From assembly GCF_004135645.1 (NCBI RefSeq), contig NZ_SDPW01000001.1:310001-374000 (forward strand): a stretch of 64,000 nucleotides of DNA, read 5' to 3'. This DNA is from Senegalimassilia faecalis. Lineage in GTDB: Bacteria > Actinomycetota > Coriobacteriia > Coriobacteriales > Eggerthellaceae. The notes beneath the pieces were generated by a model that was not told the DNA's origin, did not search any database, and saw only the letters and a program-made list of their open reading frames with translations. The stretch's first letter is position 1; every line of letters begins with the position of its first letter. The translations under genes and the position numbers were made by a program. Positions 1 through 64,000 of the stretch are shown here, one piece after another.

Positions 1-914
1 TTCTGGATTTCGCGCACGCGCTCGGCGGGCAGGCCCATCTCCTTGCCGATTTCCTCGGGCGTTGGTTCGCGACCAAGCTCCTGCAGCAGCTGGCGCTGGA
101 TGCGCACGAGCTTGTTGATGGTTTCCACCATATGCACCGGGATGCGGATGGTGCGCGCCTGGTCGGCGATGGCGCGCGTGATGGCCTGGCGAATCCACCA
201 CGTGGCGTACGTGGAGAACTTGAAGCCCTTCGTGTAGTCGAACTTCTCGACGGCGCGGATCAGGCCCAGGTTGCCTTCCTGGATAAGGTCCAAAAACAGC
301 ATGCCGCGGCCAACGTAGCGCTTGGCGATGGATACGACCAGACGCAGGTTCGCCTCGATAAGCTGCTGCTTGGCGTCAAGGCCCACCTGCTCAACGCGGC
401 CCAGGCGGCGCTTTTCGCGGCGATCGAGCTCGCGGCCTTCCTCTTCCGCCTTGTCAAGCTCGGCCGTAGCGGCAACGCCGGCCTCGATCTTCATGGCCAG
501 GTCGATTTCCTCGGCGGCGGTAAGCAGCGGAACCTTGCCGATTTCCTTCAGGTACATGCGCACCGGGTCGCCCGTAAGCATGGTGACGTTGGCGGCTTCG
601 TTGCGCTTGCGAACCGAGCTGCGCGTCTTTTTCGCGCGCACCTTCGGCAGCGACACGTCGGAAGCAGCTTTGAGCTCTTCCTCGGGAATGCCTTCGAGCA
701 GGTCCTCTTCCTCGCCGTCCTCGTTGATGTTCGATTCGGGCTTGTCGTCAGAGGCAACCTCGGTGCTGCTCATATCGGGCTCGACGTCGTCCGCGTCAAG
801 CACGTCCTCGTCCTCCAGCACTTCTTCCTCAACAACCGGCGCGGCCTTTGCGGCAGCTTTTGCGGTTTTTTTCGCTTTGGAAGCAGTTGCTTGGTTCTTC
901 GAAGCTTGAGCCAC
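1..914 (-). CDS. rpoD: primary sigma factor RpoD/SigA, 3' end cut by window
   Basis: Housekeeping sigma factor that directs RNA polymerase to vegetative promoters. About 304 codons are visible from a GTG start at 914; the C-terminal part (region 4) lies outside the window. The start is chosen because AAAGGAAG stands a few bases upstream. Residues about 10-40 are Lys/Ala-rich and 40-90 strongly acidic, as in actinobacterial SigA. Region 1.2 begins near residue 115 ([11 protein letters not shown]), region 2 near 185 ([20 protein letters not shown]), and the region 2.4 signature [15 protein letters not shown] follows. These are family-diagnostic, so the identity is secure. The gene has its own promoter and a leader hairpin upstream, and is not operon-linked to priA. 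Confidence 0.96.
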
Positions 915-941
915 GTGTTCTTCCTTTCGACAGGATAAATA

Positions 942-971
942 GCGCCCTTTTACGTTCCGCAAAAAGGGCGC
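942..971 (-). promoter_or_regulatory. hairpin in rpoD leader
   Basis: A 10-bp perfect inverted repeat (GCGCCCTTTT / AAAAGGGCGC) around a 10-nt loop lies between the inferred rpoD promoter and start codon. It is followed by TATTTATCC rather than a T-run, so it is a weak terminator at best. It may be an attenuator, an mRNA-stability element or a protein site; the sequence does not decide. Confidence 0.5.
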
Positions 972-987
972 AAAGATGCATCAAATT

Positions 988-1016
988 AAGATAGCATAAT
1001 TTCCCCGTTTGATAAA
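988..1016 (-). promoter_or_regulatory. putative rpoD promoter
   Basis: On the minus strand, TTTATC (-35) is separated by 17 nt from TATCTT (-10), placing transcription start near 980 and giving a leader of about 65 nt that contains the hairpin at 942-971. Both hexamers are moderate matches, so this is inference. Confidence 0.45.
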
Positions 1017-1114
1017 GAGACGAACAGGGAGAAGTTCATGCGAACCCGAAGTTTCGGCGTCAGCGCAGCAGGCGAAAGCCTCGCGCGAACACCGCTTGCC
1101 ACGGCAACGAACGC

Positions 1115-1228
1115 AACGCCGCAAGCACGAAACGCCCGCCCTGGAAAGCCACGGCGCCAAGCGGCGAGCGTAACGCCGTAAGCACGAGATGTCAGCCCAG
1201 GAAAGCCACGGCGCCAAGCAGCGCCGCC
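1115..1228. repeat. two 57-bp tandem repeats between rpoD and priA
   Basis: Two direct copies start at 1115 and 1172 and share the core GGAAAGCCACGGCGCCAAGC (1143 and 1200). The 57-bp unit equals 19 codons, and the minus strand reads AAWRRGFPG twice in an open frame. A degraded third copy may continue to about 1270. The rest of 915-1280 holds only the rpoD promoter region and no recognisable gene. Whether the 19-residue repeat is translated cannot be told; I see no strong ribosome binding site. Confidence 0.6.
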
Positions 1229-1280
1229 AGCGCGAGACGTCGCTGCCGGCAATGCGCCGCGCCCGCAGGCCGCCGCACGC

Positions 1281-3674
1281 TTACAGCAAGTCGTCGGGGT
1301 CCACGTCCACCGCCACGTTCACCCATTTGTCGGGCTTGCGACGCCTGAAGTACGGCAGCAACACGCGCGAGATGTCGGCGTCGGCGGGGCACTTCACCAC
1401 CACGTGCCAGCGATACGTGTTGCGCAGCTTCGCCAGCACGCACGGCGTAGCGGGCAGCACAGCCCAATCCTGCCCGCCGTAGCTGTGCACGGCTTTGTCC
1501 AGGTCGCGCTGGATTTCCTTCGCAAGCGCCTGCACGTCGGGCTCGTGGGCGCCCCACACCAGCACGTTGGCCATGCGCACGTAGGGCGGATATCCCAGCA
1601 AGCGGCGCTTCGGCAGCTCGTCGCGCAGAAACAGCGCGCGGTCGTAGCACGCCGCCGCGCGGATGGGCGCGGCGTCCGACTCGTAGGTTTGCACGAGCAC
1701 GCGGCCGGGCAGCTCGGCGCGCCCGGCACGGCCGGCCACCTGCTCGATAAGGTCGAACGTGCGCTCGTGCGCGCGGTAGTCGGGCAGCTGCAGCTGCGTA
1801 TCGGCGTTGATGACGCCCACGAGCGTGACGTCGTCGAAGTCAAGGCCCTTCGCGATCATCTGCGTACCCAACAGCACGGCGGCGTCGGCAGCGGCGAACT
1901 GCTCGAGCAGGCGCTGGTGCGCGCCTTTGCCGCTGGTGGTGTCGGCGTCCATGCGGATGATGGGCACGTCCGGCCCCACGCCCTCCATGCCGTCGAGCAC
2001 CACGCGCAGCTCGTCTTCCACGCGCTGCGTCCCCGCACCGAACTTCTTAAGGTAGGGGCTTTTGCACTTCGGGCACACCGACGGCGTGGCCTGGCGGAAC
2101 CCGCAATGGTGGCAGATAAGGAAGTTGCCGCGCTCGTGGTAGGTCAGCGACGTTTCGCAGTGCGGGCACTTCGGCACGAACCCGCATTCGCGGCACAGCA
2201 GAAACTTCGCGAACCCGCGCTGGTTGAGCAGCAGCACCGCTTTGCGCCCGGCCGAAAGCTCTTCCTGCAGCCCGCGCGCAAGCGCCGCCGAGAACATGGA
2301 GCGCGACCCTTCGGCGAACTCGCGCGCCATGTCCACCACGCGCACCTCGGGCATGGGGCGGCCGTTGGCGCGCTCGGGCAAAAGCACCTGCTCCCACAGC
2401 GGGTTTTTCGCGCACTGGTACAGCGACTCGATGGAAGGCGTGGCGCTGCCGAGCACCACGGCCGCCCCGCTGCGACGGGCCATCCACACCGCCACGTCGC
2501 GCGCATGGTAGCGCGGCGCGCTGTCTTGCTTGTAGCTGCCCTCGTGCTCCTCGTCGATGACGATGAGCCCGATGTTGGCAAGCGGCGTGAACAGGGCGCT
2601 GCGTGCGCCCACCACCACGCGGGCCGCGCCCGAGTGGATGAAATCCCACTGGTCGAAGCGCTCGCCGGCCGACATGCGCGAATGCATGACGGCCACCGTG
2701 TCGCCGAAGCGTCCGCGGAAGCGCCCCACCGTCTGCGGCGTCAGCGAAATCTCAGGCACCAAAACGCACGCGGTGCGCCCCTGCGCCAGCACGCGCTCGA
2801 TAGCCTGCAGGTACACCTCGGTTTTGCCCGAGCCCGTGACGCCGTCCATCAGCACCACGCGCCCGCAGCCGGCATCGCACGCGCGCTCGATAGCGGAAAG
2901 CGCCGCAGCCTGGCCTGCCGTAAGCGCGGGCTTGGCCGAAGGGACGTGCTGCCGGTTGCAATCGGTCACCGACCCTGAAGCCGCGCCCTGCACGCCGCGC
3001 ATGCGGCGGCGGCGCACCACGCGCACCACGTCTTTGGCCTCAAGCGCCTTGAGTACCGACGACACCGCTCCGAACTGGGCCGCCAGCTCGGCCACGCGCA
3101 GCTCGCCGCCGCGCAGCGCCTCGACCACCTGCGCCTGCTTCACCGCGTTCTTGCGCGGCGAAAACGCGGCCAGCGCCGGCCCCGGCACCACCCAGCGATC
3201 GTCCACCTCGCCCACGATGGGCTGTTCAAGCCGCCAGCGACCATCACGGCCGCGCACCATGCGCGCCACACCGCCGGGCGGCGTGAACAGGCGCACGCAC
3301 GCGGAAAGCGGCGCGATGTAGCGCTCGGAAAGCCACTGCGCGCACGCGGCGCCTTCCTCGTCGAAATACGGTCGGCTGACGGCGCGCACGATGGCCTTGA
3401 GCTTCGCCGGGTCCACCTCAGCCGGCCAATCAGGCCCGCCCGGCTGGCCGTATTCGCGAATGTCCACCACGAACCCGATGGCCCGCCGGTGACCGAACGG
3501 CACCAGCACCGCCGCGCCAACGGCCACGGCGTAGTCGCGCTGCGCATCGGCGCCCTCTTCGTCGCCCGCTCCTTCGCATGCGGCGGCGAACAGCCCCTCT
3601 TCGGGAACCGCGTAGGTATAAGGCGCGTCAAGCGCCTGCGTAGGTATGTCCAAGATGACGTGAGCTAGTTTCAT
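1281..3674 (-). CDS. priA: primosomal protein N', PriA helicase
   Basis: PriA restarts stalled replication forks by loading the primosome onto branched DNA. The 797-residue product begins MKLAHVILDIPTQALDAPYTY, the usual N-terminal DNA-binding domain, followed by a winged-helix region around 185-225. The helicase core has Walker A GVTGSGKTEVY near residue 275 and a DEEH box near 372. The zinc cluster is visible near 490-530 (CRECGF, CPHC, CHHCGF, CPKC, eight cysteines). Length is normal for actinobacteria. The ATG at 3674 lacks a Shine-Dalgarno but sits 8 nt below a good extended -10 promoter, suggesting a leaderless message. Confidence 0.97.
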   Translation of the reverse strand: MKLAHVILDIPTQALDAPYTYAVPEEGLFAAACEGAGDEEGADAQRDYAVAVGAAVLVPFGHRRAIGFVVDIREYGQPGGPDWPAEVDPAKLKAIVRAVSRPYFDEEGAACAQWLSERYIAPLSACVRLFTPPGGVARMVRGRDGRWRLEQPIVGEVDDRWVVPGPALAAFSPRKNAVKQAQVVEALRGGELRVAELAAQFGAVSSVLKALEAKDVVRVVRRRRMRGVQGAASGSVTDCNRQHVPSAKPALTAGQAAALSAIERACDAGCGRVVLMDGVTGSGKTEVYLQAIERVLAQGRTACVLVPEISLTPQTVGRFRGRFGDTVAVMHSRMSAGERFDQWDFIHSGAARVVVGARSALFTPLANIGLIVIDEEHEGSYKQDSAPRYHARDVAVWMARRSGAAVVLGSATPSIESLYQCAKNPLWEQVLLPERANGRPMPEVRVVDMAREFAEGSRSMFSAALARGLQEELSAGRKAVLLLNQRGFAKFLLCRECGFVPKCPHCETSLTYHERGNFLICHHCGFRQATPSVCPKCKSPYLKKFGAGTQRVEDELRVVLDGMEGVGPDVPIIRMDADTTSGKGAHQRLLEQFAAADAAVLLGTQMIAKGLDFDDVTLVGVINADTQLQLPDYRAHERTFDLIEQVAGRAGRAELPGRVLVQTYESDAAPIRAAACYDRALFLRDELPKRRLLGYPPYVRMANVLVWGAHEPDVQALAKEIQRDLDKAVHSYGGQDWAVLPATPCVLAKLRNTYRWHVVVKCPADADISRVLLPYFRRRKPDKWVNVAVDVDPDDLL

Positions 3675-3682
3675 AGCAAATC

Positions 3683-3691
3683 AGTATACCA
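3683..3691 (-). promoter_or_regulatory. extended -10 promoter of priA (leaderless start)
   Basis: The minus strand reads TGGTATACT, an extended -10 element whose last base is 8 nt from the priA ATG. Transcription would begin 0-3 nt before the start codon. No Shine-Dalgarno exists between them. A -35 box is not evident. Confidence 0.6.
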
Positions 3692-3850
3692 GCGAATGCG
3701 CGGGTTTCGCTCGAAAAGCGAACAAATGAACGCTTTTGCATGCCCTCTCTTTCCGGCGCGGAACGGAACAGACGGCAAAACCAGCGCCATGCCCAGCCAG
3801 CCCACCGCCCCGCAAGCACACCGTACAGTCACCGCACAGTCACCGCAAGC

Positions 3851-3884
3851 AAAAAAGGCGCCACAGGCACAAGCCCACAGCGCC
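3851..3884 (-). terminator. Rho-independent terminator of the PAS gene
   Basis: On the minus strand a 12-bp stem (GGCGCTGTGGGC / GCCTGTGGCGCC, with G-T pairs) and a TTGT loop are followed by six T. It lies 28 nt after the PAS gene stop. 3692-3850 contains nothing else I recognise apart from priA upstream sequence. Confidence 0.8.
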
Positions 3885-3911
3885 GTTACATCCACGCTCG
3901 AAAAACTTCCA

Positions 3912-4421
3912 CTACCCCCAGCACGAGTCGAGCACGCGCGCAAGCTCTTTTTGGCGCTGGGCTTCGTCAACGTTGAAGAACACGCCTACGGCATGGCTGA
4001 CCGACCCGTCGCTGCGGCGGTTCGCGTTGCCAACGGAGCGGAACCACACGTACCCGTTTCCGCGCACATGTGCGCGATACGTGGCGTCGAAGTGGAAGTC
4101 GTGGCGAAGGTCGGTCAGCCAGCTGAACAGCTTGCACTTGAATTCTTCCAAGTCATCGGGGTAGACGATGTCCAGAAACGAATGGCCGTTGAACCGCTTG
4201 ACGTCATCGGTTCCGTAGCCAAAATGCTTATAAAAAAGCCTGCTGGCGTACGTGACGGTCAGGTTGTCGTCGAGCAATCCCTCGACGACGCCGACCGCAT
4301 AGTTCGCTTCCAGCAGGCTTTGCACGTGTTGCTTGATCAGGGCATCCAATGCGTCGTAGTCATTGACAACCTTAGTATCGTTGTCAACGGTCAGCTGAAC
4401 GGCGCGCTTGGCATTACCCAT
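3912..4421 (-). CDS. single-PAS-domain protein
   Basis: A 169-residue soluble protein that is almost entirely one PAS fold, of the PAS_3 type: YASRLFYKHFGYGTDDVKRFNG, then FLDIVYPDDLEEFK, then the conserved end strands YVWFRSVGNANRRSDGS and HAVGVFFNVDEAQR. No kinase, GGDEF, HTH or membrane segment is attached, so it is a stand-alone sensor or adaptor; ligand and partner are unknown. The ATG at 4421 has a purine-rich GAAGAGGG upstream. It starts 42 nt after the metK stop on the same strand, so read-through from metK is possible, although CATACT within the gap may be a separate -10 box. Confidence 0.8.
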   Translation of the reverse strand: MGNAKRAVQLTVDNDTKVVNDYDALDALIKQHVQSLLEANYAVGVVEGLLDDNLTVTYASRLFYKHFGYGTDDVKRFNGHSFLDIVYPDDLEEFKCKLFSWLTDLRHDFHFDATYRAHVRGNGYVWFRSVGNANRRSDGSVSHAVGVFFNVDEAQRQKELARVLDSCWG

Positions 4422-4462
4422 CCGGGCCCTCTTCTCTCACGCAGAGTATGTTAGCCCTCTTG

Positions 4463-5728
4463 TTATGCCAGATTGCACGCCTTTTTCAAAGCTTCGGCCT
4501 TGTCGGTGGCCTCCCAAGTGAACTCGGGAAGCTCGCGACCGAAGTGACCGTAGGCGGCCGTCTTGCGGTAAATGGGGCGACGCAGGTTCAGCTCGTCGAT
4601 GATGGCGCCGGGGCGCAAGTCGAACACTTCGGAGACGGCGCGTTCGATGTCGGCCACGGGCACGGACTCGGTGCCGAACGTGTCCACCATGATGGACACA
4701 GGCTGAGCCATGCCGATGGCGTAGGCAACCTGCACCTCGCAGCGGTGCGCCAAGCCGGCGGCCACCACGTTTTTCGCCACCCAGCGCGCCGCGTAGGCAG
4801 CCGAGCGGTCCACCTTCGTGCAGTCCTTGCCGGAAAATGCGCCGCCGCCGTGACGGCCCATGCCGCCGTAGGTGTCGACGATGATCTTTCGGCCGGTCAG
4901 GCCGCAGTCGCCCATGGGGCCGCCGATGACGAAGCGGCCGGTGGGGTTGATGTGGATGCCGGCGTCAGGCGCCAGCTCCACGCCCTCGCGCTCGAGAACG
5001 GGTCGGATGACGTTCGCTTCGATCTCGGCGCGCAGCTGTTCGGTGGAGATGTCCTCGGAATGCTGCGTGGACACGACCACCTTCTCCACGTTGACGGGCT
5101 TGTCGTCCACATAGCGCACGGACACCTGCGTTTTGCCGTCGGGGCGCAGGTAGGGCATGGTGCCGTTCTTGCGCACCTTGGCCAGCTGCTCGGACATGCG
5201 TTGTGCCAGGTAGATGGGCATGGGCATGAGCGTGGACGTCTCGTCGCACGCGTAGCCGAACATCATGCCCTGGTCGCCCGCGCCGACCTTCTCGTAGGGG
5301 TCGTCGCCGGCCTGGCCGTGCTGGGCCTCGTAGGACTCGTCGACGCCCTGGGCGATGTCGGGGCTTTGGTCGTGGATGGCATTGAGCACGCCGCACGTGT
5401 CGCAGTCGAAGCCGTACTTCGCGCGGTCGTAGCCGATCTCGCGCAGCACCTCGCGCGAAAGCGCGGGAACGTCGACGTATGCCTGCGTGCGGATCTCGCC
5501 GGCCACGATGATCATGCCCGTGGTGGCCATGGTCTCGCAGGCACAGCGCACCTGCGTGGGGTCTGCCGGCTGGCCCGACGGGGACACGTAGCCCTGCTTG
5601 GCAAGCTCGGTTTCCTTCTCCAGGATGGCGTCGAGCACGGCATCGGAGATCTGGTCGCACACCTTGTCGGGATGACCCTCGGTGACGGATTCGGACGTGA
5701 ACAGGTAAGAATTGTGCGCGTTGGCCAT
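4463..5728 (-). CDS. metK: S-adenosylmethionine synthetase
   Basis: Makes S-adenosylmethionine from methionine and ATP. The 421-residue protein starts [18 protein letters not shown] with [12 protein letters not shown] just after, carries the [15 protein letters not shown] motif at about 149-163, and the phosphate-binding [19 protein letters not shown] near 292. The ATG at 5728 is chosen because AAGGAGG precedes it at ideal spacing; an in-frame extension to 5857 would run through the structured leader. A riboswitch-like leader and promoter lie upstream. An internal fragment (5196-5377) recurs at 14161-14342. Confidence 0.97.
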
Positions 5729-5740
5729 AGATGTTCCTCC

Positions 5741-5833
5741 TTCATCGTTGTCGGCCGGACCACCTTGGGGCCGCTTGCCCCAGGTTGGTGTCGGGATCAG
5801 CGAGCCAACCCTCTCCCCCGACTCTTGATAAAC
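5741..5833 (-). promoter_or_regulatory. candidate SAM-I/IV-clan riboswitch in metK leader
   Basis: The leader opens with GTTTATCAAGAG, matching the ATCAAGAG start of SAM-I aptamers. It continues with GGGGGAGAGGG, GGCTCGCTGATCCCG and CCAACC, similar to the GGAGGG...GGCCC...UGA...CCCGGCAACC core. A P3-like hairpin CCTGGGGC/GGCCCCAAGG is followed by GGTGGT. GTTTATC pairs with GATGAA just before metK (closing P1), and GTCGG pairs with CCGAC. The SAM-I P4 arm is missing, so a SAM-IV or SAM-I/IV variant fits best. The P1 3' strand shares two A residues with the AAGGAGG ribosome site, implying translational control. Not confirmed by covariance search. Confidence 0.65.
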
Positions 5834-5885
5834 GGATATGCTCGGGCGACCGCGCAAAGGCCGCCCGCGTTTATGCTAGCTGCGA

Positions 5886-5913
5886 ATACTACCACACAGG
5901 CAGCATTTGTCAC
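5886..5913 (-). promoter_or_regulatory. promoter of metK
   Basis: Minus strand: GTGACA (5908-5913), 16 nt, then TAGTAT (5886-5891), with TGG directly before the -10 forming an extended -10. Transcription would start near 5879, about 46 nt before the aptamer closing stem. Confidence 0.6.
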
Positions 5914-5957
5914 GCCGCCGCGGCCACGCGCGTGGAATCACCATATCTAGGTACGCG

Positions 5958-6003
5958 CGAAAAGTGCGGAAGGCCCGCCCGGCGCAAACCGGACGGGCCT
6001 TCC
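5958..6003 (-). terminator. terminator of the molybdoenzyme operon
   Basis: A 15-bp stem GGAAGGCCCGTCCGG / CCGGGCGGGCCTTCC with a 6-nt loop (5968-6003) is followed on the minus strand by GCACTTTTCG. It stands about 60 nt after the anchor gene stop and insulates the operon from metK. Confidence 0.75.
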
Positions 6004-6061
6004 AAAGGGAAATCCACGCGCAGCAAGTTTAGAGGGGGGGTTGCTGCGGGGACGAATCGGC

Positions 6062-6862
6062 TTACAGCAAGCCGAAGAAGTTGTTCACCGTCACCGACGC
6101 AAGCCACATCGTGCAGCGATACGCGGTGGCGCCAGCCAAGCAGCACACCGCCGCCGCTGCGGCCAGCGAAAGCACCTGCTCAGGCGTTTTCGCCGCCAGC
6201 GCGCCCAGCGCCGCAGGAGCCGCGCCGCCAACGATAACGGCCAAGCCCCACACCAAAAGCGCCTGGTCGGCACCGGCACCAGAAACAACGCCGTACGCGG
6301 CCGCCGTCAGCGCGGCCACCACGCCGCCGGCCACCAGCAGCTTCGCGAACAGACTGGTGTCGGGCTCTTTGCGCCAGGCCGCCAAGGCCAGGTACAGCGC
6401 CACGCCAAGCGGCATGGCCGTGCCCGCATAGCCCAGCGGCAGAAGCGGCGTGTTCCACGCCAGCTGCGACGACATCATGTACGATTCGCCGGCCATGAAC
6501 GAAAGCAGCACGCCGAACACGGCGCCCAGCACCGCAAACGCCTTGCGTGCACCAGCAGAGGCCTCGCGTACCAGCAGCACGAAGTACACGATGGCGCACA
6601 CGGCCATAAGCCCGGTCAGCGCTGCCTCCACGAAAATGCCGCTGGTGGGGTGACTGAGCGCCCCCATGATGTGCTCGGGATGCGACAGGTGCGTCACCGA
6701 CGCGATGCCGCCCGCGCACGCCACCACAGCCGCCACCACGACGGCAAGCTTGTTCGTAGCGCGCGTCTTGCCGGCGAACTCATCGATGGCCACGCATGCC
6801 AGCATCCAGCCGCCCGCGCCCGTCAGCACGGTGAACAGGACCAACGACCACTGGATTTCCAT
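6062..6862 (-). CDS. dmsC: DmsC-like membrane anchor subunit
   Basis: Membrane anchor of a DMSO-reductase-type complex, expected to oxidise menaquinol and pass electrons to the iron-sulfur subunit. The 266-residue protein is nearly all hydrophobic, with about eight membrane segments starting at WSLVLFTVLTGAGGWMLACV, and resembles DmsC in length and in its conserved HLSHPEHIMGAL segment. The ATG at 6862 is preferred over an extension to 6931, because it lies 1 nt after the Fe-S subunit stop with GGTGAG upstream. Translational coupling is likely. The exact quinone site is not assigned. The gene symbol is by family, not by proven DMSO substrate. Confidence 0.85.
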   Translation of the reverse strand: MEIQWSLVLFTVLTGAGGWMLACVAIDEFAGKTRATNKLAVVVAAVVACAGGIASVTHLSHPEHIMGALSHPTSGIFVEAALTGLMAVCAIVYFVLLVREASAGARKAFAVLGAVFGVLLSFMAGESYMMSSQLAWNTPLLPLGYAGTAMPLGVALYLALAAWRKEPDTSLFAKLLVAGGVVAALTAAAYGVVSGAGADQALLVWGLAVIVGGAAPAALGALAAKTPEQVLSLAAAAAVCCLAGATAYRCTMWLASVTVNNFFGLL

Positions 6863-6863
6863 C

Positions 6864-7487
6864 CTACTCACCATCTTTCTGCATATAGCGGCCCGATCCG
6901 GCCAAATCCTTCGATTCCTGCCACTGCGCATAGCGCTCGGACAAGATGTAGTGCGTCGCAGGCTTGTTGCCCACGTCGGTCAGCGTGTGAACGGCCGACT
7001 TCTCGGCAGCGGCAAGCGCTTTGGACGCATCCGAGGTCGGGTCATCCAGATCGCCGTAGAAGCGCGCCCCACCCGGGCAGTTGTGCACGCACGCCGGCAG
7101 GTCACCCTGCGCGGTCAGATGTCCGCACAGCGTGCATTTCTCCACAACGCGCTCTTCTTTGTTCCACGAGCGCACGCCGTAGGGGCAGGCCATCATGCAA
7201 TACTTGCAGCCGATGCACTTCGCCTTGTCCACCAGCACCACGTTCGTGTCGGGATCGCGGTAGCTTGCGCCCGTCGGGCACACATGCACGCACGGGGCGT
7301 TTTCGCATTGCTGGCAGTGCACGGGAAGGAAGTACTGCTGGATGTGCGGGAAGTCGCCGAACGGCCCCACCGTCATCACCTTGTTGTAATACGACCCCAG
7401 CGCGATGCCGTTCTCCATTTTGCAGGCAATCTCGCAGCTGAAGCACCCGGAGCATCGGTCCAGGTCAACCACTATAGCGTTACGCAT
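6864..7487 (-). CDS. dmsB: four-cluster ferredoxin-type electron transfer subunit
   Basis: DmsB-like subunit that carries electrons from the membrane anchor to the molybdopterin subunit. The 207 residues hold four Cys groups: CSGCFSCEIAC (from residue 12), CQQCENAPCVHVC, CIGCKYCMMAC, and CTLCG with CVHNC, sixteen cysteines for four [4Fe-4S] clusters. No Tat signal is present, as usual for this subunit, which is exported with its partner. It overlaps the catalytic gene by 16 nt and is followed within 1 nt by the anchor, so the three are one translational unit. Confidence 0.93.
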   Translation of the reverse strand: MRNAIVVDLDRCSGCFSCEIACKMENGIALGSYYNKVMTVGPFGDFPHIQQYFLPVHCQQCENAPCVHVCPTGASYRDPDTNVVLVDKAKCIGCKYCMMACPYGVRSWNKEERVVEKCTLCGHLTAQGDLPACVHNCPGGARFYGDLDDPTSDASKALAAAEKSAVHTLTDVGNKPATHYILSERYAQWQESKDLAGSGRYMQKDGE

Positions 7488-10345
7488 GTCTGAATCACCT
7501 CCGTGGGTTCGCTGTACTGCGGCATCCAGGGCTCGAAGTCCTCAGGCTCCGTCCAGGCGCCTTCCGGACCGCTTTCGGCCGGGGCGATTGCCACCTGGTA
7601 AGCGCGCAGCGTGTACGTGCCGTTGACGTCGGACAGACGCCCCGTCGACTTCGACAGGCGGTTAACGGTGACCGAGCACCACGATTGGTCGCGCTTGCCT
7701 TCCTGGTCCAAGAACTCGGGAAGCCAGAAGCGCTCCATGTACACCTCGCCGGGGCGCACGCCCTTCGTCACGCGCACCTTGCCGCGAATCTCGGCGCGGC
7801 GCGAGCGAATCCAGGCCCACTGCCCGTCTTTCACGCCGTACTTCTCGGCGTCGTCGGGATACACCCACACCTCGGGGACGGGGTAGATCTCGCGCAGGTA
7901 GGGAACGTTGCGCAGCGTGCCGTGGTGGTACATCGGTAAACGGCCGTTGCTCATCACCAGCGGGTATTCCGTGTCCGTCAGCGGGCTTTCCTCGGGCTCC
8001 TCGTAGTACGGAAGCGGGTCGTAACCGTACTTGACCAACGAGTTTGCCGCGTTCGGGTTCTCGACGGGGTTATCAACGAACACCTCGGGGTGCATAGCCC
8101 ACGGGCTTGCCGACAGGCCAAGCGTGATGTAGCCCTCCGAGTACGGCTCGCACTTGCCCGATGCCGTGCCGAAACCGGTAAGGTAGCCGCAGGCATCGGT
8201 TTGCTTGTAGTAGTAATAGGTATGCCAGTCTTCCCAGCTGCAGAACTCGTACGGCGCCTTGTCGCAGAACTCGTCCCACGTCATGCCAAGCCCGGCCACG
8301 TGCGCGTTGCGCTCATCGGTGTCGGTCAGCGGCATGGGGATGCCACCGGCGGCGGCCACCATGCCCTTCGTGTCGTAGATGGCCTCGCGGCAGTCCTCGT
8401 CGCCAAGCTCCATCATGCGCTTGGTCAGGTCGGACCAAATCATGGCCTCGTTGCGCGTCTCGAACAGGTGCGTGCACTCCTGGCGCGCGAACACCTTGTT
8501 CAGAATCTGGATGGGCTGGTTCGACTCAAGCCATTCCAGGATGGGAAGCACGTAGTCGGCCGCCTCGATGGTGAAGCTGGTGGGATACATGTACATGTGC
8601 ACGATCAGGTCAAGCTGCGGCAGCAGGTTGTAGCAGCGCTCCGTTTCGGCAAGGTTCTGCAGCTTGTTGCCCGAACGCTCCAGCCAGATGCGCGGCTTGT
8701 ACGGCTTGCCAGTTTCGATGGCGTCCCACACGTACGGGATGACCGACATGGCCCACTGGCCGATGCCGCGATGCTCGGAAAAGCCAAGGCGGTTACGCTC
8801 CATGTCGGCGCTGACCAGGCCGTACATGCCGCCAAGTTCATCGGCCATTGCAGGCTTGGGGAAACGCTGCAAAAGCGCACCGGGCTTTTCCACGTCGCCG
8901 TTCAGCAGCGAAAGCAGCGCATAGCCCGCCGAAGCCTGGCCGGACTGCGGGTTCTGGTCGGTGGCAACGCCGCCGACGATGCCCGCCGTCTTCGCCTCGC
9001 AGAAGATGTCGATGGCCGCCTCGATGTCGGCCGCATCGCACCACGTCACCTCGGCCGTCTTCTCAAGCGTCCACTCGCGCGAACGCTCGTAGGTAAGCTG
9101 GAACGCCGTCTTGTAGCCGCTGACGCCGTCGATGGTATAGCCCTCGTCGTTGAACAGCTCAGCTTCCGTTTCCTCGTCGAAGAAGCGGTTGAGCTCCTCT
9201 TCGGACTTCGGATACGGCACGGCAACGGGGCCGCCGGTTTTCTTATCCCAGATGACGAAGTACGGGATGCCGCAATAGCCAAGCGCCGGGTTGTCGTTGC
9301 TCTTCGCCGTGGCATGACCCGTCAGCGTATCGGTTGCCGTGGCGGCCATCTGCGCGTCGTTTTCCTCTTTCGACACCAAGCCCAGGTCAACGGCGCGAAC
9401 CGGAATGCCCGTCTTCGGGTCCACCAGGTACGGCAGGTTCGTCCACTTCAGGCAGAAGTCGGCATCGTAGCCGCGCTTCTCGATCATGTACTTCACCCAG
9501 CACAGCTGCATAGCAACGTCGGAGCCGGCGCGGATGGGCAGCCACACGTCGGCGCGCGCGGCGTCCACGGTGAAGCGCGGGTCCACCACAACCGTCTTGC
9601 AGCCCGCAGCGCGGCGGTCGGCCATGACGCGCCCACCGCCCGGAGGCGTGTCGGCCGCCGGCTGCGCCGCCCAGATGACCACGGCGTCGATGTCGACCTC
9701 GGGGTTGTACATCTCGAAGCAGTTCGAGTCGGCCATAGAGCAGTTGCCCGTCATGAAATCTCCGCCGTACATAAGCTTGTACGACACCATGCGCGGCAGG
9801 TAGCACTGCGCGCAGCCCGGCTCGAACGTGTTGGGCGACTGGATGGCCGCCGCGAAACGGTTCACGCTCCAGAACTGCGGGTTTCCGCCGCCGCCCGTGG
9901 ACATGAAGATAGACTCGGGGCCGTATTGCTTCTTGGACTCCCACAGCTTCTGCGCGATCTCGTCGATGGCCTGCTCCCACGTGATGCGCTCCCACTCGTT
10001 GCCGCCGCGCTCGCCCACGCGACGCATGGGGTACTTGTTGCGGTTGGGGTTGTACAGCGCCTGGATGCCCGACAGGCCCTTCGCGCACAGGCCGCCATGC
10101 GTCGTGCCGTCCTCGGTATTGCCCTCAAGCTTCACCACGCGCCCGTTTTCCACGGTGGCGATGACGGCGCAGCGCGCCACGCAGGCGCGGCACAGCGTCT
10201 TCACCTTGCGGGTGCCGCTGCTGGTCACCTTCGCTTCGGCAGCCACCAGGTTGCCCACGTCGATGGTTGCGCCGAGCGCCGCGCCGCTGGCCACAAGGGC
10301 CGAGACCTTCGCGAAGCTGCGACGCGTCATTGTCGCTTGTCCCAT
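7472..10345 (-). CDS. Tat-exported molybdopterin oxidoreductase, catalytic subunit
   Basis: A 957-residue bis-MGD enzyme of the DMSO reductase superfamily. MTRRSFAKVSALVASG is a twin-arginine signal (RR at residues 8-9). A [4Fe-4S] site follows (C52, C55, C59, C87), then the molybdopterin domain and a C-terminal MopB dinucleotide-binding domain (YPLVMSNGRLPMYHHGTLRN region). Cys181 in CAQCYLPRMVSYK aligns by position with the Mo-ligand Cys/Sec of formate dehydrogenase-type enzymes; this is inference. The ATG at 10345 has GGAGGAGG upstream. Substrate is unknown: Eggerthellaceae use relatives for DMSO, TMAO, nitro- and catechol compounds. It lies in a torD-accessory-A-B-C operon. Confidence 0.9.
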   Translation of the reverse strand: MGQATMTRRSFAKVSALVASGAALGATIDVGNLVAAEAKVTSSGTRKVKTLCRACVARCAVIATVENGRVVKLEGNTEDGTTHGGLCAKGLSGIQALYNPNRNKYPMRRVGERGGNEWERITWEQAIDEIAQKLWESKKQYGPESIFMSTGGGGNPQFWSVNRFAAAIQSPNTFEPGCAQCYLPRMVSYKLMYGGDFMTGNCSMADSNCFEMYNPEVDIDAVVIWAAQPAADTPPGGGRVMADRRAAGCKTVVVDPRFTVDAARADVWLPIRAGSDVAMQLCWVKYMIEKRGYDADFCLKWTNLPYLVDPKTGIPVRAVDLGLVSKEENDAQMAATATDTLTGHATAKSNDNPALGYCGIPYFVIWDKKTGGPVAVPYPKSEEELNRFFDEETEAELFNDEGYTIDGVSGYKTAFQLTYERSREWTLEKTAEVTWCDAADIEAAIDIFCEAKTAGIVGGVATDQNPQSGQASAGYALLSLLNGDVEKPGALLQRFPKPAMADELGGMYGLVSADMERNRLGFSEHRGIGQWAMSVIPYVWDAIETGKPYKPRIWLERSGNKLQNLAETERCYNLLPQLDLIVHMYMYPTSFTIEAADYVLPILEWLESNQPIQILNKVFARQECTHLFETRNEAMIWSDLTKRMMELGDEDCREAIYDTKGMVAAAGGIPMPLTDTDERNAHVAGLGMTWDEFCDKAPYEFCSWEDWHTYYYYKQTDACGYLTGFGTASGKCEPYSEGYITLGLSASPWAMHPEVFVDNPVENPNAANSLVKYGYDPLPYYEEPEESPLTDTEYPLVMSNGRLPMYHHGTLRNVPYLREIYPVPEVWVYPDDAEKYGVKDGQWAWIRSRRAEIRGKVRVTKGVRPGEVYMERFWLPEFLDQEGKRDQSWCSVTVNRLSKSTGRLSDVNGTYTLRAYQVAIAPAESGPEGAWTEPEDFEPWMPQYSEPTEVIQTCVTL

Positions 10346-10383
10346 GAAACCTCCTCCTTTGTTTCTTCTTGGGTTAGCTCGTC

Positions 10384-11037
10384 TTATTGAAAGACCGCAA
10401 GGAAAGCAGCGCCTTCCTTCGTGGTCGTCCAACCGTCCTCCCAGACCAGGCCGGCGCATTGCTCCAGGCGGTCCGTGAAATAGCTGGGGTAGATGGCCGC
10501 GGCCGACACGTGGCGCGACCGGGGCGCCGCGGCGCAGATAGCGGCAAGTTCATCGTCTATCTGGCGTTTCGTGCGCTTGGTACCGTTGCAAAACACCAGC
10601 AGTCGGCGAAAGCCCTCGGCGTTTTCCGGTTCGTCGGCAAACAGGCGCGCTAAGCGGGCAGACGGACGCAAGCGTTCAAGCACCTTGCCGCCCTTGTCGG
10701 TTAGCGTATACGTGGCGCGCGCCATGTCCACGCGCTCCTCTTCGATGTCGGGGTCGTATTCGGGCTCGGGCAGCTGCTCGGCAAGCAGGCCTTCGCGCAC
10801 CAGCGCGTCTATCAGCGTGCCCATAGACTGGAACATGGTTGCAGCCTGGGGTTTTGCCGCCATGCGGCCCTCAAGGTCGAAGCGGCTGATAGGGTCGGCG
10901 CCTTCGCCGCCGGCCGCCGCAAGCGCTTCCAGGTACAGCTCGCGCTTGCCCGGCTCTCGGCGGATAAGCACCACCGCTTGCTCGAGTTCATCGGGCGCGC
11001 TCGTTGCTTCTTCGCCTTTCAGCTGCTCGCTCATCAC
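10384..11037 (-). CDS. unknown accessory protein of the molybdoenzyme operon
   Basis: A 217-residue soluble protein that I do not recognise by motif. It has no signal peptide, membrane segment or metal-binding cysteine cluster. Two stretches look like winged-helix folds: residues about 70-120 (TLIDALVREGLLAEQ, ARATYTLTDKGGKVLERL) and 140-215 (RLLVFCNGTKRTKRQIDDEL, CAGLVWEDGWTTTKEGAAFLA). A DNA-binding or chaperone-like role is possible, but this is a guess. The ATG overlaps the torD-like stop by 4 nt and the stop lies 38 nt before the catalytic subunit, so it is certainly co-expressed. The conserved position suggests a maturation or regulatory factor. Confidence 0.75.
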   Translation of the reverse strand: MMSEQLKGEEATSAPDELEQAVVLIRREPGKRELYLEALAAAGGEGADPISRFDLEGRMAAKPQAATMFQSMGTLIDALVREGLLAEQLPEPEYDPDIEEERVDMARATYTLTDKGGKVLERLRPSARLARLFADEPENAEGFRRLLVFCNGTKRTKRQIDDELAAICAAAPRSRHVSAAAIYPSYFTDRLEQCAGLVWEDGWTTTKEGAAFLAVFQ

Positions 11038-11741
11038 GCCACCTCCTGCTCTGCCGCCGCATCGTCATCCGCGTAGCAGCGCTGCTCCAGGCAAACCCAC
11101 GCCGCCGTGCACTCGCACAGCCCGCGGTAAAACGGCGTGCGCGCAAGCTGCGCGGCAGCCTGGCAAAACCGCGGAACCCAGTTCGCGATGTGATTCTCGA
11201 AAAACGCCCGCACCTGCTCCTGCGCGGCATCGGCCGCTTGCGCATCGCCGGCCCGGCAAGCCGCGGCCTCGGCGTCAAGCAGGTGGGCCACATACTGGAA
11301 CTCGAACGAGATGTGGTCCTCGGGCATGTTGTAGTCATCGTCAAGCGCAAGCCCAGCGGCTATAAGCGTGCGGAACATGTTGTCGCGCGCGCCTTGCATC
11401 AGCAGGTGCTCCTCGCTGGTGTACACGCTTTCAAACGGGCTGACCGGGTCATCGGTCGTCGACCCTGCCCCCAAAAACACGCGAGCGTAATCGCAACGCG
11501 ACTGCGTCAGCGTGTCGGGGTTTTGCGCAAGCACGTACTTCGCCATCTTGTTCGACCCGCGCGCAAACGCCCGCTCGTCGGCATCGAAATCGTCGGACAG
11601 CGGCAGCACCGCCTGTCCGCGCAAACGCTCAAGCAACTCTTCGTCGAGCTCTCGATAGAACAGTCGGCTCAAATACCGCCAAAAGCCGGCGCGCTCGGCG
11701 CACGCATCGGCGCGCTCATTTTGCAACTGCGTCGTCTCCAC
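11034..11741 (-). CDS. TorD/DmsD-family molybdoenzyme chaperone
   Basis: Cytoplasmic all-helical chaperone that binds the Tat signal and apo-form of the catalytic subunit until the Mo cofactor is inserted. The 235 residues show family features: FWRYLSRLFYRELDEELLERL near the N-terminus, CDYARVFLGAG followed by PVSPFESVYTSEE, then MPEDHISFEFQYVAHLL, and HIANWVPRFCQ in the last third. The GTG at 11741 is chosen because AAGGGGG lies at proper spacing; an ATG-led extension to 11846 adds a poorly conserved, Cys-containing 35 residues without a ribosome site. First gene of the operon. Confidence 0.88.
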   Translation of the reverse strand: METTQLQNERADACAERAGFWRYLSRLFYRELDEELLERLRGQAVLPLSDDFDADERAFARGSNKMAKYVLAQNPDTLTQSRCDYARVFLGAGSTTDDPVSPFESVYTSEEHLLMQGARDNMFRTLIAAGLALDDDYNMPEDHISFEFQYVAHLLDAEAAACRAGDAQAADAAQEQVRAFFENHIANWVPRFCQAAAQLARTPFYRGLCECTAAWVCLEQRCYADDDAAAEQEVA

Positions 11742-11859
11742 GTCTTGCCCCCTTGTGTGGTCTTGCTGGCGAAGCTTTGCCGCTCCGCCCCTCATCAGCG
11801 ATTCGCATCCTAGAGGACAAGCGTCTGACCTGGACATACCTATCAATTGACTATTTCGC

Positions 11860-11888
11860 GGTTACCCTAGTCACTAATTAGGTAAACG
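11860..11888. promoter_or_regulatory. candidate operator between torD-like gene and luxR
   Basis: An imperfect dyad, GGTTACCCTA then, inverted, GTTTACCTAA, is centred near 11873 in the 222-bp divergent intergenic region (11742-11963). It contains an internal CTAATTAG palindrome. Position between two divergent transcription units suits a LuxR-type site, but binding is inferred only from symmetry. Confidence 0.4.
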
Positions 11889-11901
11889 CCTTACCCACAT
11901 A

Positions 11902-11931
11902 TTGACCACGTGAAGGGCGCTCTTTTACAAT
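11902..11931 (+). promoter_or_regulatory. promoter of the luxR-type gene
   Basis: TTGACC (11902-11907), an 18-nt spacer, then TACAAT (11926-11931); transcription start near 11938, giving a leader of about 26 nt with TAGGGGG before the ATG at 11964. Confidence 0.65.
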
Positions 11932-11963
11932 GCGGCGCGAAGGGTCTTTAGGGGGAATCGAAT

Positions 11964-13475
11964 ATGCAGCAGACAAACACTTCGGAAACCGCGCCGGCAG
12001 CCACGGGCGCCCAGGAGCTTTTGCGGGGCATCAACACGCATCTGCCCGCCGTGTCCTATCTTGGCTTCGCGTTCTGGTTCGCGTGGAACCTGGTCGCGTT
12101 CTCGGGATCGGTGTGGAACACGCAGGCCGATTCGGCCATCCTTATCTCGTATCTGTTCATTGCGCACCTTCTGGCGTCGGTGGCAACGCTCATCGCGCTG
12201 GGCACGCGCGGGCAGCGCAGCATGCGCGCGATCGTCTCGCACCGCTTCCTGGCCGCCGGTGCGGCCATCGGATCGGCGGGGACGCTGCTGATGATCTTGG
12301 TCGGCGGCGGCTATATCGACAGCCTCGCCACGTTCATCGTCGGCGCCGCGCTTGCCGGCTTCGGCACCACGTTCATGCTCGCGCGCAGCGCCACCATCCT
12401 CTGCACCACCTCGCCGCGTCGCTCGTTTCTGTCCATCAGCCTGTGCGCGCTGTTCGCCATCGGCGTCTATTCGTTTATCGAGGGGTACTCGTTCGCCATC
12501 GGCGTCATCCTGTTCGTGCTGTTGCCCGTCTTCAGCGCGCTGTCGCTGTCGGTGAAGCGCGACTCGCCGCAAGACCTTGCCCTCATCAACACCATCGGCA
12601 AGCTTCCGGCGCGCTTCCGCAACCTGCTCATCGCCATCTTCGTGTACTCGCTGTGCCAAGAGGTGTCGAAAAGCTACATCCTCACCGCCCTGCCCGCCTC
12701 GCAATCGATGCTGTGCATGCGCTACGTCATGCTGGCGCTCGTGGTGCTGATGCTGGTCTTCATCGCGCTAGACCTGTCCACGCCGCCCGACAAGTCCATC
12801 GCCCACATCTTCTATCCGCTGGCGCTGTGCTTCATCGTGCCGCAGCTGGCCGTTTCGGTGCTGCGGGAAACCTCCCCCGTGCTTGCGGCGGCGACGCTTG
12901 ACTTCGCCGGCTATGGAACGGATCTGTTCATCTGGGCCATTTGCGCCTACCTGGGCTATCAGATGCGCGGCAACTGCGTGAAGGTGATGTGCTTCGGCAC
13001 CGCCGCGCTGTCGCTGGGCCTGGCCAGCGGGTCGATAGTCGCCATATTCCTGCTGGACGCCAACATCTCAAGCGCGCATTTTTTGGTGGTGAATCTCACG
13101 CTTGCCGCACTGTGCATGCTGGTGACGGTCATCGTGTTCCCCGAGAACAAGCTCAACGACCTCATTCAACCCGTTGAAGAGGAGGAAGACGCCGACGACG
13201 TGTCCGTGCGCACGCAGAAGGCCCTGTGGAAGCAGGCGTGCGAAGAGGTTGCCGCCGATGGGCAGCTGACAACGCGCGAGGCGGAGGTGCTGCTGATGCT
13301 GGCGAAGGGCATGAGCGCCCAGCAAATCGCCGATGCGCTGGTCATATCCATCCACACCGTGCGCGCGCACGTGCGCAACATCCACGCAAAGCTTGAAGTC
13401 AGCAACCGCGCGCAAATCATCGAGCTGGTGGAGCAGAAGCGCGATGGCATTTGCACAGGCGCACCAAGGGCATAG
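11964..13475 (+). CDS. LuxR-family regulator with about 12 membrane helices
   Basis: A 503-residue membrane-embedded transcription factor. Residues about 30-390 form roughly twelve hydrophobic helices, from YLGFAFWFAWNLVAFSGSVW to FLVVNLTLAALCMLVTVIVF. An acidic linker (EEEEDADD) leads to a C-terminal LuxR helix-turn-helix at about 435-490 (LTTREAEVLLMLAKGMS, IADALVISIHTVRAHVRNIH). This architecture is abundant in Eggerthellaceae next to anaerobic respiratory enzymes. It is divergent from the molybdoenzyme operon, so it probably senses a compound related to that enzyme and controls it. What the membrane part senses is unknown. Confidence 0.92.
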   Translation: MQQTNTSETAPAATGAQELLRGINTHLPAVSYLGFAFWFAWNLVAFSGSVWNTQADSAILISYLFIAHLLASVATLIALGTRGQRSMRAIVSHRFLAAGAAIGSAGTLLMILVGGGYIDSLATFIVGAALAGFGTTFMLARSATILCTTSPRRSFLSISLCALFAIGVYSFIEGYSFAIGVILFVLLPVFSALSLSVKRDSPQDLALINTIGKLPARFRNLLIAIFVYSLCQEVSKSYILTALPASQSMLCMRYVMLALVVLMLVFIALDLSTPPDKSIAHIFYPLALCFIVPQLAVSVLRETSPVLAAATLDFAGYGTDLFIWAICAYLGYQMRGNCVKVMCFGTAALSLGLASGSIVAIFLLDANISSAHFLVVNLTLAALCMLVTVIVFPENKLNDLIQPVEEEEDADDVSVRTQKALWKQACEEVAADGQLTTREAEVLLMLAKGMSAQQIADALVISIHTVRAHVRNIHAKLEVSNRAQIIELVEQKRDGICTGAPRA

Positions 13476-13540
13476 CACACGAACAAATGTTGCATACATT
13501 GTGCACAGCGGGAACGCCCGGCGGGTGGCCGCGCGCACGT

Positions 13541-13960
13541 ACATGGACGCGTCCACGGCCATCGTGCACCACCAGGTGGTGTCCACCAGCTTCGTGCCGA
13601 AGCTTTACGACGCCGCATCGCGCCAGGTCATGCGCGAGGTCGTTGAAACCACGCACCGCATCCTGTGCAAGGTCATGCAGCATTACCTCGACGACGCCGA
13701 GTACCGAAAGATCTTCGACTACGACCCGCGCCTGGCCGAGCTCATCTTGGTGCCGCGCGGCTACGACGCGCTGCTGCCGTTCGCCCGCTTCGACATCTTT
13801 TTGGACGAGAGCACCGGCGACGTGGCGTTTTGCGAGTTCAACGGCGACGGCAGCTCGGGCATGAACGAGAACCGCGAGATCACGCACTCCGTGGAGCAAA
13901 CGGCCACGTTCAAGGAATTCGCCAAGCGTCACCACGTTGAAGCCTGCGAGCTGTTCGACG
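13541..13960 (+). pseudogene. fragment of the ATP-grasp gene (near-exact duplicate)
   Basis: 13541-13958 equals 18589-19006 with one difference (C at 13554, T at 18602). It encodes residues about 39-177 of the 461-residue ATP-grasp protein and ends at CELFD. The start and the entire ATP-binding C-terminal half are missing. Just upstream, 13482-13540 shows weaker traces of the intact gene's upstream region (TGTTGCATA, TGCACAG) and of its GRRAARAYMDAS codons. A hybrid reading frame continues to 14178 but has no coherent function. The near identity of a dead fragment implies recent duplication or gene conversion. Confidence 0.9.
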
Positions 13961-14011
13961 CGGAAGCCGCGGCCGTTTCACCCTCCCCCGAGACCTGCGA
14001 GGCCCTTTCAC

Positions 14012-14160
14012 ATGACCTGACTGTTAAACGGAATCGTCGCCTTCAGCAGCGCGCTGCTGTTGGCCGTCATGCTCATCGCCGTCGAGCGCTCGGACGCACG
14101 CTTATGGCGGGCGGCGGGTTGGTGCTCGCGGCTTTTTGCGCGCTGGGCGCATGGGCGGCC
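14012..14160 (+). pseudogene. remnant of a DUF1461-type membrane protein gene
   Basis: After an ATG at 14012 the frame reads M-T-stop, then [20 protein letters not shown], matching the N-terminus of the intact protein at 19986 (ALNKLVAIGSTVSLAVTLIA). After a deletion of about 350 bp relative to that gene, another frame reads [19 protein letters not shown], matching RRALGRVLIAGGAFVLAAF there. The stop codon, frameshift and deletion make it non-functional. Its order after the ATP-grasp fragment mirrors the intact gene pair at 18.5-20.7 kb. Confidence 0.8.
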
Positions 14161-14342
14161 ATGCGTTGTGCCAGGTAGATGGGCATGGGCATGAGCGTGG
14201 ACGTCTCGTCGCAGGCGTAGCCGAACATCATGCACTGGTCGCCCGCGCCGATCTTCTCGTACGGGTCGTCGCCGGCCTGGCCGTGCTGGGCCTCGTGGGA
14301 CTCGTCGACGCCCTGCGCGATGTCGGGGCTTTGGTCGTGGAT
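14161..14342 (-). pseudogene. internal metK fragment
   Basis: Matches metK positions 5196-5377 in the same orientation, 8965 bp away, with six differences in 182 bp. One changes the invariant G of the DQGMMFG motif to C. The match breaks at 14342 and resumes as TAGGTACGCG (14344-14353), found also at 5948-5957 upstream of the metK promoter, as if the 5' half and leader of a metK copy had been deleted. Confidence 0.88.
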
Positions 14343-14369
14343 ATAGGTACGCGTGCTAACGAATCGAAG

Positions 14370-14408
14370 CGGGCAGGCGTTGGAAAACCACCCTGCCCGC
14401 TTCGCAAC
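14370..14408 (-). terminator. hairpin terminator after the surface-protein gene
   Basis: GAAGCGGGCAGG and CCTGCCCGCTTC form a 12-bp stem around a loop of about 14 nt, 21 nt downstream of the minus-strand stop at 14429. No strong T-run follows on either strand, so efficiency is uncertain. Confidence 0.6.
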
Positions 14409-14428
14409 AGATGCTGGCGGAACGAATG

Positions 14429-17400
14429 CTAGCGCGTGAATCGACGCCGGGCCACAGCCGCTATCGCCGCCACCCCCGCCGCGGCAACGGCCGCTACACC
14501 GCCCGCAAAGGCAAGCAGCCCGGTCGCATCGCCGGTGGTAGCAAGCCCCGCGGACGAAGCGCCCTTTTGAGCTGCCGAAGAGGCGCTAGCGGCAGACGCG
14601 TTCTGCTTATCCAAGCCACCTGGCACGTCGGCGGCACCAGACCCATCGCCATCAGCGGGCTTGTCCGCATCGCCTCCATCGCCGGGCTTGTCGCTATCGC
14701 CCGGTGTCGGATCGGGGGTAGGCTCAGGTGCGGGCATGGCCTTCGACAGCCCGTCCATGGCAAGCTGCAAGTTCACCAACGCATCGTTGACCTGCACCTT
14801 CGTCGCGTACGTTGCATCAAGCACCTCATGCGCGGCCGCAAGCTTCGCCGCGAAGATCGACCAGGTTTCAGGCGTGTAGTCGGCTTCGGAAAGCGTTTGC
14901 GCCTTGGCCACCAGCGCCGCAAGTTCGGCGGTATCGCCAGCCTGCTCGCGCCAGTTGTACGTCAGCACCAGCGCATCGTCATCGCCCTTAGCAAGGCCAT
15001 CGAAGTCACCGTCAGCAGAGTTGCCGTAAGCAAGCAAAGTCAACTGATAGCCATTGAGCGCCACGATCTGCGCCGCATAGTCGTTCGACGACCCTCCCAC
15101 AACGTCAAGCGACAAGCGCTCGCCCGCCTTGCTGAACGCGGCGACATACACATCGGAAGCGCCCTTGTTCAGGTCCTTGAAGTCGAAATCGGTGCCGCTC
15201 GAATTGCCCAGCACCACATAGCGGTCGTCAAGCTCCACCACGCGCTCGGCCTCGTTGGACTCCGAGCTTTTGAGCGTCTGCACCCACTCCACCGCGCCGG
15301 AGGCAGACAGCTTCATGATGTAGCTGTTTTCGTAGCCGCTGGTCACACCGGTAAACGTACCGTCCTGCGACTTCGTGCTGCCAAGCATGACGAAGCCTCC
15401 GTCGGAAGTGGCGGCCACGCCGTTAAGGTACTCGTTCGAGCTGCCGCCGTACGTGCGAAGCCACTCGATGGTGCCCTCAGACGCGCTCACCTCGGCTGCG
15501 AACAGGTCAAACGTGTTCCCGAAGTGCTCGGCATTGGCGAAATCTCCATTATAGGACGACTTGATACCCGTCACCACGAAATTACCGTTGCCCAAAACGT
15601 CCAGGCCGAAATCGGAAGACTCGAGGTTTGTCCCGCCGATGGGACGCGTCCAGGAAAGCGTGCCGTCGGCAGCGTAGCGCGCAACCACCAGGTTGAAGAT
15701 ACCGCGGTTAAGCTCGGTCAAGTCGCCATCGCGCGAAGACGTTTCGTACAAAGCAACGCAACCGCCATCGGGCAGCGCCTTGACCTGCTTGGCCTGGTCA
15801 TGCCCAGAACCCGAAAGACCGCCCATCCACACCAGGTTGCCTGCAGCATCGAAGCGCGCAACGAAGCTGTCCGTCTGGCCGAACACGCCGTCTTCGCGGG
15901 CAAGGGCGGCGAAATCGCCAGCCGGCACGCCGTCAGGGGACGTGTAACCGCCGCACAGCACGAAACCACCATCGGCCGTCGTATCAACGCTAGCGGCGTA
16001 CGACACGTAGCCGTTTTCCATGCCGCCAAGCTCAAACGTGCTGACGCGCGTGCCATCTGGCGTGCGCACGTCAACGTATGCGCAGGCCGGGCCGCGCTGC
16101 AGCCCGTCAAAGTCGCCGTCCTGGCTGTAGGTCTGGCCTACCGTGACCAAATTTCCGTTGGCAAGCACCGTCGCATCGGCCGGATACTCCGCACTCGTTC
16201 CGCCCAGCGCGTCCTTCCACGCATACTCGAAATTCGGCAGCTCCACTTTCACCGGCTCGAAGTACGGCGGCACATCGGTCTGCTTCGCCGCGGCAGGGTC
16301 GAACTTCAGGCGAACATCGCCCATCGACCCATCAATGTGGATAAGCACGGGATTCTCAAGGCTGGTCAGCTGGATAGTCGTGCTTTTCACGCGCGTGGTG
16401 GCGTCGTAGGTGTCGGACAAGGCGTCAACCATAGTGCCGTCGCCCCTGTCATAAGACACGTCGCCCAAGATGGTGGGGCTCACCTCGCTGCCCATGATGG
16501 TGGCGCGCGTGAAGTACACCGTTACCGTGTACAATTCGCCGGTCTTCTCAACGTATGCATCGGAGTACAGCATGGGCGCCATCATGGAGTCGACGTCCTC
16601 GCCGGCCTTCCACGCCGCCACCGGCACCAGCGAGCGCTCTTCGGCGTGCGTCTGCAGCTTCTCAGCATCAAGGCTGGTCACAAAACCATCCGCCTTGCCG
16701 GCAAGGCCCTCAAACATGCCATCGGTAGACTTGGTCGTGCCGCACACCAGCACGTTGTCAACCCCGTCATACGCAATGCCCTCCACGGCGTCGTCATCGT
16801 TGCCGCCAAACGACTCCACGCCAAGGCGGGCGCCGTCATCGGACAGGTGCGCTACGAACGCATCCTTTTTCTGGCAAGCATCCGTGCCCGAAAAGTCACC
16901 GTCGTTCACCTTGTGGGTGCCTGCAAGCAGGTAGCCTTCCGTCGTGCTGGTCAGCACCGCCTCGCCGGCAACCTCTTCGCTATCTTCGACAAGGTTCGAC
17001 CATTCAACGTATCCCGTCGCCGAAATCTTCAGCGCAAACGCCGCCGATTTCGCCCCGCTATCGTCGGTTCCCGCCAAATCGCGCGTGCCCAAATCGCCCG
17101 AAGCCGATTCCGTGGTGCCCGCGATAACGAAGCCGTTATCGTACGTCGGCGTGCCGTCTTTAACACTTGAAAGCGTGGCCTTGGCATGTGTGACGGCCAT
17201 GGCCTTATCGGAGCCGTCTCCGCCATACATGCGAAGCCACTCGCGGTTGCCCCGCTCGTCGAACTTGGCGACAACCACGTCGTAGCCACCCTTTGAGCCG
17301 ACCATATCGCCGTCAGCCGCATTCGAATAGCCAACAGCAAGGTAGCCCGCGTTCACATCAACTTCCGCGCCAAGATTGTCGGCGTCTTTCGCCTTCGCCG

Positions 17401-18160
17401 CGGAAACAGGAACCACGTCCTCGAACCGTTCGGTGGCCGAGATGCCCGATTCCGTGGCGGTACCGCCGGTGCGGCTGACCCACACCAGGTTCAAATCGTC
17501 GTTGTATTTCGCCAAGATGGCATCGGCGTCCGTGCCGGTCTTGCCGGTAGCCTCCATGTCGCCATCGTGCGAGTTCGAGAAGCCCGAAACCACGAATCCG
17601 CCGTCGGTCGCATACGTCACCTTCGTAAGGCCGTCTTTGTCGGAACCACCGAACGTAACCGCCTTCACCAACTGACCCTTGGCATCGAACTTGGCGATTA
17701 AGCCGTCGTTGCCGCCTTTGTCAAGACCTTCAAGGTTGCCATCGGCCGATTGGGTAGCGCCCACGGCAATAAATCCGCCGTCATCGGTTTCTATAACGCT
17801 TGCAAACGAGTCGTTCTTCGAACCGCCCGCAAGCGTATGCCGCAGCTCCTTACCGTCTTGGTCGTAATGGACCAGCGCGGCATCGGACTTGCCGTGCGCC
17901 TGCTCGTCAACGTTGTTTTTCGCGCCGTCATACGTGCCAACGGCAACGAACGTGCCGTCAGACAGGCGCAGCGTTTGACCGAGCGTATCGCACCCAAGAG
18001 CCGTGCTCGACGCCGTGCCGGCCCCGCCGAACAGGCTCGTCCAATTCACCAGCTGGTCTTCCAACGCGCCAGCAGCTGCCGGCGCGCCGCAAGTCAATGC
18101 AGCCGCCAGCGCAACCGATGCGCCCGCCGTCGTGAGCTTATACCGTTTCGACACTTCCAT
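14429..18160 (-). CDS. LATTG-anchored surface repeat protein
   Basis: A 1243-residue exported protein. Residues 1-33 are a signal peptide ([28 protein letters not shown]). Most of the chain is built of about 50-residue units of the type [15 protein letters not shown]...[11 protein letters not shown]...FGGSDKDG, probably beta-propeller blades of the SBBP kind. A FIVAR-like helical segment lies near 1077-1140, then a Pro/Asp/Gly-rich wall-spanning linker. The end is a sorting signal: LATTG near 1205, a hydrophobic helix and RRRFTR. LAxTG is the class E sortase motif of high-GC Gram-positives. Likely an adhesin or scaffold; no enzyme motif is seen. It lies between 418-bp direct repeats. Confidence 0.88.
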
Positions 18161-18222
18161 TCCCCTTCAATCGTTTCGTTCCAAGCGGTGTTACCCGTAT
18201 CTTACCGTTAACTAGGGCGAAC

Positions 18223-18259
18223 AGTATACGAGAAGGTAGCAAAAGTTACCAGATGGTAA
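18223..18259 (-). promoter_or_regulatory. promoter and palindromic operator of the surface-protein gene
   Basis: On the minus strand TATACT (18223-18228) lies 17 nt from TGGTAA, which is half of a perfect palindrome TTACCA-GA-TGGTAA (18246-18259). A symmetrical site covering the -35 box suggests repression or a sigma/activator site. The ATG at 18160 follows GAAGGGGAATGG-type purines. Confidence 0.5.
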
Positions 18260-18476
18260 TTGATGTTTTTAACAGGAATGGTTTGCCGTGCATCATGTTG
18301 CGATTCACCGCAGCAAAATGCCTGGTCGACGAACGAACGTCGCTATTATTGTACTTATATAATACAAACATTTGTTGCATATTATGCGCAGTCTACCATG
18401 CTTTAAAGTTATCGATATGCCGCGCGTGCTAAACTGGCTGCAATCAACCGAAGCGCCCGAAGGGAAAGGCAGCCGC
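18260..18476 (+). promoter_or_regulatory. AT-rich upstream region of the ATP-grasp gene
   Basis: This stretch holds TATAAT at 18358-18363 without a convincing -35 box, followed by TTGCATATTATGCGCAG, and a second possible -10, TAAACT near 18430. It contains no gene that I can support; an open frame from 18372 is only an upstream extension of the ATP-grasp frame. A related TGTTGCATAC...TGTGCACAG sequence precedes the truncated copy at 13.5 kb. Confidence 0.4.
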
Positions 18477-19862
18477 ATGAGCGAAACCACCCAGCCCGTT
18501 TTCAAGAACGCCGCGTACACGCAGGAGTACATCGACATCGCGAACAACCTCGACGGCGACGTCCCCGGCCGCCGCGCCGCGCGCGCCTACATGGACGCGT
18601 CTACGGCCATCGTGCACCACCAGGTGGTGTCCACCAGCTTCGTGCCGAAGCTTTACGACGCCGCATCGCGCCAGGTCATGCGCGAGGTCGTTGAAACCAC
18701 GCACCGCATCCTGTGCAAGGTCATGCAGCATTACCTCGACGACGCCGAGTACCGAAAGATCTTCGACTACGACCCGCGCCTGGCCGAGCTCATCTTGGTG
18801 CCGCGCGGCTACGACGCGCTGCTGCCGTTCGCCCGCTTCGACATCTTTTTGGACGAGAGCACCGGCGACGTGGCGTTTTGCGAGTTCAACGGCGACGGCA
18901 GCTCGGGCATGAACGAGAACCGCGAGATCACGCACTCCGTGGAGCAAACGGCCACGTTCAAGGAATTCGCCAAGCGTCACCACGTTGAAGCCTGCGAGCT
19001 GTTCGATGCTTGGGTTTCCGAGTTCATCAACATCTACAACACGTACGAAGGCCGCGTGGAGCACCCGCGGTTCGCCATCTGCGACTACCTGGAAAACGGC
19101 GTCGTGGACGAGTTCCACCTGTTCGCGCAGCGCTTCACCGATGCGGGCTACCCCTGCACCGTGTGCGACGTGCGCGACCTCACGTTCGACGGCGAAGCGC
19201 TACACGACGCGCAAGGCCAGCCCGTGCACGCCATCTGGCGCCGCTGCGTCACGAACGATGTGCTGGAATATTGGGACCAGTCGCAAGCGCTCGTTGAAGC
19301 GGCGAAAGCGCAGAAGGTGGCGCTCATCGGCAGCTTCGCCGGCCACATCGTGCACGACAAGCAGATCTTCGAGGCGCTGTTCAACCCCGCCACGCAGGCG
19401 TTTTTGACGCCCGAGGAGATCGCGTTCGTGGAGCGCACCGTGCCGCAGACGCGCTACCTCGATGAGCGCGAGGTCGATCTTGACGCCATCCGCGCCGACA
19501 AGGACGCCTGGATCATCAAGCCCACCGACGCCTACGGCGCGGCCGACGTGTACGCCGGCTGCTTCCAAACGCAGGAGCAATGGGACGCGATCGTGGCGAA
19601 GTTCGCCAACGGCGCAGCTGGCGCGCCCTTCTTGGTGCAGCGCTACATCACGCCGTACAAAACGCAGATCCTCGTCCCCGACAACGACATCGCGAACCTG
19701 TCCGACCAAGAAGTGCAGCGCGAGCCGGTGCTTTACAACAACCTTGAAGGCCTGTACTGCTACAACGGCACGTTCCAGGGCATCTTCAGCCGCCTGGGGC
19801 CCTACCCCACCATCAGCAAGCCCATGAAGGGCATCACCTGCGCCACCATCTGGGTGGACTAA
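18477..19862 (+). CDS. glutathionylspermidine synthase-like ATP-grasp protein
   Basis: A 461-residue soluble protein of the group often named glutathionylspermidine synthase, an ATP-grasp amide ligase family. Supporting motifs: FARFDIFLDESTGDVAFCEFNGD with SSGMNENRE (residues about 120-150), VHAIWRRC, and the late ATP-grasp elements DAWIIKPTDAYGAADVYAG and FLVQRYITPYKTQIL. The true substrate is unknown; the amidase half of bifunctional Gsp synthetase is absent. The ATG at 18477 follows GAAGGGAAAGG. The DUF1461 gene and gltX follow on the same strand. Residues 39-177 are duplicated at 13.5 kb. Confidence 0.8.
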   Translation: MSETTQPVFKNAAYTQEYIDIANNLDGDVPGRRAARAYMDASTAIVHHQVVSTSFVPKLYDAASRQVMREVVETTHRILCKVMQHYLDDAEYRKIFDYDPRLAELILVPRGYDALLPFARFDIFLDESTGDVAFCEFNGDGSSGMNENREITHSVEQTATFKEFAKRHHVEACELFDAWVSEFINIYNTYEGRVEHPRFAICDYLENGVVDEFHLFAQRFTDAGYPCTVCDVRDLTFDGEALHDAQGQPVHAIWRRCVTNDVLEYWDQSQALVEAAKAQKVALIGSFAGHIVHDKQIFEALFNPATQAFLTPEEIAFVERTVPQTRYLDEREVDLDAIRADKDAWIIKPTDAYGAADVYAGCFQTQEQWDAIVAKFANGAAGAPFLVQRYITPYKTQILVPDNDIANLSDQEVQREPVLYNNLEGLYCYNGTFQGIFSRLGPYPTISKPMKGITCATIWVD

Positions 19863-19881
19863 GGCCGCTTAAAGCATCATC

Positions 19882-19932
19882 GCGCAAGAAGCCGCCTTGC
19901 TTCCCGCAAGCGATCAAGGCGGCTTCTTGCGC
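19882..19932 (+). terminator. long hairpin after the ATP-grasp gene
   Basis: An 18-bp perfect stem (GCGCAAGAAGCCGCCTTG with its complement) encloses a 15-nt loop 20 nt after the stop. It has no T-run, so it may be a partial terminator or mRNA 3'-end stabiliser before the DUF1461 gene. Confidence 0.6.
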
Positions 19933-19985
19933 ACATCGCCTAAGGGCGTCCGAACCGCAAACGCTCAACGTACCGAAAGAGCCCT

Positions 19986-20714
19986 ATGCAAGCACTCAAC
20001 AAACTCGTCGCCATTGGCAGCACGGTCTCGCTTGCCGTCACGCTAATAGCGGCCGGCTTCGCCGCCGCCACGGTGCCCGACTGGGCCACCGTGGCGCTCT
20101 CGCGCGCCTTCTCGGGCTGCGATCAGCCGCTCACGCCGTTTACGCACGACGAGCTCACGTCTATGGCTGTGGCAGGCAAGCACTACACGTTCGACTCGAA
20201 CAACGCCGATGAGCTGAACGAGGCCATTGCCGCCGCAAACGCCTCAGCCGAGGCCGACGGCCGCGCCACGGTTATAGGGGAAGCAAGCGAAACCCGTCGC
20301 TTGCCCGCCGACGCCATCAGCCACCTCGACGACGTGTACCGGGTAGTCAGCGTGGCAAAACCGGCGCTGGCGGTTATCGCCGTGCTGTGCGTTGCCGGCC
20401 TTGCACACGTCGCCGTGCGCATCAACCGTCGCGCCTTAGGGCGCGTGCTCATCGCCGGCGGCGCGTTCGTGCTTGCAGCGTTTGCCGCACTCGGCATCTG
20501 GGCGCTTGTCGACTTCTACGGGCTGTTCGGCGTGTTTCACAGCCTGTTCTTCCAAGCGGGAACGTGGACGTTTTCCATAGACAGCCTGCTTATCACCCTG
20601 TACCCAACCGCTTTTTGGATGGGCATGGCAGGCATCTGGCTTGCAGTAACGTGCGGGCTGTCTATACTTGCTGTACTTGTTGGTTTTACGTTAGGACATA
20701 AGCAACATGACTGA
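19986..20714 (+). CDS. DUF1461 / TIGR01906 family integral membrane protein
   Basis: A 242-residue membrane protein with four or five helices: one at the N-terminus (VAIGSTVSLAVTLIAAGFAAA), an extracytoplasmic loop of about 90 residues, then VAKPALAVIAVLCVAGLAHVAV, RVLIAGGAFVLAAFAALGIWALV and a last one near 215-235. The family signature is FHSLFFQAGTWTFSIDSLLITLYPTAFW. Family function is not established; it is common in Firmicutes and actinobacteria. It overlaps the gltX start by 8 nt, so the two are translationally coupled. A broken paralog lies at 14012-14160. Confidence 0.85.
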   Translation: MQALNKLVAIGSTVSLAVTLIAAGFAAATVPDWATVALSRAFSGCDQPLTPFTHDELTSMAVAGKHYTFDSNNADELNEAIAAANASAEADGRATVIGEASETRRLPADAISHLDDVYRVVSVAKPALAVIAVLCVAGLAHVAVRINRRALGRVLIAGGAFVLAAFAALGIWALVDFYGLFGVFHSLFFQAGTWTFSIDSLLITLYPTAFWMGMAGIWLAVTCGLSILAVLVGFTLGHKQHD

Positions 20715-22200
20715 GAACAAACCGGTGCGCGTTCGCTTCGCACCTTCCCCCACGGGCAAGCTGCACGTCGGCGGCGCCCGCACGGCCATCTACAACTGGG
20801 CATTCGCTCGCGCTACGGGCGGCACGTTCATCCTGCGCATCGAGGACACCGACCCCGAGCGCTCCACGGAAGAGAACACGCAGGTCATCCTCAACGCCAT
20901 GAAGTGGCTTGGCCTTGACTGGGACGAAGGCCCCGAGGTTGGCGGGCAGGCCGGCCCCTACTTCCAGACGCAGCGCTTCGACACGTACGCCGCCGCGCTT
21001 GAGCGCCTGAAGGAACGTGGCATGGTGTACCCGTGCTTCTGCACGAAAGAAGAGCTTGACGCCAAGCGCGCCAAGGCCGAAGCCGAGGAAGGCGGCTATG
21101 CCGGCTACGACCGCACGTGCCGCAACATCTACCCGGCCGAGGCCGCCCGCCGCATCGAGGCTGGCGAGCCGCACGTGTGGCGTCTGAAGGTTCCCACCGA
21201 CCATGGTCCTATCGAGTTCGAGGACGCCGTCTACGGCCACATGTCCTTCCCCGCCGACGTCATGGACGACATGATCGTCGTGCGCACCGACGGCACGCCC
21301 ACGTACAACTTCGCCGTGGTGTGCGACGACGCCAATATGGGCATCACGCACGTCATCCGCGGCGACGACCATCTGTCCAACACACCGCGCCAGATCCTCA
21401 TCTACGAGGCGCTCGGTTACGACGTGCCCATGTTCGCTCACCTGTCCATGATTCTGGGGGCAGACGGCCATAAGCTGTCCAAGCGCCACGGCGCCGCAAG
21501 CGTCGAGGAGTTCCGGGACCGCGGCTTCTTGCCTGACACCATGGTGAACTTCCTGGCTCTGCTCGGCTGGAGCCTTGACGGCGAAACCACGCTCATCGAC
21601 CGCGAAACGCTGTGCAAGTCTTTCACGCTCGACCGCATCACGAAAAAGGACGCCGTGTTCGACGAGACGAAGCTCGAGTGGATGAACGGTCAGTACATCC
21701 AGCGCATGGGCGCCGAAGCCTGGGTTGCCGCAGCACGTCCGTGGCTTGTCAAAGCCGGCGCAACCGAAGCCGACATCGACGCACGCCCCGAGTGGTACGC
21801 CAAACTGTACCCGCTGGTATCCGAGCGTCTGCAGCGCCTCGACGAGGTGCCGGCGAAGCTCGCCTACATGTTCTGGGGTGCCCAGGTTCCTGAGCTCGAC
21901 GAGAAATCGGTGAAAAAAGTTCTGCTCAAGGAAGGCGCCCGCGCCGACGAGGCCCTGGCGAACTGCCGCGCCATCCTGGCTGACGAATCCCATGCTTGGG
22001 AAGCGGCAGGCCTGGAAGCCGCCTGCCGCGAGCTGGGCGACACCATGGACATGAAGCTGAAGTTCGTGCTGCAGCCGCTGCGCGTAGCCGTGTGCGGCAA
22101 CATGGTTTCCCCACCGCTGTTCGAGTCCATCGAGTTGCTGCCCCGCGAAGACGTCCTCGCCCGCATCGACCAGGTAACTGCGCAGGTCTTCGGCGTCTAA
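20707..22200 (+). CDS. gltX: glutamyl-tRNA synthetase
   Basis: Charges tRNA-Glu with glutamate (or also tRNA-Gln for later amidation). The 497 residues carry the class I signature as PSPTGKLHVGGART (residues 11-24) and KLSKRHG near 255, with RIEDTDPERS between. Length and order of catalytic, stem-contact and anticodon-binding parts are normal. The ATG at 20707 lies within the end of the DUF1461 gene, with TTAGGACATAAG just before. Confidence 0.97.
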   Translation: MTENKPVRVRFAPSPTGKLHVGGARTAIYNWAFARATGGTFILRIEDTDPERSTEENTQVILNAMKWLGLDWDEGPEVGGQAGPYFQTQRFDTYAAALERLKERGMVYPCFCTKEELDAKRAKAEAEEGGYAGYDRTCRNIYPAEAARRIEAGEPHVWRLKVPTDHGPIEFEDAVYGHMSFPADVMDDMIVVRTDGTPTYNFAVVCDDANMGITHVIRGDDHLSNTPRQILIYEALGYDVPMFAHLSMILGADGHKLSKRHGAASVEEFRDRGFLPDTMVNFLALLGWSLDGETTLIDRETLCKSFTLDRITKKDAVFDETKLEWMNGQYIQRMGAEAWVAAARPWLVKAGATEADIDARPEWYAKLYPLVSERLQRLDEVPAKLAYMFWGAQVPELDEKSVKKVLLKEGARADEALANCRAILADESHAWEAAGLEAACRELGDTMDMKLKFVLQPLRVAVCGNMVSPPLFESIELLPREDVLARIDQVTAQVFGV

Positions 22201-22244
22201 GGCTTTACGCAAGAGCAAGCGTCTCGACATCGCAGAAATTTAAC

Positions 22245-22276
22245 AGGAACGCCCGCGACAAACCGCGGGCGTTCCT
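22245..22276 (+). terminator. hairpin after gltX
   Basis: AGGAACGCCCGCG pairs with CGCGGGCGTTCCT (13 bp, 6-nt loop). The downstream bases GCATCAAGCC lack a T-run. Placement 45 nt after the gltX stop supports a terminator role. The rest of 22277-22462 holds a possible -10 (TAAGAT, about 22424) for the next gene and nothing else recognised. Confidence 0.6.
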
Positions 22277-22462
22277 GCATCAAGCCTACCAGAACCATGT
22301 GACACCGTGCTCATTGCCCAACGCCCACCGCAGCGCATCGGCACAAAGGCCTATCCGCATCCGTAAGCACGTTCAATCCACCATGCTCCGTTAACAACTT
22401 CAGCCACAATGCAGGCCGCGTGCTAAGATAAGCGGCGTCAAACACCGTTAGGAGCACCTCAT

Positions 22463-23518
22463 ATGAGCGATTCCGAAAACAAAGAAACCAACTTCAACAA
22501 CACCTGTCAGCAGGGCAGTCAAACCGCAGGCGAGCAACCGACGACACCCAGCTATCCCGCAAACCAGCCGACATCCTCCAATCCGCAAAACACTGCAGGT
22601 GCACCGGCACCGCAACCCTACGCCGCCATTCCGCCTCAACAGCAACCATACGTGGCCGGTCAGGCGCCCCAACAGCCCTATTACGCTGCGCCTCAAAACC
22701 CCTACGGCGCCCCGCCAAGCCCCTATGGTGTGCCCGCAGCGCCACAACAGCCGAAGAAGAAGTGGCCCTGGGTCCTGATTGCCTGCGTGCTGGCGTTTTT
22801 GCTTGGACTGGGAGGCTGCGTCGGCTGTGCCACCATCAGCATGGTCACCGACTCGCTGCACACCCGCTCCGACTCCATCCATTCCTACGACTACGACGAT
22901 CCCTACGGGTACGACCCCGCAGACGCGCCCGACTCCGACGCATACGGCAGGTTCACGCTCGGCGATATCCAAGACGCCGCCGGCAACCTTCCCAACCAGG
23001 TCCAAGACGGCAAGGCAACCGCAGGCGTCTACGTTGTTGGTCGCGATATCGACGCTGGCGAATATTTCCTGCAAGGAAGCCCCTCCGTTGAAAGCGAGTT
23101 CTACCTGTTCGACCCCGAAGGATCGGGCACGTTTAGCCTTGATTGCGCCGTGTCTTACACCGGCAACTACTTTGCCGAACTCGAAAACGGCGAGGTCATC
23201 GCGTTCATGCCTAAAATCGGCGATGCCCTGATGGTCCCCTCGGACGAGGCCGATTTCCAACCGCAGCAGCCCTATCAAAGCGGCCTGTACCGCGTTGGCA
23301 CCGACATCCCCGCCGGAACGTACACGGTCACGGTCAGCCCGAACGCGCCGCACGACGCCTCGCAAGATTACGCCGCATACGTCATGCAGGACCTCGACTT
23401 CGACGACGCCTCCATCACCGGCTCCGTGTACCTGCTACGAGGAAGCACCCAAACCATCACCGTGAACGACGGCGACTGGCTTGAACTGTTCGGAACCGTC
23501 GCAACCCCGTCGAACTAG
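22463..23518 (+). CDS. membrane-anchored protein with twin VGxDIxAGxY repeats
   Basis: A 351-residue protein. Residues 1-105 are low-complexity Pro/Gln/Tyr/Ala with repeats like QQPY and NPYGAPPSPYG. KKKWPWVLIACVLAFLLGLGGCVGC (about 96-121) is one membrane helix, so the N-terminus is probably cytoplasmic and the rest outside. The outer part has an Asp/Tyr-rich stretch and two copies of a module starting GVYVVGRDIDAGEYFL (about 190) and GLYRVGTDIPAGTYTV (about 273). Function unknown; such modules occur in exported actinobacterial proteins. ATG follows TAGGAGCACC. Confidence 0.75.
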   Translation: MSDSENKETNFNNTCQQGSQTAGEQPTTPSYPANQPTSSNPQNTAGAPAPQPYAAIPPQQQPYVAGQAPQQPYYAAPQNPYGAPPSPYGVPAAPQQPKKKWPWVLIACVLAFLLGLGGCVGCATISMVTDSLHTRSDSIHSYDYDDPYGYDPADAPDSDAYGRFTLGDIQDAAGNLPNQVQDGKATAGVYVVGRDIDAGEYFLQGSPSVESEFYLFDPEGSGTFSLDCAVSYTGNYFAELENGEVIAFMPKIGDALMVPSDEADFQPQQPYQSGLYRVGTDIPAGTYTVTVSPNAPHDASQDYAAYVMQDLDFDDASITGSVYLLRGSTQTITVNDGDWLELFGTVATPSN

Positions 23519-23543
23519 CACTGCAACCCTGAAAAGGACGCCC

Positions 23544-23945
23544 ATGCTTCCTGAAAACCCCGCGCTCCAGCAAATCCAAGCTTACTTCGCCAACGACAAA
23601 TTCGCCACACAAGCCGCTGGGTGCACCATCGTGGAGGGAAGCCGCGGACACGCCGTCTGCGAGATGGTACTAGACGACAAACATCGCAACGCGCAGGGCG
23701 GCGTCATGGGAGGCGCCATCTTCACGCTTGCCGACTTCTGCCTAGCCGTTGCCTGCAACATCGACGAGCAACCCACCGTTTCGGTCAGCAACACCATCGA
23801 GTTTTTAAGCGGCGCGAAGGGTTCGAAGCTCATAGCCACGTGCGATGCTGACAAATCGGGCCGCAAGCTGGGCTTTTACACCGTCGATGTTGCCGATGAC
23901 ACCGGGCGCAAAGTAGCACGCATGACCGCAACGTGTTTCCGCTAA
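23544..23945 (+). CDS. hotdog-fold thioesterase, PaaI type
   Basis: A 133-residue single hotdog domain expected to hydrolyse acyl- or aryl-CoA thioesters. The helix-containing signature reads HRNAQGGVMGGAIFTLADF (about 47-65), followed by ACNIDEQPTVSVSNTIEFL, and the final strands LGFYTVDVADDTGRKVARMT. The ATG at 23544 is preferred over an extension to 23481 because AAAAGGAC precedes it. It lies 25 nt after the previous gene and may be co-transcribed with it. The physiological substrate cannot be told. Confidence 0.88.
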   Translation: MLPENPALQQIQAYFANDKFATQAAGCTIVEGSRGHAVCEMVLDDKHRNAQGGVMGGAIFTLADFCLAVACNIDEQPTVSVSNTIEFLSGAKGSKLIATCDADKSGRKLGFYTVDVADDTGRKVARMTATCFR

Positions 23946-23974
23946 CACGCAACAAAACTTTTCGAAATAGGGTC

Positions 23975-24002
23975 TTGCGCAAAGCTGGCATTGCCGTATA
24001 AT
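23975..24002 (+). promoter_or_regulatory. promoter of tRNA-Ala
   Basis: TTGCGC (23975-23980), a 16-nt spacer and a perfect TATAAT (23997-24002), ending 18 nt before the tRNA. Confidence 0.75.
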
Positions 24003-24020
24003 AACTTTCGCACCTTGTTC

Positions 24021-24096
24021 GGGGCCTTAGCTCAGCTGGGAGAGCGCATGGCTGGCAGCCATGAGGTCAGGGGTTCGATCCCCCTAGGCTCCACCA
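24021..24096 (+). tRNA. tRNA-Ala (anticodon GGC), CCA encoded
   Basis: Cloverleaf: acceptor GGGGCCT/AGGCTCC, D-arm GCTC...GAGC, anticodon stem CATGG/CCATG with loop CTGGCAG (anticodon GGC), T-arm AGGGG-TTCGATC-CCCCT, and a genomic ACCA end. Confidence 0.97.
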
Positions 24097-24103
24097 AATT
24101 TTC

Positions 24104-24129
24104 AAGCCGCCTGCATGGGCGGCTTTTTT
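24104..24129 (+). terminator. terminator after tRNA-Ala
   Basis: AAGCCGCC-TGCAT-GGGCGGCTTTTTTA: an 8-bp stem and six T, starting 8 nt after the tRNA. It separates the tRNA from the symporter, whose ATG is at 24151. Confidence 0.9.
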
Positions 24130-24150
24130 ATTGTCAAGGGAAGGGAAACC

Positions 24151-25500
24151 ATGGCTCAGCAAACAACCAGCGCAAGCTCTGCTCGAGACTCGTTCACCTC
24201 ACGCACCGCCTTTATCATCGCGTGCATCGGTTCGGCCGTCGGCCTGTCCGGCATCTGGCTGTTCCCCTACCGCGTATCGCAGCTTGGCGGCGCGGCATTT
24301 CTCATCCCCTACCTCTTCTTCGTGGTGCTGCTTGGCCTCACCGGCGTCGTCGGCGAGATGTCGTTCGGCCGCGCCATGCAAACCGGCCCCATGGGCGCAT
24401 TCGGCAAAGCGCTGTCCCTGCGCAACGTCCCCCACGCGAGCGCCATCGGCAAAATCATCGGCATCGTACCGGTGCTTGCCGCACTCGGCATCGCTATCGG
24501 ATACACCGTGGTGCTCGGCTGGTTTTTGAAATACCTCGTCACCGCAACAACGGGTCAGCTGCTTGTGCAAGACAGCATGGGCGCGTTCTTTGGCGGCATC
24601 ACCGGCGATTTCGGAAGCGTCGGCTGGCATGCTGCGGCGCTCATCATCACGCTGGCCGTCATGGTGCTGGGCATCTCGCGCGGCATCGAGCGCCTGAACA
24701 AGGTCATGATGCCCCTGTTCTTCGTGCTGTTCGTGGTCCTGCTGGTGCGCGTTGCGTTCCTGCCCGGCGCGCTTGACGGCTACGCGTACCTGTTCATGCC
24801 CCGCTGGGAGGCGCTCGCGAACCCGCAGACGTGGGTATTGGCGCTTGGGCAGGCGTTCTTCGGCCTGTCCCTGGCCGGCGGCGGCACGCTGGTCTACGGC
24901 AGCTACCTCAAGAAGGATGTGAACGTGGTGTCCTCGGCGAAAAACGTCGTCGTGTTCAGCACGCTTGCCGCGGTGTTGTCCGCCATGGTAGTGGTTCCCG
25001 CAGTGTTCGCCTTCGGCGCCGACACGCAAGCGGGCCCACCGCTGCTGTTCATCGTGCTGCCCCAGGTCTTCCAGGAAATGCCGTTCGGCAACGTGTTCTG
25101 CTTCGTGTTCTTCCTGGCCGTCACGTGCGCCGCCATTACCAGCTTGGTGAACCTGTACGAGCCGCCCATCGAGGCCTTGCAGCAAGAAGCGCACCTGCCG
25201 CGCTGGGCAGCGGTCGGCATCGTCGCCGTTGCCTCGTTTGCCGTAGGCGTGTTCATCGAAAACGGCGATGCCGTCAGCGCCTGGATGGACGCCGTCAGCA
25301 TCTACGCCATCCCGCTGGGCGCCCTTATCGCCGCCGTCATGTTCTTCTGCGTATGCCCGAAGGACTTCGCCACGAAACAGGCCCAAATGGGACGTGAGAA
25401 GCCTTTAGGAAAATGGTTCGAAGCCATGGGGCGCTATCTGTTCGTGCCGCTCACGGCCATCGTCATCGTGCTCGGCATCGTGTTAGGCGGCATCGGCTAA
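24151..25500 (+). CDS. sodium-dependent transporter, NSS/SNF family
   Basis: LeuT-like secondary transporter that uses the sodium gradient to import amino acids or related amines. The 449 residues form about eleven helices, the usual number for bacterial members. The helix 1 signature FIIACIGSAVGLSGIWLFPYRVSQLGGAAFLIPY and GEMSFGRAMQTGPMGAFGKA are present. The ATG at 24151 is preceded by AAGGGAAACC; upstream in-frame codons lie in the tRNA terminator and are not used. Specificity cannot be read from sequence. Confidence 0.93.
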   Translation: MAQQTTSASSARDSFTSRTAFIIACIGSAVGLSGIWLFPYRVSQLGGAAFLIPYLFFVVLLGLTGVVGEMSFGRAMQTGPMGAFGKALSLRNVPHASAIGKIIGIVPVLAALGIAIGYTVVLGWFLKYLVTATTGQLLVQDSMGAFFGGITGDFGSVGWHAAALIITLAVMVLGISRGIERLNKVMMPLFFVLFVVLLVRVAFLPGALDGYAYLFMPRWEALANPQTWVLALGQAFFGLSLAGGGTLVYGSYLKKDVNVVSSAKNVVVFSTLAAVLSAMVVVPAVFAFGADTQAGPPLLFIVLPQVFQEMPFGNVFCFVFFLAVTCAAITSLVNLYEPPIEALQQEAHLPRWAAVGIVAVASFAVGVFIENGDAVSAWMDAVSIYAIPLGALIAAVMFFCVCPKDFATKQAQMGREKPLGKWFEAMGRYLFVPLTAIVIVLGIVLGGIG

Positions 25501-25555
25501 AACCACCGAATTCGCCTGTGGCCAGCAAGCCCGGAACAGTACAACCCCCAAAACG

Positions 25556-25594
25556 CCAAAGAGGCGTGCAAGCACTGCCTGCACGCCTCTTTGC
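25556..25594. terminator. bidirectional terminator after the symporter
   Basis: AAAGAGGCGTGCA pairs with TGCACGCCTCTTT around AGCACTGCC, with A-rich and T-rich ends, so it can work for the plus-strand symporter. The remaining 25595-25795, between this and the metH end, shows a loose GCTCTCT/AGAGAGC dyad (25629-25672) and no gene. Confidence 0.75.
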
Positions 25595-25795
25595 TACGTA
25601 TACCAAACCAAAACCCTGCAGCGCGCCTGCTCTCTACACCGAGAAGCGTATAGCCCCGCCAGCAGAGAGCCAAGTCCACACCTCATGCGAAAGCAATGCG
25701 CCAAAAACCAATAGCCGCGCAAGTTCAAGAACCCCCTTGACGCGACTCACACACGCAAAAGCAGCACGCGCGAAAGCTTCAACGCCTTCCAGCGG

Positions 25796-28391
25796 CTACT
25801 TGCCTTCGGTGAAGAAGCGCTCCGCGATGCGAGCCGATTCCGCAGCGTCCTTCGCGTAGAAGTCCGCGCCGATCTGCTCGGCGTAATCGGACGTCAGCAC
25901 AGCGCCTCCCACGAACACCTTGCATTCCGGCACACGCTCGTGCAGAAGCATCACGGTCTCCTCCATGGCGCGAACGGTGGTGGTCATAAGCGCCGATAGG
26001 CCCACAAGCCTGATGCGCTGCTGCTGCACCACGCGCACCACTTCTTCGGGGTCCACATCGCGCCCCAGGTCAACCACCTGGAACCCGTAGTTTTCCAGCA
26101 ACATCTTGACGATGTTCTTGCCGATGTCGTGGATGTCGCCCTTCACCGTGGCCACGGCAATGATGTTTGCAGGGCCCTCATCGCCCGACGCATCGCCCAC
26201 GTGCGCTTTCACCACGTCGAAGCCGGCTTTCACCGCCTCCGCCGATGCCATCAGCTGTGGCAGGAAAAACGCGCCTTTGTCGAACTTCTCACCCACCACG
26301 TCAAGCGCCGGCACGAACACGCCGTTCACCAGGTCAAGCGGGTCGTGATTGACCAGCAGCGCCTCGGTAGCCTCGGGCATAGGAGCCTTGCGCCCCGTCA
26401 TGATCAAGTGCACCATGGCCGCCACACCGTCAGCAGCGTCGCTAAGCGTTTCGGGAATGGCGATGGGGCACTCCCCCGCATCCGCACCTGCCTGGCCAGC
26501 GACCTTACCACCATCAGCCGGCGCACCAGCCGAACCAGCCGGAACATCGTACGGATCATTGCCGCCCGCATAGCGTTCGATGAACTCCACGGCGCTAGCG
26601 TCCTGGCAATTCAGCACGCGGAACGTATTCACCGTGTCAACGTAGCGCTTAGCCTTCGGGTTCAGAATCGGCATATCAAGACCACAGCCGAAAGCGGCAG
26701 CCAAAAACGTCGCATTCACCATGTTGCGCTGCGGCAAGCCGAAGCTGATGTTCGAAACGCCCAGCACGGTGCGCACGCCCAAGCGTTCCTTCACCATCGT
26801 GATGGCGCGCAAAATCTCAAGCGCCTCGGACTGGTTCGTTGCGCACGCCATGGTCAAGCAGTCGATAACCACATCGGTGCGCGGAATGCCTATACGCGTC
26901 CGTTTCCGCAACGATGCGCTCAGCAACCGCATAGCGCCCCTCGGCCGTTGGCGGGATGCCGCCTTCGTCCAAGGCAAGCCCAATCACCGCGCAGCCGTAC
27001 TTCTTCACAATCGGCAGTACCGCATCCAAGCTTTCGCGCTTGCCGTTCACGCTGTTGATAAGCGGCTTGCCGGCATAACCGCGCACCGCCGCCTCAACCG
27101 CAACCGGGTCAGACGAGTCCACCACCAGCGGCAGCGTAACCGTAGCGGCAAGCTTGTCAACGGCGGCCGCAAGCACAGCGGGCTCATCAAGCTCGGGCAG
27201 GCCCACGTTCACGTCAAGCACATCGGCGCCGCATTCCTGCTGCGAAACCGCCTCACCCACAATGTAGTCCAAATCGCCCGCACGCAAAGCCGCCTTCAAC
27301 TTCGGCTTGCCCGTAGGGTTGATGCGCTCGCCGATCACGGCAATGCGCGGCACGCCCACGGGAAGCACAACAGCCTCCTGAGCGCTGCACAGCACGCATG
27401 CAGGCTGATACGGACGCGCTGCAGGTTCGCGGCGCTCGTCAGCCATTTGACGCAGCAAACGCGTATAAGCCGGCGACGTGCCGCAGCATCCGCCGACAAT
27501 GCTCGCGCCGGCATCCATCATATCGGCCATAGCGGCCGCAAAATCTTCCGGAGAAACATCGAACACGGTCACGCCGTCCTCAACATGCGGCAAGCCGGCA
27601 TTCGGCTGAACCATAAGCGGACAGCGAACGCGCGCAGCCATATCTTGCGCCGCGCCCAGCAGCTCGGCTGGACCAAGCGAGCAGTTCAAGCCCACGGCGT
27701 GCGCGCCCATGCTCGACAGCACCTCGGCGGCAACGGCCGGAGACGTGCCCAAAAACGTACGGCCGTCTTCGCCGAACGTCATAGTCACCAACACCGGCAG
27801 GTCGCAGTGCTCCTGCGCCGCCAAAAGCGCGGCCTTCGCCTCGCGCAAGTCGGCCATCGTCTCGATGAGCACCACATCGCAGCCGGCAGCAGCCACCGCT
27901 TCAACCTGCTCGACGAACACATCGTAGGCCTCCTGAAACGACATAGTGCCCATCGGCTCGAGCAGCGCACCCGTCGGCCCAATATCGCCGGCAACGTAGG
28001 GCGCGCCAGCGGCACGAGCGCACGCGGCGGCGGCCGCATACACATCGGCAACGGAGGCAACACCCTCAAGCTTCAACCGGTTTGCACCGAACGTGTTCGT
28101 GGTGATAACCTCAGCCCCAGCTTCGACGTAAGCCGCATGGATAGCGGTAATGTCGTCAGGATGCGAAAAGTTCAGCAGCTCGGGAAGCTCGCCTGCCTCG
28201 GCAAGCCCGCGCTCCTGCATCTGCGTGCCCATCGCGCCGTCGATGACCAGATAATCCAGGCCCAGCAACGCGCGCCGAAGGTGCTCATCGGCCACTCGCA
28301 CACCCGACAGGTCGGGAACCGGCAGCCGCTTCGCCTCATCAAGCCCACGCAAGGCGCCGCGCGCGGCGCCGTCGACAGTTTCGTTAGCCAT
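25796..28391 (-). pseudogene. metH: cobalamin-dependent methionine synthase, frameshifted
   Basis: Transfers a methyl group from methyl-tetrahydrofolate through cobalamin to homocysteine. In order: homocysteine domain with zinc cysteines (GLNCSLGP, GGCCGTSP), pterin-binding barrel (INPTGKPKLKAAL, DVLDVNVGLPE), B12 cap and B12-binding domain with DIHDIGKNIV. The frame breaks near 26891: one extra base in the minus-strand TATAGGC turns DAY-GIPRTDVVIDCL into DAYRHSAHRC and stops at 26817. The upstream piece is 524 residues, without cobalamin domains. Removing one base restores about 864 residues. The break falls inside the barrel, not at a domain boundary, so it is a mutation or sequencing error. 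No activation domain is encoded; see the next gene. Confidence 0.9.
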
Positions 28392-29121
28392 GGCAGGTAA
28401 CCCCTCGTTTCCTCAATTCGCAGCAGCCTTTCAGCTGGCACACGCCGCACGCGCTTCGGACCTCAGCGCCCGCGTCCACCTTATCGAACAAGCCCACAAC
28501 GGCCGTCACGCTTTTCACCGGCACCAGCATGTTCGTTGCCGTAAGCGTTACACCAAGCTTGCGCGTGGCGTCAAGCGCCTTCAAAAACGCCGGCTGCACG
28601 TCAAGCGGCAAGTCTCCGTATCCCGGGCTGAAACGCCAATTCGTATGCAAGCCAAGCTCATGAGCCGCCGCAACGATATATCCCTCTACTGCGTTCGCGC
28701 AAGCCTCAACCAAAGCCGAAGCGCAAGCGCCGTACATCACACCGTCAGCCGCGCTCAGCGCAGCGTGCTTGCGCATCTCCCGCTCGCTTGCAGCCCCCAG
28801 CGTGCACGCCATCAACGCCACCTTGCGCGCCCCACGCAGATGAGCTGCAATGCTTTCGCCCTTCAGCAGCACCGGGCAATCGCGCAGCGCAACCACCGAT
28901 TCGGCGCCATCCCAGCAACACCGCCGCTCATCGATGTCGTACAACTCCCAAGCATATACCGGCTCAATCGTCGTCTCGCACGCATGCGCCAGCTCGTGAA
29001 AACGGGCCAGCAAGGTTTCATCAACCTGCTGGCCCGCGTAGCCCAAATATCCTAATGCCTCATCGCGATTCAACCGCACGCCGCTTCCCCGGCTTGCGGC
29101 GAGGCGGCCATAGCGAACCAT
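28384..29121 (-). CDS. stand-alone methionine synthase activation-domain protein
   Basis: A 245-residue protein matching the C-terminal reactivation domain of MetH, which binds SAM for reductive methylation of oxidised cobalamin. It shows WRFSPGYGDLPLDVQPAFL, the family hallmark, then LTATNMLVPVKSVTAVVG, and ends with a Cys-rich CGVCQLKGCCELR tail. The earlier helical part has KVALMACTLGAASEREMRKH. The ATG at 29121 shares one base with the metF TAA stop; an extension to 29151 is possible but has no better ribosome site. Its end overlaps metH by 8 nt, so metF, this gene and metH are coupled. Confidence 0.88.
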   Translation of the reverse strand: MVRYGRLAASRGSGVRLNRDEALGYLGYAGQQVDETLLARFHELAHACETTIEPVYAWELYDIDERRCCWDGAESVVALRDCPVLLKGESIAAHLRGARKVALMACTLGAASEREMRKHAALSAADGVMYGACASALVEACANAVEGYIVAAAHELGLHTNWRFSPGYGDLPLDVQPAFLKALDATRKLGVTLTATNMLVPVKSVTAVVGLFDKVDAGAEVRSACGVCQLKGCCELRKRGVTCHG

Positions 29122-29996
29122 TATCGCACCAACGCCACCTTCAACGCGCACATGGCAGCACGCGCAATCTCAGGGTTGTTCATCGTGTACACATGCAGGC
29201 CGTCAACGCCGTGCTCCTGCAGGTCCGTCAGCTGGCGACACGCGTATTCGATGCCCGCCTGGCGCAAACTTGCCGGATCGTTCTCGTAACGAGCCAGCAG
29301 CTTGATGATGGGGCTTGGCAGCGAAGCGCCGCACATGAACACCATGCGCGAAATCTGAGCCTTGCTCATGAACGGCATGATGCCCGCCGTGATAGGCTTC
29401 GTGATGCCTGCCGCCTCCGCCTGCTCGCGGAAACGGTAGAAGTACTCGTTGTCGAAGAACAGCTGCGACACGAAAAACTCCGCGCCTGCATCTTCCTTCT
29501 GCTTGAGATGCTCAACGTTTAGGCGCATGCTATCGCAGTCGATATGGCCTTCCGGATACGCCGCCGCACCCACGCAGAAGCCGGCCTCGGTCAGGCGAGG
29601 AATCAGATCCTTCGCCAGCTTGAAATCGCCCGGCTTATAGCCTTCGGGCAAGTCGCCGCGCAAAGCCAGCACGTTGCGGATGCCGCGCCCTTTCATGTCG
29701 GACACAGCCGCCGCGATGGACTCCTCGGAAGCACCCGCGCACGTCAGATGCGCAATCGTAGGCACGGAAAAGTCATCCTGAATCATGGCGGCAATCTCAG
29801 CGGTTGCCTGCTTGTTCCCGCTTCCACCAGCCGAATACGTCACGCTGATGAAGCTGGGGTCAAGCTTCGCAAGCTCTTCGGCCATGCTGCGTGCCGACTC
29901 CATGCTCAGCTCGCCCTTCGGCGGGAAGATCTCGAACGAGATAGGTTGGGTACCCGCGTTGCGAGCTTGTGTGAAGATGTTTGTAATAGTATTCAT
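29121..29996 (-). CDS. metF: 5,10-methylenetetrahydrofolate reductase
   Basis: Flavoenzyme that makes the 5-methyl-tetrahydrofolate used by MetH. The 291 residues form the usual TIM barrel: SFEIFPPKGE at the N-terminus, FISVTYSAGGSGNKQ, THLTCAGASEESI, NVLALRGDLPEGY, DAGAEFFVSQLFFDNEYFYRF and ITAGIMPFMSKAQI. The Cys-rich extension of some relatives is absent. The ATG at 29996 has no Shine-Dalgarno and lies 10 nt below a perfect TATAAT, suggesting a very short or absent leader. Confidence 0.96.
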   Translation of the reverse strand: MNTITNIFTQARNAGTQPISFEIFPPKGELSMESARSMAEELAKLDPSFISVTYSAGGSGNKQATAEIAAMIQDDFSVPTIAHLTCAGASEESIAAAVSDMKGRGIRNVLALRGDLPEGYKPGDFKLAKDLIPRLTEAGFCVGAAAYPEGHIDCDSMRLNVEHLKQKEDAGAEFFVSQLFFDNEYFYRFREQAEAAGITKPITAGIMPFMSKAQISRMVFMCGASLPSPIIKLLARYENDPASLRQAGIEYACRQLTDLQEHGVDGLHVYTMNNPEIARAAMCALKVALVR

Positions 29997-30006
29997 AATG
30001 CGCTTA

Positions 30007-30033
30007 ATTATAGTGCGTTGCTTCCATTCGTCA
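30007..30033 (-). promoter_or_regulatory. promoter of the metF operon
   Basis: Minus strand: ATGACG, 16 nt, then TATAAT (30007-30012). The expected transcription start near 30000 leaves a leader of about 3-4 nt before the metF ATG, and no riboswitch fits in the 81-bp gap to the next gene. Confidence 0.65.
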
Positions 30034-30077
30034 TCGAGAAAACTCTGTACTCGGTTGCATGTTTTTCCGAATGCAGC

Positions 30078-31169
30078 TTATCTGCCATCGCGAACGCTCG
30101 GCAGTTCGAACACGTTCACGCAATCCCCTGTTTCCGCTTGTCGAAACGCACTGAAGCACACGAGCGTGCGCCACAACTCGGCCTGACGTGCCCGTATGGC
30201 CTCCCTGCGCCCAGCTTCCTGCTCCGTTATCCGGCGGCGCGATCCGCCACGTGTATCAAGTTGGCGGCACACCCGCTCGCACAGCTGCACGTATGACCCG
30301 AATTCGTACACCTGCGACGGCGTCACCGCCATGCACGCGCGCATCGCACGCTTGCGCCCGCCAGCGCAACCGCTTCCCTTTTGCGCGTTATCGTCACATG
30401 CATCCAACACCACCATGGACACCGGCCCCCTTCCGCAACCCGATTCCTTCATCTCAATAGCCACGCTGCTTCTTGTCGAGACGCCTGCAAGTCCAGAGGG
30501 CGCAAGATCGCCGTTTTCCGCCGATCGCTGCAGCACAACGTCTCCCGCACCGAATCCGCCAAGGCACGCCGGCAGGCTCAACCCCATAGCCAAGGCCGAT
30601 TCCGTTGTACTTGCCGACCCCTCGCGAACATACGACAACGCTCGCCGGGCCTTAGCACACCCATACGAGCCCTCCGTTTTCCGCAGATAAGCGCCAATGC
30701 GGGACACCGTCGTCAACGGCTCATCATCGCCTTCCCGAATGGCAATGCCGCCATCAACCTGCCCGTCAACGCGATACGACGAGCACAGCGCATAGCCAAC
30801 GTACACGGCCTCAAGCAGCGAATGCTTGGCCGCGATTTGTCGAAACACCAGCTCCGGAGATGCCGCATAGACGCCGCCAAGCCCCGGAACATCCACACGG
30901 ACAAAAGACCCCGAAGGATACGCAAGCCCCGACAGATGCGCTTTCACGCTGCCGGAATCTCGCCTTCCGCTCGACCTGCATACCAGCACCTCAAGCGGGT
31001 CCACGCCCAGCCGAAGCTCCGAAGCAAGCACTCTGCACTGCACCATCGAAGGAGAGGACAGCGGCAACACGCGAGCCGTGCTAGCCCGCCCCGCAATGCG
31101 AGGATTCCGATTCCTCACCAACCAGCGAAACGCCGTATCGTGCGACAAGCACACATTCATCATCCCCAT
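30078..31169 (-). CDS. AbiEi / DUF559-like hypothetical protein
   Basis: A 363-residue soluble protein that looks like a family common in Eggerthellaceae, related to type IV antitoxin AbiEi and to the N-terminal part of DUF559 (Vsr-like) proteins. Supporting segments: CLSHDTAFRWLVRNR near the start, VYAASPELVFRQIAAKHSLLEAVYVGYALC in the middle, and YVREGSASTTESALAMGLSLP with GGFGAGDV. The catalytic C-terminal nuclease domain is not recognisable; instead there is a Ser/Gly/Cys-rich stretch and an Arg-rich end. No toxin partner lies next to it. The ATG at 31169 is chosen for GGAAGCGGG upstream; the frame stays open to 31358. Function is unknown. Confidence 0.6.
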   Translation of the reverse strand: MGMMNVCLSHDTAFRWLVRNRNPRIAGRASTARVLPLSSPSMVQCRVLASELRLGVDPLEVLVCRSSGRRDSGSVKAHLSGLAYPSGSFVRVDVPGLGGVYAASPELVFRQIAAKHSLLEAVYVGYALCSSYRVDGQVDGGIAIREGDDEPLTTVSRIGAYLRKTEGSYGCAKARRALSYVREGSASTTESALAMGLSLPACLGGFGAGDVVLQRSAENGDLAPSGLAGVSTRSSVAIEMKESGCGRGPVSMVVLDACDDNAQKGSGCAGGRKRAMRACMAVTPSQVYEFGSYVQLCERVCRQLDTRGGSRRRITEQEAGRREAIRARQAELWRTLVCFSAFRQAETGDCVNVFELPSVRDGR

Positions 31170-31682
31170 ATGCACCCGCTTCCCAATAGATACATCCATT
31201 GCCTGATAAGAAGCATGGCATACAAACCTTGCAGACCATATACCGATATAAACGCTGAAAACATGCGAAACCTTGCAGATATCACTGCAGGTGCGCACGC
31301 AGACCTTTACGCATAAGCACGAAGTGCCTTGACCTAGCACACGCTGGTCCTTAAGCAACCTAACGCAGCTGATTAAACAGGCATATGCAGATAATTACCT
31401 GAACAGCGTAAACATACGCAGAATCTTGATCAGGCGTGCACAGACTACCGAACAGGCGCCACTCACAATTTAATCAGCAGCTCAAACACGCCCAAAAAAA
31501 TCGCGCCGAGCAAATTGAGCAGCCACGCTAACAAGCCAGGCAACAACCGCTTCAATCCCATTCAACCCGGAAATCGACAAGTAAGAAAATTCTATTGATG
31601 CATTACTCGGTAACCGCCTTAAACCGACTATACTGGACATGCTGAATCAGATTGCAAACACACCACAACAGGAGAACGCATC
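31170..31682. other. AT-richer intergenic region without a gene
   Basis: This 513-bp stretch separates two divergent genes. It contains a 10-bp inverted repeat GCTGATTAAA (31368-31377) and TTTAATCAGC (31469-31478), three scattered CAGGC motifs between them, and a likely -10 box TATACT (31629-31634) for the ribbon-helix-helix gene. I see no tRNA, terminator or reading frame that I would defend. Confidence 0.5.
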
Positions 31683-32006
31683 ATGGCAGTCGAGCACAGT
31701 CAGGACAAACGGCAACTAGCCGCATGGGTCGACCGACAGTTAGCAGAAACGGTTGACAGCGTAGCCGCAAAACGAGGAATCACCCGCACCGCCGCTATCA
31801 CCGAAGCCCTGCAACGCTACGTCGAAGAAGAAACCAGCGTAGCCCTACAGCTGTCAGGATTCGCCGAAAAACTTGACGCAATACTTGAGCAAAACGAAAA
31901 GATGCAGCAAGAGTTCAAAGAGATCAAGCAGCAAAAGCCGAAGGCGCGCAAAACGAAAAGCGCTGCCGCGACGCCCGCCGTTCCCCAAACGCCGTCGCTG
32001 TTCTAG
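31683..32006 (+). CDS. ribbon-helix-helix DNA-binding protein
   Basis: A 107-residue protein whose first 50 residues fit the Arc/CopG fold: RQLAAWVDRQLAETVDSVA as strand and first helix, then KRGITRTAAITEALQRYVEE as the second helix. A coiled-coil follows (LDAILEQNEKMQQEFKEIKQQ) and a basic, Pro-rich tail ends in PSLF. The fold is typical of plasmid and toxin-antitoxin autoregulators. ATG at 31683 after ACAGGAGAACGC. It is followed after 18 nt by the phosphoesterase gene. Codon use is more AT-tolerant than in the flanking genes, hinting at acquisition. Confidence 0.82.
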   Translation: MAVEHSQDKRQLAAWVDRQLAETVDSVAAKRGITRTAAITEALQRYVEEETSVALQLSGFAEKLDAILEQNEKMQQEFKEIKQQKPKARKTKSAAATPAVPQTPSLF

Positions 32007-32024
32007 CCCGCAAGAGGTGCGCAC

Positions 32025-32867
32025 GTGACCATCTACATCACCGGCGACATACACGCGTCTTACGACATCGAAAAGCTTTCAAGCTCTCACTTCGACGCAA
32101 CCGGCCTGACAAAGGACGACTACGTCATCATATGCGGGGACTTCGGACTAGTATGGAACAACTCGACCAGCGAGCAATACTGGCTCAGATGGCTTGACGC
32201 CAAGCCCTTCACAACACTATTCGTAGACGGCAATCATGAAGGCTTCCATGCATTGAACAACCTTTCAACATGCACGTGGCACGGCGGAATAGCACATAAA
32301 GTCAACGACAGCGTCTACCACCTCATGCGGGGCGAGCTATACGATTTAGACGGCATCACCCTATTCGCAATGGGCGGAGCCGCATCCAGCGCCTACGACA
32401 AGGAAACGCGCACTGAAGGAATAGGCTGGTTCCCGGAAGAAATCCCAGCACAAGCAGAGCGCGAGCACGCCATAGAAACGCTCGAAAACGCAAATTGGAA
32501 CGTCGATATCATCATCACGCACTGCGCCCCCACCTCATGCGAGGAAAGCATTGCAGCCGTTACCAACCGCCTAGAACTTCATCCCATGGACGAGTACACC
32601 AATTGGCTTGAAACCATACGCCAAAAAGCCTCGTACAGCCAATGGTTCTGCGGCCACTATCACATCGATGCCCAGCTGACGAACAACATCACCGCACTCT
32701 ACAACAAGATTGCCAAGCTAGAAATCCCCGCCGAAATAGGCCAAACCCAAGAATCCGCTCAGGACGCACTCAACAACGCCTCGATAACGTACAAAATCAT
32801 CGAGAAGAAACAAGTAGCCATCGAACCAAACGACCCATTCGAAGACCTCGAAGAAGATCCCGAATAG
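32025..32867 (+). CDS. calcineurin-like metallophosphoesterase
   Basis: A 280-residue soluble phosphoesterase. The five metal-binding motifs are present in order: GDIHASYD (residue 7), GDFG (near 38), GNHE (near 72), THCAP (near 165) and GHYHID (near 210). The lid after residue 90 (FAMGGAASSAYDKETR) is like those of small bacterial phosphodiesterases. The C-terminal 60 residues have no clear match. The GTG at 32025 has AGAGGTG upstream. It pairs with the upstream ribbon-helix-helix gene. Substrate (nucleotide, RNA end or protein phosphate) is unknown. Confidence 0.88.
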   Translation: MTIYITGDIHASYDIEKLSSSHFDATGLTKDDYVIICGDFGLVWNNSTSEQYWLRWLDAKPFTTLFVDGNHEGFHALNNLSTCTWHGGIAHKVNDSVYHLMRGELYDLDGITLFAMGGAASSAYDKETRTEGIGWFPEEIPAQAEREHAIETLENANWNVDIIITHCAPTSCEESIAAVTNRLELHPMDEYTNWLETIRQKASYSQWFCGHYHIDAQLTNNITALYNKIAKLEIPAEIGQTQESAQDALNNASITYKIIEKKQVAIEPNDPFEDLEEDPE

Positions 32868-32895
32868 CAAGAATAACTACTCTAGCGATACCCGT

Positions 32896-33085
32896 CCCAA
32901 AACGCGGAAGAGGGCCGCATGCGCGGAGCTGACCCTAAACGTATAAACATTCCGCGCACAGGAAGCCCGCCAAGCGTGGAAGCGGCCCGTGCGCAGATGC
33001 CCCCGGAACGCAGAACAGGCCGCGCGCAGCAGGCCCCCGAGCACGGAAGGGGACCCGTGCGCACAGACGCCCTAAAACGCAAGAA
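32896..33085. repeat. six degenerate 34-37-bp direct repeats beside the rRNA operon
   Basis: Units begin near 32896, 32933, 32969, 33003, 33037 and 33070. Each has a form like CCnnAACGCGGAAGnGGCCC followed by GYGCGCAGAnGCC. Copies are imperfect, so this is not a CRISPR array. They lie between the phosphoesterase stop and the rRNA terminator, outside any gene I can support. Confidence 0.6.
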
Positions 33086-33120
33086 GGGCCCGCGGGGGGA
33101 TCCGATCCCCCCGCGGGCCC
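33078..33120 (-). terminator. terminator of the rRNA operon
   Basis: A 15-bp GC-only stem (GGGCCCGCGGGGGGA with its complement) and a 5-nt loop at 33086-33120, followed on the minus strand by TTCTTGCG. It lies about 50 nt past the 5S 3' end. Confidence 0.85.
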
Positions 33121-33170
33121 CGCCGGCCTCTGCGGCCGCTCGCGCGCATGAAGAAAAGCGCCCTCCGCGA

Positions 33171-33280
<110 letters not shown>

Positions 33281-33409
33281 TCGCGGGGGGCGCTCCCCCG
33301 CGGCTCATGTCTGTGAGCCTGCCCGGGTCCCCTTCCGGGGCGACCCTGGCGGCCGTGCAGCGAAGGAAGCTGCCCGCACATCGACGCCTCGCAAAATCCC
33401 TTACGAGGA

Positions 33410-38188
<4,779 letters not shown>

Positions 38189-38765
38189 GAAGAGCGGGGC
38201 CGGTCTCCCGTCCCCGCGATCTTTGGCAAAAAATAAAACTTTAAAAGAAATTGTAAATCCGGGGCAGGCGGGCTCAAAATAGGTAGGCCCTGCCTGCGCT
38301 GGCTTCACTGGCTATTGTGATCGTCTCTTGTCCAGTATCCGGTTCTCAAGGTTCCCGCCTGCGGGGTCTCCCCCGCGGCTTTCCCTTCGGAGCAGGCCCG
38401 CTTTCGCTTGCCGCCCCTCAAGGCGATGATTTACTTTACGCCTCCCCCGCCGCCTTGGCAAGCCCCCATCTTCGAGATGCTGGGTTCTACACATTTTGCA
38501 CACATCTGACGTCAGCGAAGCCCGAACTTGGCCTTCGTGCGCCTGAGCTTCCTTGTCCAAGGGCGGTACAGCGCAAGAAGGAAGACACATTGATCTCCGT
38601 CTGTCCCCTTGGGCTCTACTTCTTCTTGCACTTCCCGGGCTCCGCTCCGCCTTACCCTTCCCTAGTTCGTTTGTTCTTCCGTCCTTTCATTGTTGAATCT
38701 TCTTAGTATGTCGTTGGTTCTTTCGCCTACTATAGGGGTATTACTTTTATGAGGCGGTGATCCTT
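38189..38765. promoter_or_regulatory. divergent upstream region of the rRNA operon and cca
   Basis: No gene is supported here. On the minus strand, the leader before 16S is A/T-rich (38228-38260) and contains CTTGAGAACC, a boxA/processing-like element near 38345. Possible rRNA promoters, such as CTGACG-18-TGTAGA near 38480-38510, are weak matches. For cca on the plus strand, TACTAT (38728-38733) is a possible -10. Confidence 0.45.
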
Positions 38766-40181
38766 ATGGTTGATTGTTCGCGCATGGTGCTGCCCGAGCG
38801 GGCTTGCAGGGTTATGTATGCGCTTGATGCAGCTGGTTATGAGGCATGGGCTGTTGGCGGTTTTGTTCGCGATGCCCTGCTGGGGCGGCCGTGCTCTGAT
38901 GTTGACATTGCCTGTAGCGCATCTTGGCAGGAGACGAAGCGCGTTTGCGAGCTTGCGGGCATGCGGGCGCACGAAACGGGCACGCAGCATGGAACCGTTA
39001 CCATTGTTTGCGACGACGAAGCTTTCGAGGTGACGACGTTTCGCTCCGATGGGCGGTATAAGGATGCGCGGCACCCTGACGCCGTGACGTTCGTGCAGAC
39101 CATCGAGGAGGATTTGGCTCGACGCGACTTCACGATGAATGCGCTGGCCTACCGACCCGACCGAGGGGTGCTTGATCCGTTCGGCGGGCAGGCGGATATG
39201 GAGCATGGGGTTATTCGCGCCGTTGGCGATCCTTATGCGCGGTTTTCGGAAGACGCGCTTCGCATTTTGAGGGCTTGCCGCTTCAGCTCGGAGCTTGGGT
39301 TTTCGATCGAACCGGCAACATATCAGGGGATGCTGGCCAACAAGGGGTTGCTTTCCCATATCTCGGCGGAGCGTGTGACGCACGAGCTTGAGCGTTTGCT
39401 GTTGGGCGTGCATGCCGGCGATGCGCTGCTGGGTTGTGTGGATGCGCTGGCGGCCGTGCTTCCGGAGCTGGTGGCGATGAAGGGGTTTGAACAGCATACC
39501 CCCTACCACATTTACGATGTGCTTAGGCACACCGCGCGCGTTATCGACGGGGTGCCGCGGTATCCGTTGGTTCGATGGGCGGCGTTGTTCCACGATATGG
39601 GCAAGCCGGCCTGTTTCTTCTTCGACGAGAACGGCACGGGGCATTTTTATGGGCATGCTGCGGTAAGCGTGCCCATTGCGCGCGGCATTATGCAGCGCTT
39701 AACGTTTTCCGGGGCGTTTATGGACAAAGTGCTGACGCTGGTTCTCCGGCATGATGATGTGGTGCCGGCGCAGCCGAAGCCGGTGAAGCGCATGCTGGCG
39801 CGGTTGGGAGGCGATACCGAGCTGTTCGCGGCGCTGTGCGATCTGAAGCGCGGGGATGCCCGCGGGCAGTCGCCCGTTTACAGCGAGGGGCGTATCGAGC
39901 TGGCCGATGGCCTGCAGCGCACGCTTGACGATATCATTGCGGCGAATGAGGCGTTCACGGTGAAATCGCTGGCTATTTCGGGGCGCGATGTTATGCGGCT
40001 TGGCGTGCCGCAAGGGCCGCTGGTGGGCAGCGTGCTGAACGAGGTGCTTGAAGCCGTCATTGATGAGCAGGTGCCGAATTCCGCTGATGACCTGGTGAAA
40101 TTCGTTGAGGCGTTAATTGGCGAGGAAAAATTTCAAAAAAGTTTGCAATTAGGTGTTGACGAAACGAAGCGAGGTGCGTAA
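38766..40181 (+). CDS. cca: CCA-adding tRNA nucleotidyltransferase with HD domain
   Basis: Adds or repairs the 3' CCA of tRNAs. The 471-residue class II enzyme has the nucleotidyltransferase motif AVGGFVRDALLGRPCSDVD (residues about 27-45), the RRDFTMNALAY box, and the RF-SEDALRILRACRFSSELGF segment. A C-terminal HD phosphohydrolase domain follows (WAALFHDMGKPACFF, near 275, with GHAAVS). The ATG at 38766 is used, with GAGGCGGTG about 10 nt upstream; a GTG at 38757 is an alternative. The gene directly precedes three tRNA genes, and the tRNA-Gln promoter lies inside its last codons. Confidence 0.93.
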   Translation: MVDCSRMVLPERACRVMYALDAAGYEAWAVGGFVRDALLGRPCSDVDIACSASWQETKRVCELAGMRAHETGTQHGTVTIVCDDEAFEVTTFRSDGRYKDARHPDAVTFVQTIEEDLARRDFTMNALAYRPDRGVLDPFGGQADMEHGVIRAVGDPYARFSEDALRILRACRFSSELGFSIEPATYQGMLANKGLLSHISAERVTHELERLLLGVHAGDALLGCVDALAAVLPELVAMKGFEQHTPYHIYDVLRHTARVIDGVPRYPLVRWAALFHDMGKPACFFFDENGTGHFYGHAAVSVPIARGIMQRLTFSGAFMDKVLTLVLRHDDVVPAQPKPVKRMLARLGGDTELFAALCDLKRGDARGQSPVYSEGRIELADGLQRTLDDIIAANEAFTVKSLAISGRDVMRLGVPQGPLVGSVLNEVLEAVIDEQVPNSADDLVKFVEALIGEEKFQKSLQLGVDETKRGA

Positions 40182-40184
40182 TAT
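40156..40184 (+). promoter_or_regulatory. promoter of the tRNA-Gln/Glu cluster
   Basis: TTGACG (40156-40161), a 17-nt spacer and TAATAT (40179-40184); it overlaps the end of cca and lies about 58 nt before tRNA-Gln. Confidence 0.65.
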
Positions 40185-40242
40185 ATCAACTCGCGCTTGG
40201 CACTACGAACTAGTTCGAAGCACAAGCGCAAAGGTTTGCCAC

Positions 40243-40316
40243 TGGGGTGTCGTCTAATGGCAGGACAGCGGTTTCTGGTACCGTATGTGAGGGTTCGACT
40301 CCTTCCACCCCAGCCA
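40243..40316 (+). tRNA. tRNA-Gln (anticodon CTG), CCA encoded
   Basis: Acceptor TGGGGTG/CACCCCA, anticodon stem GCGGT/ACCGT with loop TTCTGGT (anticodon CTG), T-loop TTCGACT, and genomic GCCA. Confidence 0.95.
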
Positions 40317-40337
40317 ATTTTTTGGTGAATCGATTTT

Positions 40338-40414
40338 GGCTCCGTCGTCTAGCGGTTTAGGACGTCGCCCTCTCAAGGCGAAGGTCGCCGGTTCGAATCC
40401 GGTCGGAGCTACCA
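40338..40414 (+). tRNA. tRNA-Glu (anticodon CTC), copy 1
   Basis: Acceptor GGCTCCG/CGGAGCT, anticodon stem CGCC/GGCG with loop CTCTCAA (anticodon CTC), T-arm CCGG-TTCGAAT-CCGG, ACCA encoded. It is identical to the next copy. A GGCC...GGCC-TTTTT hairpin lies in the 35-nt gap between them (40422-40446). Confidence 0.95.
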
Positions 40415-40449
40415 ACTTTTCTGGCCACGTTTTACGCGGCCTTTTTAAT

Positions 40450-40526
40450 GGCTCCGTCGTCTAGCGGTTTAGGACGTCGCCCTCTCAAGGCGAAGGTCGC
40501 CGGTTCGAATCCGGTCGGAGCTACCA
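40450..40526 (+). tRNA. tRNA-Glu (anticodon CTC), copy 2
   Basis: All 77 bases equal copy 1 at 40338-40414; spacing between starts is 112 bp. Confidence 0.95.
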
Positions 40527-40533
40527 AAGAGTC

Positions 40534-40564
40534 AAGCCGAGGTTAACGCCTCGGCTTTTTTTGT
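40534..40564 (+). terminator. terminator of the tRNA cluster
   Basis: AAGCCGAGG-TTAAC-GCCTCGGCTT stem followed by seven T. The following 40565-40731 holds no feature apart from the ribosome site of the next gene. Confidence 0.92.
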
Positions 40565-40731
40565 TTTCTGCAACGATTGGCTGCAACTGCCGATGCGCGG
40601 ATTGCGCCGGCCGGATTGTTTCCGTAAGCCCTGGACAGAGCTGGGCGGTTGGTTATATCCTCGCTGCTATTGGCGAAACCGATTATGCGCCGCGCAAAGG
40701 GGATGTGCGGCTTTGAAAGGGGTTGATTGCC

Positions 40732-42381
40732 GTGCGCATCGATCATGTGATTTACTCGTCGAAGCTGTTTACCGGCGAAGGGGACGACGCTGCAGCAAGG
40801 GCCGTTGCCATAGCGGGCGACGCCATTGCCTATGTTGGGTCACGCGACGATGCTGTCGCGTTCGCAAAGGAGCACAATGATGCCGGCGGATATGAAGCGG
40901 CGCGCGTGACCGATTATGGCGATGCGCTTATCGTGCCGGGATTTCACGATTCGCACGTGCACTTCTTTCATTCGGCCGTGTATTCGTCGCCGTTGGCCAC
41001 GAACTTCTTGGGCGAAAACGAGGCGGATTGCGTTGAGCGCATGAAGCGATTCGCCGAGGGGCGCCCGACCGGGTGGCTGCTGGCGCAGGGGTGGCGCGAG
41101 TATCGCTGGAATCCGCCGGTGCTGCCCTCGAAGCGCTCGCTTGACGAGGCCTTCCCCACCCGACCGGTTGCCCTGTACTCCGGCGACGCGCACACGTTGT
41201 GGCTGAACAGCTGCGCGCTGGCCGAGCTGGGGATCACGCGCGACAGCGTGGCGCCGGCGGGCGGCAGCTACGATCGCGATGAGGACGGAGAGCTGACGGG
41301 CATCGTGCGCGAAGCTGCCGCCATGGAGTTGATGCCGCGTATTATGAACGCGTTTTCTGACGACGAGATCGCAGATGCTTACCGCGGATTTTTGCGGACG
41401 CTGGCGCGCAACGGCATCACGAGCGTGTGCGACATGTCGCTGATGGCCAATCCAGGGCTTGATTTCATCCGCGACGACGTGCACGCGCGCTTGCTTGAGA
41501 ACGGCGAGTTGACGTGCCGCGTGAACCTGTTCCCCACCCTGCTTGACGATATGTCGAGGTTCGAGTCGATGAACAGGCAATATCGTGGTCCGGTCCTGCG
41601 GTGCGCGGGGTTCAAGCAGTTCTTCGACGGCGTGTCGAGCCAGCATACTGCATGGGTGACCGAGCCGTATTCGAACGCGCGTTGCGACGACGATTGCGGA
41701 CGCGCGACCATCGAGCCGGAGAAGATGCGCAAGCTTGTGATGAAGGCCGCTGAACATGGCCACCCTGTGCGCATCCACACAATCGGCGATGCCGCCATCC
41801 ACGAGGCGCTGAACATCTTCGAAGCAGCGCGAGAGCGGTTCGGCAGCTTACCGGGACGGCAGCATAACTGCCTGGAGCATCTGGAGAACTTCCTTCCCGG
41901 CGATATTGAGCGCTTGGCGCAGTTGGGCGTAGTTGCGGCCGTGCAGCCGCCGCACATGACGCTTGACCCCGGCGGTCCCGAGCGCGATTTGGGACCCGAG
42001 CGCGTGCCGTTGATGTGGCCGTTCAAGACGATGCAGGAAGACGGGGCGACGCTGGCGTTCGGCACGGATTCGCCGGTGGTTGACGTGAATTCCATGGGCG
42101 TGCTGTATAGCGCGATAACGCGGCAGGATCCGCAGACGCGCGAGCCGCGCGGCGGATGGTTACCTGAGCAGCGCATCAGCCGCGCCGATGCGATTCGCGC
42201 ATACACCGCTGGCAGCGCCGTGGCCGCGCAGCGTGCGGGGGAAGTCGGCGAGCTGCACCCGGGCATGCTGGCGGACCTTGCCGTGGTGGATACCGATTTG
42301 CTGGCATGCGATGCCGAGGACATTCTTGACGCGAAGGTTGTTGCCACCTGGATGGGCGGGACGTGCGTGTACGAGGCGTAA
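40732..42381 (+). CDS. amidohydrolase, YtcJ-like (Amidohydro_3)
   Basis: A 549-residue metal-dependent hydrolase. It has the N-terminal beta-sandwich and the FHDSHVHFFH metal motif (near 73-80), HPVRIHTIGDAAIHEALN (near 343-360), and the late Asp site AFGTDSPVVDVNSMG (near 443). C-terminal LHPGMLADLAVVDTDLL closes the sandwich. Related proteins act on N-substituted amides or formamides; the substrate here is unknown. No signal peptide. GTG at 40732 is preferred, because AAAGGGG lies about 10 nt before it; a TTG at 40723 is the alternative. Confidence 0.88.
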   Translation: MRIDHVIYSSKLFTGEGDDAAARAVAIAGDAIAYVGSRDDAVAFAKEHNDAGGYEAARVTDYGDALIVPGFHDSHVHFFHSAVYSSPLATNFLGENEADCVERMKRFAEGRPTGWLLAQGWREYRWNPPVLPSKRSLDEAFPTRPVALYSGDAHTLWLNSCALAELGITRDSVAPAGGSYDRDEDGELTGIVREAAAMELMPRIMNAFSDDEIADAYRGFLRTLARNGITSVCDMSLMANPGLDFIRDDVHARLLENGELTCRVNLFPTLLDDMSRFESMNRQYRGPVLRCAGFKQFFDGVSSQHTAWVTEPYSNARCDDDCGRATIEPEKMRKLVMKAAEHGHPVRIHTIGDAAIHEALNIFEAARERFGSLPGRQHNCLEHLENFLPGDIERLAQLGVVAAVQPPHMTLDPGGPERDLGPERVPLMWPFKTMQEDGATLAFGTDSPVVDVNSMGVLYSAITRQDPQTREPRGGWLPEQRISRADAIRAYTAGSAVAAQRAGEVGELHPGMLADLAVVDTDLLACDAEDILDAKVVATWMGGTCVYEA

Positions 42382-42401
42382 AGGTAAAGTAGCGAAAATG
42401 G

Positions 42402-42437
42402 GAGCGGCCCCGGCGGATTGGTTCGCCGGGGCCGCTT
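42402..42437 (+). terminator. terminator after the amidohydrolase
   Basis: GCGGCCCCGGCG pairs with CGCCGGGGCCGC (12 bp) around GATTGGTT, followed by TTTGCG. Confidence 0.75.
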
Positions 42438-42479
42438 TGCGTTGCTGGTGCGCCTTCGCGGTGGGATGTTGGGAGGTGT

Positions 42480-42496
42480 AAGTTGCTTTGCAACTT
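42480..42496. repeat. short perfect hairpin
   Basis: AAGTTGC-TTT-GCAACTT, 7-bp stem and 3-nt loop, in the convergent region between the amidohydrolase and thiD. Its role is unknown. Confidence 0.5.
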
Positions 42497-42540
42497 GTGC
42501 AGTGCCGTGGGTGCTTTGCTGGTTTGTGAGCGTTTTTGGG

Positions 42541-42603
42541 GAATGCGGTGACGCGCCTTCGGCGCTTTCTATTTGGGGTTGAGCTTTCGCTCGACGCTAC
42601 GGG
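42541..42603 (+). repeat. 63-bp double-hairpin repeat, copy 1
   Basis: Begins GAATGCGGTGACGC and ends CGACGCTACGGG. It holds hairpin 1, GCGCC-TTC-GGCGC, and hairpin 2, GTTGAGC-TTTC-GCTCGAC. Related copies lie at 43658 and 46477 in the same orientation. Lies between the amidohydrolase terminator and the thiD end; nothing else is seen in 42497-42679. Confidence 0.75.
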
Positions 42604-42679
42604 ATAGGGTTGCGAATCACCGGGATTCCCCCAGGGTTACGTTGTACGGGAGTCTTTGGTTTTGTCTTTTAAAGGTAAG

Positions 42680-43489
42680 TTACTGCGCGTAGGGCAGGTG
42701 GGGTTTGCCGTGGCACCACATGTGGTTGAGCGGGCCGTTTCCTTGTCCGAGGTTAAGGCCGGTGGACATGGCGCCGCGTACGAAGCCTTTCGCGCGGCGG
42801 ACGGCTTGCTCGATGGTGTTGCCCTGCGCAAGGCCGCAGGCGATGGCGCTCGAGAGCGTGCAGCCGGTACCATGGGTGTTTTCCGTGTCGATGCGCTTTG
42901 CGCGCAGCCAGGAAAGGCTGCCGTCGGGCAACACGAGCAGGTCGTCGGCCGTATCGCTGCGATGGCCGCCTTTGATGAGCACCGCGCCGTTGGTGTTTTG
43001 CGCAATGGCTTGCGCGGCGCGCTGTATGGCTTCGTCGTCTTCAACGGGAAAACCGCAGAGCACCTGCGCTTCGGGCATGTTCGGCGTGATGACGGTTGCA
43101 AGCGGCACGAGATGCTCGATAAGCGCCGCTACGGCCTGCTCGGCGATAAGGCGCGAGCCGCTTGTTGCGACCATGACGGGATCGAGCACGATATTGCTGG
43201 CTTCATGCGCGCGCAGGCGCTCAGCGATAACGGCGATGATGTTCGCGGAGGAGACCATGCCGATCTTCACGGCGTCGGGGCGGATATCCTCGAACACGGC
43301 GTCGATTTGGGCGGCAACCACAGCAGGGTCGATATCCTGCACCGCACGTACGCCGCACGTGTTTTGGGCCGTGATGGCGGTGATGGCGGTTTCCGCGAAC
43401 AGACCGTAGGACTCGATGGTTTTGATATCGGCCTGGATGCCGGCACCGCCGCTGGAATCCGAACCCGCGATGCTAAGAACCGTTTTCAT
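42680..43489 (-). CDS. thiD: hydroxymethylpyrimidine (phosphate) kinase
   Basis: Phosphorylates HMP and HMP-P in thiamine synthesis. The 269-residue ribokinase-fold protein has the substrate motif SIAGSDSSGGAGIQADIKT at residues 5-23, DPVMVATSG near 125, TPNMPEAQVL, and the anion-hole GTGCTLSSAIA near 215. The ATG at 43489 follows AGAGGGG. It lies downstream of thiC on the same strand but is separated by 384 bp containing a terminator and its own TATAAT (43561-43566 region), so it is probably transcribed alone. Confidence 0.94.
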   Translation of the reverse strand: MKTVLSIAGSDSSGGAGIQADIKTIESYGLFAETAITAITAQNTCGVRAVQDIDPAVVAAQIDAVFEDIRPDAVKIGMVSSANIIAVIAERLRAHEASNIVLDPVMVATSGSRLIAEQAVAALIEHLVPLATVITPNMPEAQVLCGFPVEDDEAIQRAAQAIAQNTNGAVLIKGGHRSDTADDLLVLPDGSLSWLRAKRIDTENTHGTGCTLSSAIACGLAQGNTIEQAVRRAKGFVRGAMSTGLNLGQGNGPLNHMWCHGKPHLPYAQ

Positions 43490-43657
43490 GCAAACCCCTC
43501 TTCGGTGATGGATTTTCACACATTGAAGGCCTGAGAGCAGCCTTTGGTTGAACGGGCTTCATTATAGGAGAACTGTGTGTGAAAGGAAGCGAGACGAGTG
43601 CGCGCCCGCTAGGATGCCCGAGGAGGTTGTGGTGGTTTCGCTGTTTGCGATGTGTCT

Positions 43658-43720
43658 GAATATGGTGACGCGCCTTCGGCGCTTTCGATCTGGGATCGAG
43701 CTTTCGCTCGACCGTACGAT
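43658..43720 (+). repeat. 63-bp double-hairpin repeat, copy 2
   Basis: Begins GAATATGGTGACGC; hairpin 1 is GCGCC-TTC-GGCGC and hairpin 2 ATCGAGC-TTTC-GCTCGA. It lies upstream of thiD and downstream of the thiC terminator on their strand. In 43490-43873, only this repeat, a likely thiD -10 (TATAAT, minus) and the thiC terminator are recognisable. Confidence 0.75.
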
Positions 43721-43816
43721 TTTTGTTGAGACGACATCAGCTCAAGCAAGTGAAAGCTTGCCGCGAGGCAGATCTTGCCAGGCATTTGAAGCTATTTGCC
43801 CGAACAATGCTTCGAG

Positions 43817-43855
43817 CACAAAAGGCTCCCGAGCGATGCTCGGGAGCCTTTTGCA
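43817..43855 (-). terminator. terminator of thiC
   Basis: AAAAGGCTCCCGAGC and GCTCGGGAGCCTTTT form a 15-bp stem with a 3-nt loop, flanked by T on both strands. It lies about 20 nt after the thiC stop. Confidence 0.88.
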
Positions 43856-43873
43856 TTGGCGTGGCGGTTGAGA

Positions 43874-45196
43874 TTATTCGTTATCCAGGTCGATGACGAG
43901 GCCGTCCATGATGGTGTTCACCGTGCGGACGGCGCACATCTTGCCGCACATGGTGCAGGTGCCCTCGTTGGCCGGCGGGGCGCTTTCGAAGACCTTGCGC
44001 GGGCGCACCGGGTCGATGGCCAGGCCGAATTGCTCTTCCCAGTCCATACGGCGACGGGCGTCGCTCATGCGGTTGTCGCGGTCGCGCGCGCCGGGGACGC
44101 CCTTGGCGATATCGGCCGCGTGCGCCGCGATTTTCGTGGCCACAAGGCCGTCGCGCACATCCTGGGCATCGGGCAGGCGCAGGTGCTCAGCGGGCGTGAC
44201 GTAGCAGAGGAAGTCGGCACCCGTTGATGCGGCAACGGCGCCGCCGATGGCAGCCGTGATATGGTCGTAACCGGGCGCGATGTCGGTGACAAGCGGGCCA
44301 AGCACGTAGAACGGCGCGTTGTAGCACAGGCGCTTCTCAAGGCGCATGTTCGCCTCGATCTCGTTGAGGGCCATGTGGCCCGGGCCCTCAACCATGACCT
44401 GCACGCCCGCATCCCAGGCGCGCTTCGTGAGCTTGCCGATTTCGATGAGCTCGGAGATTTGCCCTGCGTCGGTGGCATCGTAGTTGCAGCCGGGGCGCAT
44501 GGCGTCGCCGATGGAGATGGTGACGTCGTGCTCGTGCAGGATTTCCAGCACCTCGTCGTAGTGCTCATAGAAGGGGTTCTCGTTGCCCGTGGCTTCCATC
44601 CAGGCGAAGATAAGCGAGCCGCCGCGGCTGACGATGTTCATAAGGCGGCCGGTTTCCTTGAACGACTCGATGGTTCGACGGTTCATGCCGGCATGGATGG
44701 TGACGAAGTCCACGCCGTCCTCGGCGTGGCGGCGCACGACGTCGAGGAAGTCCTCGGCCTTGATGGCGATGAGCGCCTTCTCCAAGTAGCCGATGGCATC
44801 GTACATGGGCACGGTGCCGATCATGGCCGGCGACTTCTCGATGAGCTTCGTGCGGAACGCCTGCGTTTTACCGCTGTTCGAAAGGTCCATGATAGCTTCG
44901 GCACCCAGTTCAAGCGCGATATCGACCTTCTGCCGCTCAACAGCCTCGTCGGCAAGGTCGCCTGAGATGCCGAGGTTGACGTTGACCTTCGTGCGCAGGC
45001 CTTCGCCGACGCCTTCGGGCGACAGCGACGTGTGATGGATGTTCGCCGGGATGGCGATGCGGCCAGCGGCAACGCCTTCGCGAATGAATTCCGGGCTGCG
45101 GCCTTCCTTTTCCGCCACGACGCGCATGGCAGACGTGATCTGACCGGCGCGGGCGTAGTCGATTTGCGTGATGAGGTTCGACGATGCGTTCGTCAT
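43874..45196 (-). CDS. thiC: phosphomethylpyrimidine synthase
   Basis: Radical SAM enzyme that rearranges aminoimidazole ribotide to HMP-phosphate. The 440 residues start [18 protein letters not shown] and show [54 protein letters not shown], and [21 protein letters not shown]. The C-terminal cluster-binding cysteines are in CTMCGKMCA near 420. The ATG at 45196 follows GGGAGC, which is part of the TPP riboswitch closing stem; a longer open frame upstream runs through that RNA and is rejected. Confidence 0.96.
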
Positions 45197-45200
45197 GAAT

Positions 45201-45299
45201 GCTCCCTTCGTTGGCATTACCCATACAGGTTCGGCGGGTCGAAGCGTTGCGGCGCTTCCTCTCAGCCCGCCCGGCGCCGCTGCGCTTGCGAGCTCCCCC
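45201..45299 (-). promoter_or_regulatory. TPP riboswitch (THI element) of thiC
   Basis: The minus strand holds GGGGGAGCT, then GGGCTGAGAGG, GACCCGCCGAACCTG, TATGGGTAATGCCA and the closing GGGAGC: the universal TPP aptamer core. The 3' P1 strand contains the thiC ribosome binding site, so TPP binding should block translation. Confidence 0.95.
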
Positions 45300-45323
45300 G
45301 ATATGCGATTGATGTGGTGGCTA

Positions 45324-45983
45324 TTATACGCCGGCGGCCTGTTCGGCTGCGGCTGCGAGCGGGTAAAAGACATAAAGCGTGCCCGACTCGACGGCGATGG
45401 ACGCCTCCTGGCCGATAAGCTCGTTGGAAAGCCCCAGGCTGGTGCGGTTCGTGAGCGGCTCGTCGTCAAGCGAGTACTCCAGGCCGCGTTCGATGACGCC
45501 CTCGGCCCGGTCGTTCGCCGCGAAAACGGACACGGTGCCGCGGTCGATGCCCTCGGGGATGGTGAAAGCGTCGGGGCCGGTGATAAGGCGGATGGCAAAC
45601 GCGTCGGCAATGGCCGTGACGTACGCGCCGCGCTCGGAGAAGCTGGCGAACAGCTGCAGGTTCGCCAGCGTGTGATCGAGCCTGCCGCCGATGCCGCCGT
45701 AGACGAACAGCGTGTCGTGGCGGAAGTTCACGGCCTTTTCCATGGCAAGTTCCATGTCGGACTGGTCTTTGTGCTCGGGATAGCGGCTGACGCGCTTCGC
45801 CCGCGGCACGTAGCCGAGCGAATCGAAGTCGCCGACGGCCATGTCGGGGACGACGCCCGCCGCCTCAAGCGGGGCGAACCCGCCGTCGACGGCGATGATG
45901 CAATCGAATTCACTCGCGCGGTAGCGCCGCATGAAGTCCGCTTCGTTGAAATATGTTGCCCCGACTAATGCACAGGTTGTCAT
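45324..45983 (-). CDS. thiN: thiamine pyrophosphokinase
   Basis: Converts thiamine to TPP. The 219 residues match the TPK family: [21 protein letters not shown] (about 32-52), [22 protein letters not shown], and [17 protein letters not shown]. The C-terminal TPK_B1-like part has [19 protein letters not shown]. The ATG at 45983 follows AAGGAGC and starts the conserved part; a frame extending to 46316 overlaps RNase P RNA and is spurious. It precedes the TPP-controlled thiC by about 25 nt, so thiN transcription may run into the riboswitch. Confidence 0.93.
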
Positions 45984-46011
45984 GATGCTCCTTGTCTTGT
46001 GTTCGGTATGG

Positions 46012-46017
46012 TAGAAT
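46012..46017 (+). promoter_or_regulatory. -10 box of rnpB
   Basis: TATGGTAGAAT gives an extended -10 (TG-G-TAGAAT). The -35 (TCCTTG, 17 nt upstream) is weak and overlaps the thiN ribosome-binding region on the other strand. Confidence 0.5.
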
Positions 46018-46024
46018 ACCACAC

Positions 46025-46370
46025 GCGAGTGGGCCAGGCGATCGCGCGCCGCGGTTGCGGCGTGAGGAAAGTCCGGGCTCCAAAGGGCAAGATGCCAGCT
46101 AACGGCTGGGCGGGGCAACCCGACGGAAAGTGCCACAGAAAAGTAAACTCCCCCGTTCATACGGGAGAAAAGCTGAAACGGTGCGGTAAGAGCGCACCAG
46201 CGCGTTGGCAACAACGTGGCTTGGAAAACCCCATCTGGAGCAAGCGCAAATAGGAACGCGACACGGCCGCCCTTCCGTGCGTTCGGGTTGCGTGCTTGAG
46301 ACGTGCGGCGACGCACGTTCGAGATAAATGGTCGTCCAACGACAGAACCCGGCTTATCGACTCACTCGCC
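46025..46370 (+). ncRNA. rnpB: RNase P RNA, bacterial type A
   Basis: Catalytic RNA that matures tRNA 5' ends. Signatures are GAGGAAAGTCCGGGCTCC (46069-46086), GACGGAAAGTGCCACAGAAA, GGTAAGAGCGCACC, and the late ACAGAACCCGGCTTATCG (46341-46358). The ends GCGAGT and ACTCGC pair as P1. About 346 nt, normal for actinobacteria. No protein frame is supported inside. Confidence 0.96.
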
Positions 46371-46382
46371 TTTTCGATGGGA

Positions 46383-46418
46383 AAGCCCCCTGCATCCGTG
46401 GATGCAGGGGGCTTTTTG
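46383..46418 (+). terminator. terminator of rnpB
   Basis: AAGCCCCCTGCATCC and GGATGCAGGGGGCTT form a 15-bp stem with a GT loop, followed by TTTTTGCG. Confidence 0.92.
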
Positions 46419-46476
46419 CGTGCGACGAGCCTGAATGCTCACCTAGCAGAGACGTTGCTGCTCGTGATATGAGGGG

Positions 46477-46539
46477 GAATCTGGTGGCGCGCCTTTGGCG
46501 CTTTCTAGTAGGGGTCGAGCTTTCGTTCGACGCTACGGG
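46477..46539 (+). repeat. 63-bp double-hairpin repeat, copy 3
   Basis: Begins GAATCTGGTGGCGC; hairpin 1 is GCGCC-TTT-GGCGC and hairpin 2 GTCGAGC-TTTC-GTTCGAC. Substitutions relative to the other copies fall in the loop or turn G-C into G-T, so pairing is kept. It lies between rnpB and divIVA. The rest of 46540-46760 has GCAACCG/CGTTGC dyads near 46577-46628 but no recognised gene. Confidence 0.75.
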
Positions 46540-46760
46540 TTGGATGCGAGGGGGACTTGCGTTTGGCACTCCCCTGCAACCGCGGCGACAGCCGAAACCT
46601 TGCGTTGCAATCATTCACCGTTGCAGGTGGCGTGAAAGTCAGCGAGGGCCGCTGTGGTGCGTCGTATTCGGCTGAAGCAAGCGGGCATTGGCCCAAAGGG
46701 CCATGCCAGTGAAGCTGAAGTCGAAGACGGCGTGCCACAGCGGCCCACAGCGTCAAGTTA

Positions 46761-46784
46761 ATTCGCCGGCCGACAGGCCGGCGA
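46761..46784 (-). terminator. terminator of the division cluster (after divIVA)
   Basis: TTCGCCGGCC and GGCCGGCGAA form a 10-bp stem with a 4-nt loop; TTAACTT follows on the minus strand, 8 nt after the divIVA stop. Confidence 0.75.
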
Positions 46785-46791
46785 AACCCAT

Positions 46792-47670
46792 TTAGTCGAG
46801 GTCGTCGATTTCGAAGTCGTCGGCAGCGTCGCCGTAGCCGGAGAAGTCTTTCTCGATACCGGCAGCGATAGGTGCGGCGGCAACCGTGGCACCAGCAGCG
46901 GGCGCAACAGGCTCGACAACCGGTGCGGGCTTGGAGTCGTACGCATCGGAACCGTCGATGGCCAGCGGCGCCTGCGGTGCGGTCATGGCCGCGGATTCGG
47001 ACGGCTTGGCCGGAGCTTCGACATGCGTGGCGTAACGACCATGCTGTCCACCGGAAATAAGGGAAGCGGACGGGGCCTTCTCGCCGATTTCGGCCAGCTT
47101 GCGCGTGGCGTCGGTGATGTAATCGGACAGGAGGTCGCGATATTCCTCGCGCGCCTCCTCGCGGTCTTCCTCGAGCTTCTTGATGGCGTCCATGACCTTC
47201 TGGCGGTCGTTTTCGGCCTTGTCGAGAATGCGATCGGCCTCGTCCTCGGCGTCCTTGATGGTGGCAGCGGCATCGGCCTTGGCGTTCGCGAGGATCTCGT
47301 CAGCGGAACGCTGGGCGATGATGAGCGCCTGCGCGATGGCGTTGTCGTCGGCCTTCTTCGCCTCGAGCTGACGTTCGAGCTCGGCGATGCGGGCGTCCTT
47401 CTCGGCCAGCACGGACTCGTCGATGGCGGGAGCAGCGGGCGCGGGCGTAGGCTCGGGTTGCGCAGGCTCTTCCTCTTCGATGACGGCCGGGCGGTCGAAG
47501 CCAGCGAACGCGTCGTCGCTGACCTGGCCCTGCAGCGAGGCGATCTGCTCGTTCAGCGCATCGATTTCGTCAGCGACATGCTCGAGGAACACGTCCACTT
47601 CGTCAACGTCATAGCCCTTGCGGTCAATGGAGAAGCTTTGGTTGTGGATTTCTGCCGAGGTGATAGCCAT
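46792..47670 (-). CDS. divIVA: DivIVA-domain protein
   Basis: Cell-pole and septum protein that senses membrane curvature; in actinobacteria (Wag31) it directs cell wall growth. Residues 1-45 are the conserved DivIVA start (MAITSAEIHNQSFSIDRKGYDVDEVDVFLEHV). A long coiled coil follows (about 95-195, rich in KDARIAELERQL, EDEADRILDKAENDRQKV), then an Ala/Pro-rich tail ending in acidic DDFEIDDLD. 292 residues from ATG 47670, with AAGGGA upstream. Last gene of the division cluster. Confidence 0.92.
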   Translation of the reverse strand: MAITSAEIHNQSFSIDRKGYDVDEVDVFLEHVADEIDALNEQIASLQGQVSDDAFAGFDRPAVIEEEEPAQPEPTPAPAAPAIDESVLAEKDARIAELERQLEAKKADDNAIAQALIIAQRSADEILANAKADAAATIKDAEDEADRILDKAENDRQKVMDAIKKLEEDREEAREEYRDLLSDYITDATRKLAEIGEKAPSASLISGGQHGRYATHVEAPAKPSESAAMTAPQAPLAIDGSDAYDSKPAPVVEPVAPAAGATVAAAPIAAGIEKDFSGYGDAADDFEIDDLD

Positions 47671-47713
47671 CTCATATCCCTTCATCAAATGTGCAGGTGC
47701 GCCCGGGGCGCAA

Positions 47714-47974
47714 TTAGAACAAGTTTACCAACAAACGTACCCCGAATTGTAGTACAAGCAACGCGATGATGGGCGTAACGTCCACCATACCGCCAATTGG
47801 CGGGATGAGGCGCTTGAACAGGTTCAAATACGGGTCGCACACGCGTGCGAGCACGTTGTTGATGTCGGCGAGGATGCCTCGATCGGTCGGAAACCACGAC
47901 AGCAGCACATACACGAAGATGATCATGCAGTACGCGTCGGACAGCGATACGATGAGGTATTTCAAGCTGAGCAC
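47714..47974 (-). CDS. YggT-family membrane protein
   Basis: An 86-residue protein with two hydrophobic helices (YLIVSLSDAYCMIIFVYVLLSWF and IIALLVLQFGVRLLVNLF) joined by the family signature DPYLNLFKRLIPPIGGMVDVTPI. The GTG at 47974 follows AAGGAG. In Gram-positive bacteria yggT (ylmG) sits between sepF and divIVA, as here, and is linked to division and nucleoid organisation; its biochemical role is unsettled. Confidence 0.92.
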   Translation of the reverse strand: MLSLKYLIVSLSDAYCMIIFVYVLLSWFPTDRGILADINNVLARVCDPYLNLFKRLIPPIGGMVDVTPIIALLVLQFGVRLLVNLF

Positions 47975-48022
47975 GTGATAACTCCTTGCGAGAGCCGCCG
48001 GCAGGGCCGGCGGCGCATCGGT

Positions 48023-48928
48023 TTACAGAACGCCTTGTGAACGCAGGCTTGCGCGCTCGGATTCGGAAAGCGCCGCGCCGCGCGCGATGACGAACACCTT
48101 GTCGGCAATGCAGTCGACGCTGGCATCGAGGGCGCTTGACACGCCGAACGAGAAGTCGAGCACGCGTTTTGCCAGTTCATCGGGCGTTGCTTTCAGGGCA
48201 AGCACCACCGCATCGCCCGCTTTGAGCGCCTTGGCCACCTTTTCGACCTCGCCATAGCTGGCGGGCTTGATGACGGTGACCGAGCGCGTGGGGCTGTGCG
48301 TGCCCGTGGCCGTGCCCTCGTATGCCTTGTACGGGTCGAACGACGAAACGGCCGGCTTGGGCTTAGCCGTTGCAGTTGCTGCGGCAGCGGAGGGCGCCGC
48401 AGTGGCAGCCTCGCTGTTACCCGCCTCGGCAGCCGTGGTGCTGAACAGGGCGTTCAAGCTTTCAGAGCGCTCTTGGCTCGCTGCAGCGGCCGCACGGCCG
48501 TTCGGCGTGTTCGCCGGTACGGAGAACGCCGGTTCCACCATGGTGCGGTTGCCGAACGAGCTGGACGTGGACACCTTGCGAGGCGGCAGCGGATCGCGAT
48601 TGAGGCTGTCGGGCACCGTGGTGTGCGCGCGCACGTCGTCGATGGAGACAAGCTTGGCCGGGCGATACCCGCTGCCTTGCGTCGTCGAGGAGACGCGGGC
48701 ATGATTGCCGCGCGCCGGGCGCGTGGTGACTGACGAGTACGGGTCGTAGTTCGAGCTGGGCGCATCGTCTGCGTCGTCGTCATAATCGTCGTAGTCGTCG
48801 TAGTCGTCGAAATCATTGCGACCGCGGTCGTAACCGCTGTCGTAGCCAGACGTGCCATCGGAAAACCCGAGCTTGGACTTGATGCTGTCAAGCATGCCTT
48901 CGGGCTTGTTGAACTTGGGCATTGCCAT
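48023..48928 (-). CDS. sepF: cell division protein SepF
   Basis: Cytoplasmic FtsZ partner that tethers Z-rings to the membrane. The N-terminus MAMPKFNKPEGMLDSIKSKLGF is the amphipathic membrane helix. A long linker contains an acidic Asp/Tyr repeat (DDYDDYDDYDDD, about 45-60) and Ser/Ala-rich sequence. The SepF core is at about 210-295 (VTVIKPASYGEVEKVAKAL, GDAVVLALK, RVLDFSFGVSSALDASVDCI, VFVIARG). At 301 residues it is longer than the usual 150-240. Without FtsA in the cluster it is probably the main membrane tether. ATG 48928 after GGAG. Confidence 0.93.
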   Translation of the reverse strand: MAMPKFNKPEGMLDSIKSKLGFSDGTSGYDSGYDRGRNDFDDYDDYDDYDDDADDAPSSNYDPYSSVTTRPARGNHARVSSTTQGSGYRPAKLVSIDDVRAHTTVPDSLNRDPLPPRKVSTSSSFGNRTMVEPAFSVPANTPNGRAAAAASQERSESLNALFSTTAAEAGNSEAATAAPSAAAATATAKPKPAVSSFDPYKAYEGTATGTHSPTRSVTVIKPASYGEVEKVAKALKAGDAVVLALKATPDELAKRVLDFSFGVSSALDASVDCIADKVFVIARGAALSESERASLRSQGVL

Positions 48929-49005
48929 ACCGCTCTCCTGCTTCGTTTCTTTGGGGACGACGGTCGAGCCGTCGCTGCGTGTTCGGTATATGCGAGGCCG
49001 CACGC

Positions 49006-49707
49006 TTAAGCGTCAGGCGCCTCGAACGTGTCGCTGAACAGAGCGCGGCCTATCCGCACCATGGTAGCACCTGCGCAAACGGCCTCGCGCCAGTCCTCGC
49101 TCATGCCCATGGAAAGTTCATTGAAGGCAGCCGCTTGTTCAGCGGAAAGCTGTGTTCGAAGCTGGTCGCGCAGCGCGGCCAGACCGTTGAAGCACTCACG
49201 CGCCACCGCAAGGTCGCCCTGCGGAGCCATGGTCATAAGGCCGCGCACGCGAATATGCGAAAACTCGACGGCATGCGCAAGCACGTCGGCAACGTCGGCC
49301 GGGGCCAAGCCGCTTTTGCTTTCCTCGCCCGACACGTTCACCTCAAGCAGCACGTCTTGCACCTTGCCGACAGCTTGCGCGGCCGCATCGAATTTCGCAA
49401 GGTGGCTTTCCTTGTACAGCGAGTGCACGAGCGTGGCGTTCGCCACGATCTCGGGGATTTTGCGCGATTGGATGTTGCCGATGAAATGCCACGTTTCGCC
49501 AGGAAGCGCTGCGGCCTTTTCGGCAAGCAGGTCGGGGCGGTTTTCGCCGAAGTCGTGCGCACCGGCGGCAACGGCCGCACGCACGGCTTCGATGCCGACC
49601 GTTTTCGAGACGGCGATGACCTTCACATCGCGCGGGTTGCGCCCGCACGAGGCGCAGACGCGGGAAAGCTCGTCGAGCGTGTTCTGGTAATGTTGAGCGA
49701 ATGGCAT
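49006..49707 (-). CDS. PLP homeostasis protein (YggS/PLPBP)
   Basis: A 233-residue single-domain alanine-racemase-fold protein that binds pyridoxal phosphate and buffers it; it is not a racemase itself. Lysine of the VIAVSKTVGIEAV motif (about residue 35) binds PLP. HDFGENRPDLLAEKA, WHFIGNIQSRKIPEI, EVNVSGEESKSG, VRGLMTMAPQG and SMGMSEDWREAV are all in place. ATG 49707 lies 5 nt after pgeF. The conserved pgeF-yggS-sepF-yggT-divIVA order supports it. Confidence 0.94.
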   Translation of the reverse strand: MPFAQHYQNTLDELSRVCASCGRNPRDVKVIAVSKTVGIEAVRAAVAAGAHDFGENRPDLLAEKAAALPGETWHFIGNIQSRKIPEIVANATLVHSLYKESHLAKFDAAAQAVGKVQDVLLEVNVSGEESKSGLAPADVADVLAHAVEFSHIRVRGLMTMAPQGDLAVARECFNGLAALRDQLRTQLSAEQAAAFNELSMGMSEDWREAVCAGATMVRIGRALFSDTFEAPDA

Positions 49708-49711
49708 GGTA

Positions 49712-50563
49712 TCAGGCCTTTCTGAACGCGACGGCACCATGGCGGCCGCACGTGCCGCCCGATGCGCGATACGAATAATACGCTTGGGGATTGCACTGAG
49801 TGCAGATGCCCGCATCGCAGATGCGCGCCGCATCGACGCCGGCGGCAACAAGCGACGTGCGCAACGCGTCGAGCATGCTAACGTGGCGCTGCCCTTTAAT
49901 GCACGTTGCACCGAACTGGGAGCGGAACGTGTCGGCGACATCTTGACCGACCTCGAAGTGGCAGGCGTGGATGTGCGGCCCGATGTAAACGTTGTAGCCG
50001 CCCAAGTTCGCGCGCACCTGATCGGTGCCGCACGCGCCATCGGCTTGCGCAAGGCGCTGGGCGGACAGCACGGCGATGCTGCCGACGACGCCGCGCCAGC
50101 CCGCATGAGCCACGACGAAGCGCCCTGTTGGCGACACGATGATGACAGGTGTGCAGTCGGCGAAGCACAGCAGCGCCGCGACGCCCGGAACGGATACCGC
50201 CAACGCGTCGGCCCCTGCTTGCGCGCGCTGCTGCGCGGCAACAAGCTGGGCGGCGCTGGCCGATTCAATATCGACGATGATGGTTCCGTGCACCTGGTTG
50301 GGAACGATGACGGGGGTATCCGGCGCGCCAAGCGCCTCCATGACGCAGGCGCGGTTCTCCATGACATGATCGAGGTTGTCCTGCACATGCACCCCCAGGT
50401 TCAACGACGCGAATGCGCCTTCGCTGACACCGCCCGCGCGGCCGGTAAACGCCACGCGGACACCACACGCATCGAAAAGCGCCTGGTCGGTGAGCATGGA
50501 AATGCGACGCGCGCCGCAAGGGCGCGCGTCGAGATGAGGTGCAGGTAACGTGTTGCACACCAT
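49712..50563 (-). CDS. pgeF: peptidoglycan editing factor PgeF (laccase-domain, DUF152)
   Basis: Family members hydrolyse misincorporated serine from the peptidoglycan precursor UDP-MurNAc-L-Ser and were earlier called polyphenol oxidases. Metal ligands are visible in NQVHGT (near 90), CFADCTPVIIV (near 132) and HAGWRG (near 151). The ATG at 50563 is given, but a TTG at 50569 has a better spacing to AAAGGA. 283 residues. It lies 14 nt after ftsZ, in the usual place. Function is by family, with no test here. Confidence 0.9.
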   Translation of the reverse strand: MVCNTLPAPHLDARPCGARRISMLTDQALFDACGVRVAFTGRAGGVSEGAFASLNLGVHVQDNLDHVMENRACVMEALGAPDTPVIVPNQVHGTIIVDIESASAAQLVAAQQRAQAGADALAVSVPGVAALLCFADCTPVIIVSPTGRFVVAHAGWRGVVGSIAVLSAQRLAQADGACGTDQVRANLGGYNVYIGPHIHACHFEVGQDVADTFRSQFGATCIKGQRHVSMLDALRTSLVAAGVDAARICDAGICTQCNPQAYYSYRASGGTCGRHGAVAFRKA

Positions 50564-50577
50564 ATGCAAGCTATCCT

Positions 50578-51699
50578 TTAGCGCTGGCGCTTCAGGAAGT
50601 CGGGGATGTAGTCCTCGTCGGCGAAACGGCCGGGCGTGCTGGTGAGCGTGGAGTACGTGGACGGCTGAGGTGCCGGGGCAGGCTCAGGCGAAGACGTGGA
50701 TGCGAACAGGTCTTTGCGGGAGAAGTCCATGGAGGACTGCTGCGGCGCGTTGACCTTGAAGCCCGTGGCGATAACGGTAATGCGCACGCTGTCGCCCATG
50801 CCCTCGTCGATGATTTGGCCGTAGATGATGTTGGCGTTCTCATCGGCGCACGCCTCGACGGTGCGGGCAGCCTCGTCGACCTCGGTAAGCGTGAGGTCGG
50901 GACCGCCGGAGATGGAGAACAACACGCGGGAAGCGCCGGCGATGGAAGCCTCGAGCAGGGCGGAATTCGTGGCCTGCTGCGCGGCGTCGAGCGCGCGGTT
51001 TTCGCCGGAGGAGATGCCGATGCCCATCATGGCCGTGCCGGCGTCCTTCATGACGGTGCGGATGTCGGCGAAGTCGAGGTTGATGAGACCCGGAATGGTG
51101 ATGAGGTCCGTGACGCCCTGGATGCCCTGGCGCAGCGTATCGTCGGCGATGCGGAACGCGTCAAGCATGCTGGTTTTCTTGTCGACGATTTCCAGCAGGC
51201 GGTCGTTCGGGATGACGATGAGCGTGTCGACCTTCTGCGACAGCAGATCGATGCCCTGCTCGGCCTGGTTGCGGCGCGTGCGACCCTCAAACGAGAACGG
51301 CTTCGTAACGATACCGACCGTCAAAGCGCCGATTTCCTCGCGCGCGATTTCCGCGATGATGGGAGCAGCGCCCGTGCCGGTGCCGCCGCCTTCGCCGGCA
51401 GTAACGAAGACCATGTCGGCCTCCGCAAGCGCTTCGCGAATTTCAGCACGGGATTCCTCGGCTGCCTGGCAACCAACCTCAGGGTTGGCGCCGGCGCCCA
51501 GGCCGCGCGTGAGCTCTTCGCCAATGTGGATGGTTTTGTCCGCATCCGACATCAGCAGGGCCTGACGGTCCGTGTTGACGGCGATGAACTCGACGCCTTT
51601 CACGCCCGCCTCGACCATGCGGTTCACGGCATTCGTGCCGCCGCCGCCGACGCCGACGACCTTGATGACCGCCAGATGCTCGCCCGAATTGTTTGGCAT
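50578..51699 (-). CDS. ftsZ: cell division protein FtsZ
   Basis: Tubulin-like GTPase that forms the Z-ring. 373 residues: [15 protein letters not shown] near the N-terminus, the tubulin signature [12 protein letters not shown] (about 104), the T7 loop [11 protein letters not shown] (about 205), a variable linker, and a C-terminal peptide [12 protein letters not shown] that binds SepF and other partners. ATG 51699 follows GGAGGAATAC. No ftsA lies between it and ftsQ. The 176-bp gap to ftsQ (51700-51875) probably holds its own promoter, not clearly resolved. Confidence 0.98.
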
Positions 51700-51875
51700 T
51701 GTATTCCTCCACACTAATACGCTTGCTGTGAGCTGCGTTTCACACACTCGTGGTTATATTCACGTGGGATTATTTTACACAACGACCGATGGTTTGCAAC
51801 GCTTCCCACGCATTCGACAACGACATGTTCATAGGATGCGCACCCGAAAGGCCTGATTGCACGGGCGCGTGGCTC

Positions 51876-52844
51876 CTACAGCGACCGCCACGTGGGACGA
51901 TCGGGCGTGCGCACGTTGATGTACGTGACGCCTTCGGGGTGCTCCTTGAGGATTTGCAGGCACACGCGCTCTTTCTCGCGGATGTTGTCCGCCGTGCCGA
52001 AGACGATGTCGGGACCGTCTTTGATGGTGAGCGTGGTGGACTCCGTTTCCGTGGCCTTCACCGAAGTGACGCGGCCGGCCAGCTCGGTGGTCATGCCAGC
52101 CACGATAGCAAGCGCGTTGTTCACGTTCGCATCGGAGCAATACGAGCCGACGGCAGGTTTCGTGCCGTAGGGCACGTCGGTGATGTGCAGCACGTTTTCC
52201 GCGTCCTCGTACACTTTTGAGCTGGTGCGACGGCCCGCGTCGGAGTCTTTGGCGGGGATAGGCATGAGCCACATACCGTCGGAGGCGATGGCCCACTGCG
52301 TGGAAGACTGCGCGTTTTCTGACGGCACCTCCACCACGGCAGTGATGGTGCGCTCCGTCACGTCGATTTCCAACGTGCTGGGAAATACGCGGCGCACTTT
52401 CACGTCGGCAACCCAGGCGTCTTTCATGAGGTTTTCCTTGATGCCGGCCGCATCGACGCGCAGAAGCGTGGTGCCTGCATCGACGCCGGCAAGCTGCTGC
52501 ATGTCGGAGGCCGTAAGGTGCTCGACGCCTTTGACCGACACGCTTTCGATAGTGAACAGGCTTGAGTTGTACGCGACGGTGGCCGCAATGGCAAGCGCCA
52601 CGATGACACCGGCAACCACGCCGAGGCGCGCAAGGTAGCGATGATAGGTTTTCTGGGCGCGGGCGGCGCGATCGACCTGCGGCAAGTCACCCACGCGCAC
52701 CGAGGTGAGGCGCGTGGCGCCGGACCGCTCGTACGTGCGGGCTTGGCGCGGGGCCGCAGGGCGGCGGGTGTTGCCAGCCTGCGCGCGCGAGGCGGGCCTA
52801 CGCGAACCCGAGGAAGCGGACTTCCGGTTGTAATTCGATGCCAT
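51876..52844 (-). CDS. ftsQ: cell division protein FtsQ/DivIB
   Basis: Bitopic divisome protein that links FtsB-FtsL and the septal synthase. 322 residues: a basic, Pro/Arg-rich cytoplasmic N-terminus, one membrane helix (LGVVAGVIVALAIAATVAY, about 76-94), a POTRA domain beginning FTIESVSVKGVEHLTASDM, then the beta domain with PSTLEIDVTERTITAVVEV. Start ATG 52844 lies inside the end of murB (47-nt overlap), with GAGG upstream. Confidence 0.92.
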   Translation of the reverse strand: MASNYNRKSASSGSRRPASRAQAGNTRRPAAPRQARTYERSGATRLTSVRVGDLPQVDRAARAQKTYHRYLARLGVVAGVIVALAIAATVAYNSSLFTIESVSVKGVEHLTASDMQQLAGVDAGTTLLRVDAAGIKENLMKDAWVADVKVRRVFPSTLEIDVTERTITAVVEVPSENAQSSTQWAIASDGMWLMPIPAKDSDAGRRTSSKVYEDAENVLHITDVPYGTKPAVGSYCSDANVNNALAIVAGMTTELAGRVTSVKATETESTTLTIKDGPDIVFGTADNIREKERVCLQILKEHPEGVTYINVRTPDRPTWRSL

Positions 52845-53727
52845 ACGCCTCGTATACCTTCGACCTTGCCAAATTGATAAGCTCCAACACATCGCGCGCC
52901 GTGGCGTTGCCGCGATTCACGATGAAATTCGCGTGCACCTCGGAGATTTGCGCGTCGCCGGATTGCACGCCTTTGAGGCCAACCGCTTCGATGAGCTGGC
53001 CCGCCGAGGCGCCTTCCGGGTTCTTGAACACGCTGCCACAGCTGGGAAGCGTGAGCGGCTGCGTTTTCTTGCGCCGCGTGTGCGAGGCCTCCATTTTACC
53101 GCGCAGCAGGTACGGGTCTGCCGGCTTGACGGAAAGCTCGCATTCGACGATGACGTCGTCGGCCGCAAACGAGCTTGAGCGATAGCCCCACGTGATGTCG
53201 GAGGCTTCGCGGCGCACAAGCCCCGTGCGCGGAGACAGCGTGGTGACGGACACCACCTGCGAGGCGATGCCCTGCTCGCGCGTGCCGGCGTTCATGCGCA
53301 GCGCGCCGCCGACGGTGCCCGGCGTGCCCACGGCAAATTCCAGCCCCGACAGGCAGCGGCGAAACGCTTCCTGCACGACGCTTGACAGCGGCACGCCCGC
53401 GCCGACGCAGAACCGGCACGTTTCCTCGTCGAACCGGCAGGCGCGGAAATCGCGCCCGAGCGTGATGACGACGCCGGGAAAGCCTTCGTCTGACACGAGC
53501 AGGTTGCTCCCCCGCCCCACGGCCACCCACGGCGTTGTCGTGGCTTGGCAGGCCTGCACGAGGCGCTTGAGCGCGCCGATGCTGGCAACCTGCACGTAGA
53601 AGCGCGCCGGCCCGCCGATGCGGTACATGGTGTGCCGGCGCATAGGCTCGTCGGGGTACACGTCGGCTTCGAACGAGCTGTCGACGAGCAGCGCCTCAAG
53701 CGGCGAGCATGCGTGACGCGCGGCCAT
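52798..53727 (-). CDS. murB: UDP-N-acetylenolpyruvoylglucosamine reductase
   Basis: FAD enzyme that completes UDP-MurNAc. 309 residues with MYRIGGPARFYVQ (FAD domain start, about 34), VGRGSNLLVSDEGFPGVVI (near 69), GTPGTVGGALRMNAG (near 133), WGYRSSSF, and the catalytic Ser in PSCGSVFKNPEG (near 229) with EVHANFIVNRGNAT near the end. Short-loop type II features suit Gram-positives. Starts 3 nt after murC. Confidence 0.96.
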   Translation of the reverse strand: MAARHACSPLEALLVDSSFEADVYPDEPMRRHTMYRIGGPARFYVQVASIGALKRLVQACQATTTPWVAVGRGSNLLVSDEGFPGVVITLGRDFRACRFDEETCRFCVGAGVPLSSVVQEAFRRCLSGLEFAVGTPGTVGGALRMNAGTREQGIASQVVSVTTLSPRTGLVRREASDITWGYRSSSFAADDVIVECELSVKPADPYLLRGKMEASHTRRKKTQPLTLPSCGSVFKNPEGASAGQLIEAVGLKGVQSGDAQISEVHANFIVNRGNATARDVLELINLARSKVYEAYGIELQPEVRFLGFA

Positions 53728-53730
53728 GCG

Positions 53731-55131
53731 CTACGCCCGCGACTTCAGCGCGTCGATGATCTGCGGGCCCATGGCGGTGACGTCGCCAGCGCCCATGGTG
53801 ACGACCAGATCGCCCGGCTGCACCTTTTCCAGCAGGTGCGGGACGACATCGATGCGGCGCGGCACGAAATCGGCCTGCGGGTGCCCGTCGTGCTCAAGCA
53901 CGACGTTGAGGAACGTTTTGCCCGAAACGCCCGGGACCGGTGCTTCGCCGGCCGGATAGACGTCCATGAACGTGACGGAGTCGGCCGCATCGAACGCCGA
54001 GCCGAACTCGTCGTGCAGCACGTGGGTGAACAGCGGCGCGCGCGAGTAGCGGTGCGGCTGGAACAGCACGTGCACGTGGTTGTAGCCAAGCTGCGCGGCC
54101 GCGTTGATGGTCGCCGCGATTTCGGTGGGATGATGCGCGTAGTCGTCCACGACGGTGACGTCGGCCACTTCGCCTACCAGATCGAAGCGACGGCGCACGC
54201 CGGCGAACTGCGCCAGGGCGTCGGCAGACGCCTGCGCGTCGAAGCCGAGCGCCCACAGCAGCGTGATGACGCCCGTGGCGTTCAGCACGTTGTGGCGACC
54301 GGGGTTCTGCTTGACCGAACCTGCGACCTGCGTGCCGTCGGGCAGCGCCACCGTGAAGCGGCTGCCGACGCCGTGCGGCTCGTAGGACACGACGCGCGCG
54401 TCGCAGGTGTCCTTGAAGCCGTACGTGAACATGCGGCGGCCTTCGGAGCGCGCGATGTCGACGACGTGGCTGTCCTCGCCGCACGCCACGATGACGCCGT
54501 CGGCGGGAACAAGGCCCATGAAGTCGTGGAACTTATCGTAGATCTCGTTGAGGTCTTTGTAGTGATCGAGGTGGTCGGCTTCGATGTTCGTGACGAGCAC
54601 GGCGGCCGGCGAGAGGTGCGTGAACGACTTGTCGGACTCGTCGGCTTCCACGACGTAGTAACGGCCGGATCCGGAATGGGCGTTCGTGCCATAGGAGCGC
54701 ACGATGCCGCCAATAAGGAACGTGGGGTCGGCGCCGAGCACGTCGAGCGCGCTGGCCAGCATGGAAGACGTGGTGGTTTTGCCGTGCGTGCCGGCAACGG
54801 CAAGCGTGTCAAGGCCGACGCCGAGGTGCGCGAGCATCTTGGCGCGGTGCCAGATCTCAAGGCCGCGGCGCTTTGCCTCGATGAGCTCGGGGTTGTTCTC
54901 GAGGATGGCCGTGGACACGACGATGATGGGGTTGCCCGCAGGGATGTTCTCGGCTTTCTGGCCGATGAAGATGGTGATGCCGGCCTCGCGCAGCTGCTTG
55001 GTGTAGCGGCTGTCCTTGATGTCGGAGCCGGTGACTTCCATGCCCTGGTCGTGGGCCACCTTCGCGATGCCGCTCATGCCGACGCCGCCGACGCCGATGA
55101 AGTGCACCTGCTTGATGCGTGCTATGCTCAT
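53731..55131 (-). CDS. murC: UDP-N-acetylmuramate-L-alanine ligase
   Basis: Adds L-alanine, the first peptide residue, to UDP-MurNAc. 466 residues: HFIGVGGVGMSGIAKV (residues 10-25), ATP loop GTHGKTTTSSMLA (near 114), NIEADHLDHY, VVDDYAHHPTEI (near 325), and VTMGAGDVTAMG at the end. A 118-bp gap separates it from murG. Confidence 0.97.
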   Translation of the reverse strand: MSIARIKQVHFIGVGGVGMSGIAKVAHDQGMEVTGSDIKDSRYTKQLREAGITIFIGQKAENIPAGNPIIVVSTAILENNPELIEAKRRGLEIWHRAKMLAHLGVGLDTLAVAGTHGKTTTSSMLASALDVLGADPTFLIGGIVRSYGTNAHSGSGRYYVVEADESDKSFTHLSPAAVLVTNIEADHLDHYKDLNEIYDKFHDFMGLVPADGVIVACGEDSHVVDIARSEGRRMFTYGFKDTCDARVVSYEPHGVGSRFTVALPDGTQVAGSVKQNPGRHNVLNATGVITLLWALGFDAQASADALAQFAGVRRRFDLVGEVADVTVVDDYAHHPTEIAATINAAAQLGYNHVHVLFQPHRYSRAPLFTHVLHDEFGSAFDAADSVTFMDVYPAGEAPVPGVSGKTFLNVVLEHDGHPQADFVPRRIDVVPHLLEKVQPGDLVVTMGAGDVTAMGPQIIDALKSRA

Positions 55132-55249
55132 GTTGGATGCCCCCTGGTATACCGTGCGCAGGCGCGTGATGCGCGCCTGCGATTGCCTGCTTATGCGGGT
55201 TCGCGGCTGCGCAGCGTGCGCCCGCGTTCCAAAACCGCCTTATTCTACC

Positions 55250-56359
55250 CTATCGCGCTTGCCCGGCGCCGGCCGCCTCACAGACTACATCTGCAAGCAA
55301 CCCCGCCGCATCGCGCGTTTTCGCCGCCGCGGCCGCCGCGGCCATGCGCTGGCGCGCGCTTTCGTCCTCGATAAGCGTGCGCAGGTATTCCGTGAACTGG
55401 GCGCCTTCGACATCGGCATCGGCCACGAGAAACGCCGCGCCCGCCTCCACGCACGCGCGCGCGTTCATGGTTTGGTGGTCTTCGGTGGCGTACGGGAACG
55501 GCACGAGCAGCGCCGGGATGTGGCGCGCTGAAATTTCCGCAAGCGACGTGGCGCCGGCACGGCTGACGATGGCGTCGGTAGCCGCCATGGCCAGGCCCAT
55601 CTGGTCGGTGTAGCCGAACAGGTGCCAGCGGCGAGCCTGCTCGGGCGTGAGCGCAAGCTGCTCGGTGACGGCGTCAAGTTCCTTGGGACCCGTGACGTGC
55701 ACGATGTGCAGGTCGGGATACCCCAGCAGCATGTCCTTGCGCGCGGCGATGGCGCTGTTGAGGTGGCGCGCGCCCAGGCTTCCACCCGTGACCAGCAGCA
55801 TGCGCGCGTCGGCGGGGATGCCGAACGCTTCGCGGCCTTGCTCTCGCGTGGCCGCGAACACGCTTGCGCGCACGGGGTTGCCCGTGAGCACGACGCGGCT
55901 TTTGTCGGAGAGCGCCTCGGCTGCGTGCTGGTACGTGAGGCACACGGCCTTCGCGCGGCGAGCGAGGTACTTGTTCGCCATGCCCATGACGGAGTTCTGC
56001 TCGTGCACCACTACGGGGATGCCGCGCTGCTCGGCGGCGCGGGCCACCGGGATGCACACATAGCCGCCGAAGCCGACGACGCAGTCGGGCTTCACCTCGT
56101 CGAACCACGCGCGCGCAAGCTTCGTAGACTTCTGGATTTTCATGATGGACTTCGGCAGCGTCATGGGGTGGTTGCGGTTGAAGCCCGCGGCCTCGAACGC
56201 CTTGTACGGGATGCCGGCCGCCGGCACCAGACGCGACTCGATGCCCGCGGGCGTGCCCGCGTAGAGCACCTCGTGTCCGCGCGCTTGAAGCTGGTCGGCC
56301 AACGCCAAAGCAGGGTTGATATGGCCGGCGGTGCCGCCGCCGGAAAGCACGATACGCAT
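55250..56359 (-). CDS. murG: lipid II synthase MurG
   Basis: GlcNAc transferase that makes lipid II on the inner membrane face. 369 residues: LSGGGTAGHINPALALADQL at 4-23, VVGFGGYVCIP near 95, HEQNSVMG near 121, TGGSLGARHLN near 190, and the UDP-GlcNAc site SRAGATSLAEI with PFPYATEDHQTMNA (near 265-300). It starts 3 nt after ftsW. Confidence 0.97.
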   Translation of the reverse strand: MRIVLSGGGTAGHINPALALADQLQARGHEVLYAGTPAGIESRLVPAAGIPYKAFEAAGFNRNHPMTLPKSIMKIQKSTKLARAWFDEVKPDCVVGFGGYVCIPVARAAEQRGIPVVVHEQNSVMGMANKYLARRAKAVCLTYQHAAEALSDKSRVVLTGNPVRASVFAATREQGREAFGIPADARMLLVTGGSLGARHLNSAIAARKDMLLGYPDLHIVHVTGPKELDAVTEQLALTPEQARRWHLFGYTDQMGLAMAATDAIVSRAGATSLAEISARHIPALLVPFPYATEDHQTMNARACVEAGAAFLVADADVEGAQFTEYLRTLIEDESARQRMAAAAAAAKTRDAAGLLADVVCEAAGAGQAR

Positions 56360-56362
56360 AGC

Positions 56363-57709
56363 CTACCTCCGTTGAGTTCTGCGGCTGCGCGCCGCGAGCG
56401 CCGCGGCGTCGTCGCGGGCGCTCCTTGCGCGTCGCGAGCTTGATGAGCGTGTCCCATCGTCGGTGAAACGCGGACGCTCGTAAGGTTGGTCATCGTCGAC
56501 GGCGCGCACGACGCGCAGGTTCGCGCGGCGCCGATCGTAAACCGTGGTGGTGTCGGCATATTTGGCAACCGACAGGATAAGGCCGACCATGATGAACGTG
56601 GCGATAAGCGAAGAACCGCCCGACGACACGAACGGCAGGGGTTTGCCCGTGGTGGGAACAAGCCCGATGACGCAGCCGATGTTCAAAAACGCCTGGAACA
56701 CGATCATGATGGTGCAGCTTCCTGCCACCATGGAACCGAAACGCGAGTTTGAGGCGCGCGCGATGCGCAGACCGGCGAACAGCAGCGCCAAGAAAAGCGC
56801 GATGACCAACAACGCGCCGATCATGCCAAGCTCTTCGCCGATGATGGAGAACACGAAGTCGGTTTCGGCCTCGGGCAGGTAGTCGAACTTCTCGCGCGAA
56901 TTGCCCAGCCCCACGCCGAAAATGCCGCCTTCGGCGAACGCGTAGAACGAGTGGATAGTCTGGTAGCCGTCACCATAGCCGTTTTCGCCATCGCCCCAGG
57001 GGTTGTACACGACCAGGCGGTCGGTGCGGTAGCCCGTGCCGAACGTTGCCACAAGCGCCAACACGAAGGCGACGCCGAGCAAGAGCAAGATGCTGCGCAT
57101 GGACACCTCGCCCAGCCACATGACCGACAGGATGCCGATGAAGATGATGATGGTGGTGCCGAGGTCGGACTGCGTTTCGTACAAGAAAGCGATCGGCGCG
57201 ATAAGCAGCACGATAACTTGACCGATAAGCATCTTGCCCTCAAGCACGCCTTCTTGAGCATCGCTTAAAATGCGCGCTGCCATGAGGACGAACGCGATCT
57301 TCGCGAACTCGGAAGGCTGCAGCGAAATGGGCCCGAGCACGAGCCAGCGCTGGGCGCCAAGCGCCGTGGTGCCCATAGCCGCCGTGAGGATAAGCAGGCC
57401 GATGGCAATGGCGTACACGATCCAAAGCCCGACGCCCTTCCAAACCTCAGGCGGGGCGAACCGCCACAGCAAAAAGGCGGCGACCACGCCAATGATGGCG
57501 AATTTCAGCTGGTCAAACAAATACTCGGCCGGGTTCGCGTCGCTGAGCGTGCCGGCAGAGGCGGCGTCCGAGAGGATGGAAACCTGCGAGGCGGAGTAAA
57601 TCATGACGAAGCCGATGAGCGTCAGCGCAAGCACCGACAGCACAAGTACGACCTGCGGCCACACCACCGACTCGGCGTCGGAGCGTCGCGAAGCTGCAAA
57701 AGATGCCAT
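56363..57709 (-). CDS. ftsW: septal peptidoglycan glycosyltransferase FtsW
   Basis: SEDS polymerase that works with the class B PBP encoded by ftsI. 448 residues with about ten membrane helices, beginning VVLVLSVLALTLIGFVMIYSAS. SEDS marks: LQPSEFAKIAFVLMAARIL (near 150), LPEAETDFVFSIIGEELG (near 280), and VSSGGSSLIATFIMVGLIL (near 370). The last 60 residues are an Arg/Ser-rich cytoplasmic tail. Confidence 0.96.
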   Translation of the reverse strand: MASFAASRRSDAESVVWPQVVLVLSVLALTLIGFVMIYSASQVSILSDAASAGTLSDANPAEYLFDQLKFAIIGVVAAFLLWRFAPPEVWKGVGLWIVYAIAIGLLILTAAMGTTALGAQRWLVLGPISLQPSEFAKIAFVLMAARILSDAQEGVLEGKMLIGQVIVLLIAPIAFLYETQSDLGTTIIIFIGILSVMWLGEVSMRSILLLLGVAFVLALVATFGTGYRTDRLVVYNPWGDGENGYGDGYQTIHSFYAFAEGGIFGVGLGNSREKFDYLPEAETDFVFSIIGEELGMIGALLVIALFLALLFAGLRIARASNSRFGSMVAGSCTIMIVFQAFLNIGCVIGLVPTTGKPLPFVSSGGSSLIATFIMVGLILSVAKYADTTTVYDRRRANLRVVRAVDDDQPYERPRFTDDGTRSSSSRRARSARDDAAALAARSRRTQRR

Positions 57710-57721
57710 AGATGCAAGACC

Positions 57722-59236
57722 CTACGCGCCAAGCGCGGCCGCGCGCGCGGAAACAAGCTGCTTGAACACTTCGCCGCGCTCTTCGAACGAATGGAACTCG
57801 TCGAACGAAGCGCACGCCGGGGACAGCAGCACAACGTCGCCGGACGCCGCTTGATCAAGCGCCACGTCGAGCGCATCTTCAAGATGATTCGCGCGCAGCA
57901 GCTTGAAGTCGGCTGGGGCCGAAGCCGCCGCGCCATCGAACGCCGCCATGAAGCGGTCGGCCGCGTCGCCGAAGCACACGCACACGCGCGTATGACGATG
58001 CGCGGCCGCCACGAGGTCTGCCAGGTCGGTGCCCTTGTCGTCACCGCCGAGCAGCACGACCGGGCGCGTATGGGGAAACGCCGCAAGCGCCTTGAGCGTG
58101 GCGTCGACGTTCGTTGCCTTCGAGTCGTTGTAGCACGCCGCGCCGCGCACGGTGCCGCAGGGCTCGATGCGGTGCTCGAGCGGGGCGAACGCGACAAGCG
58201 CTTTGGCCACTTCAGCGGCATCGACGCCGCAAGCCAACGCGGCGGAAGCAGCGGCAAGCGCGTTGCCTGCGTTGTGCGAACCCTTGATGAGCAGGTCCGC
58301 TTCGTTTACGAGCGCGTGCTCGGTGCCGCGCAGCGCCACCTCAAGCGTGCCGTCAGCGGCAATGAACGCCGCGTTTTCCGCGCCGCAGCGGGCGCGCATG
58401 TCGCCCGAGAGGCCCTCGGCCGTGCCCATGGGAACGATAGCGAAGCCGCAGCCGCCTTCGACCTGGCGCAGCTGGCGCACCTTGGCGCGCACGACGTCGT
58501 TCGACGCATCCATGACCGCCACGGCACCCGGCACGCTTGCCAGGTTGTCGAGCAGCTTGAACTTCGCGTCGCGGTAGTTTTCAAGCGTATGGTGCCAATG
58601 CAGGTGATCGGGCGTGATGTTGAGCATGACGGCCACGTTCGGCGCGAAGCGCTTCGTGGACGCCAGCTGATACGACGACACCTCGGCCACGTACACGTCG
58701 GCGGCATTCGCGCCCACGGCGGAAATGCACGTGTCGCCGATGTTGCCGACGGCCGCAGCGCGCAGGCCCGCCGACTTCAGCAGGTGCGCGGTAAGCGCGG
58801 TGACCGTGGTTTTGCCGTTCGTGCCGGTGACGGCAACCCAGCGGCTGCTTGCCGCCGATTCGCGCCACGCGAACTCGACTTCGCTGATAACTTCGTTGCT
58901 GAGGCGCGCCGCCGCCTGATACAGCTCGGAGAATTCGGAGATGCCCGGGCTTGCGATGGTGAGCTCGAAACGCCCGCCTGCCGCTTCGGCCAGCTGCGCC
59001 ACGGCGTTCTCGCCGAACGCGACGTGAGCGCCCGCCGCGCGCGCGGTTTGGGCGAACGCGTCGGCATCGGCGCTGTGCGCGCCGCCGAAGATGGCAAGTT
59101 CGCTGACGCGCCCGCCCAAAAGCGGCATGAGGTAGTCCACGGCGTCGTGGCCGGACTTGCCTAGTCCGAGCACGAGCACGCGGCCAAGCGTTTCAGGAGC
59201 GTATTTTTTGCTTGCGATCGTCGCAACATCGGACAT
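57722..59236 (-). CDS. murD: UDP-N-acetylmuramoyl-L-alanine-D-glutamate ligase
   Basis: Adds D-glutamate. 504 residues: VLVLGLGKSGHDAVDYL at the start, SPGISEFSE (near 93), the ATP loop GTNGKTTVTALTAHLL (near 137), LNITPDHLHWH, HRIEPCGTVRGAACYNDSKATN (near 350), and LLSPACASFDEFHSFEERGE at the end. It is 2 nt from mraY. Confidence 0.97.
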   Translation of the reverse strand: MSDVATIASKKYAPETLGRVLVLGLGKSGHDAVDYLMPLLGGRVSELAIFGGAHSADADAFAQTARAAGAHVAFGENAVAQLAEAAGGRFELTIASPGISEFSELYQAAARLSNEVISEVEFAWRESAASSRWVAVTGTNGKTTVTALTAHLLKSAGLRAAAVGNIGDTCISAVGANAADVYVAEVSSYQLASTKRFAPNVAVMLNITPDHLHWHHTLENYRDAKFKLLDNLASVPGAVAVMDASNDVVRAKVRQLRQVEGGCGFAIVPMGTAEGLSGDMRARCGAENAAFIAADGTLEVALRGTEHALVNEADLLIKGSHNAGNALAAASAALACGVDAAEVAKALVAFAPLEHRIEPCGTVRGAACYNDSKATNVDATLKALAAFPHTRPVVLLGGDDKGTDLADLVAAAHRHTRVCVCFGDAADRFMAAFDGAAASAPADFKLLRANHLEDALDVALDQAASGDVVLLSPACASFDEFHSFEERGEVFKQLVSARAAALGA

Positions 59237-59237
59237 G

Positions 59238-60275
59238 TTAAGCCACCGCCATCAAAGACTCTGCAAAGTACCAGGCAAAACCGAGCGCGGCAAGCACGCC
59301 CGAAACAATCCAGAAGCGCACGACGACCTTCGTCTCAGACCAGCCCTTCTTCTCGAAGTGGTGGTGCAGCGGCGCCATAAGGAAGATGCGCTTGTGGGTT
59401 TTCTTGTAGTAGAACACTTGGATCATGACCGACAGGGCCTCGGCCACGAACAGGCCACCGATGATAAGCACGACGAACTCCGTTTTCGTGAACACCGACA
59501 GGCAGCCCAGCGCCATGCCAAGCGCCAGCGAACCGGTGTCGCCCATGAAGATGTCGGCCGGGAACGAGTTGAACCACAGAAAGCCGATGCACGCGCCGGC
59601 CAGCGCAGCGGCGAAGATGGCGGAATCAAGCATGTCGGAGCGGTAGGCGATAGCCGCCATGACGATCATGACGATCATGACCGTGCCCGCCGCCAAGCCG
59701 TCGAGGCCGTCGGTGAGGTTCACGGCGTTGCACAAGCCCATGAGCAGGATGTCGACGAAGATGAGATAGAGCCACGGCACGGCAACCTGGCCGAAGTTCG
59801 TGGTGAGCACGCCTAGGTCGAACGTGTAGACAAACGGGATGTCCACCGTAGGCGCGATGCCCATGACGTTGACTGCCACCAGGCCGAACACCGTGGAGAT
59901 GACGAACTGGCCCACCAGCTTCGCCTTCGGCGTAAGGCCCAGGCTGCGCTCTTTCACCACTTTCTCGGCGTCGTCGATAAGGCCAAGGCAGCCGGTAAGC
60001 ACCGTGGCGATGAGCAGCGCGAACGTCTCAGGCGTGGGATGGCCCACCACCAGCGCCGTGAGGATGACGGCGATGAGCATGATGACGCCGCCCATGGTAG
60101 GCGTGCCCTGCTTCACCAGGTGGCTTTCGGGGCCATCGGCGCGCACCTGCTGGCCGATATGGCTTGATTTCAGGAACTTGATCCACGCGGGCATGAGCGC
60201 CATGGTCAGCACGATGGCCACCACGATGCCCACGAACACCAAAAACGTGGGATACGACTCGAAGATATGCAACAT
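59238..60275 (-). CDS. mraY: phospho-MurNAc-pentapeptide transferase
   Basis: Makes lipid I by transfer to undecaprenyl phosphate. 345 residues with ten membrane helices. Catalytic aspartates are in GLIDDAEKV (near 100) and CNAVNLTDGLDGLAAG (near 190), and HHHFEKKGWSE is near 305. GTPTMGGVIML near 57 is conserved. It lies between murF (2 nt) and murD (2 nt). Confidence 0.97.
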   Translation of the reverse strand: MLHIFESYPTFLVFVGIVVAIVLTMALMPAWIKFLKSSHIGQQVRADGPESHLVKQGTPTMGGVIMLIAVILTALVVGHPTPETFALLIATVLTGCLGLIDDAEKVVKERSLGLTPKAKLVGQFVISTVFGLVAVNVMGIAPTVDIPFVYTFDLGVLTTNFGQVAVPWLYLIFVDILLMGLCNAVNLTDGLDGLAAGTVMIVMIVMAAIAYRSDMLDSAIFAAALAGACIGFLWFNSFPADIFMGDTGSLALGMALGCLSVFTKTEFVVLIIGGLFVAEALSVMIQVFYYKKTHKRIFLMAPLHHHFEKKGWSETKVVVRFWIVSGVLAALGFAWYFAESLMAVA

Positions 60276-60277
60276 GA

Positions 60278-61759
60278 CTACTTAACCAATCCTTCGACCA
60301 CTCGAGTAAGGCCCATGAAGTGCGAGGCCTTCACCAGCACGGCGTCGCCCGGCGCAAGCTCGGGCGCGATGCTCGAAAGCGCTTCCTGCCAATCTGCAAC
60401 GGTGACGATAGCGCCTGCCGGCATGCCGGCAGCCTGCGCGCCGGCGGCGATGCGCTGCGCAAGCTGGCCCACGCACACGAGGCTGTCCAGCTTGCAGCCG
60501 GCCGCGAACGCGCCCACCTCCTCGTGCAGCGCCGGGGCGAAATCGCCGAGCTCGCCCATGTCGCCGAGCACGGCGATGCGACGGCCCGAAACTTCCAGCG
60601 CGGCGAACGTGGAAAGCGATGCGCGCATGGAATCGGGGTTGGCGTTGTACGCGTCGTTGATCACCGTGACGCCCGCCGGCGTATGCAGCACCTCCTGGCG
60701 GCCCGACTCGGGCTGGGCTGCGCCAAGCGCGGCCGCCACCTGGTCGGCCGTCATGCCGGCGGCCAAGCCCACGGCCGCCGCCGAGCAGGCGTTCGACACG
60801 TTGTGCATGCCGCGCAGCTCAAGGGCGCACGGCACCGAAACCGGCGCGGGCATGCCGGCGAAGTTCGCGGCGTTCAGCGTGAAGCGCGGGCAGCCCTGCG
60901 CATCAAGCGCGATGTCGGTTGCCCACACGGCGGGAAGCGCGGCGTCGGCAGCGCTGAGGCTTTCGCGACGCGCGGCCGCCTCGGCCGAGCCGTCGTAGAG
61001 CACGCACGTGACGCCGTGCTCATCAAGTTGCGCAAGCTGACGCACGAGCGGCGTCATGTCGTTGGCGGCGTTCACGAAGGCCATGCCGCCTTCGGGCAGC
61101 GAAGCGAGCAGCTCCGCCTTCGCGGCCGCGATGTTTTCGCGGCTGCCCAAAAGCTCGATGTGGCTTTCGCCCACGTTCGTGACAAGGCCCCACTGCGGGC
61201 GCACGAACGCGCACAGCGCATCAAGCTGGTGCAGGCCGCGCATGCCCATCTCCACGACGACGTTGGCGGTGCCGGCATCTGCGGCAAGCACCGTGTTCGG
61301 CACGCCGAGCTCGTTGTTCTGGTTGCCGCGCGTTGCCACGACGCTGCCCGCGGCAGCCAGCACGTCGCGCACCAGGTTTTTCGTGGTGGTTTTGCCCGTG
61401 GAGCCGGTGATGCCGATGACGCGGCCGGCCAGGCAGGTGCGCCAGGCGCGGGCAAGCTGCGTGACGGCAGCGGCCGTGTCGGCCACCTCGATGACGCCGG
61501 CGCCCGCTTCGCGGCACGCGGCCGCAGCACTTTCGGAAAGCGCATGCTGCGCGAGCACGCACACGGCGCCGGCCGCAACGGCGGCAGCGGCGAAATCGTG
61601 CCCGTCGACGCGCTCGCCCGGCAGCGCCACGTACAGCGCGCCTTCGCTGACGGCGCGGGAATCCCACGTCAGGCTGGTGATGCACGCATGCTCATCGGCA
61701 GGTGCAACGGCAAACGAGCCGCCCACGGCGCGGGCGGCCTCAATCATCTGAAAACGCAT
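60278..61759 (-). CDS. murF: UDP-MurNAc-tripeptide-D-Ala-D-Ala ligase
   Basis: Adds the D-Ala-D-Ala dipeptide. 493 residues: DSRAVSEGALYVALPGERVDGHDF near 33-56, ATP loop GSTGKTTTKNLVRDVL (near 118), NNELGVPNTVL, GMRGLHQL, NDAYNANPDSMRASL (near 367) and LGDMGELGDF. It is 3 nt after murE. Confidence 0.96.
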   Translation of the reverse strand: MRFQMIEAARAVGGSFAVAPADEHACITSLTWDSRAVSEGALYVALPGERVDGHDFAAAAVAAGAVCVLAQHALSESAAAACREAGAGVIEVADTAAAVTQLARAWRTCLAGRVIGITGSTGKTTTKNLVRDVLAAAGSVVATRGNQNNELGVPNTVLAADAGTANVVVEMGMRGLHQLDALCAFVRPQWGLVTNVGESHIELLGSRENIAAAKAELLASLPEGGMAFVNAANDMTPLVRQLAQLDEHGVTCVLYDGSAEAAARRESLSAADAALPAVWATDIALDAQGCPRFTLNAANFAGMPAPVSVPCALELRGMHNVSNACSAAAVGLAAGMTADQVAAALGAAQPESGRQEVLHTPAGVTVINDAYNANPDSMRASLSTFAALEVSGRRIAVLGDMGELGDFAPALHEEVGAFAAGCKLDSLVCVGQLAQRIAAGAQAAGMPAGAIVTVADWQEALSSIAPELAPGDAVLVKASHFMGLTRVVEGLVK

Positions 61760-61762
61760 AAA

Positions 61763-63256
61763 TTACTCCGCAGCCCCTTCGCCGAATGCACGCTCAAGCT
61801 CCTCGCGGGCGACGACGCGGTCGTCGAACGACAGCACCTTGTCCCCCACCAGCTGATAGTCCTCGTGGCCCTTGCCGGCAACGAGGATGGAATCGCCGGG
61901 CTTGGCCAGCGAAATGGCGTGCGCGATGGCGGCGCGGCGGTCGGGTTGCACGTCGTAGCGGCCGGCGCCCTCGGTCATGCCCGCTAGAATGTCGTCGATG
62001 ATGGCGCCGGGGTCTTCCGTGCGCGGGTTGTCCGACGTGACGACGGCGTGGTCGGCGGCAAGCGCCGCGCGGCCCATGATGGGACGCTTCGACGCGTCGC
62101 GGTCGCCGCCGCAGCCGAACACGCAGATGGTGCGGCCGGGCGTGAGCGCCATGATGGACCCAAGCGCCTTCTCAAGCGCGTCAGGCGTGTGCGCGTAGTC
62201 GACGAACACCGACACGCCGCCGTCGTGCGGCGTGTGGATGCGCTCGAGGCGGCCGGGAATCTGCGGGGCCTCGCGCAGCGCGTCGATGACCGTTTGCACC
62301 GGAAAGCCCAGCTGCAGGCCGATGGCGAACGCGCACATGATGTTCTCGACGTTGAACTTGCCTACAAGCGGGTGGTCGAATTCGCAATACGAGCCGCGCA
62401 CGTTGAGCGTGACCGACGTGTGCGTGGGATAGTACGCCACGTCTTTCGGGTGGATTTGCGCCGAGCGGTCGAAACCGGTGGTGATGACGTTGTCGCCCGC
62501 CTCAGAGCAGCGGCGCAGCAACTCCTTGCCCCACTTGTCGTCGATGCAGATGACGCGACGGGCCGGATAATCTTTCCCGAACAGGCGCGCTTTGGCCTCG
62601 AAGTAGGCCTCGAACGTGTGGTGGTAGTCAAGATGGTCCTGCGTGAGGTTCGAGAACGCCGTGACGGCGAACTGCGAGCCAAACGTGCGCTCCAGGTCAA
62701 GCGCATGGCTGGACACTTCCATGGCCACCACGTCGCAGCGCGCGTCGCGCATGCGCGCAAGCAGGTGCTGCAGGTCGGGAGACTCGGGCGTGGTGTGGGC
62801 CGACTTCTCGTGAACGTCGCCGATGACGGTGCCCACGGTGCCGATGACGCCCGTGCGCTTGCCGGCCACGCGGGCGATGTGCTCCACCAGGTACGTGGTG
62901 GTGGTTTTGCCGTTCGTGCCCGTAACGCCCACCAGCTGCAGGTTGCGCGACGGATGGTCGTAGAAGTTCGCCGACACCTCGGCCATGGCCTTGCGCGTGT
63001 CGGACACCACCACTTCGGTGACGTCGGTGGCGTCGGCCAGGTACACCTTGCGCTGCACCACAAGCACCTTCGCGCCGTGGTCGATGGCGTCCTGGGCGTA
63101 CGTGTGGCCGTCGGACGTGAAACCGACGATGCAGAAAAACGCGTCGCCGGGCTTTACCTGGTCGCTTCTGTAAGCGATACCCTCCACCACGTCGTCGGCG
63201 TTGCCGATGATGGTGCAGTCCATGCCTTCAAACAGTTCGGTGCAGGTCTTTCCCAT
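61763..63256 (-). CDS. murE: UDP-MurNAc-tripeptide synthetase, meso-DAP type
   Basis: Adds the third peptide residue. 497 residues: AYRSDQVKPGDAFFCIVGF near 29, ATP loop GTNGKTTTTYLVEHIA (near 116), HTTPESPDL, EVSSHALDLER, and the specificity loop TSDNPRTEDP (near 407). DNPR is the motif of meso-diaminopimelate-adding enzymes, so the cell wall is predicted to be DAP type. 9 nt after ftsI. Confidence 0.95.
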   Translation of the reverse strand: MGKTCTELFEGMDCTIIGNADDVVEGIAYRSDQVKPGDAFFCIVGFTSDGHTYAQDAIDHGAKVLVVQRKVYLADATDVTEVVVSDTRKAMAEVSANFYDHPSRNLQLVGVTGTNGKTTTTYLVEHIARVAGKRTGVIGTVGTVIGDVHEKSAHTTPESPDLQHLLARMRDARCDVVAMEVSSHALDLERTFGSQFAVTAFSNLTQDHLDYHHTFEAYFEAKARLFGKDYPARRVICIDDKWGKELLRRCSEAGDNVITTGFDRSAQIHPKDVAYYPTHTSVTLNVRGSYCEFDHPLVGKFNVENIMCAFAIGLQLGFPVQTVIDALREAPQIPGRLERIHTPHDGGVSVFVDYAHTPDALEKALGSIMALTPGRTICVFGCGGDRDASKRPIMGRAALAADHAVVTSDNPRTEDPGAIIDDILAGMTEGAGRYDVQPDRRAAIAHAISLAKPGDSILVAGKGHEDYQLVGDKVLSFDDRVVAREELERAFGEGAAE

Positions 63257-63265
63257 ATGGATACC

Positions 63266-64000
63266 TCACTCAGATGTAATGCCAAATCGGTCGATTGCTG
63301 AAGTCATTATATCCTTAAAGATTGGCGTGACGACGCGGTTCCCAGGAACCTCATTTGCGCCCACAAAGCACACCAATTTGCTTGACGAATCCGCCAAAAA
63401 GCCCGTGAACGCAAGGTTGTAGACGTTTTTGCGGTAGCCGCCGTTTTCCTCGTCGTAGATCTCAGCCGTTGACGTTTTGCCGGCCACGTTGTACCCGTCG
63501 ATGGCCGCGAGCTTGCCCGTGCCGTCCGTGACGACGGTCTTGAGCATGGACTGCATGTCGCCGATGGCGTCTTTGTTCTCGATGACGTCCTCGGTTTCGT
63601 ATACGGGCGTGTAGCCGCTTTGCGGCATGCTGAGCAGGAAGTGGGGCACGCACTCGACGCCGCTATTGACGATGGCGCCGTAAAAGCGCGTCATCTGCAG
63701 CGGCGTGACCGACACGCCCTGGCCGAACGACACGTTGTACGCCTGCACGGCCGACCACTGCTCAAGCGGGGCAAGCATGCCAAGCGCATCGGTGCCTTCC
63801 TCGCCTTCGCCGGGGTAATCGACGCCTGTAGTGGAGTGCAGATTGTACTTCACGATGTGGTTGTACAACTCGTCGAAGCCCATCTGCTCGGTGGCAAGCG
63901 AAATGCCGACGTTGGACGACTGGTCTAAGATCTCGCGCAGCGTGAACGTGGCGTCGCCGCGCTCGTGCGCGTCGGAGATGGTGTAGCCGTCGGCCGTGAT
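63266..64000 (-). CDS. ftsI: class B penicillin-binding protein (FtsI/SpoVD type), 5' end cut
   Basis: Septal transpeptidase; the visible 244 C-terminal residues belong to the transpeptidase domain, and the start lies beyond the window. The SxN motif is SSNVGIS just inside the edge, followed by TGVDYPGEGEEG and SFGQGVSVTPLQMTRFYGAI, typical of this class. The KTG box is KTSTAE, with Ser in place of Gly, then NLAFTGFLADSSSKLVCFVGANEV. No PASTA domain follows the catalytic part. First visible gene of the division cluster. Confidence 0.94.
   Translation of the reverse strand: MTADGYTISDAHERGDATFTLREILDQSSNVGISLATEQMGFDELYNHIVKYNLHSTTGVDYPGEGEEGTDALGMLAPLEQWSAVQAYNVSFGQGVSVTPLQMTRFYGAIVNSGVECVPHFLLSMPQSGYTPVYETEDVIENKDAIGDMQSMLKTVVTDGTGKLAAIDGYNVAGKTSTAEIYDEENGGYRKNVYNLAFTGFLADSSSKLVCFVGANEVPGNRVVTPIFKDIMTSAIDRFGITSE

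Follow-up and report, generated by a model that had tools for sequence, protein, structure and literature searches.

The leader of metK in Senegalimassilia faecalis very probably carries a variant of the SAM-I (S-box) riboswitch that lacks the P4 arm and would act as an OFF switch on translation. The window, i.e., the whole stretch of 64,000 nucleotides that was analysed, contains this element directly 5' of metK, where the SAM-I model RF00162 matches positions 5834-5739 of the minus strand in a cmscan search, scoring 46.9 bits where the gathering score is 44.4. As its E-value is 1.4e-7 for the 64-kb window searched on both strands, the match is not due to chance, and it is the only one in the genome. 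Read by analogy with known systems, function and mechanism are ordinary, with SAM feeding back on metK through a SAM-I riboswitch that would act on translation. What is unusual is the missing P4 and the number of members that the standard model misses.

Organization of the metK leader

From 5' to 3', the leader presents a promoter-like site, a short hairpin leader, the aptamer, the GGAGG motif, and the metK start codon, which is the ATG at 5728, within a longer mechanical open reading frame beginning at 5857 (Table 1). The promoter-like site is the sole one between 5700 and 6100 (shuffle mean 0.0), and transcription would be expected to start at around 5879. Beside metK, on the minus strand at 6062-10459, lie reading frames that by eye resemble a molybdopterin oxidoreductase, a ferredoxin-type subunit, and a membrane anchor.

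Table 1. Features of the metK locus and of its leader, in positions of the window.
Feature	Position	Strand	Basis
metK, S-adenosylmethionine synthetase, 421 aa	4463-5728	minus	Pfam PF00438, PF02772, PF02773, all three MetK domains
Shine-Dalgarno core GGAGG, contiguous with P1	5736-5740	minus	sequence; 7 nt before ATG 5728
P1 3' strand GAUGAA	5741-5746	minus	pair counts
J3/4 CCG, PK-1 3' strand within GCCGAC (CCGAC 5754-5750), J4/1 AAC	5747-5758	minus	sequence; the P4 site of SAM-I
P3: ACCAACC ... GGUGGU, variable P3b loop, CAACC/GGUG binding core	5759-5789	minus	pair counts
P2 with kink-turn: P2a GUCGGG/CCCGAC, kink-turn strands GGA and GCUGAU, P2b GAG/CUC	5790-5822	minus	pair counts
PK-1 5' strand GUUGG in L2	5805-5809	minus	pairs with CCGAC
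P1 5' strand UUUAUC	5827-5832	minus	P1 pairs counted in alignment
Hairpin inside P0 (CGGGCGGCC / GGUCGCCCG)	5843-5867	minus	folding; stem altered and pairing kept in L033, L017
Candidate switching strand AUAAACG, 5' arm of P0, fully complementary to CGUUUAU 5834-5828	5868-5874	minus	sequence; folding
Promoter-like site: GTGACA 5913-5908, 16-nt spacer, TG-extended TAGTAT 5891-5886	5886-5913	minus	site scan

All the sequence blocks listed in the sequence-only reading are found on the minus strand, namely AUCAAGAG, GGAGAGGG, GGCUCGCUGAUCCCG, CCAACC, GGUGGU, and GAUGAA followed by GGAGG. The length of about 93 nt given there needs a small correction, the Rfam match being 96 nt long.

More than 60 relatives were collected, in which compensatory changes occur in every helix and in the pseudoknot. 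Among 29 distinct sequences, 97.4% of the 841 cells are paired, and nine pairs have changed on both sides, where shuffles give 3.0 and slid controls 0-3, so that the covariation proposed earlier as a check on these leaders is indeed present. The P2a and P2b helices are paired in 98.9% and 100% of their cells, with changes on both sides, and the A and GA of the kink-turn are invariant. The P3 helix (98.7%) presents a compensatory replacement of A-U by G-C at its base, together with an invariant CAACC/GGUG core and short loops that are not conserved, while the five base pairs of PK-1 (GUUGG/CCGAC) are paired in 96.6% of the cells, with one compensatory replacement of G-C by A-U (L026). The six core pairs of P1 are retained in all or nearly all of the sequences, and the AUC/GAU of P1 and the AAGAG joining strand are nearly invariant (alignment A1), with A, C, or G at position 9.

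Assignment to SAM-I

The members of the SAM clan are told apart by their architecture: SAM-I combines PK-1 and P4 with a P2 that holds a kink-turn of six nucleotides; SAM-IV has no P4, and has P5 and PK-2; and in SAM-I/IV, which has a P4, P2 is undivided and PK-1 is missing (PMC6890682; PMC2864571). The metK element shares with SAM-I the AUC/GAU core of P1, the AAGAG joining strand, the kink-turn P2, the pseudoknot between L2 and J3/4, a P3 with CAACC/GGUG, a SAM-related gene, and a score above gathering, and it differs from SAM-I in the lack of P4, in the link of only three nucleotides between the pseudoknot and P1, and in a contiguous pseudoknot of 5 bp. It is therefore closest to SAM-I, given that the SAM-I kink-turn and PK-1 are present and that P4, P5, and PK-2 are not. 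As the P4 helix has been named as the feature that separates SAM-I from SAM-IV (PMC6890682), the element is termed here a P4-less SAM-I variant, not an orthodox member. From what is known of the family and from the gene context, we infer that SAM would be the ligand and that the switch would work with OFF logic.

SAM-IV riboswitches are likewise actinobacterial. They belong to the same Rfam clan and combine PK-1 with a missing P4 (PMC6890682), as the metK leader does, and the SAM-I/IV type has the binding core of the clan in common with it, which is what can be said for placing the element in either of these classes, a placement that we consider very unlikely. The RF01725 (SAM-I/IV) model reaches 28.0 bits at the leader, below its cut-off of 41.1, and RF00634 (SAM-IV) has no match there, its best match elsewhere in the genome scoring 21.8 against 38 bits. 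The architecture points the same way, given that the two-part kink-turn P2 and the covarying PK-1 found here are both absent from SAM-I/IV, the P4 of which is missing here, and that neither the kink-turn, which is of SAM-I type, nor the lack of P5 and PK-2 fits SAM-IV; there is neither P5 nor PK-2 in the leader, as the ribosome site and the start codon come directly after P1. Both identities were thus ruled out by score and architecture, and with them the SAM-I/IV variant suggested by the sequence-only reading. Its other suggestion, a new subclass, was too strong, given that RF00162 recognizes the element and that SAM-I riboswitches whose P1 contains the ribosome site were already reported in 2007 (PMC2258182).

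A SAM-I fold may also have changed its ligand, as in the spermidine riboswitches derived from SAM-I (PMC10853860). Such variants exist, but a change of this kind is highly improbable here, where metK lies downstream, the core blocks are retained, and the change in the junction apparently removes P4 and not the bases of the pocket.

Loss of the P4 arm and distribution of the compact aptamer

In the P4-less SAM-I variant of the window, only 12 nt (CCG-GCCGAC-AAC) lie between GGUGGU of P3 (5764-5759) and the 3' strand of P1 (GAUGAA, 5746-5741), with a linker of 3 nt from PK-1 to P1, and the cmscan alignment with RF00162 skips most of the P4 columns, in agreement with the earlier statement that the arm is lacking. 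This helix-free 12-nt junction is found in all 51 parsed relatives, which read as P1, AAGAG or CAGAG, P2, P3, 3 nt, GCC(N)(A/G)(C/U), another 3 nt, and GAU. Given that P4 is usual in the architecture of SAM-I, the affinity of the metK leader could be altered. The compact relatives suggest that a covarying group of SAM-I aptamers manages without this arm, so that a strengthened PK-1 might make P4 unnecessary. No description of a P4-less SAM-I was found in a limited search of the literature, in which an earlier one may have been missed.

A scan with RF00162 gave matches in 37 of the 138 genomes of the window's family, over the cut-off in 28 of them; 38 true elements were retained and two weak matches dropped. 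The matches L124 and L125 were read as false. When P4 is left out of the covariance model (R2), 70 of the 138 genomes give a match. As R2 was trained on the window's family, scores within it are favourable by construction, but the newly found members lay outside the training set. For about half of the family genomes matched by R2, a comparable scan with RF00162 gives nothing. The annotation of these bacteria therefore probably misses many such elements, and the claim that the element is common to relatives of the Eggerthellaceae or Coriobacteriia type is borne out. The metK gene follows 27 of the 38 family loci found with RF00162, and 22 of 24 further loci that were inspected among the new R2 members.

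The search across the class added families f3, f5, and f6, with a compact layout. For 100 members from other families of the class, pattern counts give 15 compact elements and 82 with a P4-like spacer, and in at least 72 of the 100 there is an extra hairpin right after AUCAAGAGG and before P2; the loss of P4 and the added hairpin thus sort largely by family. Aptamers with both P4 and the hairpin next to AUCAAGAGG make up part of L129-L225 (e.g., L153, L181, and L208), and a hairpin inserted at this point would enlarge the junction. The Firmicutes loci examined are P4-bearing SAM-I leaders before metK.

Matches to R2 were also obtained elsewhere in the Actinomycetota. At five such loci (L241, L242, L244, L248, and L262), P4-less SAM-I-like aptamers fused to a Shine-Dalgarno sequence precede various genes, with a purine-rich stretch resembling a ribosome site, and then a start codon, 3' of the aptamer; the reading frame downstream of L241 resembles, by eye, the start of threonine synthase. 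In L123, L274, and L280, P3 is greatly enlarged and the remaining aptamer unchanged.

Probable control of translation

The closing stem runs into the ribosome site, as the sequence-only reading had noticed: GAUGAA (5746-5741) is followed by GGAGG (5740-5736) and by the AUG at 5728. The same fusion is seen in the relatives, where GGAGG or AAGGAG continues P1 and the start codon lies a short way further 3', and the P1 3' strands of the compact group (GAUGAA, GAUGAAA, GAUAAGA, and GAUAGGA) abut or overlap the Shine-Dalgarno sequence. Base changes in P1 preserve its pairing, as in L119, where UUUUAUC faces GAUAGGA.

Duplex energies indicate that UCC at 5836-5834 could lengthen P1 to the Shine-Dalgarno sequence past the bulged G5833. 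In 43 distinct sequences, the complementarity between the 5' flank of P1 and the side of the ribosome site is above that of control flanks (median control fraction 0.10, with a significance inflated by relatedness), so that P1 can extend over the ribosome site. When the window leader is folded without SAM or the pseudoknot, the predicted unpaired fraction of the Shine-Dalgarno sequence drops from 0.97 to 0.25 once P1 is formed, and the P1 form costs approximately 3 kcal/mol, a predicted price that could be paid by the binding of the ligand. For L019 and L023-L025, folding with P1 formed predicts no drop in access to the Shine-Dalgarno sequence, in a program that includes neither the pseudoknot nor SAM, and for some genera other than the window's the predicted switch is not clean.

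In the mechanism proposed here, P1 would be unstable when SAM is absent, leaving the AAGGAGG of the ribosome site open for the synthesis of MetK. The binding of SAM to the P1/P3 core would close P1 (UUUAUC/GAUGAA), which may then be extended by the pairing of UCC with GGA, and the closed, extended stem would block the binding of the 30S subunit, given that the Shine-Dalgarno region begins with the 3' strand of P1 and that P1 is extendable by UCC/GGA; the synthesis of SAM would drop as a result. As the closing stem holds the start of the ribosome site, abundant SAM probably leads the enzyme to shut down its own translation, and the leader would represent a very compact natural translation switch.

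A SAM-I aptamer could instead act through the termination of transcription, as in the Firmicutes, in which transcription attenuation predominates (PMC2258182). This is hardly credible for the metK leader, where P1 adjoins the ribosome site and only 12 nt separate P1 from the AUG, and where no terminator-like site was found between 5700 and 6100; a terminator platform is thus rejected, as there is no room for one and none was found. The fusion of P1 with the ribosome site and the lack of a terminator-like site favour translation, in line with the earlier view of a SAM-clan aptamer that most likely acts at this level.

An arrangement in which the 3' side of P1 includes the ribosome site, with no terminator, is known as "direct translation attenuation", an established predicted mechanism that was described in 2007 and is commonest in Actinobacteria (Barrick and Breaker, PMC2258182). 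The mechanism of the metK leader is therefore not new, no different one having emerged, and the loss of P4 is not mentioned in the passages of that account that were consulted. The SAM-I riboswitch of the met operon of Xanthomonas campestris also acts mainly on translation, but through a separate downstream anti-Shine-Dalgarno hairpin, whereas the ribosome site lies in or next to P1 here (PMC7270179).

A candidate upstream switching strand in the window's genus

A tentative refinement of the P4-less SAM-I reading, possible but rather unlikely to hold, is that the main competitor of P1 is not a downstream element but the upstream strand AUAAACG of the P0 helix. Its 7 bp are a perfect complement to the 5' strand of P1 in five leaders from two genera, the window's included (L001, L030, L033, L017, and L018), with a shuffle frequency of 0.0007-0.004 per leader. 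The inner stem is altered with its pairing kept, and folding predicts a clean switch for L001, L030, and L033. In another group, a different upstream helix overlaps the extension of P1, with G-C replaced by A-U between L014 and L019.

Against this, the 7-bp helix was found post hoc and is absent from most genera, i.e., from the others that were tested, and an upstream hairpin that folds early could merely delay P1. In the family as a whole, upstream pairing against P1 does not exceed the chance level (mean p 0.43, 62 leaders), and it was accordingly ruled out as a family-wide rule and kept for the two genera only. In the window's genus, AUAAACG might hold the 5' strand of P1 in the SAM-free state. 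A broader picture, which we regard as doubtful, would be that of a P4-free SAM-I lineage in the Actinomycetota in which PK-1 leads straight to P1, the ribosome site lies within P1, and an upstream anti-P1 strand sets the switch in the window's genus; if so, the expression platform of this genus would lie 5' of the aptamer, not 3'.

Other genes behind the same aptamer

At 14 loci (L007, L008, L009, L016, L026, L027, L031, L034, L035, L118, L122, L128, L160, and L169), the same kind of P4-less aptamer, in which position 9 is mostly C, is followed by a protein of 130-216 aa that seems to stand alone and belongs to one conserved family (alignment A2). No match to this family was found in Pfam or NCBIfam, nor a convincing one in the PDB, and its gene is probably controlled by SAM. 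The profile of the family has a weak match in the window's own genome, which was not accepted as a homologue, the reading frame resembling a MarR-type regulator.

Another small reading frame lies 3' of the compact aptamer in L232 and L285 (genera g45 and g44), with a CPECH motif in L232. Finally, genome G321 has two compact aptamers (L172 and L173) approximately 4.5 kb apart, the downstream reading frames of which have nearly identical starts.
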